Below are positions 1-64,000 of a stretch of 64,000 nucleotides of DNA, piece by piece. Made by a program: the position numbers and the translations under genes. Every line of letters begins with the position of its first letter. The stretch's first letter is position 1. The notes beneath the pieces are model-generated. The model had not been told where the DNA came from. It saw only the letters and a list, made by a program, of their open reading frames with translations, and did no database searches. Source of the stretch: Anianabacter salinae (GTDB taxonomy: Bacteria; Pseudomonadota; Alphaproteobacteria; Rhodobacterales; Rhodobacteraceae); assembly GCF_019061145.1 (NCBI RefSeq), contig NZ_JAHQZS010000003.1:310001-374000 (forward strand). Direction: 5' to 3'.

Positions 1-25
1 GCATCACCGTCCAAGGGGCCCTTCC

Positions 26-1279
26 TTGCGCTACTCCGCCTTTGAGATCCTGAAACAGGGCCTGACCGGCAACAGGGGCTGGAAACCCGTCTGGCGCGAC
101 CCCGTGCCGAAGGACGAGTACGACATCGTCATCATCGGCGGCGGCGGGCATGGCCTGTCGACGGCCTATTACCTCGCCAAGGAACACGGGCTTCGCAACA
201 TCGCGGTGCTGGAGAAGGGTTTTATCGGCGGCGGCAACGTGGGGCGGAACACCACCATCGTGCGCGCCAACTACTTCCTGCCCGGCAATTCCGAGTTCTA
301 TTCCCATTCGCTGAAGATGTGGGAAGGGCTGGAGAGCGACCTGAACTACAACGTGATGCATTCGCAGCGTGGGCTGATTAACCTGTTCCACTCGGACGGC
401 CAGCGCGACGCCTTCGCCCGGCGCGGCAACGCGATGATCAACCAGGGCGACGACGCGGTGCTGCTCGACCGCGAGGGCGTGCGCAGACATCTGCCGTATC
501 TCGATTTCGACAACGTGCGCTTCCCGATCTACGGCGGTCTTCTGCACCCGCGCGGCGGCACAGCGCGGCACGACGCCGTGGCCTGGGGCTATGCGCGCGG
601 GGCGGACAGCCGGGGCGTGGACCTGATCCAGAACTGCGAGGTGACGGGGATCGACATCTCGGGCGGGCGCGTCACCGGCGTGCAGACCACGCGCGGCGCG
701 ATCCGGGCCAGCAAGGTCGGCATCGTCGTCGCAGGACGGTCGGGACAGGTGGCGGCGATGGCGGGGATGCGGCTGCCCATCGAATCCCATGTCTTGCAGG
801 CCTTCGTCACCGAGGGGCTGAAGCCGGTGATCGACCACGTGGTGAGCTTCGGGATGGGGCATTTCTATATCAGCCAGTCCGACAAGGGCGGCCTCGTGTT
901 CGGCGGCGATCTTGATTTCTACGCCTCCTACGCCGCGCGGGGGAACCTGCCGATGAAGGAGCATGTGATGGAGGCGGCGATGACGCTGATGCCGGTGATC
1001 GGACGCGCCCGCGTGCTGCGATCCTGGGGCGGGATCATGGACATGACCCCCGACGGATCGCCGATCATCGACAAGACCCCTGTGGACGGGCTCTATCTGG
1101 ATGCGGGCTGGTGCTATGGCGGGTTCAAGGCGGTGCCGGGATCGGGGTTTTCCTTTGCGCATCTGATCGCCACGGACCGGCATCATGCCCCTGCCGCACG
1201 GTTCCGGCTGGACCGGTTCCGCAGCGGGGCCGGGCTGATGGACGAAGAAGGCACCGGCAGCCAGCACAACCTGCATTGA
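26..1279 (+). CDS. soxB: Sarcosine oxidase beta subunit
   Basis: Flavoprotein subunit of heterotetrameric sarcosine oxidase, which oxidises sarcosine to glycine and passes the one-carbon unit to tetrahydrofolate. An N-terminal FAD-binding Rossmann motif (IIGGGGHG, residues 36-43) opens a DAO-type fold. His174 in GLLHPRGG fits the histidine that carries covalent FMN in this family (inference from family knowledge). About 417 residues is close to the usual length. The start taken is TTG at 26, preceded by AAGGGG; the frame stays open to the window edge, so a start further upstream cannot be excluded. First gene of a soxB-soxD-soxA-soxG operon; a 130-bp gap holding a repeat separates it from soxD. 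Confidence 0.95.
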   Translation: MRYSAFEILKQGLTGNRGWKPVWRDPVPKDEYDIVIIGGGGHGLSTAYYLAKEHGLRNIAVLEKGFIGGGNVGRNTTIVRANYFLPGNSEFYSHSLKMWEGLESDLNYNVMHSQRGLINLFHSDGQRDAFARRGNAMINQGDDAVLLDREGVRRHLPYLDFDNVRFPIYGGLLHPRGGTARHDAVAWGYARGADSRGVDLIQNCEVTGIDISGGRVTGVQTTRGAIRASKVGIVVAGRSGQVAAMAGMRLPIESHVLQAFVTEGLKPVIDHVVSFGMGHFYISQSDKGGLVFGGDLDFYASYAARGNLPMKEHVMEAAMTLMPVIGRARVLRSWGGIMDMTPDGSPIIDKTPVDGLYLDAGWCYGGFKAVPGSGFSFAHLIATDRHHAPAARFRLDRFRSGAGLMDEEGTGSQHNLH

Positions 1280-1307
1280 TGGAGCGCGGCATGGCATATC
1301 GCGGCGC

Positions 1308-1399
1308 GGGGGAACGCGCCTCGGGGGCATCGAGCCCCCTCGGCGCGTCCGAGAGGCGCTGCCTCTCGGGCTCTCCGGAGTATTTCAGGGCCAAAGATG
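1308..1399 (+). repeat. Intergenic structured repeat, copy A (single half)
   Basis: A segment of about 92 bp between soxB and soxD. It starts with GGGGGAACG and ends with GGAGTATTT and CCAAAGATG. Two hairpins lie inside: GGGGGC with loop ATCGA and GCCCCC-type arms, and CCGAGAGGC pairing with GCCTCTCGG. Copies B (21863-21996) and C (61987-62122) carry the same element in inverted orientation in their right halves. The stems differ from copy to copy but remain paired. Here only one half is present, inside an operon. Confidence 0.75.
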
Positions 1400-1409
1400 G
1401 GGGGACGCG

Positions 1410-1664
1410 ATGAGGCTGCCCTGTCCATGCTGCGGCGACCGTGACATCCGCGAGTTCACCTATCGCGGGGCTGCGCTTGCGCGGCCCGGCGAGGGCGCGG
1501 GCATCGACCGCTGGGACGACTACTTGCATCTGCGGGACAACCCTGCGGGGGCTGTGCGGGACCTTTGGTATCATGGCGGCGGCTGCGGCGCCTGGCTGGT
1601 GGTGGAACGCGATACCGTGACCCATGCGGTGGACGGTGCCCGGCTGGCGGCGGAGGGGCTGTGA
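1410..1664 (+). CDS. soxD: Sarcosine oxidase delta subunit
   Basis: Small subunit (84 aa) of heterotetrameric sarcosine oxidase, structurally a zinc-binding protein. A CPCCG motif at the N-terminus (Cys5 and Cys8) and His55/Cys59 in YHGGGC fit the zinc ligands known for the delta subunit. Typical length. The ATG at 1410 follows GGGGGGACGCG. The stop overlaps the soxA start by one base (TGATG), so translation is probably coupled. Confidence 0.95.
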   Translation: MRLPCPCCGDRDIREFTYRGAALARPGEGAGIDRWDDYLHLRDNPAGAVRDLWYHGGGCGAWLVVERDTVTHAVDGARLAAEGL

Positions 1665-4579
1665 TGCGCGTCGAGGGGTATGGGCTGGTGGACCGCGCGC
1701 GCCCGGTGCGGTTTTCCTTTGACGGGCAGGGTCATGAGGGCTTCGCGGGCGATACGCTGGCCTCGGCGCTTCTGGCGGGCGGCATGCGGCTGATGGGGCG
1801 GTCGTTCAAGTATCACCGTCCGCGCGGGGTGTTCACCTGCGGATCGGAGGAGCCGTCGGCGCTGATGACGGTGGGGGATACGCCGAACGTGCGGGCGACG
1901 GTGCAGGAGGTGTTCGCGGGGCTGGAGGCGCGGTCGCAGAATGCCTGGCCCTCGCTCAAATGGGATGCGCTGGAGGTCAACGATCTGCTGTCGCCGTTCC
2001 TTGGGGCGGGCTTCTACTACAAGACCTTCATGGGGCCGCACCGGCTATGGGAACGGCTGTTCGAGCCGGTGATTCGCCGCGCGGCGGGGCTGGGGGCCTT
2101 GTCGGGGGCACGCGACGCGGCGCGGTACGAGAAAGCCTTTGCCCACTGCGATCTTCTGGTGATCGGCGCGGGGCCTGCGGGGCTGATGGCGGCGTTGGTG
2201 GCGGCGCGGTCGGGCGCGGAGGTGATCCTTGCGGACGAGGGCGCGCGGATGGGCGGGCGGATGCTCTTGGAGGACGAGGAGGTCGGCGGGCTGCCGGGCA
2301 CGCTTTGGGCCGACGAGGTTCTGGCGGAACTGGCCGCGCTGCCGAACGTGCGGCTGATGCCGCGCACCACGGTGACAGGCGCCTACGATCACGGGACCTA
2401 TGGCGCGCTGGAGCGGGTGGCGCTGCACCTGCCGGACGGCGATGCGCCGCGCGAGTGTTTCTGGCGGATCGTGGCGCGGCGGGCGGTGCTGGCGGCGGGC
2501 GCCATCGAGCGGCCCATCGCGCATCCCGGCAACGACAGGCCCGGCGTGATGCTGGCGGGGGCGGTGCGCGGCTATCTGCACCGCTATGGCGTCGCGGCGG
2601 GCAAGCGGGTGGTGGTGTTCGCCAACAACGACGATGCGCACCGCACGGTGCAGGACCTGCACGCGGCGGGCGTGCGGGTGGCTGCGGTGGTGGATTCGCG
2701 GCCCGAGGTGCCGCGCGATGCGCCCTGGCCGGTCCATGCCGGGGCGGTGGTCGCGGCGACGCGCGGGCGGCTGGGGCTGGAGGCGGTGCAGGTGCGCGGC
2801 GCGGGGCGTGAGATCTGGATCGAGGCGGATTGCCTTGCGGTGTCTGGCGGCTGGAACCCGGCGCTGCACCTGACCAGCCATATGGGCGCGCGGCCGGTGT
2901 GGAACGAGGCCATCGCGGCCTTTGTCCCCTTGCCCGGCGCGGTGCCGGGGCTTGAGGCGGCGGGGGCTGCGGCGGGGGTGATGGACACCGCAGGGTGTCT
3001 TGCCGATGGTCTGCGCGCGGGCAAGGCGGCGCTGAAGGCGCTGGGGCGACGCACGAAGGCGGTGTCGCTGCCCGAGGCTGTGGCAGAGGTGGGCGGGATC
3101 GACGCCTTCTGGCAGGTGCAGGCCAAGGGGCGCGCCTGGCTCGATCTGCAGAACGACGTGACGACCAAGGACGTCGCGTTGGCCGCGCAGGAGAATTTCC
3201 GCTCGGTCGAGCACATGAAGCGCTACACCACGCAAGGCATGGCGACCGACCAGGGCAAGACGTCGAACGTCACCGCTCTGGCGGTTTTGGCGGATGCGAC
3301 GGGGCGGTCGATCCCGGCGACGGGGACGACGACGTTCCGCCCGCCCTATACGCCCGTGTCCATCGCCGCGATGGGGGCCGGGGCGCTGGGCGACGGGTTC
3401 GCGCCGCAGCGCTTCACCACCTCGGACAGCGCGGCCCGGCAGCGCGGCGCGCCGATGATCGAGGCGGGGCTGTGGTATCGGCCGTCGTATTTCCCCGCCC
3501 CCGGCGAGGCGACATGGCGCGAGGCTAGCGATCGGGAAGTCGGGATGGTGCGGCAGGCGGTCGGCGTCACCGATGTGTCGACGCTGGGCAAGATCGACGT
3601 GCAGGGGCGGGATGCGGGCAGGTTCCTCGATTTCGTCTATACCGGGCGAATGTCGACACTGAAGCCGGGGCGCGTGCGCTATGGGCTGATGCTGCGCGAA
3701 GACGGTCACGTCATGGACGACGGGACCGCGGCGCGGTTGAACGACGGTCACTACCTTATCACCACCACCACGGCAGCGGCGGGGCAGGTGATGCAGCACC
3801 TCGACTTCGTCGCACAGGTGCTGCGGCCTGATCTTGATGTCTCGCTGATGTCGGTCACCGAGCAATGGGCGCAATTCGCCGTCGCCGGGCCGCGCGCGCT
3901 GGAGCTGGTGAACGCTGTCACGGATGCCGAGATCACGGATGCGGAGTGGCCGTTCATGTCCTGCGGCGCGGTGCCCGTGGCAGGTGTCGCGGGGCGGCTG
4001 TTCCGCATCTCGTTCTCTGGCGAGCGCGGGTATGAGATCGCTGTCCCGGCGCGCTATGGCGAAAGCCTGTGGCGGCTCTTGGTCGCACAGGCCGAGATGC
4101 TGGGCGGCGGTCCCTACGGGATGGAAGCGCTGAACGTCCTGCGGATCGAAAAAGGCTTCCTGACCCATGCCGAACTCCACGGGCGCACCACGGCCTTCGA
4201 TCTTGGGATGCAGGGAATGCTGAAATCCGAGGGCGATTTCATCGGCAAGGCTGGGGCGGCGCGTCCGGGGCTGCTGGCCGACGACCGCGAGCAGCTTGTG
4301 GGCCTGCGGCCTGTGGGTGCGGTGAAGCAACTGCTGGCGGGGGCGCATCTGTTCGAGGCAGGGGCAGAGGCGGTGCGCGAGAATTCCCAAGGCTATGTGA
4401 CCAGCGCCGGGTATTCGCCAACGCTGCAATCCTATCTTGGGCTGGCGTTCCTGAAGGGCGGGCGCGCGCGGCTGGGCGAGACGGTGCGGATGGTCGATCA
4501 CCTGCGCTCGGTCCAGACCCTGTGCGAGGTCGTGGCGCCGCAAGTCTTCGATGCAGGCGGAGGGCGGATGCGTGGCTAG
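1664..4579 (+). CDS. soxA: Sarcosine oxidase alpha subunit
   Basis: Large subunit (971 aa). Domains in order: a Fer2-like N-terminal fold (about residues 10-90, around FKYHRPRGVF), an NAD-binding Rossmann domain (GAGPAG at about 167-172), and a C-terminal GcvT-like tetrahydrofolate-binding domain from about residue 620, as expected for the site that accepts the methyl-derived carbon. The ATG at 1664 overlaps the soxD stop. The open frame extends upstream to 1565, but that part lies inside soxD and gives a non-family N-terminus. Confidence 0.95.
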   Translation: MRVEGYGLVDRARPVRFSFDGQGHEGFAGDTLASALLAGGMRLMGRSFKYHRPRGVFTCGSEEPSALMTVGDTPNVRATVQEVFAGLEARSQNAWPSLKWDALEVNDLLSPFLGAGFYYKTFMGPHRLWERLFEPVIRRAAGLGALSGARDAARYEKAFAHCDLLVIGAGPAGLMAALVAARSGAEVILADEGARMGGRMLLEDEEVGGLPGTLWADEVLAELAALPNVRLMPRTTVTGAYDHGTYGALERVALHLPDGDAPRECFWRIVARRAVLAAGAIERPIAHPGNDRPGVMLAGAVRGYLHRYGVAAGKRVVVFANNDDAHRTVQDLHAAGVRVAAVVDSRPEVPRDAPWPVHAGAVVAATRGRLGLEAVQVRGAGREIWIEADCLAVSGGWNPALHLTSHMGARPVWNEAIAAFVPLPGAVPGLEAAGAAAGVMDTAGCLADGLRAGKAALKALGRRTKAVSLPEAVAEVGGIDAFWQVQAKGRAWLDLQNDVTTKDVALAAQENFRSVEHMKRYTTQGMATDQGKTSNVTALAVLADATGRSIPATGTTTFRPPYTPVSIAAMGAGALGDGFAPQRFTTSDSAARQRGAPMIEAGLWYRPSYFPAPGEATWREASDREVGMVRQAVGVTDVSTLGKIDVQGRDAGRFLDFVYTGRMSTLKPGRVRYGLMLREDGHVMDDGTAARLNDGHYLITTTTAAAGQVMQHLDFVAQVLRPDLDVSLMSVTEQWAQFAVAGPRALELVNAVTDAEITDAEWPFMSCGAVPVAGVAGRLFRISFSGERGYEIAVPARYGESLWRLLVAQAEMLGGGPYGMEALNVLRIEKGFLTHAELHGRTTAFDLGMQGMLKSEGDFIGKAGAARPGLLADDREQLVGLRPVGAVKQLLAGAHLFEAGAEAVRENSQGYVTSAGYSPTLQSYLGLAFLKGGRARLGETVRMVDHLRSVQTLCEVVAPQVFDAGGGRMRG

Positions 4580-5117
4580 GTTGATCGCAAAGACGCCCGC
4601 CGAGGGGCTGCTGCCGGTCGAGGTAGCGGGGGTGCGGCTGTCCGAGGTGGACCCCGGCGGCCTAACCTCCGTGGCGGCGCTGGGCGGCGCGGACATCGGC
4701 GCGGCGCTCAAGGCGGCGACGGGCGCCAGCCTGCCGGGGCCGGGCGCGACGACGACGGGGCGCGGCGGCGCGCGGGTGGTCTGGTTCGGGGTGCGGCATG
4801 TGCTGGTGATGGGGCCGCCGGTCGCGGCGCTGGACGGGGCGGCGGTGACGGACCAGTCCGATGCCTGGTGCACCTTGCGGCTGGACGGTGCGGGCGCGCG
4901 GGACGTTCTGGCGCGGCTGACACCGCTTGACCTGCGCCCGTCCAGCTTTGCCGAGGGCGCGACCGCGCGCACGCTTCTGGGCCACATGCAGGCGTCGATC
5001 ACGCGGGTGGAAGATGACGCGTATCTGATCCTCGTCTTCCGCTCGATGGCGAAGACGGCAGTGCACGAGATCACGGAAGCGATGGAAAGCCGCGCGGCGC
5101 GCCTGCGCCTGACCTGA
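4572..5117 (+). CDS. soxG: Sarcosine oxidase gamma subunit
   Basis: Gamma subunit (181 aa) of sarcosine oxidase, related to the GcvT/YgfZ fold, last gene of the soxBDAG operon. The GTG at 4572 is preferred because GGAGGGCGG lies about 8 nt upstream and the product then begins MARLIAKTP. An ATG at 4551 in the same frame would add seven residues. It overlaps the end of soxA by 8 bp, so it is probably translationally coupled. Sequence conservation of gamma subunits is low; the assignment rests mainly on position and the ELT/LDL pattern in the C-terminal half. Confidence 0.88.
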   Translation: MARLIAKTPAEGLLPVEVAGVRLSEVDPGGLTSVAALGGADIGAALKAATGASLPGPGATTTGRGGARVVWFGVRHVLVMGPPVAALDGAAVTDQSDAWCTLRLDGAGARDVLARLTPLDLRPSSFAEGATARTLLGHMQASITRVEDDAYLILVFRSMAKTAVHEITEAMESRAARLRLT

Positions 5118-5195
5118 AGTTATCCCCAGAAACGTGATGCGGGCGGGCGGCAGCGGCCCTTGCACCGAGGGCTTGGGGGGCGGACACTGGCGACC

Positions 5196-7166
5196 ATGAG
5201 TCTTCCGCCCGGCTTTCTCGACGAGATCCAGACCCGCACGAGCCTGTCGCAGATCGTCGGGCGCCGCGTGACGTGGGACCTGCGCAAGTCGAACCAGGCC
5301 AAGGGCGACTGGTGGGCGCCGTGTCCGTTCCATTCCGAGAAGACCGCCAGCTTCCACGTCGATGACCGCAAGGGCTTCTACTATTGCTTCGGGTGCCAGG
5401 CGAAGGGCGACGCCATCGCTTTCCTGCGCCAGATCGACAACATGGAGTTCATGGAGGCGGTCGAGGTGCTGGCGCGTGAGGCGGGGATGCAGATGCCCGC
5501 GCCCGATCCCGAGGCGCGGCAAAAACAGGACCGCTTTGAAAAGCTGCACGGGATCATGGAACAGGCGGTCCAGTTCTATCGCCTGCAGCTTCGGACCGGG
5601 GCCGGATCGGCGGCGCGTGACTATCTGGCTGGGCGGGGTCTGCCGGAGGACGTGATCGACCGTTGGGAGCTTGGGTATGCCCCGAACGGCTGGGAAGCGC
5701 TGCGCGAGCATCTGACCGGCAAGGGCGTGGCGGTGGACGATCAGGTGACGCTGGGTCTTGCGCGCACATCCGACAAGGGCCGCGCGCCCTATGACACCTT
5801 TCGCAACCGGGTGATGTTCCCGATCCGCGATGCGCGGGGCCGGGCGATCGCCTTTGGTGCCCGCGCGCTCGATCCGAACGATCAGGCGAAGTACATCAAC
5901 TCGCCCGAGACGCCGCTCTTTCACAAGGGCCGCACGCTCTACAACATCCAGAACGCCCGCGCGGCGGCGGGCAAGGACGGCCCGCTTCTGGTGGCCGAGG
6001 GCTACATGGACGTGATCGCGCTGTCCGAGGCGGGGTTTCGCGCCGCCGTGGCGCCGCTGGGCACTGCCGTGACCGAGGACCAGTTGCAGCTTCTGTGGCG
6101 GATCGACCGCGAGCCTGTCGTGACGCTCGACGGTGACACCGCGGGCCAGCGCGCGGCGGAGAAGATGATGGACCTTGCGCTGCCGCAGCTCTCGGCGGAA
6201 CGGTCGCTGCGGTTCTGCCTGATGCCGCCGGGGCAGGACCCCGACGACCTGACCCGCAGCGGCGGGCCGCAGGCGATGCGCAAGCTGGTCGAGGCAGCAG
6301 AGCCGCTGGTCCGCGTGCTGTGGCGGCGCGAGACGGCGGGCAAGAGCTTTGACAGCCCCGAGCGCAAGGCGGCGTTGGACCGTGCGCTGTGGGACAGCAT
6401 CCGCAAGATCGGCGACCAGACGCTGCAACGCCACTACGGCGAAGAGATCAAGCGCCTGAAATGGGACTTCTTCCGTCCCGCCGCGCGTCCTGGGGGGCCG
6501 CAAGGTGCGCGCGGTCAGGGCCGGGGCCCGCGCATGTGGAAGGCGCCCGAGGGTCCGACCGCCGAGGCGCGCCTGTCACCGCTGGTGGCGGATGCCGCGT
6601 CCGAGCGGCGCCTGCGCGAACAGGTGATCCTGGCGATGCTGGTGGCGCACCCCGAGCATCTGTTGCGCTTCGAGGGCGATCTGGAGGGCATGACCGCCAT
6701 TGACCCCGATGCCGAACGGCTGCGCGCCGCGATCCTGCGCAACGCGGATGCCGATCCAGAAACGCTGGCGGACCGCATCGCGCGTGACGTGGGTGAAGAC
6801 GCCCTTGAAAAGCTTCTCTCGGCGCGCCATCTCGGCATCATTCCGGCAATGCGTCCGGGCTGCGGTTCGGATATCGTGGCGCAGTGCATCGCAGAGGAGC
6901 TTGCCAAGCTGAAGGCGCTGGGCGGGCTTGAACGGGAAATCGCCGAAGCTGTCGAGGACATGGGGGCCGGCGCCGACGAGGGGCTGACCCACCGGCTGCG
7001 ACAGGCGGCAGACGCAAGGAACAAGGCTCTGAAAAGTCAGACCGAAGACCGCACCGAATACGAAATCGGACCGAACGGGGCCCTCATAAGCCGTGACGAG
7101 AAGTCCGCGTTCGAATCACTTCTCGGCCAGATTGCCTTTGGCAAAGGCACAAAGCGGCCTAATTGA
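5196..7166 (+). CDS. dnaG: DNA primase
   Basis: Synthesises RNA primers at the replication fork. The N-terminal zinc finger shows Cys43, His46, Cys64 and Cys67 (CPFH...CFGC). The central TOPRIM domain carries the catalytic VAEGYMD at about residue 266 and DGDTAGQRA further on. The C-terminal helicase-binding domain is poorly conserved, as usual. Length is 656 aa from the ATG at 5196; the upstream extension to 5160 lacks family similarity. Followed by rpoD, a common alphaproteobacterial arrangement (dnaG-rpoD). Confidence 0.97.
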   Translation: MSLPPGFLDEIQTRTSLSQIVGRRVTWDLRKSNQAKGDWWAPCPFHSEKTASFHVDDRKGFYYCFGCQAKGDAIAFLRQIDNMEFMEAVEVLAREAGMQMPAPDPEARQKQDRFEKLHGIMEQAVQFYRLQLRTGAGSAARDYLAGRGLPEDVIDRWELGYAPNGWEALREHLTGKGVAVDDQVTLGLARTSDKGRAPYDTFRNRVMFPIRDARGRAIAFGARALDPNDQAKYINSPETPLFHKGRTLYNIQNARAAAGKDGPLLVAEGYMDVIALSEAGFRAAVAPLGTAVTEDQLQLLWRIDREPVVTLDGDTAGQRAAEKMMDLALPQLSAERSLRFCLMPPGQDPDDLTRSGGPQAMRKLVEAAEPLVRVLWRRETAGKSFDSPERKAALDRALWDSIRKIGDQTLQRHYGEEIKRLKWDFFRPAARPGGPQGARGQGRGPRMWKAPEGPTAEARLSPLVADAASERRLREQVILAMLVAHPEHLLRFEGDLEGMTAIDPDAERLRAAILRNADADPETLADRIARDVGEDALEKLLSARHLGIIPAMRPGCGSDIVAQCIAEELAKLKALGGLEREIAEAVEDMGAGADEGLTHRLRQAADARNKALKSQTEDRTEYEIGPNGALISRDEKSAFESLLGQIAFGKGTKRPN

Positions 7167-7210
7167 CTCACAGGGTGAGGAATTCGCAAAGAAATCAGGG
7201 TAAACGGAGT

Positions 7211-7227
7211 GCGAATCGCCGATTCGC
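7211..7227. promoter_or_regulatory. Perfect inverted repeat in the rpoD leader
   Basis: GCGAATC, spacer GCC, GATTCGC. It lies about 50 bp before the rpoD start in the 112-bp dnaG-rpoD gap. It could be a protein-binding palindrome or an mRNA hairpin; the sequence does not decide. Confidence 0.4.
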
Positions 7228-7278
7228 CCGGTATGATTCGGAAAGCCCGATTCCCTTTGCTTCGTGAAGGAGTGCCGC

Positions 7279-9282
<2,004 letters not shown>

Positions 9283-9310
9283 GGCAGGCGGATACGCTGC
9301 CAATGCGTGA

Positions 9311-9340
9311 CGATAAGGCGGGACTTGTCCCGCCTTATCG
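9311..9340 (+). terminator. Hairpin terminator after rpoD
   Basis: Perfect 13-bp inverted repeat, CGATAAGGCGGGA and its complement, around a CTTG loop. No long T-run follows, as is common in GC-rich alphaproteobacteria. It lies 28 bp after the rpoD stop and upstream of the toxin-antitoxin operon. Confidence 0.7.
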
Positions 9341-9374
9341 GGCTTGTCGATCTGTTTCGTAGAGCTTCACTCGC

Positions 9375-9403
9375 TTGCTTTTCTGTACGCAATCGCGTAC
9401 ACT
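9375..9403 (+). promoter_or_regulatory. Promoter and operator of the yefM-yoeB operon
   Basis: A TTGCTT -35 (9375-9380), 17-bp spacer and TACACT -10 (9398-9403). The palindrome TGTACGC-AATC-GCGTACA (9384-9401) covers the spacer and part of the -10. YefM-YoeB complexes are known to repress through palindromes built on TGTACA-like hexamers, so this is a likely autoregulatory operator. Confidence 0.6.
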
Positions 9404-9410
9404 CATATTC

Positions 9411-9683
9411 ATGAAGCACACCACCTCCACCGATCTGCGCAAGAACCTGTCCGCTCTTATGGACAAGGTGAACGAGGACCATGAGCCGCTGCTGGTGACC
9501 CGCGCCAATGGAAGGCCGGTGCTGATGATCTCGGTCGAGGATTACGATTCGCTCGACGAAACCGCCTATCTGATGTCGACCAAGGCCAACCGGGAGTCGT
9601 TGGCGCGGTCGCTCGAACAGGTCGAGGCGGGCCGGATCGTCACACCGACGATGGACGAGTTCGACGCGCCTGCGGGCGAATGA
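9411..9683 (+). CDS. yefM: Antitoxin, YefM/Phd family
   Basis: Antitoxin (90 aa) of a type II pair; neutralises YoeB and represses its own promoter. The N-terminal Phd/YefM DNA-binding part (TTSTDLRKNLSALMDKVNED) is followed by PLLVTRANGRPVLMISVEDYDSL, the hallmark of the family, and an acidic C-terminal toxin-binding tail. The ATG at 9411 is chosen because the residues encoded before it cross the operator and are not family-like. The stop overlaps the toxin start by 4 bp (ATGA). Confidence 0.93.
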   Translation: MKHTTSTDLRKNLSALMDKVNEDHEPLLVTRANGRPVLMISVEDYDSLDETAYLMSTKANRESLARSLEQVEAGRIVTPTMDEFDAPAGE

Positions 9684-9934
9684 ACGTCACGTTCACCGCC
9701 GAGGCGTGGGAGCAATTCCTGTATTGGCAGGGGCAGGACCAAAAACTGGCGCAGCGCATCGTCGCGCTCATCAAGGAATGCCAGCGCCATCCGTTCGAGG
9801 GCACCGGTAAGCCCGAGCCGCTGAGGGCCAGCCTTGCCGGGTACTGGTCGCGCCGGATCGACCGTGAACATCGACTGGTCTACCGTGTGACACCCGACGC
9901 CTTGCAGATCATTCAGTGCCGCTTTCACTATTGA
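9680..9934 (+). CDS. yoeB: YoeB family mRNA interferase toxin
   Basis: Ribosome-dependent mRNA endonuclease, 84 aa, the same length as the E. coli protein. Residues Glu46, Arg65, His83 and the terminal Tyr84 all fall at the catalytic positions known in E. coli YoeB, so the toxin looks active. Translation is coupled to the antitoxin through the ATGA overlap. A strong hairpin follows at 9960. Confidence 0.94.
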   Translation: MNVTFTAEAWEQFLYWQGQDQKLAQRIVALIKECQRHPFEGTGKPEPLRASLAGYWSRRIDREHRLVYRVTPDALQIIQCRFHY

Positions 9935-9959
9935 GATCGGCCTCACTGTCCACCACCCA

Positions 9960-9992
9960 GAAACGGCGGCCCCTCATCCGGGCCGCCGTTTC
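9960..9992 (+). terminator. Terminator after yoeB
   Basis: 13-bp perfect stem GAAACGGCGGCCC with a 7-nt loop (CTCATCC). It isolates the toxin-antitoxin operon from the next gene. Confidence 0.75.
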
Positions 9993-10121
9993 GCGTTTGG
10001 CCGCACCGCCGCCGGATTGAACGACCGATTCCGCAATGTTGCCGCGTTTTCGGGGTTCATTCACCTTGAGCGATTCCGTGGACGGGCCTGCCCGTTCCGC
10101 CATTTGAAAGGTGACGATATC

Positions 10122-10820
10122 ATGCGTGCGACAAGTGCGATCGCGTTGGCGGCCTGTGCCGCCCTTCCGCAGATGGCGGCCGCCAGCGACGGCGAGGTGT
10201 ATGTCTACAGCTGCGTCAGCGACGGCGCCTACAGCTACACGGTCAACTTCGCCCCCGACGATCCCGGCTTTGTCGATGTCGACCGCTATCCGACGTCCAA
10301 CCTCGACGTGGCAAGCGGGACCGAAGGCGACCTGGCCGATCAAGTCGGCGAATTGGCGGATGGTAGTGAGAACACGGCTCACTTCGTGTTGATGGCAGAG
10401 CCGTCCGATCCGATGTCCTTCGCCAGTTCCAGCGTCAACATCACCTTTAGCCATGACCTTTCGGCGGGCGTGATCGGTGCCACCGCCAACGGCAACGTGG
10501 CCAGCGACGGGGACGGAAACCGCACCACCATCGGCTGCGAGTTGACCACCACTGATGCCGCCTCGCGTCCCGCCGACCCCGTGATGATCGACACCGCAGG
10601 GCTGTCGTTCGGCGCCACGATCTTCGAGCAGCCCGATCCGAACAGTGCTGTTCTCTTGGTGACGGCCGAGGACAGCGGCATCCAGGTGATGATGGACACC
10701 GGCGTCGAGATGGACAATTTCCGGTGGTTCTTCGTGGATCACGCGGGCGTCAGTGGCTACCACTGGGGCGGCAACATGTGCGTGCCCGGTGCGATGGTCG
10801 AGGGCGCGCGCAGCTGCTAG
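10122..10820 (+). CDS. Secreted protein with C-terminal SH3-like domain
   Basis: 232 aa, not assigned to a named family. A Sec signal peptide is visible (MRATSAIALAACAALPQMAAA, cleavage before SDGE). The N-terminal half contains YSCVSDGAYSYTVNF. The last 75 residues (GLSFGATIFEQPDPNSAVLL ... FFVDHAGVSGYHWG) resemble a bacterial SH3 (SH3b) repeat, with the usual Ps-x-sa-v-l and final G-Y-x-W pattern. Likely periplasmic, possibly binding peptidoglycan (inference). The ATG at 10122 follows AAAGGTGA; the open frame upstream lacks a signal sequence. Confidence 0.6.
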   Translation: MRATSAIALAACAALPQMAAASDGEVYVYSCVSDGAYSYTVNFAPDDPGFVDVDRYPTSNLDVASGTEGDLADQVGELADGSENTAHFVLMAEPSDPMSFASSSVNITFSHDLSAGVIGATANGNVASDGDGNRTTIGCELTTTDAASRPADPVMIDTAGLSFGATIFEQPDPNSAVLLVTAEDSGIQVMMDTGVEMDNFRWFFVDHAGVSGYHWGGNMCVPGAMVEGARSC

Positions 10821-10861
10821 CCCCGTTGCGGTGACGCACGGCTTGCGCCATCCTTGCGGAC

Positions 10862-11272
10862 ATGCAGACAGAATTCCGCATCCAGACGCAGGGCGCGGGC
10901 CTTGCCGAGTTCACGCAGGACGTGGCGCGCTGGCTGCCCGCGCAAGACGGGCTTCTGACTCTGTTCGTGCGCCACACCTCGTGCTCTCTGCTGATCCAGG
11001 AGAACGCCGATCCCGACGTGCAGCGCGACCTGGGCGCCTTTTTCGGTCGCCTTGTTCCGCCTGCCGACGATCCGGCGATGGCGTATCTGGCTCACCGCGC
11101 CGAGGGGCCAGACGACATGCCTGCCCATATCAAGGCCGCGATGATGCCGGTCAGCCTGTCGATCCCCGTGGCCGCCGGGCGCATGGCGCTTGGCACATGG
11201 CAGGGGATCTACCTGTTCGAACATCGCCGCCACCCGCATCTGCGGCGGGTGGCGGCACATCTGTCGGTCTGA
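10862..11272 (+). CDS. yjbQ: YjbQ family protein (UPF0047)
   Basis: 136-aa protein of the widely conserved YjbQ/UPF0047 family, whose members have been linked to secondary thiamine phosphate synthase activity. Visible signatures: HTSCSLLIQENADP in the first half, EGPDDMPAH and the C-terminal GTWQGIYLFEHR. Full length. The gene lies 41 bp after the SH3-like gene and converges with the dehydrogenase at 11335. Confidence 0.93.
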   Translation: MQTEFRIQTQGAGLAEFTQDVARWLPAQDGLLTLFVRHTSCSLLIQENADPDVQRDLGAFFGRLVPPADDPAMAYLAHRAEGPDDMPAHIKAAMMPVSLSIPVAAGRMALGTWQGIYLFEHRRHPHLRRVAAHLSV

Positions 11273-11334
11273 GCCGGAATCGATCACGAAGGTCACTCTT
11301 CCTACCAACGTGCCCCCGGCCCGGCGCTGCTGAT

Positions 11335-12006
11335 TCAGGATTGCGGCATCAGAAAAATCTCGCGCACGCCGTTGCGGGGATCGGCGTTCAGCGCGTGCAG
11401 GACCGCATCCGCCACGTCATCGGGGTGCAGCTTGTCGGGCTTGGCCTCGTCGAAGAAGGCGGTGTCGACCATGCCGGGCGCGATGACGGTGCAGCGCCCG
11501 CCCCAGTCGCGCATCTCGTCGGCCATGTTGCCTGCGTAGCCGTGGACGAACCATTTCGTCGCGCCGTAGATCGAGCCGGGGATGTGCCGCCGGCCCGCCG
11601 CGGAGCCGGTCATCACCAGATGTCCCTTGGCCGTCTTCAGCGCAGGCAGCGCGGCGCGCGCGGTATAAAGCACGCCCATGATGTTGATATCGACCAGCCT
11701 GCGCCATTCCTCGGGGTCGCCTTCCACCGTGCCGGGGGTGTCGAGGCCCTTGCCGGCGTTGGCAAACGCGGCATCGAGCCCGCCAAAGGCTTCGGTCGTC
11801 GCGGCCACCGCCTTTTCCAGATCGTCCAGCCGCGTGACGTCGCCCGGCAGCGCCAGCGCGCCCTCGCCAAGCTCTGCCGCTAGCGCCTCGATCTTGTCTT
11901 GCGACCGCGCGAACAGGGCGACGTTCCAGCCGTTCGCGGCTGCCGCCCGTGCCGTGGCCGCGCCGATCCCGCTGGAGGCTCCGGTGATGAAAAGTGTCTT
12001 GGTCAT
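11335..12006 (-). CDS. Short-chain dehydrogenase/reductase (SDR)
   Basis: 223-aa classical SDR. The cofactor motif TGASSGIG is at residues 8-15, NAG at the end of beta 4 (FANAGKG), and the catalytic Tyr-Lys in YGATK near residue 150, with a preceding serine (TGSAAG). Substrate unknown; YdfG/YqjQ-like NADP-dependent alcohol or hydroxy-acid dehydrogenases are the closest general type. The start at 12006 gives the compact [10 protein letters not shown]-terminus; the frame continues upstream to 12108 without similarity. Confidence 0.9.
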
Positions 12007-12169
12007 GCCTTTGGGGTTCCCATGCTTGTCTTGTGTCACGCGCTCAACGCGGCAGGTTTGCAATAGGGTCCGCGCATCATGTGGGGGCGTGATTTCCTCA
12101 CTACCCAACGGGTCGCGGGTTCCCTATAGTGCCTGTGGACAGACTGGGACAGGGACCGAGGGAGAGCGG

Positions 12170-12640
12170 ATGCGTTGCCCGTTTTGCGGAAATATCGACA
12201 CGCAGGTCAAGGACTCCCGTCCTGCCGAGGATCACGTCGCCATCCGGCGGCGCCGGTTCTGCCCCGCCTGCGGAGGCCGGTTCACCACCTATGAACGCGT
12301 GCAGTTGCGCGACCTTGTCGTCATCAAGACGAACGGGCGCCGCGAGGATTTCGACCGCGACAAGCTGGAGCGTTCGGTGCGCATCTCGATGCAGAAACGC
12401 CCGGTCGAGCCGGAGCGTGTCGACCAGATGATTTCCGGCATCGTGCGGCGGCTTGAATCGATGGGCGAGACGGATATCCCGTCCAAGGTCATCGGCGAAA
12501 TCGTGATGGAAAGCCTCGCCCGGATCGACACCGTGGCTTACGTCCGCTTTGCCAGCGTTTACAAGAACTTCCAGGCCGCCGACGACTTCGACAAGTTCGT
12601 CAGTGAGCTGCGTCCGCACACGCCCCCAGAAGACGTGTGA
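12170..12640 (+). CDS. nrdR: Transcriptional repressor NrdR
   Basis: Repressor of ribonucleotide reductase genes, 156 aa. An N-terminal zinc ribbon with Cys3, Cys6, Cys31 and Cys34 and an ATP-cone domain (about residues 49-139) that senses nucleotides. The ATG at 12170 follows GAGGGAGAG. A TATAGT -10-like box sits at 12125-12130, with no convincing -35. The stop overlaps the GTG start of ribD, the usual nrdR-ribD coupling. Confidence 0.97.
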
Positions 12641-13734
12641 CGGACGACCACGCGCGGCACATGCGCCACGCGCTTGCGTTGGCGGCGCGGGGGCTGGGCC
12701 GGGTCTGGCCGAACCCCGCGGTTGGCTGCGTTCTGATCCAAGGCGACCGCGTCGTCGGGCGCGGCTGGACACAAGCTGGCGGGCGCCCCCATGCCGAAGC
12801 CGTAGCGCTTGCCGCAGCCGGTGACGCGGCGCGCGGTGCAACCGCCTATGTCACGCTGGAACCCTGTTCCCACCACGGCCAGACCCCGCCCTGTGCATCG
12901 GCACTGGCGGAGGCCGGCGTGGCGCGTGTCGTGGTGGCCTTGGGCGATCCCGACAGCCGCGTAAACGGACGCGGGCTGGAGATGCTGCGCGACGCGGGCA
13001 TCAAGGTTTTGACCGGCGTGCTGGAGGATGAGGCGCGCGCGCTTCAGGCAGGGTTCCTGTCGCGCGTGTCGCGGGGGCGGCCTTGGGTGACGCTCAAGCT
13101 GGCCGCCAGTTTCGACGGACGGATCGCCACGGCGACGGGGGAGAGCCGCTGGATCACCGGGCCCGAGGCGCGTCGACTGGTGCATCTGGAACGGGCCCGG
13201 AATGACGCGGTCCTGGTCGGCGGCGGCACGGCACGCGCGGATGACCCGGCGCTGACCGTGCGCGGTCTTGGCGTGGCGCATCAGCCGGTGCGGGTCGTCT
13301 GGTCGCGCAGGCTGGATCTGGCCGGGGCGCGGGCCCTGCACGCCACGGCGCGCGAGGTGCCGGTCTGGCTGTGCCACGGCAGCGGCGTCGATCCCGATGT
13401 TCGGGATCACTGGCAAGGCGCGGGTGCGCGGCTGATCGACGTGCCGACGGGCGGCGGGCGGCAGATCGACCCCGCGGCGGCGCTGGCCGCGATGGCCGAG
13501 GCGGGCCTGACCCGGGTGTTCTGCGAAGGCGGCGGATCACTGGCCGCGTCCTTGCTGGCCGCAGGGCTGGTGGACGAGTTGGTCGGCTTTACCGCAGGCG
13601 TTGCGCTCGGGGCGGAAGGTCAACCGTCGATCAGCGCGCTGGGCGTCGACCGGCTGGCCGAGGCGCCCCGGTTTCGGCTGGTCGAGACGCGGCGGGCGGG
13701 CGGCGACGCGATGCACCGCTGGCGCGCGGTCTAG
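12637..13734 (+). CDS. ribD: Bifunctional riboflavin deaminase/reductase RibD
   Basis: Second and third steps of riboflavin synthesis: deamination of diaminohydroxyphosphoribosylaminopyrimidine and reduction of the ribosyl side chain. The deaminase domain shows His52, Glu54, Cys77 and Cys86 (HAE and [11 protein letters not shown]). The reductase domain follows from about residue 145 ([25 protein letters not shown]). 365 aa. GTG start at 12637 in a GTGA overlap with nrdR. Its 3' end overlaps the convergent kpsC by 4 bp. ribE is not directly downstream as expected; a capsule block intervenes. Confidence 0.96.
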
Positions 13735-15770
13735 CGCCAGAGCCAGCTTTGACTGGCAAGCAGACCCTGCAGCTTTGACACAAGTCGCGTCGCCGTGCCG
13801 GGTGCGGGGATGTCGCCCGTCGCCAGCCGCTCCACGATCACCTCGGGCGTGGTCGGCAGGCCGGTGACAGGGTCGCGGTAGCGCGGATAATCGATCAGTG
13901 CGGCGTGAACCAGCGCCGCCAGCGAGGGCCTTGCCTGCCGCCGCGCAGGCACCCGGCCAAGATCGCGCGTCAGGCCCCACCCGGCATAGAACGGCGTGCC
14001 AAGGCAGGTGACGGTTTTGCCCCGGATCAGCGCCTCGAACCCCAAGAGAGAGGTCAGCGTCCAGACTTCATCCACAGCACCGATCAGGGCCACGGGATCG
14101 CCCTGGCGCACGACGACATCGGCCAGTGTTTCGTCAGGCGCGCCGCCGCTTCGCAGTCCCGCCTCGACGTCTGGATGCGGCTTCCAGATCAGCACCGCGC
14201 CTGGGTTCTCCGCGCGCACCTGCGCCAGCAGCCCGGCGTTCGTGGTCACGTCCGAACAGCCGAGCCGGATCGACGCATCATCCTCGACCTGGCCGGGCAC
14301 AAGGATGCGGTGACCTTGCGGCAGATCGGGCAACACCCCGCCGATGTTGTATTTTGTCACGCCGGTGTCGATGATCCGCGCGATCAGACGGTGCGCCCAA
14401 TCCAGCCGCGCAGGCGGCAGATCGGCAGCTTCGGCCACCATTCGTTCCAGCCTGCTTTCGCGGGTCGGGTCGTAGTAGATCCCGAGGTCATCCAGCGCCA
14501 GCGACAGCGGCGGCACCAGCCGGGCGCCGAGCCCGCGAGAGCGCAGGAACCCGTCCTCGGCCCGGATCACGCGAATGTCCGATCGGTGAAAGTCGCCCGT
14601 CAGCTTGCCCGCCCAGACCACCAGATCGCGGCCCGTGGCGGCGGCTTGATCCCCAGCCTTGTCCACAGGATCGGTGAACGTGAGCGCGCCCTCGGTTCCA
14701 AGGAATTTCCGTAGCGGTTTCCGCTTCCAAAGGCGCATACCTGAGGCGACGTGGCCGCGCCGATCCTCGCGCCAGGCCCGCGTCTCGGCCTGCAACTGGG
14801 CGGTCGCGGTCTCGAAGTCGCAGAGCCGGTCCATGCAGGGATCGTACCATTTCGGATAGAGCAGCATCGCCCCTGCGAACAGTTGTGCGCGGGTCAGGCG
14901 GCGGGTGCGGCGGTGCGGTGGGTTGGTGTCCTCGGTCAGGCCCCACCCGGCATAGAACGGCTGACCCCAGACGCGGGGGCGGTGCCCGGCGAGGATCGCC
15001 TCGAACCCCAATTGCGAGGACACGGTGTAGACCGCGACCGCGCCTTCCAGCAGCGCCCAGGGCGAGACGGCATCAGAGATCAGCCGCACACGGCCCGTCT
15101 GATCGTCGGGGCCGAAATGCCCCTCGCGCTTTCCCGCCGCCGTCTCGGGGTGGACCTTGACCAGCACCGGCAATCCGGGGTGATCGGCCTGCGCCTCGAC
15201 CAGCATCTCGCGGAACATCGCGTCGGTCGCGCCGGATGCAGTAACGGATGCATCGCCGCGCGTCTGGTCGATTACCAGCACGTAGGGCGCATCCGGCACC
15301 GGGGCGGCGGGATCGAAGGCGGTGTATTTCGACAGGTGCGCACTGCGCAGCCAGTCGATCCCGGCGCGGGCGCGGTCCAGAAGCGGCGTGTCGTCCAGCG
15401 GATGCGTGGCCAGCAGGGTTTCCAGATCGGACGGCGCGCGCCCGTCGAAATGCACGCCCGTGCTGTCGAGCGTCAGGCCAAGGGCAGGGCGCCCGCCCGT
15501 GCGCCCCGGATGGACGGACCGCAAAAAGGCGTCCTCGACCCGCAGCACCTGCGCGCCGCGCCGGTCGGCCACGGCCTCGCCCCGCCCTGCCGTGGGGCTT
15601 TGCCCCCAGACGCCGACCCAGCCGCCTTCGGGCGGGGCGCCCAGCGTCACCTGCCAGCCTGCCAGCCGCAGGATGCGGCGCACGCGCGCTTGCGTCAGGA
15701 AGCCGCCGCTGTAGACGAACAAAGGCCGAGGCGTTTCCGCCCCGGCCTGTGGTCCTTCGGGATCGACCAT
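13731..15770 (-). CDS. kpsC: Capsule polysaccharide biosynthesis protein, KpsC-like Kdo transferase
   Basis: 679 aa with two homologous Capsule_synth halves: the first around LRVEDAFLRS and ALGLTLDSTGVHFD, the second around IRAEDGFLRS and PLSLALDDLGIYYD. KpsC is a two-domain beta-Kdo transferase that builds the Kdo linker on which group 2 capsules are made; both halves keep the ED-x-FLRS and SLLGFEA signatures. Last gene of a minus-strand kpsS/export-lipoprotein/kpsC operon, 5 bp behind the previous gene. Confidence 0.88.
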   Translation of the reverse strand: MVDPEGPQAGAETPRPLFVYSGGFLTQARVRRILRLAGWQVTLGAPPEGGWVGVWGQSPTAGRGEAVADRRGAQVLRVEDAFLRSVHPGRTGGRPALGLTLDSTGVHFDGRAPSDLETLLATHPLDDTPLLDRARAGIDWLRSAHLSKYTAFDPAAPVPDAPYVLVIDQTRGDASVTASGATDAMFREMLVEAQADHPGLPVLVKVHPETAAGKREGHFGPDDQTGRVRLISDAVSPWALLEGAVAVYTVSSQLGFEAILAGHRPRVWGQPFYAGWGLTEDTNPPHRRTRRLTRAQLFAGAMLLYPKWYDPCMDRLCDFETATAQLQAETRAWREDRRGHVASGMRLWKRKPLRKFLGTEGALTFTDPVDKAGDQAAATGRDLVVWAGKLTGDFHRSDIRVIRAEDGFLRSRGLGARLVPPLSLALDDLGIYYDPTRESRLERMVAEAADLPPARLDWAHRLIARIIDTGVTKYNIGGVLPDLPQGHRILVPGQVEDDASIRLGCSDVTTNAGLLAQVRAENPGAVLIWKPHPDVEAGLRSGGAPDETLADVVVRQGDPVALIGAVDEVWTLTSLLGFEALIRGKTVTCLGTPFYAGWGLTRDLGRVPARRQARPSLAALVHAALIDYPRYRDPVTGLPTTPEVIVERLATGDIPAPGTATRLVSKLQGLLASQSWLWR

Positions 15771-15775
15771 CCGGC

Positions 15776-16906
15776 CTACTGCGCGATGTTCGACACGTTC
15801 CCGGCCGCGGACAGCGTGCCGGTCACGGCCGACAACACCTTGGAGAACTGGGTGAACGGCGCTTCGGTGACATAGACGGTGTCGCCGTCGCGGATCACGA
15901 AGTCGCGGGCCAGGAACACGCCGTTGGGCTCGGTCAGGTCCAGCACATAGACCATGCGCTGCGCGCCCTGCAGATCGGTGCGGGCGAGCACCTGGTTGGC
16001 GATCTCGGGCGGCTCGTTGCGGAAGACGAACACGCCGGTGGGATCGGCCGCGTTGGAGTTCAGGCCGCCGACCTGGGCGATGGCCTCGATGGCGCTGATC
16101 GTCTGGGTCTCGAACGGCACGCGGTTCTGCGTTCCGGTTGCACCCAGCGCGGTGAAGGACCGGCTGTCTTCCTTGACAAGGATGCGGTCGCCGCCGCGCA
16201 GGGCGATGTCGAATTGCGGATGCTCGTAGAGATCCTGATACCAGACGGTTTCCTGACGCGCGCCGCGGGAAATCTGCACTTGCGCAATGGAGGGATCGAC
16301 CACCACACCGCCCGCGCGGGCCAGCATCGCCGACAGCGTGCGGGTCGGGCGTTCGATGGCGTAGATCCCCTGGCCGCCGACAGCGCCAGAGACGGACACG
16401 GTCGAGCCGTCGCCAGCAAGGCGGCGCACAAGGACTTGCGGATCGGGAGTCTGTTCAGCCAGCCGTTCAGTGATGAGACGGCGGATTTCGTCGGGCGAGT
16501 TGCCCGCCGCGCGGATGCGGCCCGCGTAAGGCACGAAGATGAAGCCCGCGCCGTCGACCTGCACCTCGTCCAGCACGGTGGCGTTGACGCCCTGGCTGGC
16601 CAGAAGGCCATCGTCGACGTTCTCGTAGATCGTCAGGCCAAGGGTGTCGCCCGGACGGATCGTGTCAGATCCCAGCACGCCCGCGCCCAGGAACGCCTGG
16701 CTGAAGCCGAAGGCGGGGATCACGGCGGTGGCGCGGGTCACGCGGTCGTTCACTGTGACGACGAACGAATCGCCCTCGCGCTGCACCGAGCCGGAGTAGA
16801 TTTCGCGCTTCGTGGGCCCGGAACGCGGAAGCCCACAACTTGCGGCGGTTGCCACAAGCAGAAACACGGCTAGCGTCCTCGCCCATCGCGATGACTGGAT
16901 TTTCAC
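15776..16906 (-). CDS. Polysaccharide export lipoprotein (Wza/KpsD-like)
   Basis: 376-aa outer-membrane polysaccharide export protein. A lipoprotein signal ends in a lipobox (TAASC, Cys24). The Poly_export domain (IRPGDTLGLTIYENV ... VDGAGFIFVPYAGRI) is followed by two SLBB-like segments (VSVSGAVGGQGIYAI and NRVPFETQTISAIEAI). It would form the outer-membrane channel for the capsule whose Kdo linker KpsC and KpsS make. The GTG at 16906 is preferred over the frame start at 16954 because GAGGAG stands 8 nt before it and the signal peptide then begins correctly. No inner-membrane ABC exporter genes are in the window. Confidence 0.88.
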   Translation of the reverse strand: MKIQSSRWARTLAVFLLVATAASCGLPRSGPTKREIYSGSVQREGDSFVVTVNDRVTRATAVIPAFGFSQAFLGAGVLGSDTIRPGDTLGLTIYENVDDGLLASQGVNATVLDEVQVDGAGFIFVPYAGRIRAAGNSPDEIRRLITERLAEQTPDPQVLVRRLAGDGSTVSVSGAVGGQGIYAIERPTRTLSAMLARAGGVVVDPSIAQVQISRGARQETVWYQDLYEHPQFDIALRGGDRILVKEDSRSFTALGATGTQNRVPFETQTISAIEAIAQVGGLNSNAADPTGVFVFRNEPPEIANQVLARTDLQGAQRMVYVLDLTEPNGVFLARDFVIRDGDTVYVTEAPFTQFSKVLSAVTGTLSAAGNVSNIAQ

Positions 16907-17001
16907 TGCTCGGTCTCCTCGTTTCGGGAGTTCTGCCTCAATTTTTCTTTGCAAGGTATCGAAATCCCGCGAAAAAGGCTAGCGGGCAATTTCGGGGCGC
17001 C

Positions 17002-18288
17002 TCACTTCACCACGCGCAACTGTTGCCTTGGAGCCGCTGTGCCCCGCCGCAGCGCGTCATAGGGATCGTCGACCGCCAGCATCAGGTCGACCACTTGCCG
17101 CAGCAGTTGCCGCCGACCGCGCGCCGAATAGAACCCGCCCGAGATCTGCGATGTCTCCAGCAGGAAATGGCGATAGTCGCGGTAGGCGGCGTTGTCGGGC
17201 CGGGTCGGGCGGGCGAAAAACTCGGGCAGTGTCTGGACCGAAACGAACTCGGGCTTGGCATAGACCGCCGCGCCGAACACCCTGAGCGGAAGTCCGCGCC
17301 ACAGCGCCTGCTGCGCCGCTGTCGAGTTCACCGTGACCGCGCTGCGGGCATGATCGAGAAGCTGCGCCAGCTTGCCGCCGCGCACGAAATGCACGCGGTC
17401 CGCGACGCCCTTTTCGGCTGCGATGCGCCGGATGTCGCGCCGGATCGGCGCGCGCCCGTCCTCAAGAGGGTGGGCCTTGAAGATCAGGTGATGATGCCGC
17501 GCCGCGCCGCGCGCGAAGCCGTCAATCACCAGTTCCAGGAATTCGGTCATCCGGGTGAACGGGCTGTGCGCCTGAAAGCTGGCGTCGTGTTCCAGTTGCA
17601 GCAGCGCCAGATGATATGGAAAGCCTTCGGACTTGATCCGCCACGTCGCGGCGACCCGGTCGATCCACAAAAGCGGCATCAGCAGCAGGCGGCGCAGGTA
17701 AAGGCGGAACTCCTGCCGGACGCTCAGCGTGCGATGGCCGCGAAACTGCCGGTAGCGGCGGTTCGCCAGCATCAGGAAGCCGTGATAGACCGCACCGTAC
17801 CAGATGTGTTGGCGCATGTCGCCCCAATGGGCGGGTGCCTCGGGGATGTCGAGTTGCGCCTGTGCCAGCGTCTCGCGCATCTGCGTGACGGACAGATCCA
17901 TCAGCCGCGAATTGCCGTTCGATCCGCCGCGTTCGTACGTCACCCAATAGGGGCGCAGATAGCCTTCTTCAAAGACGTGGATGGCAAGACCAAGCGAACG
18001 CGCCGCCTCGATGGCGTCTGCATGCACGGCGCGGGTGTCGCCGTAGAGCACGATGTCGGTGATGGCCTTGTCCCGCACCAGATCGGCAAAGCGCGCGGGC
18101 CAATCGGCTGGAGCACCTGCATAGGCGATATAGCTCGACCGGTCGGGCCAGAATGCCGCGTCTCCCGCGTTGAAGCCCACGCGCCAGACCGTTGCCCCCG
18201 CCGCCCGGAGCATCCGGCTCAGGCGATAGAAGAACGGGCCATGTGGCCCCTGCAGGAACAGAAATTGCCTGTTCGACGGATCGTTCAT
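17002..18288 (-). CDS. kpsS: Capsule polysaccharide biosynthesis protein, KpsS-like
   Basis: About 428 aa, Capsule_synth family, resembling KpsS, the Kdo transferase that adds the first Kdo to the lipid anchor of group 2 capsules. The N-terminus FLFLQGPHGPFFYRLSRML is diagnostic; VFEEGYLRPYWVTYE and the HPLEDGR region follow. First gene of the three-gene minus-strand capsule operon and divergent from ribE. The start at 18288 (MNDPSNRQ) fits family N-termini; an ATG four codons upstream (18300) is possible. Confidence 0.88.
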   Translation of the reverse strand: MNDPSNRQFLFLQGPHGPFFYRLSRMLRAAGATVWRVGFNAGDAAFWPDRSSYIAYAGAPADWPARFADLVRDKAITDIVLYGDTRAVHADAIEAARSLGLAIHVFEEGYLRPYWVTYERGGSNGNSRLMDLSVTQMRETLAQAQLDIPEAPAHWGDMRQHIWYGAVYHGFLMLANRRYRQFRGHRTLSVRQEFRLYLRRLLLMPLLWIDRVAATWRIKSEGFPYHLALLQLEHDASFQAHSPFTRMTEFLELVIDGFARGAARHHHLIFKAHPLEDGRAPIRRDIRRIAAEKGVADRVHFVRGGKLAQLLDHARSAVTVNSTAAQQALWRGLPLRVFGAAVYAKPEFVSVQTLPEFFARPTRPDNAAYRDYRHFLLETSQISGGFYSARGRRQLLRQVVDLMLAVDDPYDALRRGTAAPRQQLRVVK

Positions 18289-18477
18289 ACCCAGCCCCAT
18301 AGTTCGGCAATATGCCGCTGACGCGCCGGAAATGCGACGCAGCCCGGCTCATTACGCAACGTCAATGCGGCATGATTAGGGCAACGGCGCACAGACGCCG
18401 CGCGACCTCGCAGCATGTCCCCAGACTTGCGCAAGGCCCTGGGCGGGGCTAGGTCAGGCGAAACGCAAGGATTGCCC

Positions 18478-19080
18478 ATGTTCACAGGCATCATCACCGA
18501 TATCGGCGAAGTTCTGGAAACCGAGAAACGCGGCGACCTGCGCGCGCGCATCGGCACCGGTTATGACATCGGCGGCATCGACATCGGCGCCTCCATCGCC
18601 TGCGACGGTGTCTGCCTGACGGTGATCGCATTGGGCGAAGCGCCGCGCCCGTGGTTCGACGTGGAGATTTCGGCCGAAACGGTGTCGAAGACGAACATCG
18701 GCGCGATGGGCTGGGCGGCGGGCACGCGGCTCAACCTCGAACGCGCGCTGAAGGTCGGGGACGAGCTGGGCGGGCACATCGTGTCGGGTCACATCGACGG
18801 CGTGGCCGAGGTGATCGGCGTGACCCCCGACGGTGACAGCACCCGCGTGATATTCCGCGCGCCCGAGGCGCTGGCGCGCTTCATCGCGCCGAAGGGATCG
18901 GTCGCTCTCAATGGCACGTCGCTGACCGTGAACGAGGTCGAGGGACGCGATTTCGGCATCAACTTCATCCCGCACACCCAGACGGCGACGACATGGGGCA
19001 GGGTGAAGGTCGGCGACGCGATCAACCTCGAGATCGACACGCTGGCGCGCTACGTCGCGCGGCTGCAGGACTGGGCATGA
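18478..19080 (+). CDS. ribE: Riboflavin synthase, alpha subunit
   Basis: Final step of riboflavin synthesis: dismutation of two lumazine molecules. 200 aa with two lumazine-binding repeats (MFTGIITDIGEV and GHIVSGHIDGVAEV starts). The ATG at 18478 gives the universal MFTGI N-terminus. No FMN riboswitch signature is visible in the 190-bp kpsS-ribE gap. Its stop overlaps the next gene (CATGATGG). Confidence 0.96.
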   Translation: MFTGIITDIGEVLETEKRGDLRARIGTGYDIGGIDIGASIACDGVCLTVIALGEAPRPWFDVEISAETVSKTNIGAMGWAAGTRLNLERALKVGDELGGHIVSGHIDGVAEVIGVTPDGDSTRVIFRAPEALARFIAPKGSVALNGTSLTVNEVEGRDFGINFIPHTQTATTWGRVKVGDAINLEIDTLARYVARLQDWA

Positions 19081-19643
19081 TGGCGGGCCTTGGCCACAAC
19101 AACGGCCCCACGCTGGAGGGGGGCACGGCTTGGCGGCGCCATGCGTGGCAACGGGCCCGCGCCGAGTTGCTGCCGAAACTTCCGCTCGAGGTCATTCGCC
19201 TGCGGGTGACGCGAGCCAAGGAGCTTGGCCTCGACTACCGCAGCTATGCCAGCCTGCGCGCCTCGACGGGCCGCGATGTCATCGCCTTCCTGTTCTCGTC
19301 AAACGCCCTGCGCGTCGCCCGCGATGGCCGCCCCGCGACCGGCCGCGCCGCGCGTCTGCACGCCATCCACGCCTGCGGACGCCTTGCGCTGGTCCAGCCG
19401 CCGCTGCCGCCCGAACGCCTGATTGCCGCCACCGACGGCCTGATCGAGCGCGCCGACCGCGCGCCCGGTCTTGCCGACACATGGCGCGCCGCCCGCACCC
19501 GGATCGAGACGCTGACCCGCGGCATCCCGGCGGACGGAATCGTCGTCATCGGGGACACCGCGCTGGAACGCGACTGGTGCACCGCCGCACGCCTTGGGGG
19601 CTTTCTGCCCTCGGACCGCTATTTCCAAGGAGACTCCGCATGA
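19077..19643 (+). CDS. Conserved protein of unknown function in the riboflavin operon
   Basis: 188 aa, no recognised enzyme family. Begins MMAGLGHNNGPT, then an Arg/Ala-rich helical segment (WRRHAWQRARAELLPKLPLEVIRLRVTRAKELGLDY) and a C-terminus VVIGDTALERDWCTAARLGGFLPSDRYF. I recall similar proteins between ribE and ribB in related Rhodobacteraceae, so it may be clade-specific. It overlaps ribE by 4 bp and ribBX by 4 bp, strong evidence of translational coupling with the pathway. The start may be either of two adjacent ATGs (19077 or 19080). Confidence 0.8.
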   Translation: MMAGLGHNNGPTLEGGTAWRRHAWQRARAELLPKLPLEVIRLRVTRAKELGLDYRSYASLRASTGRDVIAFLFSSNALRVARDGRPATGRAARLHAIHACGRLALVQPPLPPERLIAATDGLIERADRAPGLADTWRAARTRIETLTRGIPADGIVVIGDTALERDWCTAARLGGFLPSDRYFQGDSA

Positions 19644-20779
19644 ACGAGGCCACGTCGAGCGCCTATGAAGACCCCGGCCCGGTCGAGCGCGACTGGTCCG
19701 ACGCGATCTCGTCGGTCGAGGAGATCATCGAGGACGCGCGCAACGGCCGGATGTTCATCCTCGTCGATCACGAGGACCGCGAGAACGAGGGTGATCTTGT
19801 CATCCCCGCGCAGATGGCGACGCCCGATGCGATCAACTTCATGGCGACCCACGGGCGCGGGCTGATCTGCCTGTCGCTGCCGGGCCATCGCATCGACGCT
19901 CTGGGCCTGCCGCTGATGGCCTCGCAGAACTCCTCGCGCCACGAGACCGCGTTCACCGTGTCCATCGAGGCGCGCGAGGGCGTGACGACCGGCATCTCGG
20001 CCCATGACCGCGCGCGCACCGTGTCGGTGGCGATCGACCCCACCAAGGGCGCGCAGGACATCGCCACCCCCGGACACGTCTTTCCGCTGCGCGCGAAAGA
20101 GGGCGGCGTGCTGGTGCGCGCGGGCCATACCGAGGCGGCGGTCGACATCTCGCGGCTGGCGGGGCTGAACCCCGCGGGCGTGATCTGCGAGATCATGAAG
20201 GAAGACGGCGAGATGGCGCGCCTGCCCGATCTCGTGGCCTTCGCGCAGCGCCACGGGCTGAAGATCGGCACGATCAGCGACCTGATCGCCTACCGCCGCC
20301 GCCACGACAACCTTGTGAAGATCACCACAGAACGCACCATCACCAGCGAGTTCGGCGGCGACTGGACACTGCGCATCTACACCGACGAAACCCACGGCTC
20401 GGAACACATCGTGCTGATCAAGGGCGATGTCGACGGCGGCGGGCCGGTGACGGTGCGGATGCACGCGATGGACCCCCTGATGGATGTCGTCGGTCTTGGC
20501 CCGGCGGGCCGAACGGGCGAATTCGGCGCGGCGATGCGCCTGATCGCCGAGGAAGGGCGCGGCGTTCTGGTGCTGCTGCGCGATACCCATTCCAAGATGG
20601 TGTCCGATGACAGCGTGTCGCCGCAGATCCTGCGGCAATACGGGCTGGGTGCTCAGATCCTGTCCTCGCTGGGGCTGTCCGAACTGATCCTGCTGACCAA
20701 CTCGCCGACGCCCAAGGTCGTGGGCCTCGAAGGCTACGGCCTGTCGATCGTCGGCACCCGCAAGATCCCGCTGGAGTGA
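19640..20779 (+). CDS. ribB: 3,4-dihydroxy-2-butanone 4-phosphate synthase with degenerate GTP cyclohydrolase II-like domain (RibBX type)
   Basis: 379 aa. The N-terminal half is DHBP synthase (DHEDRENEGDLV near residues 43-54; THGRGLICL; RAGHTEAAVDISRLAG). The C-terminal half aligns with GTP cyclohydrolase II, but the zinc-binding Cys segment (normally ECLTGD...CDC) reads AMDPLMDVVGLGPAGRTGEF here with no cysteine, so cyclohydrolase activity is very unlikely. This matches RibBX proteins of proteobacteria; an authentic RibA must be encoded elsewhere. The ATG at 19640 follows AAGGAGA and overlaps the previous stop. Confidence 0.92.
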   Translation: MNEATSSAYEDPGPVERDWSDAISSVEEIIEDARNGRMFILVDHEDRENEGDLVIPAQMATPDAINFMATHGRGLICLSLPGHRIDALGLPLMASQNSSRHETAFTVSIEAREGVTTGISAHDRARTVSVAIDPTKGAQDIATPGHVFPLRAKEGGVLVRAGHTEAAVDISRLAGLNPAGVICEIMKEDGEMARLPDLVAFAQRHGLKIGTISDLIAYRRRHDNLVKITTERTITSEFGGDWTLRIYTDETHGSEHIVLIKGDVDGGGPVTVRMHAMDPLMDVVGLGPAGRTGEFGAAMRLIAEEGRGVLVLLRDTHSKMVSDDSVSPQILRQYGLGAQILSSLGLSELILLTNSPTPKVVGLEGYGLSIVGTRKIPLE

Positions 20780-20784
20780 CCGCC

Positions 20785-21333
20785 ATGGCCGGAACCGAGA
20801 CGCACTACACCCTGCCGCTGCCCGCCTTCGACCGCCCGGTAAAGGCGCTGATCGTGGTCGCGCCCTATTACCGCGACATCGCCGACGACCTGATCGCGGG
20901 TGCGGTGGCAACGCTAGAGGCGGCGGGCGCTTCGCATGAGACGGTCGAAGTGCCGGGCGCGCTGGAAATCCCCTCCGCCATCGCGCTGGCGCACCGGTTG
21001 TCGAACTTCGACGCCTATGTCGCGCTTGGCTGTGTGATCCGCGGCGAGACGACGCATTACGAGACGGTGTGCAACGACAGCAGCCGCGCGCTCACGCTGC
21101 TGGGGCTGCAGGGCTGCGCCATCGGCAATGGCATCCTGACGGTCGAGACCCGCGATCAGGCAGTGGTGCGCGCCGCGCCCGGCGATCAGGACAAGGGTGG
21201 CGGCGCGGCGGCGGCGGCCTTGCATCTGGTCGCGCTGTCGCGCAAATGGGGCCGCCAGACCCGCGGCGTCGGCTTCAAGCCGTCAGAGACCTACCAGATC
21301 GCGGGTGATCCCGAAGGACCGACCACCGCATGA
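20785..21333 (+). CDS. ribH: 6,7-dimethyl-8-ribityllumazine synthase
   Basis: Penultimate step of riboflavin synthesis, 182 aa. Signatures: VVAPYYRDIADDLIAGA, VPGALEIPSAI, and LGCVIRGETTHYETVC with the catalytic His. A GTG at 20776 overlaps the previous stop, but the ATG at 20785 has GGAG at a good distance and is preferred. The stop overlaps the nusB ATG. Confidence 0.96.
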   Translation: MAGTETHYTLPLPAFDRPVKALIVVAPYYRDIADDLIAGAVATLEAAGASHETVEVPGALEIPSAIALAHRLSNFDAYVALGCVIRGETTHYETVCNDSSRALTLLGLQGCAIGNGILTVETRDQAVVRAAPGDQDKGGGAAAAALHLVALSRKWGRQTRGVGFKPSETYQIAGDPEGPTTA

Positions 21334-21800
21334 CTGACACCAAGGCCCCCACATCGCGCCAGATGCGCTCTGCCGCGCGGCTTTACGCCGTGCAGGCGCT
21401 GTTCCAGATGGAGCATTCGGGCCAATCGGCCGACGCGGTCCTGCGCGAGTTCGAGGATCACCGCCTCGGCGCGCGCTACGGCGACGACGAATACGCCGAA
21501 GGTGACCTCGACCTGTTCCGCAGGCTCGTGGGCTCGGCCGTGAACTGGCAGGGCACTATCGACCAGGCTACGGACCGCGCCTTGGTCGAGAAATGGCCGA
21601 TCGCCCGTATCGACCCGACGCTGCGGGCGCTGTTCCGCGCCGCGGGCGCCGAGCTGCGCGACGGCGAAGCGCCGCCAAAGGTGGTGATCTCGGAATTCGT
21701 GGACGTGGCCAAGGCGTTCTTCCCCGACGGGCGCGAGCCGAAATTCGTGAACGCCGTGCTCGACCACATGGCGCGAGAGATGCGGCCCGAGGCGTTCTGA
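21330..21800 (+). CDS. nusB: Transcription antitermination factor NusB
   Basis: 156-aa NusB: binds boxA RNA with NusE (S10) for rRNA antitermination. Signatures are RSAARLYAVQALFQME at the N-terminus and PPKVVISEFVDVAKAF...PKFVNAVLDHMA at the C-terminus. The ribH-nusB coupling by ATGA overlap is classic. The rib operon ends here; strong hairpins and repeat copy B follow. Confidence 0.97.
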   Translation: MTDTKAPTSRQMRSAARLYAVQALFQMEHSGQSADAVLREFEDHRLGARYGDDEYAEGDLDLFRRLVGSAVNWQGTIDQATDRALVEKWPIARIDPTLRALFRAAGAELRDGEAPPKVVISEFVDVAKAFFPDGREPKFVNAVLDHMAREMRPEAF

Positions 21801-21808
21801 ACCGGTTT

Positions 21809-21854
21809 CCCCGCGCTTCGCGCGGGGACCGAGCCGGGGGGCTTTGCCCCCCGG
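21809..21854. terminator. Two tandem GC hairpins after nusB
   Basis: CCCCGCGC-TTC-GCGCGGGG (21809-21827) and CCGGGGGGC-TTT-GCCCCCCGG (21834-21854), both perfect. They lie between nusB and the convergent gene at 22014 and would work in both directions. Confidence 0.65.
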
Positions 21855-21862
21855 ACCCCCCA

Positions 21863-21996
21863 GAGGTATTTCCGGACCAAAGATGATCAGCGCGGCGCCT
21901 TTTCCATCTTTGGTCGCGAAATACTCGGGAGAGCGCGAGAGGGAACGTCTCGCACGCCGAGTAGCGGGCTCAATGCCCGCAAGCGGCGTTCCCCCG
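21863..21996. repeat. Intergenic structured repeat, copy B (two facing halves)
   Basis: GAGGTATTT...ACCAAAGATG (21863-21885) faces CATCTTTGGT...GAAATACTC (from 21905). The right half continues through hairpins GCGAGA/TCTCGC and GCGGGC-TCAAT-GCCCGC to GTTCCCCC. It matches the reverse complement of copy A and is almost identical to the right half of copy C, but several stem pairs differ in a compensated way. It sits between convergent genes. Confidence 0.8.
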
Positions 21997-22013
21997 GATC
22001 ACCGGCAAGTGCA

Positions 22014-22775
22014 TTAAGCCTCTGGCGTGACGATGCCGTAGTCGCGCAATTCGTCCTGGACGAGAATGTAGATCTCGCCGGGAGGCGTGGCGAGGGAATG
22101 GCGCATCAGGCGCAGGTCGATGCCCATGTCATCGAGATACTCCACAACCTCGGCCTGGCCGCGCTGGATGCTTTCCACTGCCATGAAGGCGGGAAGCACG
22201 GTGCTCTCTCCGAAATAATGCTGGTGCACGCCGACAAATGCGTCCGGAGCGACGCGGCGCACGGCGCCCCCCGACAGGATGTAGGGGCAGGCGGACAGGC
22301 AGACCGCCCCGGCGACAAGCTCCGTTGCGATGCCCGCCTCGCGGATCGCGCGGCCGATTGTCAGCGCGTCGGCTACTGATCCGCCCGGGCTGTCCAGCCG
22401 CAGCGCCGTGACTTCCTCTTGCAGCGCCAGCCAGTCCGTGAAGCGCTCGGCATCGCCGGGCGCGATCTGGCCCCATATCTCGAATCCCTCTGCCGCACCG
22501 CCGTCGAACTGCAGCCGCGACGGCATCTCGCGGCTGGCGGGCACGCCGGTGCGGGACGGGTCCGCGGGCAGGGTGGGCCGATCGGCGGGATCGTAGCGGC
22601 GGGTCTGGTCGCCGGGGCGCACGGTTTCGGTCAGGCGCGGCGCATCGGGGCCGGGGACAAGACGCGGCAACAGGCTGCCGACATCGCCCGCCACGAGGAT
22701 CGCGGCGATGCCGAGCTGCACCGCGAGGATCGCCTTGATCGCGCCTCCCGCGCTGATGCGGTCAGCGATCGCCAT
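22014..22775 (-). CDS. ClpP-fold serine protease-like protein, membrane-anchored
   Basis: 253 aa. The N-terminal hydrophobic helix (residues 13-35) suggests a signal anchor. The C-terminal half has the ClpP/crotonase-like layout of COG3904-type proteins: LRLDSPGGSVADALTIGRAI, then CLSACPYILSGG (candidate nucleophile Ser in SAC) and VGVHQHYFG (candidate His). The partner or substrate is unknown. The start overlaps the end of the upstream gene by 14 bp on the same strand, so the two are probably co-expressed. Confidence 0.7.
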   Translation of the reverse strand: MAIADRISAGGAIKAILAVQLGIAAILVAGDVGSLLPRLVPGPDAPRLTETVRPGDQTRRYDPADRPTLPADPSRTGVPASREMPSRLQFDGGAAEGFEIWGQIAPGDAERFTDWLALQEEVTALRLDSPGGSVADALTIGRAIREAGIATELVAGAVCLSACPYILSGGAVRRVAPDAFVGVHQHYFGESTVLPAFMAVESIQRGQAEVVEYLDDMGIDLRLMRHSLATPPGEIYILVQDELRDYGIVTPEA

Positions 22776-24066
22776 CGCCTGCGGCCTTCAGCTTGGCGAC
22801 ACTGGCGGGGCTTGCGGCGCCGCTATCGAGGTGTTTCGGCTCGTGTCCCAGCGCCGCCTCGACATCACGGATTGCGGTCAGGGCGGCGCGCAGTTCCGCC
22901 ATCGTCAGCGTGTTCTCGGGCCCGACATGGCCGCGCCCGGACCGGATCGCAGCCTGGGTGATCGCGACGATGAAGACAAGGACCGCCGGCAGCAGGTCGA
23001 TGGCGATGGCGCCCGCCCAGCTGGGCACGAAGTTGCGCGCATAGAGGATCACCGCATCCGCCGCGGAGATCGGCGTATAGGTGATGTCCTGCGGCGCCTC
23101 CATCGCCATCACGTCCTGCGCGGCGGATTGCAGCGTGGCGGCGCGGGCGGACAGCGCCTCGAGCACCGAGGCGAGCGTGGCGTCCTGCGCCGCGCGGATA
23201 TCGGACTGGCCGCTGAACTCCGGCAGGATCACCGAGGCCGAGAGGTCAGCGGCGGCGCGGTCGACAAGGGGTGCGACGGACAACTGGCGCAACTCGGTGA
23301 TGATCCCGGCGAGGCGCACGGTTTCCTCGGAGAACGCGACAGAGCGCGCCTCGACCGGGCCGGGTTCCACCGTCAGCGACCGCATCCGGCTGAGGATCGC
23401 GTTGCCCTCGTCAAAGGCGGTCTCGACGGCGGGGCCTTGCGCCGCGATCTGGGCCTCGAGCGCGGCCAATTCCTCGGACTTCTGGCGGAGCACGCGGAAC
23501 ACCGCGCCGCGCCCCGCAAGGCCCGACAGGTTGCCGGTCGCCTCCTGCTCCGACAGGTCCTCGAACCCCTGGCGCACGCGGGCGACGTCGCGTTCAAGCC
23601 CCTGCGCTGTCACGGCGATGGTATGGGCACGCTCCAGCGAGCCCTGATAGTCCTGTACGGTGCGCGCAAGGTGCTGTTCCACCGCTGCCGAACCCGCCAG
23701 GGCGGCGGCGTTCAGCCAGGATGACATCGCGATGATCGCCAGCGATCCCAGCGCCATCGTCGCCGCAAGGCCCATCCGTGCGCCCGCCGTACGGACCGCG
23801 GGGAACAGGCGCATCAGGTAGGACCAGAACACGAAGATGCCGACCGAAACCGCGATGGAATAGGCCATCGCAGCGAACACCGACAGCGCGCCGGTGTCGT
23901 CCAGCAGCGACGAGACGCCGAGGTATGTGTAGATGCCCGACGCGACCGCCAGCACCGCCAGCGCGGCCGAGGTGAAGCTGTCGAGCCAGCCGAGATGACC
24001 CTCGAGCTCTTGCGCATAGCGCACGCCTTGCGCCTCTTCGCGCGTCAGTCTGGTGTCGTCGGACAT
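22762..24066 (-). CDS. Membrane protein with long helical periplasmic segment, function unknown
   Basis: 434 aa. Three hydrophobic segments near the N-terminus (about residues 28-50, 60-82 and 93-115), a long Ala/Glu-rich helical stretch predicted to form coiled coil (about 125-330; EQHLARTVQDYQGSLERAH, EELAALEAQIAAQGP), then another membrane helix (about 360-385, WAGAIAIDLLPAVLVFIVAI). The topology resembles DUF4407-like or mechanosensor-like proteins, but I do not recognise a family. The ATG at 24066 follows GGGAGAG. First gene of a pair with the ClpP-like gene. Confidence 0.6.
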   Translation of the reverse strand: MSDDTRLTREEAQGVRYAQELEGHLGWLDSFTSAALAVLAVASGIYTYLGVSSLLDDTGALSVFAAMAYSIAVSVGIFVFWSYLMRLFPAVRTAGARMGLAATMALGSLAIIAMSSWLNAAALAGSAAVEQHLARTVQDYQGSLERAHTIAVTAQGLERDVARVRQGFEDLSEQEATGNLSGLAGRGAVFRVLRQKSEELAALEAQIAAQGPAVETAFDEGNAILSRMRSLTVEPGPVEARSVAFSEETVRLAGIITELRQLSVAPLVDRAAADLSASVILPEFSGQSDIRAAQDATLASVLEALSARAATLQSAAQDVMAMEAPQDITYTPISAADAVILYARNFVPSWAGAIAIDLLPAVLVFIVAITQAAIRSGRGHVGPENTLTMAELRAALTAIRDVEAALGHEPKHLDSGAASPASVAKLKAAGDGDR

Positions 24067-24220
24067 GGCACTCTCCCCCGGGGCATTCGTGGGAACATGG
24101 TATCGCCGCGCGCCGCTTCCAAGGAAAGGGCCCTGCGGCCGGGCGGTTCCCCGCCACCCGGGAAATAACGCCTTGGCGGCCTTCCCGCTCACACTAATGT
24201 CAGCAGAAAGGGGAAAACCG

Positions 24221-24535
24221 ATGCCGGATCTCGTGAGACTCTACCTTCGGCAGACCTTGACCGGATTCGGGGTGTCGGCGCTGTTTGTCGCCGCGCTTCT
24301 GGTGCTGGATGTCGCCGGGCTTGGATCGCTCGTGGCGCGCAGCGCCGATGGCCCGCTCGCGGTCGGCCTAGTGTGGCTGTTCAACGGAATCGTGTTCTCG
24401 GGCGTGCAGTTCGGCATCGCGGTGATGTCCATGGCCGAGCGCGAAGGCCCCCCGCGCAATGGCGGTTCCCGGCTGGGCGTGCCCGTTCCGGTGCGTGTGG
24501 ACAGCGGTGTGGAGGTGCGGCGGGACCACCACTAA
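24221..24535 (+). CDS. Small membrane protein, function unknown
   Basis: 104 aa with two hydrophobic helices (about residues 11-33 and 46-68) and a charged C-terminal tail ending RVDSGVEVRRDHH. The ATG at 24221 is preceded by AAAGGGG. It is divergent from the 24066 gene. Not recognised. Confidence 0.6.
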   Translation: MPDLVRLYLRQTLTGFGVSALFVAALLVLDVAGLGSLVARSADGPLAVGLVWLFNGIVFSGVQFGIAVMSMAEREGPPRNGGSRLGVPVPVRVDSGVEVRRDHH

Positions 24536-24540
24536 CGTTG

Positions 24541-24705
24541 AGGCAACTAATTCCCGAGAGCCTGTGTGAACAGGTGGGCGCCAGGTAACGAAGCCAGGAC
24601 CTCGCCAGAGCCAGCTCCCTCGAGAGTGATTAAGGCCACTGGAATTTGACCTCGTCACGGGAAGGGCAGTGCCCGCCACCCCGCTACCTAAGCCGCGCGG
24701 GGACG
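24541..24705 (+). other. Structured intergenic segment upstream of mmcB (possible ncRNA)
   Basis: The 244-bp gap holds several perfect pairings: CCTGT-GTGA-ACAGG (24561-24574), AGGT/ACCT inside GGCG/CGCC (about 24578-24605), GGGC-AGT-GCCC near 24664, and a long-range TTCCCG (24551)/CGGGAA (24658) closure. GGTAACGAAGCC, GCCACTG and GGGAAGG resemble cobalamin riboswitch core blocks, but the B12 box is missing and mmcB is not a B12 gene. It may be an independent small RNA. Confidence 0.3.
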
Positions 24706-24744
24706 TCCGGCAAGGGGGCACGCGACAGCGGCCGCGCGCGGGGC

Positions 24745-24773
24745 TTGCATTTTGTTCACGTATTGTTCATCTT
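24745..24773 (+). promoter_or_regulatory. Probable SOS (LexA) box at the mmcB promoter
   Basis: GTTC, exactly 7 bp, GTTC at 24754-24768, just after a TTGCAT -35-like hexamer (24745-24750) and 12 bp before the mmcB start. GTTC-N7-GTTC is the direct-repeat LexA site known from Rhodobacter, and mmcB is an SOS gene in Caulobacter. Confidence 0.65.
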
Positions 24774-24779
24774 TGCCTC

Positions 24780-25247
24780 ATGCCCGATGACCTGTCACGT
24801 CCGCAGCCCCGTCCCGGCCAGCTTCTGGCGCGGGGGGTGTGCCGCCACCTTCTCAGCCATGACTTCGTTACGGTCGAGGAACTGACCCCAGCGCCGGGCT
24901 TGCGGGTCGATGTGATGGCGCTTGGGCCGAAGGGCGAGATCTGGGTGGTCGAGTGCAAGTCGAGCCGCGCCGATTTCATGTCGGACGGCAAATGGCAGGG
25001 CTATCTTGAATGGTGCGACCGATATTTCTGGGCGGTCGACGATGCCTTTCCGGTCGACCTGTTGCCGGACGGGACCGGGCTTATCATTGCCGATGCCTAT
25101 GACGCCGAGATCCTGCGCATGGCGCCCGAGCACAAGCTGGCCGCGCCGCGCCGCAAGGTGATGGTGCAGAAATTCGCCCGCCACGCCGCGCTGCGCTGGC
25201 AGGCGGCGCGCGATCCGGACGGCGCCGTGTGGGACGGGTTGGCGTAG
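24780..25247 (+). CDS. mmcB: MmcB family DNA repair protein
   Basis: 155 aa, MmcB family, implicated in resistance to mitomycin C in Caulobacter. A PD-(D/E)xK nuclease-like core is visible: RVDVMALGPKGEIWVVECKSS (Asp, then Glu-x-Lys) followed by FMSDGKWQGYLEWCDRYFWAV. The ATG at 24780 lacks a clear Shine-Dalgarno and sits very close to the promoter, so the mRNA may have a short or absent leader. Preceded by a probable SOS box. Confidence 0.88.
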   Translation: MPDDLSRPQPRPGQLLARGVCRHLLSHDFVTVEELTPAPGLRVDVMALGPKGEIWVVECKSSRADFMSDGKWQGYLEWCDRYFWAVDDAFPVDLLPDGTGLIIADAYDAEILRMAPEHKLAAPRRKVMVQKFARHAALRWQAARDPDGAVWDGLA

Positions 25248-25253
25248 GCCGCC

Positions 25254-25451
25254 CTACTTGCGCGCCGGCATCTTGCGCGCGATCGCGGCGGCGGCGCGGA
25301 TTTCCTCGGCGATTTCCTCGGCCTCTTCCGGATCGAAATCCAAGGGCAGGTCGATGCCGCCATCCGCCTCGACATAGATGCGCACCATGCCTTCGGTCGT
25401 CGGGCCGATCTGCAGATTGGCCGAGACGTCGCTTTGCTTGTTGATGCTCAT
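25254..25451 (-). CDS. DUF6324 family protein
   Basis: 65 aa, highly acidic C-terminal helix (DPEEAEEIAEEIRAAAAIARK). The pattern INKQSDVSANLQIGPTTEGMVRIYVEA matches a small protein found throughout Rhodobacteraceae (DUF6324). Function unknown. AAGGGG stands 6 nt before the ATG. Convergent with mmcB. Confidence 0.85.
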   Translation of the reverse strand: MSINKQSDVSANLQIGPTTEGMVRIYVEADGGIDLPLDFDPEEAEEIAEEIRAAAAIARKMPARK

Positions 25452-25517
25452 GTCAGACCCCTTGACGTTTGCCGAGGTGAGTTAGACGGTCATACCCGCC
25501 TGCACAAGGGGAAGGCC

Positions 25518-26021
25518 ATGACCGACTTTGCGGCGGGCGCCTTGCCCGACATCCTGCTGCGCGACCTTGAGACGGGCGATGCGGGCTGGTTGATCCAGCG
25601 CCACGCCGAGCTGTATGCCCGCGACGAAGGCTTTGACCAGAGCTTCGAGGCGCTGGTGGCCGAGATCCTTGCCGACTTCATCCGCAACCGCCGCCCGCAG
25701 GAACGGGCCTGGATCGCGGTGCGGGACGGGCAGCGGCTGGGGTCGGTGTTCTGCGTGCGGCAGGACGACGAGACGGCCAAACTGCGGCTGTTCCTGCTGG
25801 AACCCGAGGCGCGTGGGCAGGGGCTTGGTCGCAGGTTGCTGGAGGCCTGCATCGACCATGCGCGCGCCCAGGGCTTTCGCAAGCTGGTGCTGTGGACCCA
25901 CGCGTCGCACCGGGCCGCCTGCGCGCTCTACGCGGCGCGCGGCTTCGTTCTGACCGCATCGACGGCCAAGGTGTCGTTCGGCGTGCCGGTGGTCGAACAA
26001 AGCTGGGAACTTGCGCTCTGA
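25518..26021 (+). CDS. GNAT family N-acetyltransferase
   Basis: 167 aa with the acetyl-CoA binding motif RGQGLGRRLLEACIDHAR (motif A) and a C-terminal LYAARGFVL (motif B). The sequence order DAGWLIQRHAELYARDEGFD...SVFCVRQ resembles the GNAT domain found alone or fused to MarR regulators. Substrate unknown. ATG at 25518 after GGGGAAGG. An 18-bp piece of this gene (25844-25861) recurs upstream of the second tRNA-His. Confidence 0.9.
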   Translation: MTDFAAGALPDILLRDLETGDAGWLIQRHAELYARDEGFDQSFEALVAEILADFIRNRRPQERAWIAVRDGQRLGSVFCVRQDDETAKLRLFLLEPEARGQGLGRRLLEACIDHARAQGFRKLVLWTHASHRAACALYAARGFVLTASTAKVSFGVPVVEQSWELAL

Positions 26022-26026
26022 GGGTC

Positions 26027-26055
26027 TTGCATTCGCAGGGGCAGGGCGCTATCCC
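26027..26055 (+). promoter_or_regulatory. Promoter of the first tRNA-His gene
   Basis: TTGCAT, 17-bp spacer, TATCCC; the -10 ends 11 bp before the mature tRNA 5' end. In the second copy the -10 block is kept but the -35 is replaced by an unrelated sequence. Confidence 0.6.
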
Positions 26056-26065
26056 GCCCGCCAGT

Positions 26066-26142
26066 GCCGCCTTAGCTCAGTTGGTTAGAGCGCTGGATTG
26101 TGGATCCAGAGGTCCCCTGTTCAAGCCAGGGAGGCGGTACCA
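26066..26142 (+). tRNA. tRNA-His (GTG anticodon)
   Basis: 77 nt with CCA encoded. Acceptor stem GCCGCCT/AGGCGGT (one G-U pair), D arm, anticodon stem CTGGA/TCCAG with loop TTGTGGA (anticodon GTG), T arm CCCTG/CAGGG with TTCAAGC. The base before position 1 is T, so no G-1 is encoded, and the discriminator is A73. This combination marks the alphaproteobacterial group whose histidyl-tRNA synthetase does not need G-1. Confidence 0.97.
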
Positions 26143-26275
26143 TCAAATCGATCGTCCACCGCAGAACAAACTTCTGGCTCCGGACATTTGTCTCGGAGTT
26201 ATCTCGTAACAAGGATGGCCTAGCTTTTCTCCAGGCGATCACAGGCGCGTGAACGTCTCGGCATCAATCGGGTCA

Positions 26276-26941
26276 CTAGCGGTACCACAGCGTGGCTCCG
26301 CGAGAGCTTTTGAAACGCCCGCCGCCGAGGTCATAGTAGGTGCTACAGATCGCCTGTCCGTTGTTGCTGCTGCGATACTGGCTGCAGATCGCATTTCCAT
26401 TGATCCACCAGCGTCCCTCGTCGGTCGGTTGATTGTTGACCCCTGTTACTATCACTCCGTTGGCATGGAAGCGCGCCATCTTTACCGTGGTCTCGCCATC
26501 AATCTGAAAGTAGAAACGGTGACCCGCAATTCGGGACTGAAGATCGGCTGCGGTCATTGCCCTTGTCGCACCGGTCGAGCCTTGCGGAGCCGCGGCTGAA
26601 ATCGTGCTACAGGTCGTCTGACCGCCGGGGGTTTCCCGGATCGTTGTGTCGAACCTGCCCGGCGGGGCCTTGCAAAAGCTCCAGTTCACGGTTCCGGTTG
26701 CGCTGAGGGACCCGATCCGACCCGGCTTGATGCCGTGTGGGACTTCGCAGGGATATCTCTGTTGCGCACGGGATCGGCAGTTGAGTTGGTCATTGTATAG
26801 GACGACCACGAAGGTCCCGCAGCCGTTGTACAACTCGGCGACGCCATGCGCCTGGTTGCGCAGCGAGAGGCACGCCTGAGCGGCGCTGGCATTCAGGGCG
26901 GTCAAAACGAGGACCGCTGCCCAAAGGATCGAATTGTGCAT
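26276..26941 (-). CDS. Secreted cysteine-rich protein of unknown function
   Basis: 221 aa with a signal peptide (MHNSILWAAVLVLTALNASAAQA). Several cysteines (ACLSLRNQ, NGCGTFVV, LNCRSRAQ, SFCKAPP, TTCST) suggest disulfides. A C-terminal region after residue 130 (MTAADLQSRIAGHRFYFQI ... GRWWINGNAICSQY) looks like a separate beta-rich domain. Not recognised. Less GC-biased codons than neighbouring genes and a position between two tRNA-His copies suggest horizontal origin. Confidence 0.65.
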   Translation of the reverse strand: MHNSILWAAVLVLTALNASAAQACLSLRNQAHGVAELYNGCGTFVVVLYNDQLNCRSRAQQRYPCEVPHGIKPGRIGSLSATGTVNWSFCKAPPGRFDTTIRETPGGQTTCSTISAAAPQGSTGATRAMTAADLQSRIAGHRFYFQIDGETTVKMARFHANGVIVTGVNNQPTDEGRWWINGNAICSQYRSSNNGQAICSTYYDLGGGRFKSSRGATLWYR

Positions 26942-27172
26942 CGTGGCTCGCAAGAAGCCCTCACATTTCTTAAGCGTCAGGCCGGCCTCGCTGGAGGACG
27001 CACAAGCTGCCATGGGAAATAAGCCATCTCGCGCGGTCCGGACGTCAAGAAAATTCTGTCTGCTGGAATGGTCGAAAGTACCTCAGCCCGTGAAACCGGG
27101 GAGGCCTCAGGTCGATATCGCGCGACGAGGTGGGTGGCGCGCCATCGTTGCGCGAAGGGATCAGGAGTTGCG

Positions 27173-27298
27173 GGCCTGCATCGACCATGCCCGGACCGGG
27201 CGCTATCCCGCCCGCCAGTGCCGCCTTAGCTCAGTTGGTTAGAGCGCTGGATTGTGGACCCAGAGGTCCCCTGTTCAAGCCAGGGAGGCGGTACCATC
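27173..27298 (+). repeat. Duplicated GNAT-fragment/tRNA-His segment
   Basis: GGCCTGCATCGACCATGC (27173-27190) repeats 25844-25861 inside the GNAT gene. From GGGCGCTATCCC (about 27199) through the tRNA to ACCATCA the sequence repeats the first tRNA-His locus almost exactly. About 170 bp between these two blocks are missing in the second copy. Confidence 0.75.
27222..27298 (+). tRNA. Second tRNA-His (GTG), with anticodon-stem mismatch
   Basis: Identical to the tRNA at 26066 except for one base: the 3' anticodon-stem strand reads CCCAG, so the pair next to the loop is A31-C39. The acceptor, D and T arms, the anticodon GTG, A73 and CCA are intact. The upstream promoter keeps TATCCC but lacks a -35. 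It may be weakly used or a decaying duplicate. Confidence 0.85.
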
Positions 27299-27424
27299 AG
27301 ACAGCTTGAAACCGCATCGATCTGAAGTTGTCGCTGGTGCGGGCGCGGCAATGGCCTAAGCTGAGCCATAGGGGTCGCACGGGCCCACACATGCCCACAC
27401 CGGCCCACAGGAGATATCAATCGA

Positions 27425-27838
27425 ATGAGCGTGTTCAGAGCGATCTATTCCTCGCGCCCCTTCGGGTTCGACACGGCGATCCTCAGCGGGATCCTTCTGG
27501 ATGCGCGGCGCCTGAACGACCGCGACGGCATCACCGGGGCGCTGATCTGCCGGAACGACATCTATCTTCAGCTTCTGGAAGGCCCCGAGGACAAGGTGTG
27601 CGACGCGCTCGAGCGGATCAAGCGTGACGACCGCCATGTCGAGGTGACGCTGCACGTCGCGGAGACCGTCACGGGACGGATGTTCGGCGAATGGGCGATG
27701 CTGCATGATCCGGCTGTTACGTGGATCTGGTCGCCCGAAGACATCGACGCAGGTGCCGCCGAACGGGCGACACCGGAGGAGATCACCGGCTTCTTCACCC
27801 GGCTGCGCGATCAGCACATCGTCGGCAGCGCGGGCTGA
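27425..27838 (+). CDS. BLUF domain blue-light photoreceptor
   Basis: 137 aa, a stand-alone BLUF (FAD-binding blue-light sensing) domain. The residues that define the photocycle are present: Tyr8, Asn31 and Gln49 (YLQLLEGP), plus the GEWAM segment that supplies the Trp/Met of the switching strand. No output domain is fused, so it must act through a partner. AGGAG lies about 9 nt before the ATG. A monocistronic location between tRNA-His and DUF6476 offers no partner clue. Confidence 0.92.
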   Translation: MSVFRAIYSSRPFGFDTAILSGILLDARRLNDRDGITGALICRNDIYLQLLEGPEDKVCDALERIKRDDRHVEVTLHVAETVTGRMFGEWAMLHDPAVTWIWSPEDIDAGAAERATPEEITGFFTRLRDQHIVGSAG

Positions 27839-27850
27839 CAGGCGGCGCGG

Positions 27851-28162
27851 CTAGTCTGCGGTGTCCAGCGCGATCCGCTGGCGCAAGGTTCCGGTGGCCG
27901 CGTCATAGACCAGCGCCTCATCGCCGGTGGTGGTGACAAGATACCAGCCCGGCCCGTAGGTGACCGACAGGGCCTGCACGCCGTCAGGCAAGGTGATCTG
28001 GTCCGGCAGCGGTGCGGCCTGGGTCCCGGACGGAAACCGCGTCAGGAACAACACGATCAGCACCAGCATTCCGCCGATCATCGTTGCGGTCAGCACGGTG
28101 ACAAGGATACGCAAGAACCTCAAGTTCGGGTGCCAGCCCTGATCCTTAGGAGTGTCGTCCAT
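27851..28162 (-). CDS. DUF6476 family membrane protein
   Basis: 103 aa, one membrane helix (about residues 19-42, ILVTVLTATMIGGMLVLIVLF) and a periplasmic tail with a beta-propeller-like strand (GPGWYLVTTTGDEALVYDAATGTLRQRI). It matches the small DUF6476 family of Rhodobacteraceae, in which the gene lies next to rluD. Its start codon overlaps that of rluD on the other strand. Confidence 0.82.
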   Translation of the reverse strand: MDDTPKDQGWHPNLRFLRILVTVLTATMIGGMLVLIVLFLTRFPSGTQAAPLPDQITLPDGVQALSVTYGPGWYLVTTTGDEALVYDAATGTLRQRIALDTAD

Positions 28163-29180
28163 GTCCCAGCGCCTTTTCGTCGAGATCGGGGAAAACCCGC
28201 CTGACCGGCTCGATAAGGCATTGGCGCTCTACGTTCCAGAGGCGGCGGCGCTCAGCCGGTCGCGCCTGTCGCGGCTGATCGCGGGCGGGGCGGTGACGCG
28301 GGACGGGGCTGCCGTGACCGATCAGAAGGCCCGCGTGACCGAAGGCGAGGTGTATCTGATCGACGTTCCCGAGGCGACCGAGACCGAGACGCTGCCCGAA
28401 GCGATCCCGCTGGACGTGGTGTTCGAGGACGACGACCTGATCGTCGTGAACAAGGCGCCCGGCATGGTCGTGCACCCCGCGCCGGGCACGCCTGTCGGCA
28501 CGCTGGTCAATGCGCTGATGGCCCATTGCGGCGACACGCTGTCGGGCGTGGGCGGCGAAAAGCGCCCCGGCATCGTGCACCGCATCGACAAGGACACCAG
28601 CGGACTGCTGGTCGCCGCCAAGACCGACCGGGCCCATCACGGGCTTGCGGCCCAGTTCGAGGACCACAGCGCCGAGCGCAGCTATCTCGCGGTCTGCTAC
28701 GGCGTGCCCGAACAGACCGACCCGCGTCTCAAGGGCGTGCGCGGCGTGTCGTTCGAGCCGTCCGGCGTCATCAAGATCACCACGCAGCTGGCGCGCCACA
28801 AGACCGACCGCCAGAAGCAGGCGGTGATGTTCCAGGGCGGGCGGCACGCGATCACCCGTGCCCGCGTGCTGGACCGCTTTGGCGCGCCGTCCGCGCTGGC
28901 GCTGCTGGAATGCCGGCTGGAAACCGGGCGCACCCACCAGATCCGGGTGCACATGGCCCATGCCGGGCACGGGCTGGTCGGTGATCCGGTCTATGGCGGG
29001 CGGCGCAAGCTGTCGGACCGGGCGTTCTCGGCCGAGGGGATCGCCGCCGTGGCCGAGTTCCGGCGGCAGGCGCTGCATGCCGCGACGCTGGGTTTCGTGC
29101 ACCCCGGCACCGGCGAGGCGCTGAGCTTCGATGCGCCGATGCCCCCCGACATGCAGGCGCTTCTGGACGCGCTGAGCTAG
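28161..29180 (+). CDS. rluD: 23S rRNA pseudouridine synthase, RluD family
   Basis: 339 aa. An N-terminal S4 RNA-binding domain (LSRSRLSRLIAGGAVTRDG) and a pseudouridine synthase catalytic domain with HRIDKDTSGLLV (catalytic Asp) and GRTHQIRVHMAHAGHGLVGDPVYG. Acts on helix 69 of 23S rRNA in E. coli. TTAGGAG precedes the ATG at 28161 and lies inside DUF6476. rpoH lies further downstream, a frequent alphaproteobacterial neighbourhood. Confidence 0.94.
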   Translation: MSQRLFVEIGENPPDRLDKALALYVPEAAALSRSRLSRLIAGGAVTRDGAAVTDQKARVTEGEVYLIDVPEATETETLPEAIPLDVVFEDDDLIVVNKAPGMVVHPAPGTPVGTLVNALMAHCGDTLSGVGGEKRPGIVHRIDKDTSGLLVAAKTDRAHHGLAAQFEDHSAERSYLAVCYGVPEQTDPRLKGVRGVSFEPSGVIKITTQLARHKTDRQKQAVMFQGGRHAITRARVLDRFGAPSALALLECRLETGRTHQIRVHMAHAGHGLVGDPVYGGRRKLSDRAFSAEGIAAVAEFRRQALHAATLGFVHPGTGEALSFDAPMPPDMQALLDALS

Positions 29181-29833
29181 AACCGGCCCCGGATCAGCAG
29201 CCACAGGCACAGCGCGGTCTCGGCAAGCAGCGGGACAAGGTAGGCCGGTTCGATCGCGGTATGCAGGTGCGGTGCAATCAACCGCAGCAGGCTGCCCGCC
29301 AGATACACCAGCCCCGACGCGCCGATGCCGTAGGCAATCAGGCGCGGAACACCGGCGCGCGCCAGAAGCACCATCATGAAAAGTGAGTTGATCCCGAAGA
29401 AGATCAGCCCGACTTCGTATCCGGTGCCGTGCATCGCGAACAGCGTCTGCGCGGTGTCGGGGGCGTCCGGCGCGGCAACGGGGACACCGGCCAGCAGGAT
29501 CAGGCTGGCGCCGATCAACCCGGCCTGCATCAGGCGGAACACCATCGCGGCAAGTGCAAGGCCTTCGCCGTGCGGGCGCAGCAATCGAAAGAACAACAGC
29601 GCCACGGTGATGTCCGCAGTCGCCATCACGGCGTCGGCCAGCAGGCTGGCACGGAACACTGGCAGATTGTCCAGCACCGCCCGGGCCGTGGCATCCGGAT
29701 CGCCGGGAAAGAACAGCCCGGCGCGCGCGAAGCCTTCGGCCCAGACGCCGCACAGGATGATGACAAGATAGGCCGCGCCGGTCAGGCGCACGGGGCCGGT
29801 GGCTGTTGAAGGGAAAGATCTGTGTGCAGGCAT
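29177..29833 (-). CDS. DUF4386 family integral membrane protein
   Basis: 218 aa with about six hydrophobic helices. The opening TGAAYLVIILCGVWAE and the later GYEVGLIFFGINSLFMMVLLARAGVPRLIA are typical of DUF4386. Function unknown. The start at 29833 follows GGAGACG. It converges on rluD with a 4-bp overlap of the stops. Confidence 0.85.
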   Translation of the reverse strand: MPAHRSFPSTATGPVRLTGAAYLVIILCGVWAEGFARAGLFFPGDPDATARAVLDNLPVFRASLLADAVMATADITVALLFFRLLRPHGEGLALAAMVFRLMQAGLIGASLILLAGVPVAAPDAPDTAQTLFAMHGTGYEVGLIFFGINSLFMMVLLARAGVPRLIAYGIGASGLVYLAGSLLRLIAPHLHTAIEPAYLVPLLAETALCLWLLIRGRF

Positions 29834-30150
29834 GTCGCGTCTCCGGGAAAGGTTGGGATGGCGGGTCATAACCCATGCATTTCCCCGCGCGAATTCCCTG
29901 AATCCGTATCTTTGTCATGCATTCATGCATGGGCTGCGACAGTTGCGCGCGCGGTCGTGGCGGAACTTGCGTCGCTGGCACACGTTTCCACGGTGACACG
30001 AGCGTGTGAGACCAGATGTCACCACTTTCGCGGCGACGGATGCGGCTTCATGCTGCGTTAGGGAAATGACGTTAGCGCAACCTTGAACGGGGACGCGGCA
30101 CTCTCTACATCATGTTCACCCCGTTAACATCGGGGCGGAGAAGGGGCGAT
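29834..30150. other. Intergenic region between DUF4386 and rpoH
   Basis: 317 bp without a gene. It contains the perfect inverted repeat CCCATGCAT (29872-29880) / ATGCATGGG (29925-29933) and a possible heat-shock type promoter for rpoH near 30082. Nothing else is evident. Confidence 0.5.
30082..30110 (+). promoter_or_regulatory. Candidate RpoH-type promoter of rpoH
   Basis: CTTGAAC followed after about 16 bp by CTACAT. Alphaproteobacterial RpoH promoters have CTTGAA-like -35 and CTATAT-like -10 boxes, so rpoH may be partly autoregulated. The -10 match is imperfect. Confidence 0.35.
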
Positions 30151-31047
30151 ATGGCAAATTATGGAAATCTTCCGGCACCGTCGCCGGAACAGGGGCTGAA
30201 CCGGTACCTGCAGGAAATCCGGAAGTTTCCGATGCTTGAACCGGAAGAGGAATACATGCTGGCCAAGCGCTGGGTGGACCACGAGGACACCGGCGCTGCG
30301 CACAAGCTTGTCACCTCTCACCTGCGTCTCGCGGCCAAGATCGCGATGGGGTATCGCGGCTACGGCCTGCCACAGGCCGAAGTCATCTCCGAGGCGAACG
30401 TCGGCCTGATGCAGGCGGTCAAGCGCTTTGATCCCGAACGCGGCTTCCGCCTTGCGACCTATGCGATGTGGTGGATTCGTGCCTCGATCCAGGAATACAT
30501 CCTGCGGTCCTGGAGCCTTGTGAAGCTGGGCACCACCAGCGCGCAGAAAAAGCTGTTCTTCAACCTACGCAAGGCCAAGGCCCGCATCGGCGCGCTGGAA
30601 GAGGGCGACATGCGCCCCGAGAACGTGGCGCGCATCGCCACCGACCTTGGCGTGACCGAGGACGAGGTGATCTCGATGAACCGCCGCATGTCGGGGGGCG
30701 ATGCTTCGCTGAACGCGATGATCGGGTCCGACAGCGACAGCGCGACCGAATGGCAGGACTGGCTTGAGGATACCGACGCCGACCAGGCGATGCAGTACGA
30801 GGAGAAGGACGAACTGACCTTCCGCCGCGAACTGATGGCCGAAGCGATGGAGGTGCTGAACGACCGTGAGAAGGACATTCTTGTCCAGCGGCGTCTGCAG
30901 GACCAGCCGATCACGCTGGAAGACCTGTCCGGCCAGTATGATGTCAGCCGCGAACGCATCCGCCAGATCGAGGTGCGCGCCTTCGAGAAGCTGCAACAGC
31001 GGATGCAGGAACTGGCCCGTGAAAAGGGTTCGATGGAAAGCGCCTGA
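30151..31047 (+). CDS. rpoH: RNA polymerase sigma-32 factor RpoH
   Basis: Heat-shock sigma factor, 298 aa. Region 2 (LRLAAKIAMGYRGYGLP ... RLATYAMWWIRASIQEYILRSW), the RpoH box QKKLFFNLRKAK near residue 131 that distinguishes RpoH from RpoD, and region 4 ([19 protein letters not shown]). It resembles RpoH-I of Rhodobacter. ATG at 30151 after GGAGAAGGGG. The frame is open upstream to 30112 but lacks similarity there. Confidence 0.97.
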   Translation: MANYGNLPAPSPEQGLNRYLQEIRKFPMLEPEEEYMLAKRWVDHEDTGAAHKLVTSHLRLAAKIAMGYRGYGLPQAEVISEANVGLMQAVKRFDPERGFRLATYAMWWIRASIQEYILRSWSLVKLGTTSAQKKLFFNLRKAKARIGALEEGDMRPENVARIATDLGVTEDEVISMNRRMSGGDASLNAMIGSDSDSATEWQDWLEDTDADQAMQYEEKDELTFRRELMAEAMEVLNDREKDILVQRRLQDQPITLEDLSGQYDVSRERIRQIEVRAFEKLQQRMQELAREKGSMESA

Positions 31048-31049
31048 GG

Positions 31050-32078
31050 CTACTGGTCCAGTACGAGGTCCAGCGCCTCCCACAACAGGTCCACGTCGGC
31101 GTCCTCATCCCCGCGCAGGAGGACGGCGACGGCGGGTAGTTCGGGCAGCGCCATCGCGAAGGTCGAGTATCCCAGATCGCCGCCCGCATGGCTAAGGACC
31201 GTGCCATATCCCGGCTCGTCCGACACATCTATGCCCATGCCATACCCCTCGCCGACCGGGTCCTGCAGCATCCGCGCCAGTTGTACCGGCGGCAACACGC
31301 TGCGGTCGATGAACAGCGCGCGGAACGTGGCGGCCACGTCCTCGGCCGGGGCGACCAGCCCACCATCGCCAAAGCCAGGAAAGGCATAGAGCGCGCTGAC
31401 GTCCCGGCCCTCTGATATCCCCGCGGCATCCTCTGGTCGCGGCGGCGCTAGGCCAATGACGCCGCTGCGATCTGCGCCGACAGGTGCCAGCACCAAGGCG
31501 CGCAACGCGTCGTCCATCGTCTGGCCGGTGATCCGCTCAAGGACCAGCTGCGCCAGAAGGTAGTTGGTGTTGGAATAGTCGTATCCCGTCCCCGGCGCGA
31601 ACTCGGATGGCTCGCCATAGGCGAATTCCAGGGCCTCAAGGATCGTCCAGCCGTCCGGGCGCGCGATCCACGCCTCGGTGAAGGCATCGTCCAGATAATC
31701 CGGCACGCCGCTTGTCATGGCAAGCATCTGCGCGGTGGTGACGCCGTTCAGCCCGCCAAGACCCGAGACGACATCAAGAGGCAAAAGCGGTGCAGCGGGT
31801 GCATCAAGGTCGATCCGTCCCGCGCCTTCCAGCCGCAGGAGGGCGGCGGCGACGAAGGGCTTGGTGACAGAGGCCAGAAGAAAGCGATCGCTGGCGACGG
31901 TCTGGCGCCCGCCGGGGCGCAAGGGGCCGGTGGCCAACGTTTCGGTCCCCTCGGGCGTCCAGATCAGGATCACCTGCGCGGCGCTGCCGTCGATGTCGTC
32001 GCGCAAAGGGTCAAGCGGTGCCGCGCGGGCAGGCAGGGCAAGGCCCAAGGCGAGGGCAAGCGTAAGAAGCGGGCGCAT
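31050..32078 (-). CDS. Serine hydrolase, beta-lactamase class C / DD-peptidase family
   Basis: 342 aa with a signal peptide (MRPLLTLALALGLALPARA). Active-site motifs of the class C beta-lactamase/D-alanyl-D-alanine carboxypeptidase fold: SVTK at residues 70-73, Tyr168-Ser169-Asn170 and HAGGDLG near the C-terminus. A true beta-lactamase, an esterase or an R61-like peptidase are all possible. Converges with rpoH, 2 bp apart. Confidence 0.88.
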   Translation of the reverse strand: MRPLLTLALALGLALPARAAPLDPLRDDIDGSAAQVILIWTPEGTETLATGPLRPGGRQTVASDRFLLASVTKPFVAAALLRLEGAGRIDLDAPAAPLLPLDVVSGLGGLNGVTTAQMLAMTSGVPDYLDDAFTEAWIARPDGWTILEALEFAYGEPSEFAPGTGYDYSNTNYLLAQLVLERITGQTMDDALRALVLAPVGADRSGVIGLAPPRPEDAAGISEGRDVSALYAFPGFGDGGLVAPAEDVAATFRALFIDRSVLPPVQLARMLQDPVGEGYGMGIDVSDEPGYGTVLSHAGGDLGYSTFAMALPELPAVAVLLRGDEDADVDLLWEALDLVLDQ

Positions 32079-32135
32079 GGTGGGTGTCCTTGGCTGGTTG
32101 TCGCATTACTACCACCGGCGCGCCCGCAAGGGACA

Positions 32136-32720
32136 TCAGGAATACGGGTTCTTCGGCCCGCGATCCGTGGACAGCGATTGCTGCCGTGCCGTCACCAGAT
32201 CCTCGATGGCGTCGGCCAGATGCACCTCGAGGATGTTGCGATCCCCTGCTGCCACGCGTTTGCGATGTGCGCCGATCATCACGTCGGCATGGGTGCAGCC
32301 CACCGGCGGTTCGAACTTGTAGCAGGCCAGCTCGATCAGCAGACCCAGCGGGTCCTTGAAATAGATCGAATCCATGAAGCCCCGGTCCTTGAGGCCGGAA
32401 TGGGCGATGCCGCGCGCATCAAGCCGCTTGATGATCTGCATGTGCGTCGCACGGCTGACGTTGAAGGCGATGTGATGTACGCAGCCGGGGTCCATCGGCG
32501 TGCGGCTGTGCACGGCCTTGCGCGTCTCGTTGGTGAAGATCGTGATAAGCCGTCCGTCGCCGGGATCGAAATACAGATGCCCCTCGTCGGGGTCATCGAG
32601 GTTGGGCTGGTCGAAGATGAACGGCATCCCCAGCACGCCCTCCCAGAAGTCGATCGAGGTCTGCCGGTCCGCGCCGGTCAGCGTGATGTGGTGCACGCCC
32701 TGAACCTGTAGTTTCTGCAT
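32136..32720 (-). CDS. VOC (glyoxalase/dioxygenase superfamily) protein
   Basis: 194 aa. Two beta-alpha-beta-beta-beta units of the VOC superfamily: VHHITLTGADRQTSIDFWEGVLGM and GCVHHIAFNVSRATH...FKDPLGLLIELACY. His11/His80-like and Glu (IELACY) positions could bind a divalent metal, as in extradiol dioxygenases or glyoxalase I. Substrate unknown. The start at 32720 (MQKLQVQG) fits the fold; the upstream frame does not. Divergent from the Gfo/Idh gene. Confidence 0.82.
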   Translation of the reverse strand: MQKLQVQGVHHITLTGADRQTSIDFWEGVLGMPFIFDQPNLDDPDEGHLYFDPGDGRLITIFTNETRKAVHSRTPMDPGCVHHIAFNVSRATHMQIIKRLDARGIAHSGLKDRGFMDSIYFKDPLGLLIELACYKFEPPVGCTHADVMIGAHRKRVAAGDRNILEVHLADAIEDLVTARQQSLSTDRGPKNPYS

Positions 32721-32829
32721 GATGTCCTGTCCTTCCTGACTGCGTTCGCCTGCTAGATAGTCTGCCGCACGGTTGACCCTATCGCAGCACGCGCACACAG
32801 TCCGCGCGAGCATGCGAAGGAGACAAGAC

Positions 32830-33825
32830 ATGACCGACCCTGTCCGCTGGGGAATTCTCGGCGCGGCCAAGTTTGCGCTGGGGCAGATGGCGCCTGCCAT
32901 TCACGCTGCGCGCGGTGCGGAATTCGCGGCGCTGGCCACATCCTCGGCCGACAAGGCCGCGCCGTTCCAGGCCTTTGCGCCGGGGATCGCGGTGTATCAG
33001 GACTACGACGCGCTTCTGGCCGACGACAGCATCGACGCGGTCTATATCCCGTTGCCCAATCACCTGCATGTCGAATGGGCGACAAAGGCGCTGCGCGCGG
33101 GCAAGCATGTGCTGTGCGAAAAGCCCATCGCCTTGGCCGCGCCCGAGATCGACGACCTGATCGCCCTGCGCGACAAGGCCGGGCTGATCGCCGCCGAGGC
33201 CTACATGATCGTGCACCACCCCCAGTGGCAGCGCGCCAAGGCGCTGTATGACGAGGGCGCCATCGGCAAGCTGATGTTCGTGGACGGGGTGTTCGGGTAT
33301 GACAACCGCGCCGATACGGGCAACATCCGCAACCGGCCGGAAACCGGCGGCGGCGGCATCCCCGACATCGGCGTCTATACCTATGGCGCGACCCGCTGGC
33401 TGACCGGGGCCGAGCCGCAGCGCATCGCGAACGCCAACGTCGTCTGGGAAAATGGCGTCGATGTCTTCGCCCATGTCACCGCCGAGTTTCAGGGCTTCCG
33501 CGCGAGTTTCGTCAACTCGATGCGGATGGCACCCGCGCAGGACATGACCTTTTACGGGGACGAGGGCGCGATACGGCTGACCGCGCCGTTCAACCCGATG
33601 GTGTTTGGCGAGGCGCGCGTGGAATTGCACAGCAATGTCCACGGCGCGGGCACCGGAAGCGCGGTGACGACCGAACGCTTCCCGGCGGCGAACCACTATG
33701 TCCTGCAGGTCGAAAACTTCTGCCGTTCCGTGCGGGACGGGGCGGCCTATCCCTGGACGCTGGAAAATGCGAGGGGCACGCAGGCGATGATCGACATGGT
33801 GTTCACGGCGGCGAACCCGGCGTGA
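32830..33825 (+). CDS. Gfo/Idh/MocA family oxidoreductase
   Basis: 331 aa NAD(P)-dependent dehydrogenase. The Rossmann motif WGILGAAKFAL near the N-terminus, VYIPLPNHLH and the family motif CEKPIAL (about residues 96-102), and a C-terminal beta-sheet domain with GGGIPDIGVYTYGATRWL. Substrates in this family are sugars and inositols; not determinable here. ATG at 32830 after GAAGGAG. Confidence 0.9.
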   Translation: MTDPVRWGILGAAKFALGQMAPAIHAARGAEFAALATSSADKAAPFQAFAPGIAVYQDYDALLADDSIDAVYIPLPNHLHVEWATKALRAGKHVLCEKPIALAAPEIDDLIALRDKAGLIAAEAYMIVHHPQWQRAKALYDEGAIGKLMFVDGVFGYDNRADTGNIRNRPETGGGGIPDIGVYTYGATRWLTGAEPQRIANANVVWENGVDVFAHVTAEFQGFRASFVNSMRMAPAQDMTFYGDEGAIRLTAPFNPMVFGEARVELHSNVHGAGTGSAVTTERFPAANHYVLQVENFCRSVRDGAAYPWTLENARGTQAMIDMVFTAANPA

Positions 33826-33844
33826 GGGCTGCCCGGCGGCGGGT

Positions 33845-34333
33845 TTACCCCGCCGCCACCGGCGCCAGCGCCAGCCGCATGATGTGCTGCGGACCGGCGC
33901 CGCCGCCGAGGTAGTCCGCGCCCGTCATCTCGAACCCGCCCCTGAGGTAACAGCCCCGCGCGCCGGGGTTGCGGTGGTTCACGGTCAGGTAGACCGCCGC
34001 CGCGTCCGGGTAGTGCTGGTGCAGATAATCGCGCAGCGCCTTGCAGGCGGCGGTGGCGATGCCTTGCCCCTGATGCTGGCCACTGACCGAGAACATCCGC
34101 AGCCCGATGGTCCCCGCCTCGGCAAAGTCATGCGCCTGCGGATAGTCCGGGTCGATGGCGAAGAAGCCGACGGTTTCGCCGCCCTGCAGGATCATGTGCC
34201 CGTCCCGCCGCCCCGTCGCCGCGCGCATCGCGGCGGCAGGGGGATCGGAAAACACATGCTGCTCGGCCGGCAAGGTCAGGTGCGCGATCAGGTCCAGCCG
34301 CCCGGCGGGCAGGGGAGAGAGCGTGACGCTCAC
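33845..34333 (-). CDS. GNAT family N-acetyltransferase
   Basis: 162 aa with motif A GQHQGQGIATAACKALRDYL and VYLTVNHRNPGARGCYLRGGFE (motif B). It resembles diamine or ribosomal-type GNATs; substrate unknown. The GTG start at 34333 lies in a GTGA overlap with the pepF stop, so it is translationally coupled to the upstream peptidase gene. Confidence 0.87.
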   Translation of the reverse strand: MSVTLSPLPAGRLDLIAHLTLPAEQHVFSDPPAAAMRAATGRRDGHMILQGGETVGFFAIDPDYPQAHDFAEAGTIGLRMFSVSGQHQGQGIATAACKALRDYLHQHYPDAAAVYLTVNHRNPGARGCYLRGGFEMTGADYLGGGAGPQHIMRLALAPVAAG

Positions 34334-36159
34334 CCCTCCATCGCCTCCAGCTCGTCGATCATGCCCGAGATCATCGACAGGCCCTTGTCCCAGAACTTCG
34401 GGTCCGACGCGTCCAGACCGAAGGGCGCCAGAAGCTCTTTGTGGTGCTTCGATCCGCCCGCTTTCAGCATGTCGAAATACTTGTCCTGGAAATCCGCGCC
34501 GCCCTCTTCGTAGACCGCATAAAGCGCGTTCACGAGGCCGTCGCCGAAGGCATAGGCGTAGACGTAGAACGGCGAGTGGACGAAGTGCGGGATGTAGGCC
34601 CAGAAGGTTTCATACCCGTCCATGTACTCGAACGCCGGGCCGAGGCTTTGGGCCTGAACGCTCATCCACAGGGCGTTGATGTCGTCGGGGGTCAACTCAC
34701 CCTTCTGGCGTTCGGCGTGCAGCTTGCACTCGAAATCGTAGAACGCGATCTGGCGCACGACCGTGTTTATCATGTCCTCGACCTTGCCCGCCAGAAGCAC
34801 CTTCCTCTCGGCGTCGTCCTTGGCGTTCTCCAGCAGCTTGCGGAAGGTCAGCATCTCGCCGAACACGCTTGCCGTTTCGGCCAGCGTGAGGGGCGTGGAC
34901 GACAACAACTCGCCCTGACCGGCGGCCAGCACCTGGTGCACGCCGTGGCCAAGCTCATGCGCCAGCGTCATCACGTCGCGCGGTTTGCCCAGGTAGTTGA
35001 GCATCACATACGGGTGCACCTCGGTCACGGTCGGGTGCGCGAAGGCACCGGGGGCCTTGCCGGGCTTTACGCCTGCGTCGATCCAGCCCTTGTCGAAGAA
35101 CGGCGCGGCCAGATCGGCCATCTTGGGGTCAAAGCCCGCATAGGCGTCCATCACCATGCCGCGCGCGGTGTCCCAATCGACCGTCTTGGGCGCGTCCATC
35201 GGCAGGGGCGCGTTGCGGTCCCAGACCTGCAGCACATCCAGCCCCAGCCACTTGCGTTTCAGTTCATAGTAGCGGTGCGACAGCTTGGGGTAGGCGGCGA
35301 CAACGGCGTTGCGCAGCGCCTCGACCACCTCGGGCTCGACGTGGTTGGCAAGGTGGCGGCCGGTCTGCGGCGTCGGCATTCCGCGCCAGCGGTCCTCGAT
35401 GTCCTTTTCCTTGGCCAGCGTGTTGTGCACCCGCGAAAACAGCGGCAGCCGTGACCGGAACACCCGCGCCAGCTCGTGCGCCGCCGCCTCGCGCTTGGCG
35501 CGGTCGTGGTCGGTCAGGTAGTTCAGCGTGCCCTCGATCCCGTGGGTCTCGCCGTCCACCTCGAATTCCAGCCCGGCCATCGTCTCGTCGAACAGTTTGT
35601 TCCAAGCTGATGCGCCGACGACCGACTGGTCATGCAGGAACTTTTCCAGCTCGTCCGACAGCTGATAGGGCCGCATCGACCGCATCCGGTCGAACACCGG
35701 CTTGTAGCGCGCCAGATCGCCGGTGCCGAACAGCGCCTCGTAGGCGTCATCGGGGATGCGGTTGAATTCGAGCGAGAAGAATACCAGCGCCGTGGTGTAG
35801 GTCGTGATCTTGTCCTGGCAGTCCGACATGAACTTGGCGCGGCCGGAATCAGTGGTGTTCTGGTAGTAGCGCAGCCCGGCGAAGGACATGATCCGCCCGG
35901 CGATGACGTCGATCTTCTCGTAGCGCTTGATGCAGGTCAGCATCGCGGCGGCGTCGAGGTCTGCCAGCTTGCCCGCGTAATCGGCGGCGAATTTCGCGCA
36001 CTCGGCTTCCAGCCAGTCCATGTCGCGCTTCAGCTCGGGCGCGTCCTCGGCGGGGTAGAGATCGCTGAGATCCCAATCGGGAAGCGGCCCAAGATCCTTG
36101 CCGCCACCGGCGCTGGCCCCGGAGTTCGCATCGAGGACGGGGGTCGGAAAATCGCGCAT
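34330..36159 (-). CDS. pepF: Oligoendopeptidase F (M3B metallopeptidase)
   Basis: 609 aa. The zinc site is HELGH (about residue 396) with a downstream Glu in TPLTLAETASVFGEM, as in thimet/oligopeptidase F enzymes. Cytoplasmic degradation of oligopeptides. Usual length for the family. A possible promoter, TTGTGA-17-CTATGT, reads leftward across about 36226-36194. The left end of the Mu-like element lies immediately upstream, about 75 bp from the start codon. Confidence 0.94.
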   Translation of the reverse strand: MRDFPTPVLDANSGASAGGGKDLGPLPDWDLSDLYPAEDAPELKRDMDWLEAECAKFAADYAGKLADLDAAAMLTCIKRYEKIDVIAGRIMSFAGLRYYQNTTDSGRAKFMSDCQDKITTYTTALVFFSLEFNRIPDDAYEALFGTGDLARYKPVFDRMRSMRPYQLSDELEKFLHDQSVVGASAWNKLFDETMAGLEFEVDGETHGIEGTLNYLTDHDRAKREAAAHELARVFRSRLPLFSRVHNTLAKEKDIEDRWRGMPTPQTGRHLANHVEPEVVEALRNAVVAAYPKLSHRYYELKRKWLGLDVLQVWDRNAPLPMDAPKTVDWDTARGMVMDAYAGFDPKMADLAAPFFDKGWIDAGVKPGKAPGAFAHPTVTEVHPYVMLNYLGKPRDVMTLAHELGHGVHQVLAAGQGELLSSTPLTLAETASVFGEMLTFRKLLENAKDDAERKVLLAGKVEDMINTVVRQIAFYDFECKLHAERQKGELTPDDINALWMSVQAQSLGPAFEYMDGYETFWAYIPHFVHSPFYVYAYAFGDGLVNALYAVYEEGGADFQDKYFDMLKAGGSKHHKELLAPFGLDASDPKFWDKGLSMISGMIDELEAMEG

Positions 36160-36250
36160 GTCTCACCTGTCTTGGTCCGTTGTTGACACAAGACATAGGG
36201 TGACAGGGGGGTGCTTCACAAGGCGTTGGGCCCTTTGACGCGCGACTTAT

Positions 36251-36264
36251 CGTTTGATACCGGA
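36251..36264 (+). repeat. Left end site L1 (inverted terminal repeat core)
   Basis: CGTTTGATACCGGA, the perfect inverse of 44265-44278. Outside the core, ACTTAT before it compares with ACTAAG beside the right copy, extending the similarity to about 20 bp. Likely a transposase-binding site. Confidence 0.75.
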
Positions 36265-36284
36265 CGCGGCGCGATTTTACCTAT

Positions 36285-36296
36285 GGTTTGATACCG
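36285..36296 (+). repeat. Left end site L2
   Basis: GGTTTGATACCG, a direct copy of L1 at 34-bp spacing; both are followed by an ACGCGGC block. Multiple transposase-binding sites at the left end are a Mu feature. Confidence 0.65.
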
Positions 36297-36471
36297 TGCA
36301 CGCGGCAAATTTCGGCTAAGGCTTTGTAATTTATTGGAAAGTTTCGATGGCGGGAAGTTCCGCAATCGACAGACCTTCAACGGCGCGCGCAAGTTCCTGA
36401 TTTCTCTACATTATCTGCTTTCGCGTGCGCGGTGGTTGCGGATTGCGGCCTGTTTTGCGGCCACTATCCGA

Positions 36472-37023
36472 TCAATCCGTGTCGTCGTCGGCGATGCCTG
36501 ACGCTTCTCCAAGGCGCTCCATCATGGATTGGAGCGACTTTACTGTAATGCCTCTTTCAAAGCCCCTTGCTTCACTTGCAATTGCATTTATTGCTATATA
36601 ATCGTCCGGAAATGTTAAATTATCAAGAAGCGACCTCTCGAATTTTTTCTCTTGAAGTGCTTTAAGTATCTCTTTCGCAATATTTTTGATAATTTCGCCT
36701 TCACATGCGCGCAGGCATCTAATTACTGCCTTTTCATCGTTGGTAAGGTCATTCATGCCATTGATTGCGCTCTTTGCGCCTAGTATCAGCGCAAGCTCTT
36801 CAAAAGAGTCAGTCTGTCCCGCTGAAATTGCCGACGGCGCTACGCCAAGAGCACTTGCCATCTTCATGACCACGAAACGGCTCGGGACAGTGCGCCCTGT
36901 CTCATAGTTCGCAAGCGCCGAACGAGTGACCCCTACAAGTTCAGCAAAATCGGCCTGCGTTCGGTTCCCTCGAAGCGCGCGTATGCGCCTGCCCATTAAC
37001 TTAGCATCTTCTTCTTGTGTCAT
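36472..37023 (-). CDS. Phage repressor, HTH XRE family
   Basis: 183 aa. N-terminal Cro/CI-type helix-turn-helix (RTQADFAELVGVTRSALANYETGRTVPS, residues 21-48) and a C-terminal helical domain without LexA-like protease residues. Divergent from the Ner-like gene, as the repressor is in Mu. Codon use is clearly more AT-rich than in the neighbours, suggesting recent acquisition. The start at 37023 (MTQEEDAK) lacks a clear Shine-Dalgarno; MGRRIRALRG ten codons later is an alternative. Confidence 0.8.
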   Translation of the reverse strand: MTQEEDAKLMGRRIRALRGNRTQADFAELVGVTRSALANYETGRTVPSRFVVMKMASALGVAPSAISAGQTDSFEELALILGAKSAINGMNDLTNDEKAVIRCLRACEGEIIKNIAKEILKALQEKKFERSLLDNLTFPDDYIAINAIASEARGFERGITVKSLQSMMERLGEASGIADDDTD

Positions 37024-37076
37024 TTGTGTATCGCGTGTAATGTGTGCATAACGTGTCGCTTGTGTAGCGTAGCACA
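37024..37076. promoter_or_regulatory. Divergent operator region with iterated GTGT motifs
   Basis: GTGT occurs at 37026, 37035, 37042, 37053 and 37062 within the gap between repressor and ner. The pairs 37026/37035 and 37053/37062 repeat at 27-bp spacing in contexts such as TTGTGTATCG and TTGTGTAGCG. This is the expected place of the operators that set the lysogenic/transposition switch. Confidence 0.5.
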
Positions 37077-37088
37077 GGGAGTTCAGTT

Positions 37089-37277
37089 GTGCCAACGAAG
37101 CTTGACATTGCTCGTGATGAGCTGCGCCGCAAAGGGCTTACCATTAAGGAATGGGCTAAGCGGAACGGGTATCCGGAACGGTCTGTTCGCGCGGTCCTTT
37201 CGGGTCACAACAAGGGGTATTACGGGCAGGCGCACAAAATTGCCGTGGATCTTGGTCTCAAGGAAGCTGCCCAGTGA
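37089..37277 (+). CDS. Ner/Nlp-like DNA-binding protein
   Basis: 62-aa basic helix-turn-helix protein (KLDIARDELRRKGLTIKEWAKRNGYPERSVRAVLSG). It resembles the small early regulators (Ner/Nlp type) encoded first in the early operon of Mu-like phages, which dampen early and repressor transcription. GTG start at 37089 with CAGGGAG upstream. Its stop overlaps the transposase start by 4 bp (GTGA). Confidence 0.75.
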   Translation: MPTKLDIARDELRRKGLTIKEWAKRNGYPERSVRAVLSGHNKGYYGQAHKIAVDLGLKEAAQ

Positions 37278-39247
37278 AGCTTCTTTCGGTGACCGCATTC
37301 GCACATGCTACGTCCGTTCCTGAAAGAACGGTTAGACGAGCCTTTTCGAATGCCGCTCAAGGCAAGCTGTGGCACGGCGAACCCCTGCCCGTTGTGCCGC
37401 TTGAAGGCCAGCGGGGCGGAGCGGCAGGTTGCGCCTATGCGGTTGATCTGTCTCAGTTGTCGCCTGGACTGCTGACCAAGCATCCGCCTTTGCAGGCGCT
37501 GCGGGACGACGCTGCCGCGACCGCGCCGGTCGCGGGTCGGTCAAGCGTGGAACCGTGGCGCGTCAAGGAACAACAGCGGCGTCTGAACATCATCCGCCCG
37601 GCCCTGGGCACGTCGAAAGGGTCGCGTGCCCGTGGGGAAACGCTCCGGAAGCTTGAAGCGGCGCACAGGGTGGACTTCAAGACGCTGCAACGCTGGGTCT
37701 TGGAGTATGACAGCAAGGGTCTTCCAGGTCTGTTGCCCAAGCCCAACGGCAACCCTGGAAAGCGCCGGGTGCAGGTTACGCGGGCATGGGATGCCGGGAT
37801 CGATCTTGATGAGGCGGCACGTGCGGCGGTGGCCGCGCGGCTCGAAACCTACGCCAAGAGCCTGATCGCGAAGGCCGTGTCCATGTCGAAGGTCGGCGGG
37901 CTCGCATCGCGCGAACTGGTAGACCTGTGCCGGGAAGCGGGATCACAGATCGGGCCGCGAAAGCTGGAAACGATATGCCGCCTCAATACGAGATTTGTGC
38001 TGCGGTTCAAGGACAAGCGCCGGGTAGCGCGTCATGACTTGGACAACAAGAACCACTTCGACAAGGACTTGCCGCGCACGTCGCGCGGGCGGTGCGCGTG
38101 GCCCATGGAAGTGGTCTATGGTGACGTGCACCCCATCGACATCTATATGCGCGCGCCCGAAGGGAACGGACAACTGCGTCTGCGGCTGATCGCATGGATG
38201 GATGACTGCACGCATCACATGTGGGTAACGGTCGCGGTGCTGGGCAAGGGCAACGGCATCCGCGCAACCGATGTGGCCGATGCGCTCTACAACATGGTGT
38301 GCAACCCAGCAGCGGGTGTGCCGCGCACTCTCTATTTGGACAACGGGTCGGAATATGGCTCCGTCGCCACTGCGATGCTCGAAATACCAGATGCGGTGGA
38401 TGTGCTTCACCAGCATGATGGATGCGTTAAGGCGACACCCTATAACGGACCTGCCAAGGGGTTGATCGAAGGCGCATTTTCCAAGCTGGAGCAGGGCTAT
38501 TTCAAGCACCTGCCAGGGTGGATCGGCGGCGACCGGACGAACAAGAAAACCCATGCTGTTGGCAAGCCTGTAAAGGGCTTTTCAGGCACCGTTGAAGACC
38601 TTGTTCAAGCTGTCATCGACATGGTCGCCGCCTATAATGATACACCGCAAGACGGGCGGCTTCGGGGCAAGTCGCCAAGGCAGGCCATGCAGGATGCCAT
38701 CGACGCCGGGTTCGAGGCAGTCACGATGGACGATGACGCGTTCGACTTCGCCTTCAGCAAGCGAGATGACCGGCAGATCATTCAAGGCCGGTTCCGGTTC
38801 AAGGGCACGTTCTATCAGAACGACGAAACCGCAAAGATGGGTGCGGGGGATCGTATCGATATCCGCATCCCACTGCGCAGCGGCGCTAACCAGGTCTTCG
38901 TGGTGCACAACGGCGCGTTCAAGGGCGCTGCCAGGGCTGACACCCAGTATCACCCGCTTGACCGCGACGGCGCCGTTGAAGGCAACCGCCGCCGAAAGCT
39001 TCAAGCTCAAGCAATCCGGGAACTTAAGGCCGATATCGATCCCTCGATCGACCCGGCAACGGAGATCCTGAAGCGCGTCGATCGCACGCCGCTCGTGGCC
39101 GGGCCTGGGACCATAGTTCGGCTTTCGGAACAGACCGCGACGGACAGCACTGGGGACGATGACGCGGCCAAGCGCGCGTTCCTGGAAGACCTTCTTCGCC
39201 AAGCCAATGGCGATGGCGAAGCAAGCCGAATGACCGGTGGGAAATGA
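37274..39247 (+). CDS. Mu-like transposase A (DDE family)
   Basis: 657 aa. N-terminal helix-turn-helix region (TSVPERTVRRAFSNAAQGKLW, similar to the Mu-type DNA-binding domain), second HTH (FKTLQRWVLEYDSKGLPGLLP), integrase catalytic core with Asp284 (VVYGDVHPID), Asp356 (LYLDNGSEYG) and Glu399 (GLIEGAFSKLE), and a C-terminal beta-barrel plus a tail that would contact ATPase B. The catalytic triad is complete and the frame intact, so transposition activity is plausible. GTG start coupled to the Ner-like gene. Confidence 0.93.
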   Translation: MKLLSVTAFAHATSVPERTVRRAFSNAAQGKLWHGEPLPVVPLEGQRGGAAGCAYAVDLSQLSPGLLTKHPPLQALRDDAAATAPVAGRSSVEPWRVKEQQRRLNIIRPALGTSKGSRARGETLRKLEAAHRVDFKTLQRWVLEYDSKGLPGLLPKPNGNPGKRRVQVTRAWDAGIDLDEAARAAVAARLETYAKSLIAKAVSMSKVGGLASRELVDLCREAGSQIGPRKLETICRLNTRFVLRFKDKRRVARHDLDNKNHFDKDLPRTSRGRCAWPMEVVYGDVHPIDIYMRAPEGNGQLRLRLIAWMDDCTHHMWVTVAVLGKGNGIRATDVADALYNMVCNPAAGVPRTLYLDNGSEYGSVATAMLEIPDAVDVLHQHDGCVKATPYNGPAKGLIEGAFSKLEQGYFKHLPGWIGGDRTNKKTHAVGKPVKGFSGTVEDLVQAVIDMVAAYNDTPQDGRLRGKSPRQAMQDAIDAGFEAVTMDDDAFDFAFSKRDDRQIIQGRFRFKGTFYQNDETAKMGAGDRIDIRIPLRSGANQVFVVHNGAFKGAARADTQYHPLDRDGAVEGNRRRKLQAQAIRELKADIDPSIDPATEILKRVDRTPLVAGPGTIVRLSEQTATDSTGDDDAAKRAFLEDLLRQANGDGEASRMTGGK

Positions 39248-39302
39248 TTTGGCGTCGAACCCCACCGGCCATTCAAAACGCAACCCTGTCAGAGGATTAC
39301 AA

Positions 39303-40088
39303 ATGACAGAGCTACCAGAGATTCCTACCATCGACACCGCCGTGTGCGCAACGATGCGCTTGGTCATCGGCGACGTGCTCGACGGCGCGGGCCTTGCCGT
39401 CATGCGCGGGCCCGTCGGTATCGGCAAGAGCTTTGCCTTGCGCAAGGTCATTGACGAGTTCGCAGCGGACGGCGCGAAGGTCACACACCTTGCCGCCACG
39501 GGTGCGGTGCAGGGCAAGATTGCCGAGTTCCTGCGGGCGCTCCACGGGCGCGAAGGTGTGTCCAGCGCCGAAGGGCTGGAACTTGCCTTTGACATGATCT
39601 GCGGCTTTCCCTTCCGGGATTATGGCCCACGGTCTGTCGTGATCGTTGACGAAGCGCAGGACCTCGCCGCGCCCATCATCGCCCAGCTTCGCGGCCTTTG
39701 GGATCGCGGCGAACTTGCCCGGCTTGGCGACCCCTGGTGCCCTGCCTTCGGGCTTGTCATGGTCGGGAACGACCAGTTCCTGAGCAACGGCACCCGGCAG
39801 GACCGGGTTAACCTGAAACCATTGTGGGACAGGATCACCCACAACATCCGGTTGCCGCGCCCCAGCAAGGACGAGCACGAGGCGTTCGCCCATGCGGTGT
39901 TCCCCGGCGAAGGCGAAAACGCGAACAAGATGCGCGCTATGGTTCAGGCATTCGGTGAAGATCACGGGAGCTTGCGCGCGGCGCACAAGGCCGCACGGCA
40001 GGCATTCATTCGCGCCAGCCAGAAGGGGCAGGACGTGAACGCGGATCACTTGGCATTCTCAATCCGCATGATGGGAGGCAGAGAATGA
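39303..40088 (+). CDS. Mu-like target-selection ATPase B
   Basis: 261 aa AAA+ ATPase. Walker A GPVGIGKS (residues 36-43), Walker B VVIVDEAQD (about 112-120), and a sensor segment VMVGNDQFLSN. MuB binds target DNA and delivers it to the transpososome; it also gives target immunity. The ATG at 39303 follows AGAGGAT; the open frame from 39237 overlaps the transposase end but is less likely to be used. The stop overlaps the next start (ATGA). Confidence 0.9.
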   Translation: MTELPEIPTIDTAVCATMRLVIGDVLDGAGLAVMRGPVGIGKSFALRKVIDEFAADGAKVTHLAATGAVQGKIAEFLRALHGREGVSSAEGLELAFDMICGFPFRDYGPRSVVIVDEAQDLAAPIIAQLRGLWDRGELARLGDPWCPAFGLVMVGNDQFLSNGTRQDRVNLKPLWDRITHNIRLPRPSKDEHEAFAHAVFPGEGENANKMRAMVQAFGEDHGSLRAAHKAARQAFIRASQKGQDVNADHLAFSIRMMGGRE

Positions 40089-40399
40089 CTGTCACGTTAG
40101 GACTTCGGCTGGACCTTGAAGCCAGCGAGATCGAGGGACGGGTCGCTCTTTTTGCGCTGGGGCAGCCGGGCGCGCGCGCCCGGCTGATTGCCCATGGCGA
40201 AGGGCTCCAAGCTTATCTGGCAGCGCAGTTGCGGTTTCTGCAGCAGATGAAGGAGCGTGATCCCTCCGGCGCTGCCGCAGCCGAGCTTGAGCCACACCTC
40301 AAGGCGGCGACAAGGGCCGAAGATGAGGTGGCGCACATTCTCGCCTTCCTTACCCATCTCGAAGAAACCCCCCCGATGCAGACAGGAAAACTCCAATGA
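40085..40399 (+). CDS. Small early-operon protein, function unknown
   Basis: 104 aa, mainly helical, Ala/Glu/Leu-rich (HGEGLQAYLAAQLRFLQQMKERD ... ATRAEDEVAHILAFLTHLEE). ATGA overlap with gene B before it and with the next gene after it. Position corresponds to the semi-essential early region of Mu, where genes for host takeover or defence evasion lie. No family recognised. Confidence 0.6.
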   Translation: MTVTLGLRLDLEASEIEGRVALFALGQPGARARLIAHGEGLQAYLAAQLRFLQQMKERDPSGAAAAELEPHLKAATRAEDEVAHILAFLTHLEETPPMQTGKLQ

Positions 40400-40683
40400 G
40401 CTCCGCGCGTGTTGAAAAGGAGAGCGCCGTGCCGCCCGGCTTCGTATCCATTGCCAAGGAAGAGGCGATAGAGATTCAGGATGCCATTGAAGAGACGCTG
40501 TATCTGCTCAGCCATGCTGAAAGCGTGATGGGCTCGCTTGCGGAACTGGTGCCCGACAACACCGACATCGGGCCATTCCTCGCGCTCCTGGAACGAGGCT
40601 TCAAGAACGCCTTGGACGTGGAAGGCAGGCGCCTCGATGCTTTCGTCGTGACACTCAGGGAGGCGATCCATCATGCCCCTTAG
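40396..40683 (+). CDS. Small early-operon protein, function unknown
   Basis: 95 aa, acidic and helical (EEAIEIQDAIEETLYLLSHAESVMGSLAEL ... LERGFKNALDVEGRRLDAFVVTLREAI). The pattern is that of small helical-bundle proteins found in phage early operons. It overlaps its neighbours on both sides, so it belongs to the same translationally coupled operon. No family recognised. Confidence 0.6.
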   Translation: MSSARVEKESAVPPGFVSIAKEEAIEIQDAIEETLYLLSHAESVMGSLAELVPDNTDIGPFLALLERGFKNALDVEGRRLDAFVVTLREAIHHAP

Positions 40684-41083
40684 CCGAAACCAGATAGCCC
40701 TGTTGCATGTGGCAAAGAACAAGCTCGGCTTGAATGACGCGATGTATCGCGCCGCGCTTGTCCATATCGCCGGGGTGACGAGCTCGACCGAACTTGACCG
40801 GGACGGCTTGAATGCGCTGATGGGGTTCTTCGAATATCTCGGTTTCGAGCCGCTCACCCGGCGTGGTGCGGACTACGGCGACCGGCCGGGCATGGCGAGC
40901 TTCGCGCAACTCGAACTGATCCGGGCGCTCTGGCACGAATACACACGCGGCAAGGCCGGAGACGAAGAGCTCAACAAATGGCTCCTGCGCTCATGGAAGG
41001 TTTCAAGCCTGCGCTTCCTGCGGAAGGGAGATGCCCAGAAGGCAATCACCGCCTTGAAGGCGATGAAGCGCCGCGCTGCCTGA
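40673..41083 (+). CDS. gemA: GemA family protein (Mu gp16-like regulator)
   Basis: 136 aa, GemA/gp16 family. Signatures: LSRNQIALLHVAKNKLGLNDAMYRAAL at the N-terminus and a C-terminal part with ASFAQLELIRALWHEYTR and FLRKGDAQKAITALKAMK. In Mu, GemA modulates host gene expression and DNA supercoiling. AGGGAGG precedes the ATG. It closes the early operon; a strong terminator follows. Confidence 0.9.
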   Translation: MPLSRNQIALLHVAKNKLGLNDAMYRAALVHIAGVTSSTELDRDGLNALMGFFEYLGFEPLTRRGADYGDRPGMASFAQLELIRALWHEYTRGKAGDEELNKWLLRSWKVSSLRFLRKGDAQKAITALKAMKRRAA

Positions 41084-41103
41084 CTGTGGCCCTGGAGAAA
41101 CTC

Positions 41104-41135
41104 AAAGGGCGGCGCTTGGATGCGCCGCCCTTTTT
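41104..41135 (+). terminator. Rho-independent terminator of the early operon
   Basis: 12-bp stem AAAGGGCGGCGC with a 6-nt loop (TTGGAT) and a TTTTT tract. The strongest terminator in the window. It separates the early genes from the Mor-like activator. Confidence 0.9.
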
Positions 41136-41458
41136 GTTCGACGTGCGCCCGGAGGGACGGGTGCCTCCCTCGACTGCACATGGTCGCAGGTACCCCGCAA
41201 GTGGTTCGGGCGCACGATGCTCAGATAGCGCCGGATGCAAGTCTTGGCAACGGGCTGACCCAGAACCCATGCGCAGAGCGCCGTTAAACACCCATTAAAG
41301 GGCCTTGCTTGGAATTCACGGGGGTGGCACCGTCGCGGTGCGGGTTCGCATCCAGCGCCGCGCTGTGCGGCGCACCACTCGGGCGGTCCCGATGCCGGAC
41401 CTCGCCTGGTAAACTTGCTAGGTCGGAAAGGTGTCAGGGTATCTGTAGCTCTGTCGTC
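41136..41458 (+). other. Leader region of the second operon of the Mu-like element
   Basis: 323 bp without a convincing gene. It must hold the promoter of the mor-capsid operon. TTGCTA (41415-41420) followed after 17-19 bp by GGTATCTG is a weak candidate. GTTAAACACCCATTAAAG (41282-41299) is an AT-rich block that could be an activator site. Confidence 0.4.
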
Positions 41459-41908
41459 ATGACCCTGGCGAATTTTGACAGCTCCGACTATCCGACATGC
41501 GCGCAGATGCGCGAGATGGGCTTGCCCGTCTCAGACGTGCTGTCGGAGCTGGAAAGCGCGCTTGGCCACGAAGACCTTATCGCCTTTCTTCAGGCGACGG
41601 GCGGGGCGGAGTTTCATGTCCCATCAAAGCCCCCGGCCAAGCCCCCTTCATCCCCCGAAGAGCGGGCGGGCGAATGTCTGCGCCAGACTATCGGATGGGG
41701 CAGCTATCAGGTTCCGCTTGGTCCCACCTCTGCGATGGCGCGCTCTTGCTTCGCGATCCTCAAGGGGCTTCGCCAGGGTCAGACCGTCTCTCAGATCGCC
41801 AAGTCGCAAGGACTGAACTCACGCACCGTGACAAGGCGCAAGGCAATTCTCTCGGAGCTCGGGCTCCTGGACACCTCGGCAGACACCTCAAAAGGACAGC
41901 CAAAATGA
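41459..41908 (+). CDS. Mor-like transcription activator
   Basis: 149 aa. The segment LGHEDLIAFLQATGGAEFHVPSK resembles the N-terminal dimerisation motif of Mor/C activators (x-GG-x-x-x-x-VP), and the C-terminus carries a helix-turn-helix (GQTVSQIAKSQGLNSRTVTRRKAI). An extra stretch of about 35 residues lies between the two compared with Mu Mor. In Mu, mor is the last early gene; here it follows a terminator and is coupled by ATGA to the capsid gene. Confidence 0.55.
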   Translation: MTLANFDSSDYPTCAQMREMGLPVSDVLSELESALGHEDLIAFLQATGGAEFHVPSKPPAKPPSSPEERAGECLRQTIGWGSYQVPLGPTSAMARSCFAILKGLRQGQTVSQIAKSQGLNSRTVTRRKAILSELGLLDTSADTSKGQPK

Positions 41909-42804
41909 TCATCAACGACGGCAACCTTGCCCACGCCTTCAATGGCTTCAGGAGCACCTTCAACGATGCCTTCGCGTCCGGCGCGGCGTACTGGGACAAG
42001 ATCGCGATGGTGGTTCCCAGCACCGCGCGCGACGAAGCCTATGGCTGGCTTGGGCAGTTCCCGAAGCTGCGCGAATGGGTCGGAGATCGCGTGGTTCGCG
42101 ACATCAAGGCTCATGGCTTCACGATCACCAACAAGAAGTTCGAAAGCACGCTCGGGATCAGTCGCGAAGACTTTGCCGACGACCGTTATGGCGTCTTCAA
42201 ACCGATGTTCGCCGAGATGGGCCACCAGGCGAAGGTTCATCCCGACGAGCTCCTGTTCGCACTCCTGAAGATCGGCGCAACGACGCTCTGCTTCGACGGT
42301 CAGTATTTCTTCGATACCGATCACCCTTCGGTTGACGAGGACGGGGATGCCGTCACGGTTTCGAACATCGACGATCCAGCGGGCACCGAGACGCCCTGGT
42401 ATCTTCTCGACACCTCCCGCCAGATCAAGCCGCTGATCTGGCAGAAGCGCGAGGACTACGAGTTCCAGTTCATCAATGCGCCGACCGACACGCACGTCTT
42501 CATGAAGGACGAATACCTGTATGGGGTCCGAGCGCGGGTGAACGCGGGCTATGGCCTCTGGCAGATGGCCTACATGGGAAAGAGTGGTCTGACCGAGGCG
42601 ACCTACGGAGCCGCACGGGCGGCGATGATGGGGTTCCGCGGCGACCAGGGCCGCCTTCTCGGCCTCCGTCCGAACATGCTGGTGGTTCCGCCGTCGCTCG
42701 AAGCCGATGCACGGCGCATCGTCCTTGCGGATCGCGGCGACCAGGGCGGGCCGAACGTCTGGCAGGGAACGGCCGAGATCATCGTCTCGCCGGACCTTGC
42801 ATGA
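41905..42804 (+). CDS. Major capsid protein (Mu gpT-like)
   Basis: 299 aa, full length for Mu-like gpT major head subunits. Recognisable segments: MIINDGNLAHAFNGFRSTFNDAF, FPKLREWVGDRVVRDIKAHGFTITNKKFE, FDTDHPSVDEDGD and LGLRPNMLVVPPSLEADARRIV. Overlaps the Mor-like gene by 4 bp before and the protease gene by 4 bp after. In Mu the protease gene precedes the capsid gene; here the order is reversed. Confidence 0.92.
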   Translation: MIINDGNLAHAFNGFRSTFNDAFASGAAYWDKIAMVVPSTARDEAYGWLGQFPKLREWVGDRVVRDIKAHGFTITNKKFESTLGISREDFADDRYGVFKPMFAEMGHQAKVHPDELLFALLKIGATTLCFDGQYFFDTDHPSVDEDGDAVTVSNIDDPAGTETPWYLLDTSRQIKPLIWQKREDYEFQFINAPTDTHVFMKDEYLYGVRARVNAGYGLWQMAYMGKSGLTEATYGAARAAMMGFRGDQGRLLGLRPNMLVVPPSLEADARRIVLADRGDQGGPNVWQGTAEIIVSPDLA

Positions 42805-43715
42805 CGGACGCGGGCGGCACTCGGTCCATCTGCGCGACGGCAGAATTGCCCGAGGCGCACGGCGCACCCGATTGGGTCGAGCTCTTGCCCACCGGCGTGG
42901 TGCGCGGGCGCGACGGCCGTGTCTTCGTGGTGGACAATCCCGCCGACGTGGCCGCGACTTCCATGGGCTCGGGCGGCGAACTTCCAATCGACTATGAACA
43001 CCAGGTGGACGGACCGCGCTCCGTTGGACCAATCCCGGCCGCCGGATGGATCGACCGGCTCGAAGTCCGCGACGGCGCGATCTGGGGGCATGTGAAGTGG
43101 ACGGCGAAGGCCGCGAACATGATCGGCGAGCGTGAGTACCGCTACCTTTCGCCGGTGCTGATCCACCGGCAGGACCGCCGCGTTGTCCGCCTGATCGGCG
43201 CGAGCCTCGTTCACCGTCCCAACCTCAACCTCAAGGCCCTGGCAAGCGAGAACATCCCGATGACCGACGAAACCGATGACACCAGGACGGCGGCCGTGGC
43301 CGAGGCGCTCGGCCTGAATGCCGAGGCAACCCCCGAAGAAATGATCGTCGCGATCAACCGGCTGGCCACGCCAGACCCAGCCGCCTACGTGCCAATGCAC
43401 GTTGTTCGCGAATTGATGCGCGCACAGGGTCAGACGGCGGTCTCCATGAACGAAGAGCGCGCCGAAGTGAAGGTCGGTGAGGCCATGGACGCGGGCTATC
43501 TCTCGCCCGCCATGCGGGATTGGGCGGTGGCACTTTGCACGCGCGACCCCGAGGCGTTCGACGGCTTCATCGCCAGCGCGGTCCCCGTGTTCGCCCACCT
43601 GTTCGAGACCCATGCACAAAAGCTGCCGCGCCGGAGCGCAGCCCATGGGCAAGGCGGAGACGCCGAACAGATCGCCCGCACCCTTGGCCTGCCGGTCGAG
43701 AAGGTGCTGGGGTAA
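42801..43715 (+). CDS. Capsid maturation protease/scaffold (Mu gpI-like)
   Basis: 304 aa, Mu gpI-like protease (gpI is 361 aa in Mu). The conserved core is visible: LPIDYEHQ, GPIPAAGWIDRLEV, GHVKWTAKAANMIGEREYRYLSPVLIH and SLVHRPNLNLKAL. After residue 150 comes a hydrophilic scaffold-like part (MTDETDDTRTAAVAEALGL...). An internal ATG at 43260 could start a separate scaffold product, as Mu Z is made from within I. Coupled to the capsid gene by ATGA. Confidence 0.88.
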   Translation: MTDAGGTRSICATAELPEAHGAPDWVELLPTGVVRGRDGRVFVVDNPADVAATSMGSGGELPIDYEHQVDGPRSVGPIPAAGWIDRLEVRDGAIWGHVKWTAKAANMIGEREYRYLSPVLIHRQDRRVVRLIGASLVHRPNLNLKALASENIPMTDETDDTRTAAVAEALGLNAEATPEEMIVAINRLATPDPAAYVPMHVVRELMRAQGQTAVSMNEERAEVKVGEAMDAGYLSPAMRDWAVALCTRDPEAFDGFIASAVPVFAHLFETHAQKLPRRSAAHGQGGDAEQIARTLGLPVEKVLG

Positions 43716-43747
43716 CGAGACCGCCGGGAGTCCAGGCCCGGCGCGCT

Positions 43748-43800
43748 GGTAGCAGGTGAGGTGGCGGTTTCTGTCCATGTTCGCCGTCGTGCCTGCTACC
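43748..43800 (+). other. Long-spaced inverted repeat after the protease gene
   Basis: GGTAGCAGG (43748-43756) and CCTGCTACC (43792-43800) with 35 bp between. It could form a stem-loop in the mRNA between the capsid module and the last gene, acting as an attenuator or processing site. Confidence 0.4.
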
Positions 43801-43822
43801 GGCATCAACCAAGGGGCAACCG

Positions 43823-44227
43823 ATGGCCTTCGACCCACGCGACCTGCTTCGCACTGTCATGGCGGAACTTCGCACCTCGCACGATCTGCGCGCGAAAGCG
43901 GACGCCGCACTCATACGGGCGGCGAAAGCTCTTGGCAGTGCGCTTGATCACCTCGATACGTACGTCGCAGATGAACTGCCGCCCGAGGCCTACCCGGTGA
44001 CAGAGCACCGTCGCGCCCACCGTCCAGGCCGAATGCCCAAGCTCGATGCCGACCCGGAGCTTCGCGCCTTCGTGCTTGCACGCATCGACCGTATGACGTT
44101 TCAGGAGATCGCCGAAGCCGTGGCCGTTGAATACCCCGTTCAAAGGCGTGTTTCACGCTCCACAATTCACTTCTGGTGGCGTCGAAACGAAGGACGCTAC
44201 ACGCCATCCGGACCCGAAAAACAATGA
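43823..44227 (+). CDS. HTH protein at the right end of the Mu-like element, possible small-terminase type
   Basis: 134 aa. N-terminal helical part, then an HTH region: DPELRAFVLARIDRMTFQEIAEAVA ... RRVSRSTIHFWWRRNEG. The pattern (x-ELR-x-F-x(4)-I-x(3)-TFQEIA ... SRSTIHxWW) recalls the DUF3486/gp27-type small terminase HTH of Mu-like phages, but a regulator is equally possible. Last gene before the right end. Start at 43823 after AAGGGGCAACC. Confidence 0.5.
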   Translation: MAFDPRDLLRTVMAELRTSHDLRAKADAALIRAAKALGSALDHLDTYVADELPPEAYPVTEHRRAHRPGRMPKLDADPELRAFVLARIDRMTFQEIAEAVAVEYPVQRRVSRSTIHFWWRRNEGRYTPSGPEKQ

Positions 44228-44264
44228 AAGACGGTCCCGGATAGGCCCGGGACTGCCGCCCTCT

Positions 44265-44278
44265 TCCGGTATCAAACG
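44265..44278 (-). repeat. Right end site R1 (inverted terminal repeat core)
   Basis: TCCGGTATCAAACG, exact reverse complement of L1 at 36251-36264. Only one copy is visible on this side, whereas the left side has two. Confidence 0.75.
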
Positions 44279-44398
44279 CTTAGTTACGACCTTAAACCCA
44301 ATGTTACACAACACCTTCGGACGGGCCTGAGCAGGCACCACGGGTGCCGCGCCGCATGCATGGCCGCCAGACCCCGAAAAAAACATGAAAAAAATCGC

Positions 44399-44427
44399 TT
44401 GCAACACAGAAGTCATGGCCCTAGATG
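44399..44427 (+). promoter_or_regulatory. Candidate promoter of the ornithine decarboxylase gene
   Basis: TTGCAA (44399-44404), 17-bp spacer, TAGATG (44422-44427). The implied transcript starts near 44434 and has a leader of about 140 nt before the ATG. Confidence 0.45.
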
Positions 44428-44433
44428 CCCCCG

Positions 44434-44574
44434 CAAGACGCCAACGCACGCGCCTCTGGCGAGGTGGGCAATTCAACCCCCACGCGGTTACGCAGCGACG
44501 GTAACGTCTCCCTTGGAACTGAGCGGTCTCATGCGGGCGTGTCCCCATTATGGCCGGGTCTATTGGAGATGACC
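44434..44574 (+). ncRNA. Structured leader of ornithine decarboxylase (speF-like RNA)
   Basis: Several pairings are evident: GTGGG with CCCAC (around 44465-44485), GTTAC with GTAAC (around 44488-44505), and GGTC-x10-GACC (44557-44574) that places the GGAG ribosome binding site in a loop. An RNA motif called speF is known upstream of ornithine decarboxylase genes in alphaproteobacteria; position and size fit, but I cannot confirm the match without a covariance search. Confidence 0.5.
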
Positions 44575-45747
44575 ATGAACGCTTTCGTAACCGACGTCGT
44601 CGGCGACGCCGTCGTCGCATTCCCCTCGCGTGTCGAGACCTTCATCCGTGCCCATGAATTCGACCGTCCGACGCTGGTGATCGACACCGACGTCGTCGCG
44701 CGTGAGTATCGTGCGCTCGATGCTGGCCTTGGCCACGCCAACATCCACTATGCCGTCAAGGCGAACCCGCACCGTGCGATCATCGAGACGCTTGTCGGCC
44801 TCGGCTCGCATTTCGATGCGGCCTCGCGCGGCGAGATCGAGTTGTGCCTGTCGCTTGGCGCCGATCCCTCGACCGTGTCCTTTGGCAACACCATCAAGCG
44901 CGCCTCCGACATCGCTTTCGCGTGGCACGCCGGTGTAACGCTGTTCGCGGCAGACGCCGAGGAAGAGCTTGAGAAGATCGCCGCCAACGCCCCCGGCGCG
45001 CAAGTCTACATCCGCCTGATCGTCGACGCGTCCGAGGCCGACTGGCCGCTGTCGCGCAAGTTCGGCTGCGCCCGCGACAAGGCGCTGTCGCTGCTGGCAA
45101 TGGCGCGTGACCTTGGGCTGTCGCCGGTCGGTTTCTCGTTCCACGTCGGATCGCAGACCCGCCGCGCCGAGATGTGGACTGCCACGCTCGACCAGATCGC
45201 GCAGGTCTGGCACGACGCCAAGGCGGCAGGCTTCGACCTGACGCTTCTGAACATCGGCGGCGGTTTCCCGGCGTTCTACGGCGAGGCGATCGACCACCCC
45301 ACCACCTACGCTGCCCGCGTGATGGAGCTTGTGACCGAACGTTTCGGCCACGTCCCCCACGTCATGGCAGAGCCGGGCCGCGGACTTGTCGCGGAATGCG
45401 GCATGATCGCCGCCGAGGTGATGCTGGTGTCGCGCAAATCCGAGACCGAGATGCACCGCTGGGTCTATCTCGACATCGGCAAGTTCTCGGGGCTGGCCGA
45501 AACCATCGACGAGGCGATCCGCTACCAGTTCATCACTGACCGCGATCATGAGTCGACCGGTGCCTGCATCCTGGCCGGTCCGTCCTGCGACAGCGCCGAC
45601 GTGCTGTACGAAAAGCGGCCCGTGCAATTGCCCCTTGGCCTGACCTCGGGCGACCGGATCATCATCCGCAACTGCGGCGCCTACACCTCGACCTACTCGT
45701 CGGTCGGGTTCAACGGCTTCCCTCCGCTGGACGTGATCGCGATCTGA
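44575..45747 (+). CDS. Ornithine decarboxylase (PLP fold type III)
   Basis: 390 aa, eukaryote-like ornithine/diaminopimelate decarboxylase family. Converts ornithine to putrescine. Lys62 in YAVKANP is the PLP lysine; other signatures are GFSFHVGSQ, NIGGGFPAFY, AEPGRGLVAE and GPSCDSADVL with the active-site Cys. Bifunctional lysine/ornithine activity is possible. The ATG at 44575 has GGAG at 7-nt spacing; the ATG at 44569 is too close to it. A terminator follows. Confidence 0.93.
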   Translation: MNAFVTDVVGDAVVAFPSRVETFIRAHEFDRPTLVIDTDVVAREYRALDAGLGHANIHYAVKANPHRAIIETLVGLGSHFDAASRGEIELCLSLGADPSTVSFGNTIKRASDIAFAWHAGVTLFAADAEEELEKIAANAPGAQVYIRLIVDASEADWPLSRKFGCARDKALSLLAMARDLGLSPVGFSFHVGSQTRRAEMWTATLDQIAQVWHDAKAAGFDLTLLNIGGGFPAFYGEAIDHPTTYAARVMELVTERFGHVPHVMAEPGRGLVAECGMIAAEVMLVSRKSETEMHRWVYLDIGKFSGLAETIDEAIRYQFITDRDHESTGACILAGPSCDSADVLYEKRPVQLPLGLTSGDRIIIRNCGAYTSTYSSVGFNGFPPLDVIAI

Positions 45748-45769
45748 TCGCTGCCGGACGCTGACAGAC

Positions 45770-45799
45770 AAGGCCCTGCGCAGCCAGCGCGGGGCCTTT
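45770..45799 (+). terminator. Terminator after ornithine decarboxylase
   Basis: 12-bp stem AAGGCCCTGCGC / GCGCGGGGCCTT with one G-T pair, loop AGCCA, then a short T-run (TTTCGCATTT). Confidence 0.75.
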
Positions 45800-45815
45800 C
45801 GCATTTCTGGCAGGC

Positions 45816-45905
45816 CAAATCCTCGCCGAGGATTTGCACGCAGAGTTTCGCTGAAACTCTGCCCGCCGCCGCCGTGCCAAAGCTCTGGCCCAAAGCGCTG
45901 CTTTG
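45816..45905. repeat. Three consecutive short hairpins upstream of ftsW
   Basis: CAAATCCT-CGCCG-AGGATTTG (45816-45836), GCAGAGTTTC-GCT-GAAACTCTGC (45840-45862) and CAAAGC-GCT-GCTTTG (45891-45905). All perfect. They lie in the 220-bp ODC-ftsW gap, and I recall similar short palindromes between genes of Rhodobacteraceae. Confidence 0.6.
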
Positions 45906-45967
45906 CGCTACGCTGAAAGCCAGACCCGGAAAACCGGGCGACGAGCAAGGCACGAGGCAGGCATTCC

Positions 45968-47137
45968 ATGACCGAGATGGTCTTTGGGTCGATTCCCGTT
46001 CGGGAAGGCGAACCCATCCTCCCCCGCTGGTGGCGCACCATCGACAAATGGTCGATGTCCGCCATCCTGATCCTGTTCGGCATCGGCATCCTGCTGGGGC
46101 TTGCCGCCTCGCCGCCGCTGGCCGACCGAAACGGCCTGTCACCGTTCTACTATGTCGAACGGCAGGCGTTCTTCGGCGTGCTGGCCATCGCCACGATGAT
46201 CTTCGTGTCGATGCAGAAACCCGAGACGGTGCGCCGCATCGGCATCCTGGGCTTCTTCGCAGCCTTCGCGGCGATCGCCCTTTTGCCGGTGTTCGGCACG
46301 GATTTCGGCAAGGGCGCGGTGCGCTGGTATTCCTTCGGTTTCGCCAGCGTCCAGCCCTCCGAGTTCCTCAAGCCCGGGTTCATCGTCATCTGCGCCTGGC
46401 TGATGGCCGCCGCGCAAGAGATCAACGGCCCCCCGGGGCGGGTGTTCTCGTTCGGCATCGCCATCGTCACCGCCTTCTTTCTCGCCATGCAGCCGGATTT
46501 CGGCCAGGCCTGCCTCATCATCTTTGGCTGGGGCGTGATGTATTTCGTCGCCGGGGCGCCGTTCCTGTTGCTGATGGGCATGGCGGGCGCCGTCGTGATC
46601 GCGGGCATCTTCGCCTATGAAGGGTCCGAGCATTTCGCCCGCCGCATCGATGGCTTCCTCTCCGCCGAGATCGACCCCCGCACGCAGATCGGATACGCGA
46701 CCAACGCCATCCAGGAAGGCGGGTTCTTCGGTGTCGGTGTCGGCGGGGGCGAAGTGAAATGGTCGCTGCCCGATGCCCATACCGATTTCATCATCGCCGT
46801 CGCGGCCGAGGAATACGGGCTGGTTCTGGTGCTGGTCATCATCGCGCTCTACGCGCTCATCACCTTGCGGGCGCTCTATCGCCTCGGACGCGAGCGGGAC
46901 CCCTTCATCCGGCTGGCGGGCACCGGCATCGCCTGCATGTTCGGCATCCAGGCGATCATCAACATGGGCGTCGCGGTGCGGCTCTTGCCCGCCAAGGGCA
47001 TGACGCTGCCCTTTGTCAGCTACGGCGGGTCGTCACTTATCGCGGCGGGGCTGATGGTGGGGGCGCTTCTGGCCTTTACCCGCACCCGGCCGCAGGGTGA
47101 AATGGCGGATATCCTGCTGAAACGGAGACGCCCCTGA
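45968..47137 (+). CDS. ftsW: Septal peptidoglycan polymerase FtsW
   Basis: 389 aa SEDS protein with about ten membrane helices. Diagnostic segments: [38 protein letters not shown] and the conserved loop [20 protein letters not shown], then [21 protein letters not shown]. Polymerises lipid II at the septum with FtsI. First dcw gene in the window; ftsI, mraY and murD are not present. Its stop overlaps the murG start (TGATG). Confidence 0.97.
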
Positions 47138-48255
47138 TGGCCCGCAAGCCGCGTCTTGTCATCGCCGCCGGCGGCACCGGGGGCCACATGTTCCCGGCGC
47201 AATCTCTGGCCGAGATCATGTTGCGGCGCGGTTGGCGCGTCACCCTGACCACCGACGCACGCGGCGCGCGCTACACGGGGGGCTTTCCGCATTCGGTCGA
47301 GGTCGAGCAGGTGTCCTCGGCCACCTTCGCGCGCGGCGGAATTGTTGCGAAGGCGGGGGTGCCGCTGCGCATCGCTGGCGGCGCGCTGTCGGCAAGCTGG
47401 CGCTTTCTGCGCGACCGCCCCGACGTGGTGGTGGGCTTTGGCGGCTATCCGACCATTCCCGCGCTGTCCGCCGCCGTCGCCCTGCGCATCCCGCGCATGA
47501 TCCATGAACAGAACGGCGTTCTGGGCCGTGTGAACCGGCTGTTCGGCGGCCGCGTTCACGCCATCGCTTGCGGCACTTGGCCGACGAAACACCTGCCCGG
47601 CGGGGTCGAGGCGATCCATACCGGCAACCCCGTGCGCGCGCTGGTCCATGACAAGGCCGGTGCGCCCTACATTCCGCCCGGCGACTATCCGATGTCGGTG
47701 CTGGTCATCGGCGGCAGCCAGGGCGCGCGGGTGATGTCGGACGCGGTGCCGCCCGCCATCGCGGCGCTGCCCGCCGAGATCCTGCGCCATCTGCGCATCG
47801 CCCATCAGGCCCGCCCCGAGGATATCGAGCGTGTCGCGCAGTTCTACGCGCAGGCAGGCATCGACGCCGAGGTCGAGCCGTTCTTTTCCGACGTGCCGCG
47901 CCGCATGGCCGAGGCGCAGCTTGTCATCAGCCGCGCAGGCGCCTCGTCGGTCGCCGACATCTCGGTGATCGGGCGTCCCGCCATCCTGATCCCCTTTGCC
48001 GCTGCGACCGAAGACCACCAGACCGCGAACGCTCAGGCGCTGGTCGATGCGGGCGGCGCGATCCGCCTGCCAGAGCGCAAGGCGACGCCCGAGGCGCTGA
48101 CCGAGCAGATCGAAAGCGTCCTGGGCAATCCGCGGGGCGCGGCGCAGATGGCCAACGCGGCGCTGTCCTGCGGCAAACCCGACGCCGCGTCGGATCTCGC
48201 GGACATGGTGCAGGCCCTGGCGGGCACTGGCAAGGAGGCACAAGACCGGGCATGA
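47137..48255 (+). CDS. murG: UDP-N-acetylglucosamine transferase MurG
   Basis: 372 aa GT28 enzyme that converts lipid I to lipid II on the inner face of the membrane. GGTGGH at residues 12-17, [39 protein letters not shown] and the C-terminal [23 protein letters not shown]. Coupled to ftsW by a 1-bp overlap. Confidence 0.97.
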
Positions 48256-48290
48256 AGCACGAGATTTTCGACAGGTTCAGGGGACACGCG

Positions 48291-49688
48291 ATGAACGCCG
48301 CCACGAAACTTCCGACGCAGCTTGGCCCGATCCACTTTGTCGGCATCGGCGGCATCGGCATGTCGGGCATCGCCGAGGTGCTGCTGAACCACGGTTACAG
48401 CGTTCAGGGGTCCGACCTGAAGGCGTCGAAGATCACCGACCGGCTGGAGAGCCTTGGCGCCACCGTGATGATCGGACAGTCCGCCGGGAACCTGGGCCAT
48501 GCCGAGGTCGTCGTCATCTCGTCCGCGATCAAGCCCGGCAACCCCGAGCTTGAGGCCGCGCGCAGCCGGGGCCTGCCGGTGGTGCGCCGGGCCGAGATGC
48601 TGGCCGAGTTGATGCGCCTGAAATCCAACATCGCCGTCGCGGGCACCCACGGCAAGACGACCACGACCACGATGGTCGCCACGCTGCTGGATGCGGGCGG
48701 GATTGACCCCACGGTCATCAACGGCGGCATCATCCACGCCTACGGCTCGAACGCCCGGATGGGGCAGGGCGACTGGATGGTGGTCGAGGCCGACGAGAGC
48801 GATGGCACCTTCAACCGACTGCCCGCGACCATCGCCATCGTCACCAACATCGACCCCGAGCATATGGAGCACTGGGGCGACTTCGAGACGCTCAAGGACG
48901 GCTTTTACCAGTTCGTGTCGAACATCCCGTTCTACGGCCTTGCCGTCTGCTGCACCGATCACCCCGAGGTGCAGGCGCTGGTGGGCCGGATCACCGACCG
49001 CCGCGTCGTCACCTTCGGCTTCAACGCGCAGGCCGACGTGCGCGCTGTGAACCTGCGCTATGAGGCGGGCGTCGCGCATTTCGACATCGCGCTGCAGGCC
49101 GAGGGCGCGGTGATCGAGGGCTGCACCCTGCCGATGCCGGGCGATCACAACGTGTCGAACGCGCTGTCCGCCGTCGCCGTCGCCCGCCATCTTGGCATGA
49201 CGCGTGACCAGATCCGCGCCGCGCTTGCGGCCTTCGGGGGCGTCAACCGACGCTTCACGAAGGTCGGCGAATGGAACGGCGTGCCGGTCATCGACGACTA
49301 CGGCCATCACCCGGTGGAAATCGCCGCCGTCCTGCGCGCCGCGCGCCAGTCCTCCACCGGCCGCGTCATCGCCGTGCACCAGCCGCACCGCTACACCCGC
49401 CTGTCCTCGCTGTTCGAGGAGTTCTGCGGCTGTTTCCACGACGCCGATGTCGTCGGCATCGCGGATGTCTATGGCGCGGGCGAAGACCCGATCCCCGGCG
49501 CGTCGCGCGATGATCTGGTCAAGGGCCTGACCCGCCACGGCCACCGCAACGCCCATGCCATCGCCGATCAGGACGCGCTGACCGCGCTGGTCCGGGCCGA
49601 GGCGAAACCGGGCGACATCGTCGTCTGCCTTGGCGCGGGCACGATCAGTGCCTGGGCCAACGCGCTGCCGGGGAAGCTGGCGGAATGA
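48291..49688 (+). CDS. murC: UDP-N-acetylmuramate-L-alanine ligase MurC
   Basis: 465 aa. N-terminal Rossmann motif [11 protein letters not shown] (16-26), ATP-binding [11 protein letters not shown] near residue 118, central [11 protein letters not shown], and C-terminal [10 protein letters not shown]. Adds L-Ala to UDP-MurNAc. The ATG at 48291 is chosen because AGGGG lies 8 nt upstream and the product matches other MurC starts; an in-frame ATG at 48252 overlapping murG is less well placed. Confidence 0.97.
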
Positions 49689-49951
49689 GCGCGCCGCTGA
49701 TCGCCGCCTGCCTCTGGGCGCTTGCCTCGACTATCGTGGCGTTGTTGCCGATGCGGGCGCAGATGATCCCCGGCCTGATGCTGCTGATCGCGGCGCCGGT
49801 GCTCCTGGTCTGGATCGCCGCCGCGCACGGCATCTGGGTGACGGCGGGCTGCACGCTGGCGGTGCTGTCGCTGTTCCGCAATCCGCTGATCTACCTCGTG
49901 CGCCGTGCGCTTGGTCTGCCCACCCATATCCCCGAGGAGCTGCGCCGATGA
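49685..49951 (+). CDS. DUF2484 family membrane protein (first copy)
   Basis: 88 aa, hydrophobic, about three membrane helices ([20 protein letters not shown] ... [14 protein letters not shown]). DUF2484 proteins are found between murC and murB in Rhodobacteraceae. ATGA overlap with murC before it and with the second copy after it, which implies a role tied to the cell-wall operon; the function is unknown. Confidence 0.85.
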
Positions 49952-50223
49952 CCCTGTCGCTGACCCTTGCATGCCTCTGGGCGCTGGCCGCCAACCTGAT
50001 CGCCATGCTTCCGTCCAAGCGCCACCACTGGCCGCAAGCCTATGCACTGATCGTGGTCGGCATCCCCATCGTGGGCTATGTCACCTACCAGCACGGCCCG
50101 TGGATCGGCCTGATCGTGATGGCGGCGGGCGTGTCGATCCTGCGCTGGCCGGCGTATTACTTCGCGCTCTGGATCAAGCGGCAGGTGACTGGGCCGAAGG
50201 TGACTGGGCCGAAGACGGATTGA
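49948..50223 (+). CDS. DUF2484 family membrane protein (second copy)
   Basis: 91 aa, paralogue of the preceding gene: both start with a hydrophobic helix containing CLWALA and continue with I-x-x-LP then a second helix and an RxPxYxxxxIKR-type end. The C-terminus carries a perfect 15-bp tandem repeat (50185-50214) that doubles VTGPK. Starts in ATGA overlap with the first copy. Confidence 0.82.
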
Positions 50224-50225
50224 CG

Positions 50226-51155
50226 ATGACGTTCGACCTCCCCCCCGTCCGGGGCACGCTGACACAGGCCAAGCCGCTGGCAGAGCTGACGTGGCTGCGC
50301 GTCGGCGGGCCTGCGGACTGGCTGTTCCAGCCTGCGGACGCGGAGGACCTGAGCCAGTTCCTTGCGGCGCTCGATCCCGAAATCCCGGTGTTTCCCATCG
50401 GCGTTGGGTCGAACCTGATCGTGCGGGACGGCGGCATCCGGGGTGTGGTGATCCGGCTGGGACGTGGGTTCAATGCAATCGACATCGACGGACAGACCGT
50501 CACGGCAGGGGCGGCGGCGCTGGATGCTCATGTCGCGCGCAAGGCGGCCGAAGCTGGTACGGATCTGACATTCCTGCGCACCATCCCCGGCGCCATCGGC
50601 GGTGCGGTCTGCATGAACGCGGGCTGCTATGGCACTTACATCGCAGATGTTTTCGTCTCTGCAACCGGGATCGACCGGGCGGGGCGCAAGATCACCCTGA
50701 CGGAGGGTGACTTGTCTTTTTCCTACCGCCACGCGTCCGTCCCCGAAGGCGTGATCCTGACCTCCGCCACGCTGCGAGGCCCCGAAGGCGACCCCGCCAC
50801 CCTTGCAGGAAAAATGCAAGACCAGCTTGCACGGCGCGACGCGACGCAGCCCACCAAGGACCGCACTGCCGGATCGACGTTCCGCAACCCCGCCGGGTTC
50901 TCGTCGACGGGGCGCGCGGATGACACTCATGATCTCAAGGCGTGGAAGCTGATCGACGACGCCGGGCTGCGGGGCCACCGCCTGGGCGGCGCGCAGATGT
51001 CGGAAAAGCACCCCAACTTCCTGACCAACACCGGAACCGCCTCCGCCCATGATCTCGAATCGCTGGGCGAGGAGGTGCGAAAAAGGGTGTTCCAAACCGC
51101 CGGCATTCAGCTAGAGTGGGAAGTAATCAGGGTCGGCGAACCGGCCCGCACATAA
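50226..51155 (+). CDS. murB: UDP-N-acetylenolpyruvoylglucosamine reductase MurB
   Basis: 309 aa FAD enzyme. Signatures: [60 protein letters not shown] with the catalytic Ser, and SEKHPNF near the C-terminus with Glu; the Tyr of type I enzymes is found in [14 protein letters not shown] two bases after the second DUF2484 stop. Confidence 0.96.
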
Positions 51156-51202
51156 CGACAAAAGCGACCGGGCAAGAAACGACCCGGCAACACGAGGCAC
51201 AG

Positions 51203-52126
51203 GTGGCGGAGAGGTCGAGCAGGACACTCCCGACCGTGGCGGTTTTGATGGGCGGGCCCTCGTCCGAACGAGAGGTGTCGCTGTCCACAGGGCGCGAATG
51301 CGCGACCGCCCTCCGGTCCGAGGGATACGAGGTGATCGAGGTCGATGCTGGCCCCGATCTCCCTGAACGCCTGCGCGCGCTGGCGCCCGATGTCGTCTTC
51401 AACGCATTGCACGGACGCTGGGGCGAGGATGGCTGCGTGCAGGGCATCCTCGAATGGATGAAGATCCCGTATACCCATTCCGGCGTTTTAGCCTCTGCGC
51501 TGGCGATGGACAAGGAACGGACCAAGGCCGCCTACCGCGCCGCCGGTCTGCCCGTGGTCGAAAGCCGTCTTGCCTGCAAGGCCGAGGTGATGGCGCGGCA
51601 CGTCTTGCCGCCGCCCTATGTCGTGAAACCCTACAACGAAGGCTCGTCCGTCGGCGTCTACCTGGTGCATGAGGCGGCGAACGCGCCGCCGCAGCTGTCC
51701 GAAGACATGCCCGAGATCGTCATGGTCGAACGCTTTGCGCCGGGGCGCGAGTTGACGACCACCGTGATGGGCGACGTTGCGATGACCGTGACCGATATCC
51801 TGACCGACGGCTGGTATGACTACGACGCGAAATACAAGCCCGGCGGCTCGCGGCATGTGCTGCCCGCCGAGGTGCCGCAGGACATCTTTGACGCCTGCCT
51901 CGACTACGCGCTGCGCGCGCACAAGGCGCTTGGCTGCCGGGGCATCAGCCGGACCGATTTCCGCTGGGATGCCGCCAAGGGGCTGGCGGGCCTGATCCTG
52001 CTGGAAACGAACACCCAGCCGGGGATGACGCCGACCTCGCTGACGCCCGAACAGGGGCAGCATGTCGGGATCAGTTTCGGCAAGCTGTGCGCCTGGCTGG
52101 TGGAGGATGCGTCATGCGACCGCTAA
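51203..52126 (+). CDS. ddl: D-alanine-D-alanine ligase
   Basis: 307 aa ATP-grasp ligase that makes the D-Ala-D-Ala dipeptide. VLMGGPSSEREVSLSTG at the N-terminus, FNALHGRWGEDGCVQGILEWMKIPYTHSGVLASALAMDK, VVKPYNEGSSVGV, and LLETNTQPGMT with metal-binding Glu/Asn. The GTG at 51203 follows CACGAGGCA and gives the usual length; the frame upstream to 51116 overlaps murB. Confidence 0.96.
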   Translation: MAERSSRTLPTVAVLMGGPSSEREVSLSTGRECATALRSEGYEVIEVDAGPDLPERLRALAPDVVFNALHGRWGEDGCVQGILEWMKIPYTHSGVLASALAMDKERTKAAYRAAGLPVVESRLACKAEVMARHVLPPPYVVKPYNEGSSVGVYLVHEAANAPPQLSEDMPEIVMVERFAPGRELTTTVMGDVAMTVTDILTDGWYDYDAKYKPGGSRHVLPAEVPQDIFDACLDYALRAHKALGCRGISRTDFRWDAAKGLAGLILLETNTQPGMTPTSLTPEQGQHVGISFGKLCAWLVEDASCDR

Positions 52127-52992
52127 GCGCACCCCGCCGCGATCCCGCGCCGTCGCGCCTGGCCTACCGGGCGCAGCGCATCTGGCTAACGCCGCTGTTC
52201 CGGTCACTGATCCGCACCGGGCTGCCGACGTTTCTGATCGTCTTCCTCGCCGCCAGCTACCTGTCCAATCCCGCCACCAAGGATTCGATCCACGACGTCA
52301 TCGAGAACGTGCGCCAGTCGGTCGCGGAACGTCCCGAGTTCAAGGTCGAGCGCATGGCGATCGACGGCGCGTCCGAGGAGTTGTCGCAGGACATCGCCGA
52401 GGTGACGAACATCGACTTTCCGATGTCCAGCTTCGACCTCGATCTGCCGGGTTTGCGCGAACGGGTCGCGACGCTGGATGCCGTCGCCGAGGTGCGCGTG
52501 CGCATCCGTTCGGGCGGCATCCTTCAGGTCGATGTGGTGGAGCGCAAGCCAAAGCTGGTCTGGCGCTCGCGCGAGATGCTCGAAACGATCGACGCGGAAG
52601 GCCGCCGCGTCGGCGCTCTGGCCAGCCGGATCGACCGGCCCGACCTGCCGCTGGTGGCGGGCGACGGTGCGGACGTCGCCGCCGCCGAGGCGCTGCGCGT
52701 CTACGCCGCCGCCGGTCCGCTGGCCCCGCGCATCCGCGGCCTGCTGCGGGTTGGGGAACGGCGCTGGGACGTCATCCTTGATGAAGACCAGCGCATCCTT
52801 CTGCCCGAGGCCGCACCGGTGCGCGCGCTGGAGCAGGTCATCGCCATCGACCAGGCGCAGGACATCTTTGCCCGCGCCATCGTGGCCATCGACATGCGCC
52901 TGCCGCATCGCCCGACGCTGCGGCTGACCGAACCCGCCCTTGAAGAGTTGCGGCACCTCAGGGCGCTTTCCGTTGGAGCCGAAGCCAGATGA
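52114..52992 (+). CDS. ftsQ: Cell division protein FtsQ
   Basis: 292 aa bitopic protein: cytoplasmic N-terminus, one membrane helix (about residues 32-52, LPTFLIVFLAASYL), periplasmic POTRA domain (FKVERMAIDGASEELSQDI) and beta domain (RVRIRSGGILQVDVVERKPKLVWR). Scaffold of the FtsQBL complex. The ATG at 52114 follows GGAGG; it overlaps the ddl end by 13 bp. Confidence 0.94.
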   Translation: MRPLSAPRRDPAPSRLAYRAQRIWLTPLFRSLIRTGLPTFLIVFLAASYLSNPATKDSIHDVIENVRQSVAERPEFKVERMAIDGASEELSQDIAEVTNIDFPMSSFDLDLPGLRERVATLDAVAEVRVRIRSGGILQVDVVERKPKLVWRSREMLETIDAEGRRVGALASRIDRPDLPLVAGDGADVAAAEALRVYAAAGPLAPRIRGLLRVGERRWDVILDEDQRILLPEAAPVRALEQVIAIDQAQDIFARAIVAIDMRLPHRPTLRLTEPALEELRHLRALSVGAEAR

Positions 52993-54323
52993 CCGACCTC
53001 TACCAGACCCAGCGGACGATGCGGAACATGCGCAAGGCCGCGATGCAGCGCGGGCTTGTGGCAATCCTTGATGTCGGCACGTCCAAGATCGCCTGCCTGA
53101 TCCTGCGCTTTGACGGGCCAGAGGTGTTCCGCGAGAGCGACGGCATCCGGTCCTTGGCGGGGCAGTCGTCGTTCCGGGTGATCGGTGCGGCGACGACCCG
53201 ATCTCGCGGGGTGCGCTATGGTGAGATCAGCGCGATGCAAGAGACAGAGCGCGCGATCCGCACCGCCGTGCAGGCCGCGCAGAAGATGGCGAATGTTCGC
53301 GTCGATCATGTGATCGCCTGTTTCGCGGGGGGCAATCCGCGCAGCTATGGGCTGGCGGGCGAGATCGACCTGCAGGACGGTATCGTTCAGGATCAGGACG
53401 TGGGCCGCGTGCTGTCGGCCTGCGAGATGCCCGACTACGGCGACGAGCGCGAGGTGTTGCACGCCCAGCCGGTGAACTTTGCGCTCGATCACCGCTCGGG
53501 GCTGGACGATCCACGCGGGCAGGTCGGGGGGCGGCTGGCCTGCGACATGCATATGCTGACGGTGGACACCACCGCGATCCAGCATCTGCTCTACTGCATC
53601 AAACGGTGCGATCTGGAACTCGCCGGGATCGCATCCTCGGCCTATGTCGCGGGCATCGCCAGCCTCGTCGAGGACGAGCAGGAACTGGGCGCGGCCTGCA
53701 TCGACATGGGCGGCGGCGCGACGGGCCTGTCGATCTTCATCAAGAAGCACATGATCTACGCCGACTCTGTGCGGATGGGCGGGGATCACGTCACGTCCGA
53801 CATCTCGAAGGGCTTGCAGGTGCCTCTGGCGACGGCCGAGCGGATCAAGACCTTTTACGGCGGCGTCGTCGCCACCGGGATGGACGACCGCGAGATCATC
53901 GAGGTCGGCGGCGAGACCGGCGACTGGGAGCGGGACCGCCGCACCGTCACCCGGTCCGAGCTGATCGGGATCATGCGCCCGCGTGTCGAGGAAATCCTGG
54001 AAGAGGTGCGCGCCCGGCTGGATGCAGCCGGGTTCGAGCACCTGCCAAGCCAGCAGATCGTATTGACCGGCGGTGCCAGCCTGATCCCCGGGCTGGACGG
54101 ACTTGCGCCAAAAATCCTGGGTCAGAGGGTCCGTATCGGCCGCCCCATGCGGGTTCAGGGCCTGCCCCAAGCCGCCACCGGCGCCGCCTTTGCAGGGGCT
54201 GTTGGCCTGACGCTGTTCGCCGCGCATCCGCAGGATGAATGGTGGGATTTCGAAGTGCCGTCAGACCGTTACCCGGCGCGGTCCCTGAAACGCGCGATCC
54301 GGTGGTTCCGCGACAACTGGTAG
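52989..54323 (+). CDS. ftsA: Cell division protein FtsA
   Basis: 444 aa actin-like ATPase that tethers FtsZ to the membrane. VAILDVGTSKIACLI (phosphate 1), IDMGGGATGLSIF (phosphate 2), LTGGASLIPGLDGLA (adenosine), and a C-terminal amphipathic helix (SLKRAIRWFRDNW) as the membrane anchor. ATGA overlap with ftsQ. Confidence 0.96.
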   Translation: MTDLYQTQRTMRNMRKAAMQRGLVAILDVGTSKIACLILRFDGPEVFRESDGIRSLAGQSSFRVIGAATTRSRGVRYGEISAMQETERAIRTAVQAAQKMANVRVDHVIACFAGGNPRSYGLAGEIDLQDGIVQDQDVGRVLSACEMPDYGDEREVLHAQPVNFALDHRSGLDDPRGQVGGRLACDMHMLTVDTTAIQHLLYCIKRCDLELAGIASSAYVAGIASLVEDEQELGAACIDMGGGATGLSIFIKKHMIYADSVRMGGDHVTSDISKGLQVPLATAERIKTFYGGVVATGMDDREIIEVGGETGDWERDRRTVTRSELIGIMRPRVEEILEEVRARLDAAGFEHLPSQQIVLTGGASLIPGLDGLAPKILGQRVRIGRPMRVQGLPQAATGAAFAGAVGLTLFAAHPQDEWWDFEVPSDRYPARSLKRAIRWFRDNW

Positions 54324-54373
54324 GCCCCACATCTATGCAAACCGGCGAAATCCCGCGTAAGACCAAGGAAAGT

Positions 54374-54390
54374 GCCACATATTTTGTGGC
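54374..54390. promoter_or_regulatory. Perfect palindrome between ftsA and ftsZ
   Basis: GCCACA-TATTT-TGTGGC in the 175-bp ftsA-ftsZ gap. Either an operator controlling ftsZ or a small hairpin ending ftsA transcription; no T-run follows. Confidence 0.4.
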
Positions 54391-54498
54391 GAAATCGTGA
54401 TTTAGGCGTGACGTGAGTCGCAAGTCGCGGTAGTGTATTTGCAAAGCAGGCAGTGAACGGTCCGAAGTGGCCGGAAAAAACAGAGCAGGCGGACGATC

Positions 54499-56196
54499 AT
54501 GACACTGAATCTCAGGATGCCCGAGCGGGAAGAGCTCAAGCCGCGGATCACCGTGTTCGGTGTCGGTGGTGCAGGCGGGAACGCCGTCAACAACATGATC
54601 CAGAAGGAACTGGACGGGGTCGACTTTGTCGTCGCCAACACCGACGCGCAGGCGCTGCAGCAATCGCTTGCCCCGTCGCGCATCCAGATCGGCGTGAAAG
54701 TCACCGAAGGGCTTGGCGCAGGCGCGCGCCCCTCGGTCGGCGCCGCTGCCGCTGAGGAAACGATCGAAGAGATCGTCGACCACCTTGCGGGCGCACACAT
54801 GTGCTTCATCACGGCGGGCATGGGCGGGGGCACCGGCACCGGCGCCGCGCCGATCATCGCGCAGGCCGCCCGCGAATTGGGTGTGCTGACCGTCGGCGTC
54901 GTGACCAAACCCTTCCAGTTCGAGGGCGCGAAGCGGATGCGCCAGGCCGAGGAAGGCGTCGAGGCGCTGCAAAAGATGGTCGACACGCTGATCATCATTC
55001 CGAACCAGAACCTGTTTCGCCTTGCCAACGAGAAGACGACCTTCACCGAGGCGTTTTCGATGGCGGACGATGTGCTCTACCAGGGCGTCAAGGGCGTCAC
55101 CGACCTGATGGTGCGGCCCGGCCTCATCAATCTCGACTTTGCCGACGTGCGCGCGGTGATGGACGAGATGGGCAAGGCGATGATGGGCACCGGCGAGGCC
55201 GAGGGCGAGGATCGTGCGATCCAGGCCGCAGAGAAGGCCATCGCGAACCCGCTGCTGGACGAGATCAGCCTGCGCGGCGCGCGCGGCGTTCTTATCAACA
55301 TCACCGGCGGCCACGACCTGACCCTGTTCGAACTCGACGAGGCGGCCAACCGCATCCGCGAGGAGGTCGACCCCGAGGCGAACATCATCGTCGGCTCGAC
55401 CCTCGATGTGTCGATGGAAGGCGTGATGCGCGTCAGCGTCGTTGCCACCGGCATCGACGCGTCGGACATGAGCCTTGAGGTTCCCGTTCCGCGTCGCCGC
55501 CTGGCCGAGCCGCTGCAACCGACCGAAGTGGTCGAAGAGCGGATCGAGGCCGCGCAGGTCCACCACGAAGAGCCGCGCCAGCCCGCCTACCGCGAGCCGG
55601 TGCAGCAAGAGCGCGCCTACCACGAGCCGCAATTCACCGAGCCGGCGGAAGAGCCGTCGCTGTTCGACAGCTACCGCGCGCCTGATCCGGTGCGGGAGAC
55701 CGCGTCCTACCGCGACGCGCCGCAGGATCTGCCGCCGCCGGTCTATCGCCCGGCGCCCGAATCCCGGGTAGAGCATCACCGCGAGGACAGTTTCCCTGCG
55801 GATCGCTATGACGACCGCTACGACGAGATCCCGCGCGAAGAGCCGCGCGCTGCGTTCGTCGCGCCCAAGGCCGGAACGCCGACCCCCGAGGCGCTTGCCC
55901 GGCTGCAGGCCGCCGTTCAGAAAACGCCGCGCCGTCCGGGCCGCCCCGAACGCGCCGCCGCACCCGAGCCGCAGGCCGACAAGCCGCGCTTCGGCATCAA
56001 TTCGCTGATCGGCCGGATGACGGGCGGGCAGGCAGAGGCGCATGCCGAACGTCCCGCACCGCGCGCCGAACAGCCGCAGATGCGCAGGGCCGCGCCGCAG
56101 CAGCCGCAGACGCAATATTATGACGACGAGGGCGAGAACGATCCCGAACAGGACCGGATCGAGATTCCCGCCTTCCTGCGCCGTCAGGCCAACTGA
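54499..56196 (+). CDS. ftsZ: Cell division protein FtsZ
   Basis: 565 aa tubulin-like GTPase that forms the Z ring. [13 protein letters not shown], the tubulin signature GMGGGTGTG (106-114), and the T7 loop [16 protein letters not shown] long, charged linker rich in Glu, Pro and Arg (about residues 330-545) precedes the conserved C-terminal peptide [13 protein letters not shown] that binds FtsA. Such a long linker is normal in alphaproteobacteria. A gap of 175 bp suggests its own promoter. A terminator follows. Confidence 0.98.
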
Positions 56197-56223
56197 TCCA
56201 GGCACACCATCTGGACGATCCTG

Positions 56224-56249
56224 AAAGGCCCGCGTTTTCGCGGGCTTTT
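56224..56249 (+). terminator. Rho-independent terminator after ftsZ
   Basis: GCCCGCG-TTTT-CGCGGGC flanked by AAAG and TTTT. Ends the division operon before lpxC. Confidence 0.85.
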
Positions 56250-56429
56250 CCATGTCTTATCAGGCCTTAGCGCGGCGATCCTGCCACAGTCGGCAATTTC
56301 CCGCCCATGCTTGGCAGGGGGAACATGCAAGATTGCAAATGGTTACGCTAATGAGCATTTAATCCTCTTCAACGGTGCGGGCTGGGGAGTTGGGCACCGG
56401 CGCGGGGGAAACCCGCAAAGGGGACAGGT

Positions 56430-57359
56430 TTGCAGACAACGATCAAATCTCCGATCAGCTTCAAGGGGATCGGGCTTCACTCTGGCAAGCAGGTGCGCGC
56501 GACGATCCGTCCGGCGCCCGCCGAGCAGGGAATCTGGTTCCGCCGCACCGATGTCAGCACCGCCGACAGTTATGTCGCTGCGCGCTGGGATGCGGTCGAG
56601 CAGACCGAACGCTGCACCCGCGTGGCGAACGCCGACGGCGTGACCGTTTCCACGATCGAGCACATCATGGCCGCGATTGCCGGATGCGGCGTTCATAACG
56701 CCGTGATCGAGATCGATGGGCCGGAACTGCCGATCCTCGATGGATCTGCCGCGCCCTTCGTGCAGGGCATCGTGTCGCGCGGGCTGCGCAAGCTGGGCGC
56801 GCCAGTGCGAATCCTGCGCATCACCGATACCGTCGAGGTCCGGCAGGGCGACGCCTTTGCGCGTCTGGAACCCGCCGAAGGCTTCGAGATCGAATTCCAG
56901 ATCGACTTTCCCGATGCAGTGATCGGCAAGCAGCACAAGCGTCTGGACATGGCGAATGGCGCCTTCGTGCGCGAACTGTGCGATTGCCGCACCTTCGGGC
57001 GCCTGTCGGATGTCGAGATGCTGCGCGCCAACGGGCTTGCCCTTGGCGGATCGCTGGACAACGCGCTGGTCGTCGATGGCGGGCGGGTGCTGAACCCCGG
57101 CGGGATGCGCCACAAGGACGAGCCGGTGCGCCACAAGATGCTGGACGCGCTGGGCGACATCGCGTTGGCCGGGGCGCCGATCCTGGGGCTCTACACCGGC
57201 TACAAGGCTGGCCATGCGCTGTCCAACAAGCTGCTGCACGCGCTGTTCGCCACCCACGGGGCAACCCGCATGGAAGACGTGTCGGACACGCTGGCGCGGC
57301 GGCTTCCGGGCATGGGGGTCAAGCCGACGGACGTTCCGGTTCTCGCCCGCGCGGCGTAA
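56430..57359 (+). CDS. lpxC: UDP-3-O-acyl-N-acetylglucosamine deacetylase LpxC
   Basis: 309 aa zinc deacetylase, committed step of lipid A synthesis. GIGLHSG near residue 14, zinc ligand His78 in TIEHIMAA, then HKMLDALGD with the other His/Asp ligands and HALFATHG with the catalytic His. TTG start at 56430 (no ATG fits), with AAAGGGGACAGG upstream. The weak start codon may help keep LpxC low. The usual ftsZ-lpxC order. Confidence 0.96.
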   Translation: MQTTIKSPISFKGIGLHSGKQVRATIRPAPAEQGIWFRRTDVSTADSYVAARWDAVEQTERCTRVANADGVTVSTIEHIMAAIAGCGVHNAVIEIDGPELPILDGSAAPFVQGIVSRGLRKLGAPVRILRITDTVEVRQGDAFARLEPAEGFEIEFQIDFPDAVIGKQHKRLDMANGAFVRELCDCRTFGRLSDVEMLRANGLALGGSLDNALVVDGGRVLNPGGMRHKDEPVRHKMLDALGDIALAGAPILGLYTGYKAGHALSNKLLHALFATHGATRMEDVSDTLARRLPGMGVKPTDVPVLARAA

Positions 57360-57467
57360 GCGACCGATCACGTCGTTGGGGCTTTTTGCCGGACGTTCTT
57401 TCGTGCTAGATCAACGACCAAGGCGGCAGCCGCTTCTGGGCTGCCGAAGAGGATGGGGGCCGCACGG

Positions 57468-58316
57468 ATGACGGTTGAGATTTCCCGCACCAAGATCAGG
57501 GGCGCCGCGACAGCGAGCCTCGTTCTGCTGCTGGCAGCTTGCGGTGGCGGAGGCGACAACGCACCCGACGTGGAAAAGCTGTCCGCCGAACAGATCTACG
57601 AGCTGGGCGAATACGAGCTTGAGGGCCGCGACGACCCCGAGGACGCGGCGCAGTATTTCGCCGAGGTCGAGCGGCTGTATCCGTATTCCGAACTCGCCAA
57701 GCGCGCGCTCATCATGCAGGCCTTCGCCTATCACGAAGACAAGAACTACGAGGCCAGCCGCAGCGCGGCGCAGCGCTACATCGACTTTTATCCGGCGGAT
57801 GAAGATGCGGCCTATGCGCAGTATCTTCTGGCGCTCAGCTATTACGACCAGGTCGATGACGTGGGCCGCGACCAGGGCGTGACCTTTCAGGCGCTGCAGG
57901 CCTTGCGCACCGTGATCGAGCGCTATCCCGACAGCCCCTATGCCAAGTCCGCCGTGCTGAAGTTCGACCTGGCCTTCGACCATCTCGCGGCGAAGGAAAT
58001 GGAGATCGGGCGCTACTATCTCAAGCGCCAGCATTACACGTCTGGCATCAGCCGATTCCGCGTCGTGGTCGAGGAATTCCAGACCACCACCCACACGCCC
58101 GAGGCGCTGTATCGCCTGATCGAGGCGTATCTGTCGCTGGGCCTGACGAACGAGGCACAGACGGCGGGCGCGATCCTGGGCTACAACTTCCAGTCGTCGG
58201 AGTGGTACGAGGACGGCTTTGCGCTTCTGACCGGGCGCGGCTTGCGGGCCGAGGTTGCGGGCGACAGCTGGCTGCGGGCAGTGTATCGCCAGACAGTGCG
58301 CGGCCAGTGGCTTTGA
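57468..58316 (+). CDS. bamD: Outer membrane assembly lipoprotein BamD
   Basis: 282 aa, formerly ComL/YfiO. Lipobox LLAACGG in the signal peptide, then TPR-like repeats (AEQIYELGEYELEG, YFAEVERLYPYSELAKRALIMQAFAYHE, RYIDFYPADEDAAYAQYLLALSYY). Part of the BAM complex that inserts beta-barrels. Start at 57468 preferred (GGGG about 10 nt upstream); the ATG at 57453 is five codons earlier. Confidence 0.94.
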   Translation: MTVEISRTKIRGAATASLVLLLAACGGGGDNAPDVEKLSAEQIYELGEYELEGRDDPEDAAQYFAEVERLYPYSELAKRALIMQAFAYHEDKNYEASRSAAQRYIDFYPADEDAAYAQYLLALSYYDQVDDVGRDQGVTFQALQALRTVIERYPDSPYAKSAVLKFDLAFDHLAAKEMEIGRYYLKRQHYTSGISRFRVVVEEFQTTTHTPEALYRLIEAYLSLGLTNEAQTAGAILGYNFQSSEWYEDGFALLTGRGLRAEVAGDSWLRAVYRQTVRGQWL

Positions 58317-58319
58317 TGG

Positions 58320-58338
58320 GGTGCGCACGGCGCGCACC
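58320..58338 (+). terminator. Small hairpin between bamD and recN
   Basis: GGTGCGC-ACGGC-GCGCACC in the 39-bp gap. No T-run; it may be an attenuator or processing site rather than a full terminator. Confidence 0.4.
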
Positions 58339-58355
58339 TGATGTAGATCACGGGC

Positions 58356-60008
58356 ATGCTGCGCACGCTTGAAATCCGCGACATGTTGATTATCGACCGG
58401 CTGGAGCTTGAGTTCCGGCCGGGCCTCAACGTGCTGACCGGTGAGACCGGGGCGGGCAAGTCCATCCTGCTTGATTCGCTGGGCTTCGTGCTGGGTTGGC
58501 GCGGCCGCGCCGAACTGGTCCGCGCGGGCGCCGAGCAGGGCGAGGTGACGGCGGTCTTCGCGCTGACCCCCGGCCATGCCGCACATGAGGTGCTGGCCGA
58601 GGCGGGCCTGCCTGATGAGGGTGACGAGGTGATCCTGCGCCGCATCAACACCCCCGACGGGCGCAAGACCGCCTGGGTCAACGACCGCCGCACCACCGGC
58701 GAGGTGCTGCGGCAACTGTCCGACGTTCTGGTGGAACTGCACGGCCAGCAGGACGACCGGGGCCTTTTGAACCCGCGCGGGCACCGCACGCTTCTGGACG
58801 ACTACGCAGGCACGGCGGACATGCTGGCCGAGGTACGCGGCGCCTGGCGCGACCTGTCGGCTGCGCGCAAGCGCTTGTCCGAGGCCGAGGCGGCGCTGGA
58901 CAAGCTGCGCGCCGACGAGGACTTCCTGCGCCACGCGGTCGCGGAACTCGACAAGCTGGCGCCCGAGCCGGGCGAGGAAGAGGCGCTGGATGCCAAGCGC
59001 CGCATGATGCAGTCGGCCGAGAAGATCGGCGAGGACATCGCGCGCGCCCACGCCGCCCTTGGCAGCGAGGGCGCCGAGGCGATGTTGACCGACGCGGTGC
59101 GCTGGCTGGAAGGCGTGGCGGAACATGCAGGCGGCAGGCTGGACGCCCCCATCGCCGCGCTGGGACGCGCGATCGAGGAACTGGCCAACGCTGAGCAAGG
59201 CGTGTCGGACACCATAGGCGCGCTGGACTTCAACCCTGCGGATCTGGAAGCTGCCGAGGAACGCCTGTTTGCCATCCGCGGCCTGTCGCGCAAGCACGGC
59301 GTTATGCCCGACGATCTGCCCGCCTTCGCCGACGAGTTGCGCGGCCGCCTGTCCCGCGTGGACGGCGGCGAGGGCAACCTGCGCGATCTTTCGCGCGCTG
59401 TGGGAGAAGCCGAGGTGCGCTATGGCGCGGCGGCGGGCGCCCTGTCGGACGCGCGGCGCGTGGCCGCTGGCAGCCTCGATGGCGCGATGGCCGAGGAACT
59501 GGCGCCGCTCAAGATGGAGCGCGCGGTGTTCCGCACGGTGATCGAACCCGCCGATCCAGGCCCCGACGGGCAGGACGCGGTCGCCTTCACCGTCGCGACG
59601 AACCCCGGCGCACCCGCTGGCCCGCTCAACAAGATCGCGTCCGGGGGCGAGCTGTCGCGCTTCCTTCTGGCGCTCAAAGTCTGCCTGACGGAAGGCACCA
59701 GCGGCCTGACGATGATCTTCGACGAAATTGACCGCGGCGTCGGCGGCGCGACGGCGGATGCCGTGGGGCGGCGCCTGCAAGGGCTGGCGGACAAGGGGCA
59801 GGTGCTGGTCGTCACTCACTCGCCGCAGGTCGCCGCGCGCGGGGCGCATCACTGGCGCGTCGAAAAGCGCGTGCAGGGCGACGTGACCACCTCGACTGTG
59901 ACGCCGCTGGGCGCAGGCGAGCGCGTGGACGAGATCGCGCGCATGGTCGCGGGCGACACCGTCACCGACGAGGCACGCGGCGCCGCGCGGGCGCTGCTGG
60001 CCGGTTAG
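58356..60008 (+). CDS. recN: DNA repair protein RecN
   Basis: 550 aa SMC-like ATPase for double-strand break repair. Walker A GETGAGKS near residue 31, coiled-coil arms (about 150-370, e.g. LSEAEAALDKLRADEDFLRHAV), signature GGELSRFLLALK and Walker B MIFDEIDRGVGG, then VTHSPQVAA. No GTTC-N7-GTTC SOS box is visible in the short upstream gap. Overlaps the convergent protease gene by 4 bp. ligA, its common neighbour, is absent here. Confidence 0.96.
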   Translation: MLRTLEIRDMLIIDRLELEFRPGLNVLTGETGAGKSILLDSLGFVLGWRGRAELVRAGAEQGEVTAVFALTPGHAAHEVLAEAGLPDEGDEVILRRINTPDGRKTAWVNDRRTTGEVLRQLSDVLVELHGQQDDRGLLNPRGHRTLLDDYAGTADMLAEVRGAWRDLSAARKRLSEAEAALDKLRADEDFLRHAVAELDKLAPEPGEEEALDAKRRMMQSAEKIGEDIARAHAALGSEGAEAMLTDAVRWLEGVAEHAGGRLDAPIAALGRAIEELANAEQGVSDTIGALDFNPADLEAAEERLFAIRGLSRKHGVMPDDLPAFADELRGRLSRVDGGEGNLRDLSRAVGEAEVRYGAAAGALSDARRVAAGSLDGAMAEELAPLKMERAVFRTVIEPADPGPDGQDAVAFTVATNPGAPAGPLNKIASGGELSRFLLALKVCLTEGTSGLTMIFDEIDRGVGGATADAVGRRLQGLADKGQVLVVTHSPQVAARGAHHWRVEKRVQGDVTTSTVTPLGAGERVDEIARMVAGDTVTDEARGAARALLAG

Positions 60009-61387
60009 CGGTCGCGCAGCCGCAAAAGAGACTGCCGCCCGTCCCGCTCGAACAGGATTTCCCAGGTGCGCGGCATCGCCTGAGCGATGCGCGCCACATC
60101 GCGGCTGGTCTCGACGGGCTGGCCGTTGATCTGGCGCAGGATGTCGCCAGGGCGCAGGCCCGTGCGCTGCGCAAAGGCGCTCACCTGCGTCACGACGACG
60201 CCGACCGCGCCCAGCGGCAGGCCGGTTTGCGCGATCACGGCGGGGTTGATCGTGGCGATGGCGAGCCCGCCCAGCGAGCTGCGGGTCTCGATACGGATCT
60301 CGTCGCGCGGCGGATCCTCGGGCGCTGCCGCCAGCGTCACAGTGGCCGTGCGCCGCCGCCCGCCGCGCAGATACGTCACCTCGGCCTCTGTCCCGACGCC
60401 AAGGGTCGTCATGCGAAAGGTCAGCTCTGCCTCCGCCTCGACCGGCTGGCCCCCGAGGGTCAGGATCACGTCGCCAGGCTCGATCCCTGCGGCCAGGAAC
60501 GGGCTGCGCGGATGCGCGTCCGCCACGATCACCCCTTGCGGCGGCGACAGTCCCAGCGTGCCTGCCATCGCCGCATCCACCGGCTGCACCGCGACGCCTG
60601 CCCAGGGACGCGCGATCTCGGTCCGGCCGGCCTGCGCTTGCGCCACGTACTGCGCGACAAGATTGGCCGGGATCGCAAAGCCGATGCCGTTCGATCCGCC
60701 CGAGCGGGTCAGGATCGAGGTGTTGATCCCCAGAAGAGCGCCGCGCATGTCCACCAGCGCGCCTCCGGAATTGCCCGGATTGATCGGCGCGTCGGTCTGG
60801 ATGAAATAGCCATAACGACCGCCGATGTTGCCGCCCGACCGCGCCAGCCCGGAAACGATCCCCGACGACACCGTCTGCCCGACGCCAAAGGGATTGCCGA
60901 TGGCCAGCACCAGGTCGCCCACCTCGGCCGCATCCGAATCGGCGAAGTCGAGCGCGGGCAGGTCCGACGCGCCGGACAGCCGGATCACGGCCAGGTCGCT
61001 GTCCTCGTCTGCAAGGATGACGCTGCCGTCGAACTCGCGCCGATCACTCAGCACCACGCGGATGTCCGTTGCGCCGCCGACGACGTGGAAATTCGACACC
61101 ACGATCCCGCCCGGATCGACGATGACGCCCGAGCCAAGCGAGTTCTGCACGCGCTCGACCGTGCGCGGCGGGCCGAACACCCCCGAAAAGAACGGATCGC
61201 TCGCGAAGGGCGACAGCCGTTCGGCGACGATGCGCCGCGCGTAGATGTTGACCACCGCCGGGGCCGCCTCTTTCACGACGGGCGCGAAACTGAGGCCGAT
61301 CTCGGCGCGGCTGCCCGGCAGGAAGGCCGAGGCAGGCAGGGGAAGCGCCGCGGCAAGGACAGCGAGAAGAACGGCGAGCCGGAACAT
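60005..61387 (-). CDS. Periplasmic serine protease, DegP/DegQ (HtrA) family
   Basis: 460 aa with a signal peptide (MFRLAVLLAVLAAALPLPASA). Trypsin-like domain with the triad His (VSNFHVVGG), Asp (DEDSDLAVIRL) and Ser (PINPGNSGGAL), followed by two PDZ domains (GVIVADAHPRSPFLAAGIEPGDVI and VTQVSAFAQRTGLRPGDIL). Degrades or chaperones misfolded periplasmic proteins. The ATG at 61387 follows GAGG; upstream frame to 61420 is not signal-like. Confidence 0.94.
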   Translation of the reverse strand: MFRLAVLLAVLAAALPLPASAFLPGSRAEIGLSFAPVVKEAAPAVVNIYARRIVAERLSPFASDPFFSGVFGPPRTVERVQNSLGSGVIVDPGGIVVSNFHVVGGATDIRVVLSDRREFDGSVILADEDSDLAVIRLSGASDLPALDFADSDAAEVGDLVLAIGNPFGVGQTVSSGIVSGLARSGGNIGGRYGYFIQTDAPINPGNSGGALVDMRGALLGINTSILTRSGGSNGIGFAIPANLVAQYVAQAQAGRTEIARPWAGVAVQPVDAAMAGTLGLSPPQGVIVADAHPRSPFLAAGIEPGDVILTLGGQPVEAEAELTFRMTTLGVGTEAEVTYLRGGRRRTATVTLAAAPEDPPRDEIRIETRSSLGGLAIATINPAVIAQTGLPLGAVGVVVTQVSAFAQRTGLRPGDILRQINGQPVETSRDVARIAQAMPRTWEILFERDGRQSLLRLRDR

Positions 61388-61464
61388 CGTGACCTCATTC
61401 ACCTTGCGCACACACGGCATTTGAGCGATCCCGAAGCGGTTTTACAAGCAGCAGGAGACCGCCC

Positions 61465-61878
61465 GTGCCGCATCCGTTCCATCTGGCCTATCACGTGCGC
61501 GACCTCGATCAGGCCCGCGCCTTCTACGGCGGCACCCTCGGCTGCGCCGAGGGTCGCTCGACCGAAACCTGGGTGGATTTCGATTTCTTCGGCCACCAGA
61601 TTTCGCTGCACCGCGGAGAGCCCTTCGCGACCGCGGACACCGGCAAGGTCGGCGACCACATGGTGCCGATGCCGCATCTCGGACTGGTCCTGCCGCTGGC
61701 GGACTGGAAGACCCTGCGCGACCGGCTTGAGGCGGCGAACACGCCATGGGTGATCCCGCCTCAGGTGCGTTTCGAAGGCCAGCCGGGAGAGCAATGGACG
61801 ATGTTCTTCCGCGATCCGTCGGGCAACCCGATCGAGGTCAAGGGCTATGCCGAGATGTCCGGCGTCTTCGCGGCCTGA
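61465..61878 (+). CDS. VOC family protein (glyoxalase-like)
   Basis: 137 aa, one VOC unit: HPFHLAYHVRDLDQARAFYGGTLGC ... WTMFFRDPSGNPIEVKGY. His and Glu positions could bind a metal. Substrate unknown; similar to dioxygenase-like proteins of proteobacteria. GTG start with AGGAG 7 nt upstream. Divergent from the protease gene; followed by repeat copy C. Confidence 0.87.
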   Translation: MPHPFHLAYHVRDLDQARAFYGGTLGCAEGRSTETWVDFDFFGHQISLHRGEPFATADTGKVGDHMVPMPHLGLVLPLADWKTLRDRLEAANTPWVIPPQVRFEGQPGEQWTMFFRDPSGNPIEVKGYAEMSGVFAA

Positions 61879-61986
61879 AACAAATGTGCGCCTGCGGCGC
61901 AAGCCTTGCTCCGGGCGCGCCGCTTCGCTTTGCGCCCGGGGCAGGGGGGCTCTGCCCCCCGCCGCGCGTGCCGCGCGACTCCCCCC

Positions 61987-62122
61987 GGAGGTATTTGCAG
62001 ACCAAAGATGACCAGGGGTGCCGCCCTTGCATCTTTGGTCCCGAAATACTCGGGAGAGTGCGAGAGGGAACGGCTCGCACGTACCGTAGCGGGCTCGATG
62101 CCCGCAAGGGGCGTTCCCCCGG
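61987..62122. repeat. Intergenic structured repeat, copy C (two facing halves)
   Basis: GGAGGTATTTGCAGACC AAAGATG (61987-62010) faces CATCTTTGGT...GAAATACTC (from 62030). The right half holds GTGCGAG/CTCGCAC and GCGGGC-TCGAT-GCCCGC and ends GTTCCCCC. Preceded by GC-rich hairpins (for example GGGGGGC-TCT-GCCCCCC near 61945). It separates the convergent VOC and glycosyltransferase genes. Confidence 0.8.
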
Positions 62123-62137
62123 CACGGCGTCTGCCGG

Positions 62138-63133
62138 TCAGCGCATCCAGAGATTCTCGGACTTGATTCGGTTGCGGATCACCTGCTCGCGGGTCGGCAG
62201 GCTGGACCGGTCGAAGAGGGCGCGCACCTTCTCGCCGCGTTTCTGGAACACGAAGCGCTTGATCGGTTCGTGCTGTTTGACGATCTTCTTGACCTTGTTG
62301 GGCTGGGTGATCGCCTCGAGAACCTCGACAACGCGGTCGCTTTCGCGGGCGTAGAGCAGGGGGAACATCCGGTAGTGGCAGCTGACGCTGCCATCGAGGG
62401 TGCCTTCGGGGATCGTGCGGCGTGCCCCGCCGAAGGAATGGATCACCAGCGGAAGCACGATCTGGTCGAGCCAGGGGTAGAGTTCCTGGCACACCAGTTC
62501 TTCCGGCGGGTCGTCGCGCACGGACCTGGCGTAGTCGAGAAACCGCTGTCCAAAGGCCTGCGGGTCTTCGTGGAAGAACCAGCCGGCGTTGAAATACATG
62601 AACCGCGCCCAGTATTCCTCGGGTTGGGCATTGTCGATGGTCGGGCCGATGTCGAGGTCGAAGCGGTCGTAGAGCGCTTTCCATGTCGCGTGGTAGCCGG
62701 GGCCGTAGAGTTCGATCTGCGGCCATGTGCCTTCGCGGCGCAGCGACGCGCAGGGGCGCGCGAAGTCGAAGGGCACCTCGGACAGCGCCCCGGTGATCAG
62801 GGTATCGGTGTCGAAGAAAACGAAGGGCTCGCCCGTCGGCAGCGCGGCGAGGCCTTCGATCTTGTTGCCGTTCGGGTAGGACGTGCCGAATTCGCGGGTC
62901 TCGAAGGGGACGATCTCGGCACCGAATTCGCCGGTCAGAAGCGCGCGGGCGTCGTCGTTCTGGATCCGTGGATCGTCTTTCCAGCGGGGGCCCGGCTGGG
63001 GTTCCAGCACGATCAGGCGGCCCGTAAAGCCGGGGTCGGAATGGCGCAGCGACGCGGCGAAGAGCACCGCCTCGTAGGTCAGCCGACCGCCCTGCGCGAC
63101 GATGGCGACGTTGAAGGGATTTGCCGCTGACAT
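62138..63133 (-). CDS. Putative glycosyltransferase (GT-A fold, DxD motif)
   Basis: 331 aa. FNVAIVAQGGRLTYEAVLFAASLRHSDP at the N-terminus, GNKIEGL, and the nucleotide-sugar motif FVFFDTDTLI (DTD near residue 108) followed by a region with PGYHATWKALYDRF and FMYFNAGWFFHED, as in GT8-like enzymes. Acceptor unknown; a role in surface polysaccharide is plausible. Start at 63133; the stop is close to repeat C. Confidence 0.72.
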   Translation of the reverse strand: MSAANPFNVAIVAQGGRLTYEAVLFAASLRHSDPGFTGRLIVLEPQPGPRWKDDPRIQNDDARALLTGEFGAEIVPFETREFGTSYPNGNKIEGLAALPTGEPFVFFDTDTLITGALSEVPFDFARPCASLRREGTWPQIELYGPGYHATWKALYDRFDLDIGPTIDNAQPEEYWARFMYFNAGWFFHEDPQAFGQRFLDYARSVRDDPPEELVCQELYPWLDQIVLPLVIHSFGGARRTIPEGTLDGSVSCHYRMFPLLYARESDRVVEVLEAITQPNKVKKIVKQHEPIKRFVFQKRGEKVRALFDRSSLPTREQVIRNRIKSENLWMR

Positions 63134-63224
63134 GAGAAGGTGCTGCCTGTGCCCGTGTTTTGAGGCAGTATAGGCGGTGTGGGCCGTTCCCGATAGTCCA
63201 AGCCGTCACTTGAGGAGCCTGAAG

Positions 63225-63635
63225 ATGCGTGTTCTGAGCCTTGCCCTTTGCCTGCCGCTGACCCTCGGCGCCGGGTCCGCCGCCGCCCAGTTCGAAGGAA
63301 TGTCTGTGAAACCGATCCTCGAGATGACGCGGGCGAACTGGATCGCCGTGCGTGAATGGGACGGGCAGGACCTGATCTATTTCACCCATATCGAAGTCTA
63401 CCGCTGCGGGCTGTCCCGCATCGACTATTCGGTGAATGACGGCAAGGCGCAGTCCTATGCGGCGGAGCCGTGTCACGAGGGCCGCACGCCGCCCAACGCG
63501 ATGACGCTCGAGGGGCATCTGCCTTTCGTCGCGCAGCCCCTGGGATCGGTCGACACGGTGACCGTGCGCCTGACCTTCGAGGATGGCAGCGAGGCGTCGG
63601 CGCGCTTTGACCGTGCGGGCGCGCTGATCGACTGA
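63225..63635 (+). CDS. Small secreted protein, function unknown
   Basis: 136 aa. Signal peptide MRVLSLALCLPLTLGAGSAAAQ, then a beta-rich domain with two cysteines (YRCGLSRIDYSV and AEPCHEGR) that could form a disulfide and LGSVDTVTVRLTFEDGSEASARF at the C-terminus. GAGGAG before the ATG. Similar signal-peptide proteins occur widely in Rhodobacteraceae, but I recognise no named family. Confidence 0.7.
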   Translation: MRVLSLALCLPLTLGAGSAAAQFEGMSVKPILEMTRANWIAVREWDGQDLIYFTHIEVYRCGLSRIDYSVNDGKAQSYAAEPCHEGRTPPNAMTLEGHLPFVAQPLGSVDTVTVRLTFEDGSEASARFDRAGALID

Positions 63636-63713
63636 TCGCCGCGGGGGCGGAAAACGCTTCGTGCAGGAGCCGGGCTGCGGTTAGGCTGGGCTTGCCAGAC
63701 AGGAGGCCTGCCG

Positions 63714-64000
63714 ATGCACCGCTTTTCCCTTTCCCTTGCCGCCTGTTTCGGCGCCGTGGTCGCCGCGGCGGACGCCGCACAGGCCGCGCAAGCGGTGTTC
63801 GTTTGCGACGGGATCGGCGATGGCAGCTACATCGTCATGATCGAGTCGCCCAACACCGATAGCGCGCAGGCGATCTATCTGCTTGGCATGGACAACGGTG
63901 GCGGCGCGTCGGTGACGCCGATGCAGGCCGCCGTGACGGGATCTGGGTTCCGCTATGTCGGCGGCGCGCTCGAATTGCGCGGCAAGGGGGCTGCGGCAAC
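63714..64000 (+). CDS. MliC-like lysozyme-inhibitor protein, partial at window end
   Basis: At least 95 codons, cut by the window edge. Signal peptide MHRFSLSLAACFGAVVAAADAAQA, then AVFVCDGIGDGSYIVMIES with an N-terminal Cys and, near the edge, AAVTGSGFRYVGGALELRGKGAA. The S-G-x-x-Y ... x-x-x-x-KG-x-A pattern resembles C-type lysozyme inhibitors (MliC). AGGAGG lies 7 nt before the ATG. Confidence 0.5.
   Translation, partial: MHRFSLSLAACFGAVVAAADAAQAAQAVFVCDGIGDGSYIVMIESPNTDSAQAIYLLGMDNGGGASVTPMQAAVTGSGFRYVGGALELRGKGAAA

What the first reader, a model, noticed from the sequence alone, without database searches (positions are those of the whole stretch)
41459..43715. Activator-capsid-protease operon with reversed capsid/protease order
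In Mu the order is protease (I) then capsid (T), and mor is an early gene far upstream. Here a Mor-like activator, capsid and protease form one operon, joined by two ATGA overlaps, after a strong terminator. Random deletion would rarely create such overlaps, which suggests selection for this arrangement. A self-activating capsid operon would be a simple late switch.
Basis: partly seen in the sequence, partly recalled or inferred. Interest (0 to 1): 0.6.

Follow-up and report, generated by a model that had tools for sequence, protein, structure and literature searches.

The report
Tiny jumping phage with own shell
The three genes are the late operon of an 8-kilobase jumping element that recurs across Rhodobacteraceae, carries a phage's transposition genes plus a capsid and its protease but no packaging motor, portal or tail set, and most likely spreads as a satellite of larger phages.

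Summary
Mor-like activator (41459-41908), capsid gpT (41905-42804) and protease (42801-43715) are joined by two ATGA overlaps behind a terminator. They belong to an apparently intact ~8.08 kb Mu-like element (~36236-44313) with inverted terminal repeats: repressor, Ner, A, B, GemA, activator, capsid, protease and an HTH protein "x" (43823-44227), but no terminase, portal or tail gene. The same unit recurs: x is in 34 of 394 Rhodobacteraceae genomes and 0 of 50,697 phage records; 18 distinct loci hold all seven core genes; 13 of 30 elements tried have exact 5-bp target duplications. Capsid-before-protease marks the family: 20 of 20 capsid loci beside x, 0 of 27 beside a Mu-type small-terminase gene. 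Element capsids group together (support 87/87) and T and I are under purifying selection, which argues against repeated deletion. So the reversed order is a family trait, but of small elements, not full-size phages. Most likely these are capsid-encoding transposable phage satellites; helper dependence and packaging are inferred. The self-activating switch is partly supported: the activator lies behind the protease in 17 of 30 relatives, but a conserved site sits in the proposed promoter interval.

The parts
36236..44313 (.). whole element, 8,078 bp, from TGACGCG to ACAACA
   Evidence: Termini by analogy with relatives that have exact duplications; terminal inverted repeat found independently. 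The window's own flanks do not match exactly (CCCTT / CCTTC).
36245..36312 (+). left end: two tandem transposase-binding-like sites (GTTTGATACC)
   Evidence: direct repeat D5 and inverted-repeat arm I1; motif
44260..44284 (-). right end: inverted copy of the terminal site (GGTATCAAAC)
   Evidence: inverted repeat I1, 84% complementary to 36245-36269
36472..37020 (-). HTH repressor
   Evidence: PF13560 E 2.1e-13, PHROG 8
37089..37277 (+). Ner-like HTH protein
   Evidence: PHROG 925 E 2.8e-21
37274..39247 (+). MuA-like transposase A
   Evidence: PHROG 310 E 2.7e-41
39237..40088 (+). MuB-like ATPase B
   Evidence: PHROG 296 E 1.1e-17, PF13401
40085..40399 (+). small hypothetical h1
   Evidence: ORF; no PHROG at E 0.1
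40396..40683 (+). small hypothetical h2
   Evidence: ORF; no PHROG at E 0.1
40673..41083 (+). GemA (gp16-like)
   Evidence: PF06252 E 2.3e-24; 67-69% identical in four relatives
41099..41138 (+). intrinsic terminator that separates early from late genes
   Evidence: hairpin of -24.4 kcal/mol before a T-run, arms; 13 of 21 relatives have one of -19.9 kcal/mol or lower after gemA (no shuffled control); not listed by the scan
41280..41304 (-). conserved intergenic site, two TTNAA cores 11 bp apart (candidate activator operator)
   Evidence: score 12 or more in 16 of 21 intergenic regions, shuffles' 99th percentile 2.0; position
41459..41908 (+). Mor-like late activator
   Evidence: PHROG 836 E 1.3e-6; 15 of 15 relatives
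41905..42804 (+). major capsid protein gpT
   Evidence: PF10124 E 2.9e-123
42801..43715 (+). head protease gpI
   Evidence: PF10123 E 1.6e-55, PHROG 328 E 3.9e-63
43823..44227 (+). x: long N-terminal helix plus C-terminal HTH; hallmark of the family, candidate packaging-specificity protein
   Evidence: found in 34 of 394 family genomes; model of pLDDT 90; weak small-terminase hits in 7 of 24 relatives but not in this one

Best explanation
The window holds an apparently intact member of a family of ~8 kb Mu-like transposable elements of Rhodobacteraceae. An early operon (ner-A-B-h1-h2-gemA) moves and copies the element by Mu-type transposition and ends at a terminator. A late operon (activator-capsid-protease-x) makes a phage shell, its maturation protease and a DNA-binding protein. 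Since the element has no large terminase, portal or tail genes, it most likely works as a phage satellite: it builds its own shell, and a Mu-like helper phage supplies portal, motor, tail and lysis, with x marking the element's DNA for packaging. Shown: gene content, conserved order, termini and target duplications in relatives, common capsid ancestry (moderate support), purifying selection on T and I, and a DNA-level repeat array inside x genes. Inferred: that the shell packages the element, that a helper is needed, that x directs packaging, and that the activator drives this operon.
For: x in 34 of 394 family genomes, four of them only as weak fragments, and in 0 of 50,697 phage records. 18 distinct loci with all seven core genes in open frames. 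13 of 30 elements tried have exact 5-bp duplications at TGA...ACA ends; 11 of these measure 7,496-8,621 bp. T>I in 20 of 20 x loci against 0 of 27 small-terminase loci. 34 element capsids separate from 31 phage capsids, support 87/87, 86% of bootstrap trees. dN/dS 0.12-0.34 for T (10 pairs) and 0.15-0.38 for I (9 pairs). Longest unassigned plus-strand ORF in 20 elements is 194 aa, too short for a portal or large terminase. Helper-type phages (PF11985) and x occur together in 8 of 394 genomes against 3.3 expected, p = 0.01. TTNAA repeats inside x genes: 53 against 8.7 +/- 2.4 under synonymous shuffling; pac lies inside the small-terminase gene in P22 (PMC9611059, passages).
Against: No particle, induction or helper has been seen. 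The window's own assembled genome has no PF11985 match, so no resident helper of that kind. x is not matched by PF11985 at E 0.5 in the six x proteins tested, the PDB fold search gave no hit at E 0.001, and its HTH is C-terminal, unlike the N-terminal HTH of known small terminases (PMC9611059, passages). The co-occurrence is not corrected for phylogeny. The window's x has no TTNAA at nt 60-150 and its target duplication is imperfect. Many copies elsewhere are decayed.
Confidence: 0.6

Rival explanations
1. Defective prophage: an internal deletion of a normal Mu-like phage left ends, transposase and a few head genes, and chance made the overlaps.
For: The element lacks most phage genes; many copies are decayed; the window's duplication is imperfect.
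Against: The same gene set and order recur in species with different flanks (12 elements compared, only two left-flank pairs match), with two transposase types. T>I is opposite to 27 of 27 full-size loci, so deletion alone cannot make it. Capsids group together and T and I are under purifying selection.
Confidence: 0.08
2. Selfish transposon that uses the capsid genes for interference or defence: the shell and protease poison or divert assembly of infecting Mu-like phages and are not used to package the element.
For: No portal or motor; possible coexistence with Mu-like phages (8 of 394). Satellites are known to curb phage yield through capsid diversion (PMC6893505, passages).
Against: Protease and, in several members, decoration, neck-type or tape-measure genes are kept, more than a poison would need. 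A late-activator circuit would be odd for constitutive defence. No PADLOC defence family fits: activator HTH hits only, E 6.7e-5 or weaker, in 6 proteins scanned.
Confidence: 0.15
3. Host-domesticated particle, such as a gene-transfer-agent accessory or a nanocompartment.
For: Rhodobacteraceae make gene transfer agents (recalled); HK97-fold shells can be domesticated (recalled).
Against: Patchy presence (34 of 394), varied sites with target duplications and multiple copies in some genomes mark a mobile element.
Confidence: 0.05
4. One reading: the activator-capsid-protease block is above all a self-activating late switch, whatever the element does.
For: Activator first and ATGA-coupled to T in 9 of 13 activator-first loci; terminator before the block in 13 of 21; conserved site upstream.
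Against: Activator is behind the protease in 17 of 30; the conserved site is present in both arrangements; its binding protein is unknown. Not exclusive with the best explanation.
Confidence: 0.4

Closest known systems
Full-size Mu-like phages of Rhodobacterales (RS1, RC1)
   Same: Mu-type A/B, repressor, Mor-family activator, gpT capsid about 46% identical
   Different: RS1 is 40 kb with terminase, portal and tail genes and has protease-decoration-capsid order; x is absent
Capsid-forming PICIs (cf-PICIs)
   Same: A small mobile element that encodes its own capsid and head protease
   Different: cf-PICIs encode portal, head-tail connectors, both terminases and HNH and need only tails (PMC10690885, passages); here portal, motor and most connectors are missing and mobility is by Mu-type transposition
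MulchRoom / MiniFlayer satellites of Streptomyces phages
   Same: Satellites with satellite-encoded capsids
   Different: They encode terminases, portal and scaffold but no obvious replicase (PMC10690885, passages); here the balance is reversed
SaPIs and P4
   Same: Capsid redirection, and for type 1 SaPIs an own small terminase for an own pac site (PMC6893505, passages)
   Different: They remodel the helper's capsid; here a complete gpT is carried

Membership tests
Mu-like transposable phage (complete) | MuA/MuB-type transposition genes and inverted ends | tested here: met
   PHROG 310 and 296, terminal repeat
Mu-like transposable phage (complete) | 5-bp target duplication | tested here: inconclusive
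   exact in 13 of 30 elements tried; imperfect in the window
Mu-like transposable phage (complete) | terminase, portal and tail genes | tested here: not met
   none among the window element's 11 scanned proteins
Mu-like transposable phage (complete) | protease before capsid | tested here: not met
capsid-forming PICI | capsid, protease, portal, connectors and both terminases | tested here: not met
   capsid and protease only
phage satellite (functional class) | transfer depends on a helper phage's particle parts | not testable with these tools
   only indirect: missing motor, portal and tail genes; co-occurrence 8 of 394, p = 0.01
phage satellite (functional class) | conserved, recurring compact gene set that is not derived anew by deletion | tested here: met
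   18 distinct complete loci, capsid grouping, order
Mor/C late activator (PHROG 836) | profile match | tested here: met
   window E 1.3e-6; 15 of 15 aligned members
Mor/C late activator (PHROG 836) | fold like solved Mor | tested here: inconclusive
   confident model but the rows shown cover mostly the C-terminal HTH
Mu-type small terminase (PF11985 / PHROG 426), for x | profile match | tested here: inconclusive
   PHROG 426 weakly in 7 of 24 (best E 0.002); PF11985 not at E 0.5 in 6 x proteins; hhalign E 0.0014-0.0021 at 13-17% probability, controls 0.012 or weaker
Mu-type small terminase (PF11985 / PHROG 426), for x | N-terminal HTH followed by oligomerisation core | tested here: not met
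   x model: helix 5-51, then HTH 78-122; known order from PMC9611059 (passages)

The most novel reading that the evidence does not exclude
A new class of phage satellite: elements that live by Mu-type replicative transposition, carry their own shell and protease (perhaps a smaller shell suited to ~8 kb plus some host DNA), and a packaging-specificity protein x whose recognition array lies inside its own gene, while Mu-like helper phages supply portal, motor, tail and lysis. The capsid-before-protease order is the hallmark of this ancient, separate lineage.
Probability: 0.45. Interest if true: 0.88.

Novelty: new variant of a known kind. Interest (0 to 1): 0.72.

Why it matters
If true, transposable phages have their own satellites, which keep only the shell and its protease: a minimal answer to the question of which virion parts a satellite gains by owning. 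It would explain why small 'Mu remnants' with head genes recur in marine and other Rhodobacteraceae, give a simple test system in Rhodobacter capsulatus, and offer a shell that must fit a foreign portal and motor. Even if the satellite role fails, the family shows that such loci are not random decay and should not be annotated as prophage remnants.

Tried and rejected
Deletion remnant: rejected for the family (order, tree, selection, duplications). Chance order: rejected.

x as an ordinary small terminase: not filed as such. PF11985 does not match it, the domain order is reversed, and no fold match reached E 0.001 (G20c and P74-26 small terminases appear only at E 4.5 or weaker). One search gave one irrelevant weak sequence match for x.

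Mor by structure: Foldseek gave no hit at E 0.001 (50 rows of 421 shown); VIA-align's 50 rows covered mainly residues 91-145; the PDB sequence search gave HTH proteins only (60 of 69 shown). No solved Mor was among the rows shown; that is not evidence against it.

Who binds the TTNAA sites: open. The intergenic site occurs with either activator position and falls below score 12 in 5 of 21 regions (G182, L117, L112, G405, G262). The motif was seeded from one region and refined on the same set, against mononucleotide shuffles, so the scores are optimistic. TTNAA-N6-TTNAA pairs: 47 in 269 kb of 36 loci, 0 in 113 kb of host flanks, 5 in 120 kb around three ordinary prophages. Arrays in the A gene may reflect an amphipathic helix: A genes also exceed synonymous shuffles, 123 against 91.9 +/- 6.0 (for L010, whose A is cut off, T stood in).

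End finding: the search asked for exact 5-bp matches, and several elements gave more than one pair; I kept those with family-like termini. In one search several elements gave only pairs with unlike termini, which I did not count. Cross-pairing flanks gave 2 equal 5-mers of 110, both from CCCCC.

Search for the activator alone in viral contigs found nothing. Distribution outside the family: 4 of 385 genomes of the class, the window's own and three weak fragments.

Literature: no listing described Mu-like satellites; that covers only this open-access library and those terms. Papers seen as passages only: PMC10690885, PMC11389934, PMC8224337, PMC6893505, PMC9611059, PMC11915804. Others were seen only as search listings.

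Full report
What is there. Profiles identify a late activator of the Mor/C type (PHROG 836), a capsid gpT matched over nearly its whole profile, and a gpI-type protease. Upstream lie repressor, Ner-like protein, MuA-like and MuB-like proteins, two small hypotheticals and GemA, then a terminator hairpin. Downstream lies x, an HTH protein. A terminal inverted repeat (36245-36269 / 44260-44284) with tandem GTTTGATACC sites frames an element of about 8,078 bp. Its flanks are a chromosomal peptidase-like gene on the left and, on the right, a pyridoxal-dependent decarboxylase followed by ORFs that I read from memory as ftsW, murG, murC, murB and ddl. The genome has one gpT.

It is a family. A first search of 61 genomes gave gpT in 8, and two of them (G035, G031) and two IMG/VR contigs (L009, L010) carry gemA, activator, capsid and x in one compact block, with the protease in three of these four. 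A profile of x then found 34 of 394 Rhodobacteraceae genomes (four of these, G150, G161, G313 and G337, only by weak fragments) and 6 short IMG/VR contigs of 4.2 to 9.2 kb; x is absent from 50,697 phage records. A scan of named GTDB genomes gave 41 loci, nearly all titled as Rhodobacteraceae or their genera, plus an Erythrobacter and a Verrucomicrobiales metagenome bin on short contigs, possibly misbinned (inference). Outside the family, 385 genomes of the class gave only three weak fragments besides the window's own. The rest are partial, cut by contig ends, or decayed.

Ends and mobility. With a TG...CA rule, 13 of 30 elements tried show exact 5-bp duplications at family-like ends (9 of 21, 4 of 9). 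Eleven measure 7,496 to 8,621 bp, mean 8,220; one is 10,815 bp with a split A gene and one 6,716 bp lacking gemA, T and I. The window's pair is imperfect (CCCTT / CCTTC). Flanks of 12 elements share no sequence except the window and G405, both beside the same left-hand gene (73% over 779 bp), and a 50-bp match of L105 and L117. Two transposase types occur with the same late module.

Order. In 60 of the 64 genomes with x or PF11985 (the four weak-x genomes were left out) I took 53 of the 107 gpT places (dropped: one half of a split gene and 53 short or weak matches, among them the decayed G090 copies) and the protease places. Beside x: capsid first in 20 of 20. Beside a PF11985 small terminase: protease first in 27 of 27. 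Beside neither: protease first in 5, capsid first in 1, a further copy in G409. So the order separates two kinds of element. RS1 has protease-decoration-capsid; elements with a decoration-like gene have it between T and I in 8 and before T in 1 of 31 loci listed.

Descent and selection. In a tree of 34 element and 31 phage capsids the element group needs one change, support 87/87, 86% of 200 bootstrap trees; that is moderate, under the starred level. Four element loci had no full-length T in one frame. dN/dS by NG86 is 0.12-0.34 for T (10 pairs) and 0.15-0.38 for I (9 pairs), with some dS near or over 1. The window's own pairs give 0.19 and 0.23 for T, 0.22 and 0.38 for I.

What is missing. 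The window element's 11 scanned proteins include no terminase, portal or tail protein. In 20 elements the longest unassigned plus-strand ORF has 194 aa, too short for a portal or large terminase. Only some of those ORFs were scanned. Exceptions to the bare set: a tape-measure protein in place of the protease in L009 (PHROG 28 E 2.1e-104) and a neck-type protein (PHROG 26) in L010, G196 and G405; L107 has a tape-measure match and no capsid match.

Regulation. 13 of 21 intergenic regions after gemA have a hairpin of -19.9 kcal/mol or lower before a T-run. About 75-110 nt further on, a 25-bp site with two TTNAA cores 11 bp apart scores 12 or more in 16 of 21, against a shuffled 99th percentile of 2.0 (optimistic since the motif was trained on these regions). 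In the window it is 41280-41304. The activator is first in 13 and behind the protease in 17 of 30 informative loci; mor/T ATGA in 9 of 13, T/I ATGA in 5 of 21. A late operon activated through this site fits both layouts; when the activator is behind the protease, first activation would need basal or outside help, for instance from a helper's own activator (inference).

x. The model has a long helix and a C-terminal HTH (pLDDT 90, pTM 0.50). Links to small terminases are weak and mixed: PHROG 426 in 7 of 24 (best E 0.002), not the window's; the same family holds RS1's small terminase at E 2.3e-40. PF11985 fails in 6 x proteins. Profile comparison E 0.0014-0.0021 but only 13-17% probability; the best control, transposase A, gives 0.012. 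Generic HTH_32 matches in 10 of 24. Independent of homology, x genes carry 53 TTNAA at nt 60-150 against 8.7 +/- 2.4 (maximum 19 of 1,000) under synonymous shuffling in 19 elements; the rest of x has 13 against 7.9. The window's x has none in that interval and two elsewhere. Such a DNA-level array inside the gene recalls pac inside the small-terminase gene of P22 (PMC9611059, passages). Proteobacterial PICIs instead use a small protein, Rpp, that redirects the phage's small terminase (PMC10690885, passages), another possible role for x.

How it most likely works. Early genes transpose and copy the element. The late operon makes shell, protease and x. Portal, motor, tail and lysis come from a Mu-like helper. 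Supporting but indirect: PF11985 phages in 38 of 394 genomes, together with x in 8 against 3.3 expected, Fisher p = 0.01, not corrected for relatedness. The window's genome has no PF11985 match.

Novelty. Ten literature searches listed no Mu-like satellite, within an open-access library. Satellites with their own capsids are known, and so are transposable phages; their combination with so reduced a virion gene set was not found. I rate it a new variant of a known kind because the satellite role is not yet shown.

Noticed in passing
L009:6663-8699 and L107 (TMP match from ORF 3824): Members in which a tail tape-measure-like protein replaces the protease (L009) or in which a tape-measure match is present without a capsid match (L107): the cargo slot between activator and x seems to exchange virion genes.
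   Followed up: partly
x genes nt 60-150 in 19 elements; A genes near nt 380-400: TTNAA repeats phased by 11-12 bp inside coding sequence, beyond synonymous expectation in x; purpose unknown.
   Followed up: partly
window 34330-36159 and the left flank of the G405 element: Two different elements sit beside the same host peptidase-like gene (73% over 779 bp): a possible insertion preference.
   Followed up: no
genome G090 (several contigs): About ten decayed x copies in one genome, suggesting a past burst of transposition.
   Followed up: no
window 26066-26142 and 27220-27296: Two tRNA-His(GTG) genes about 1.2 kb apart in the window.
   Followed up: no
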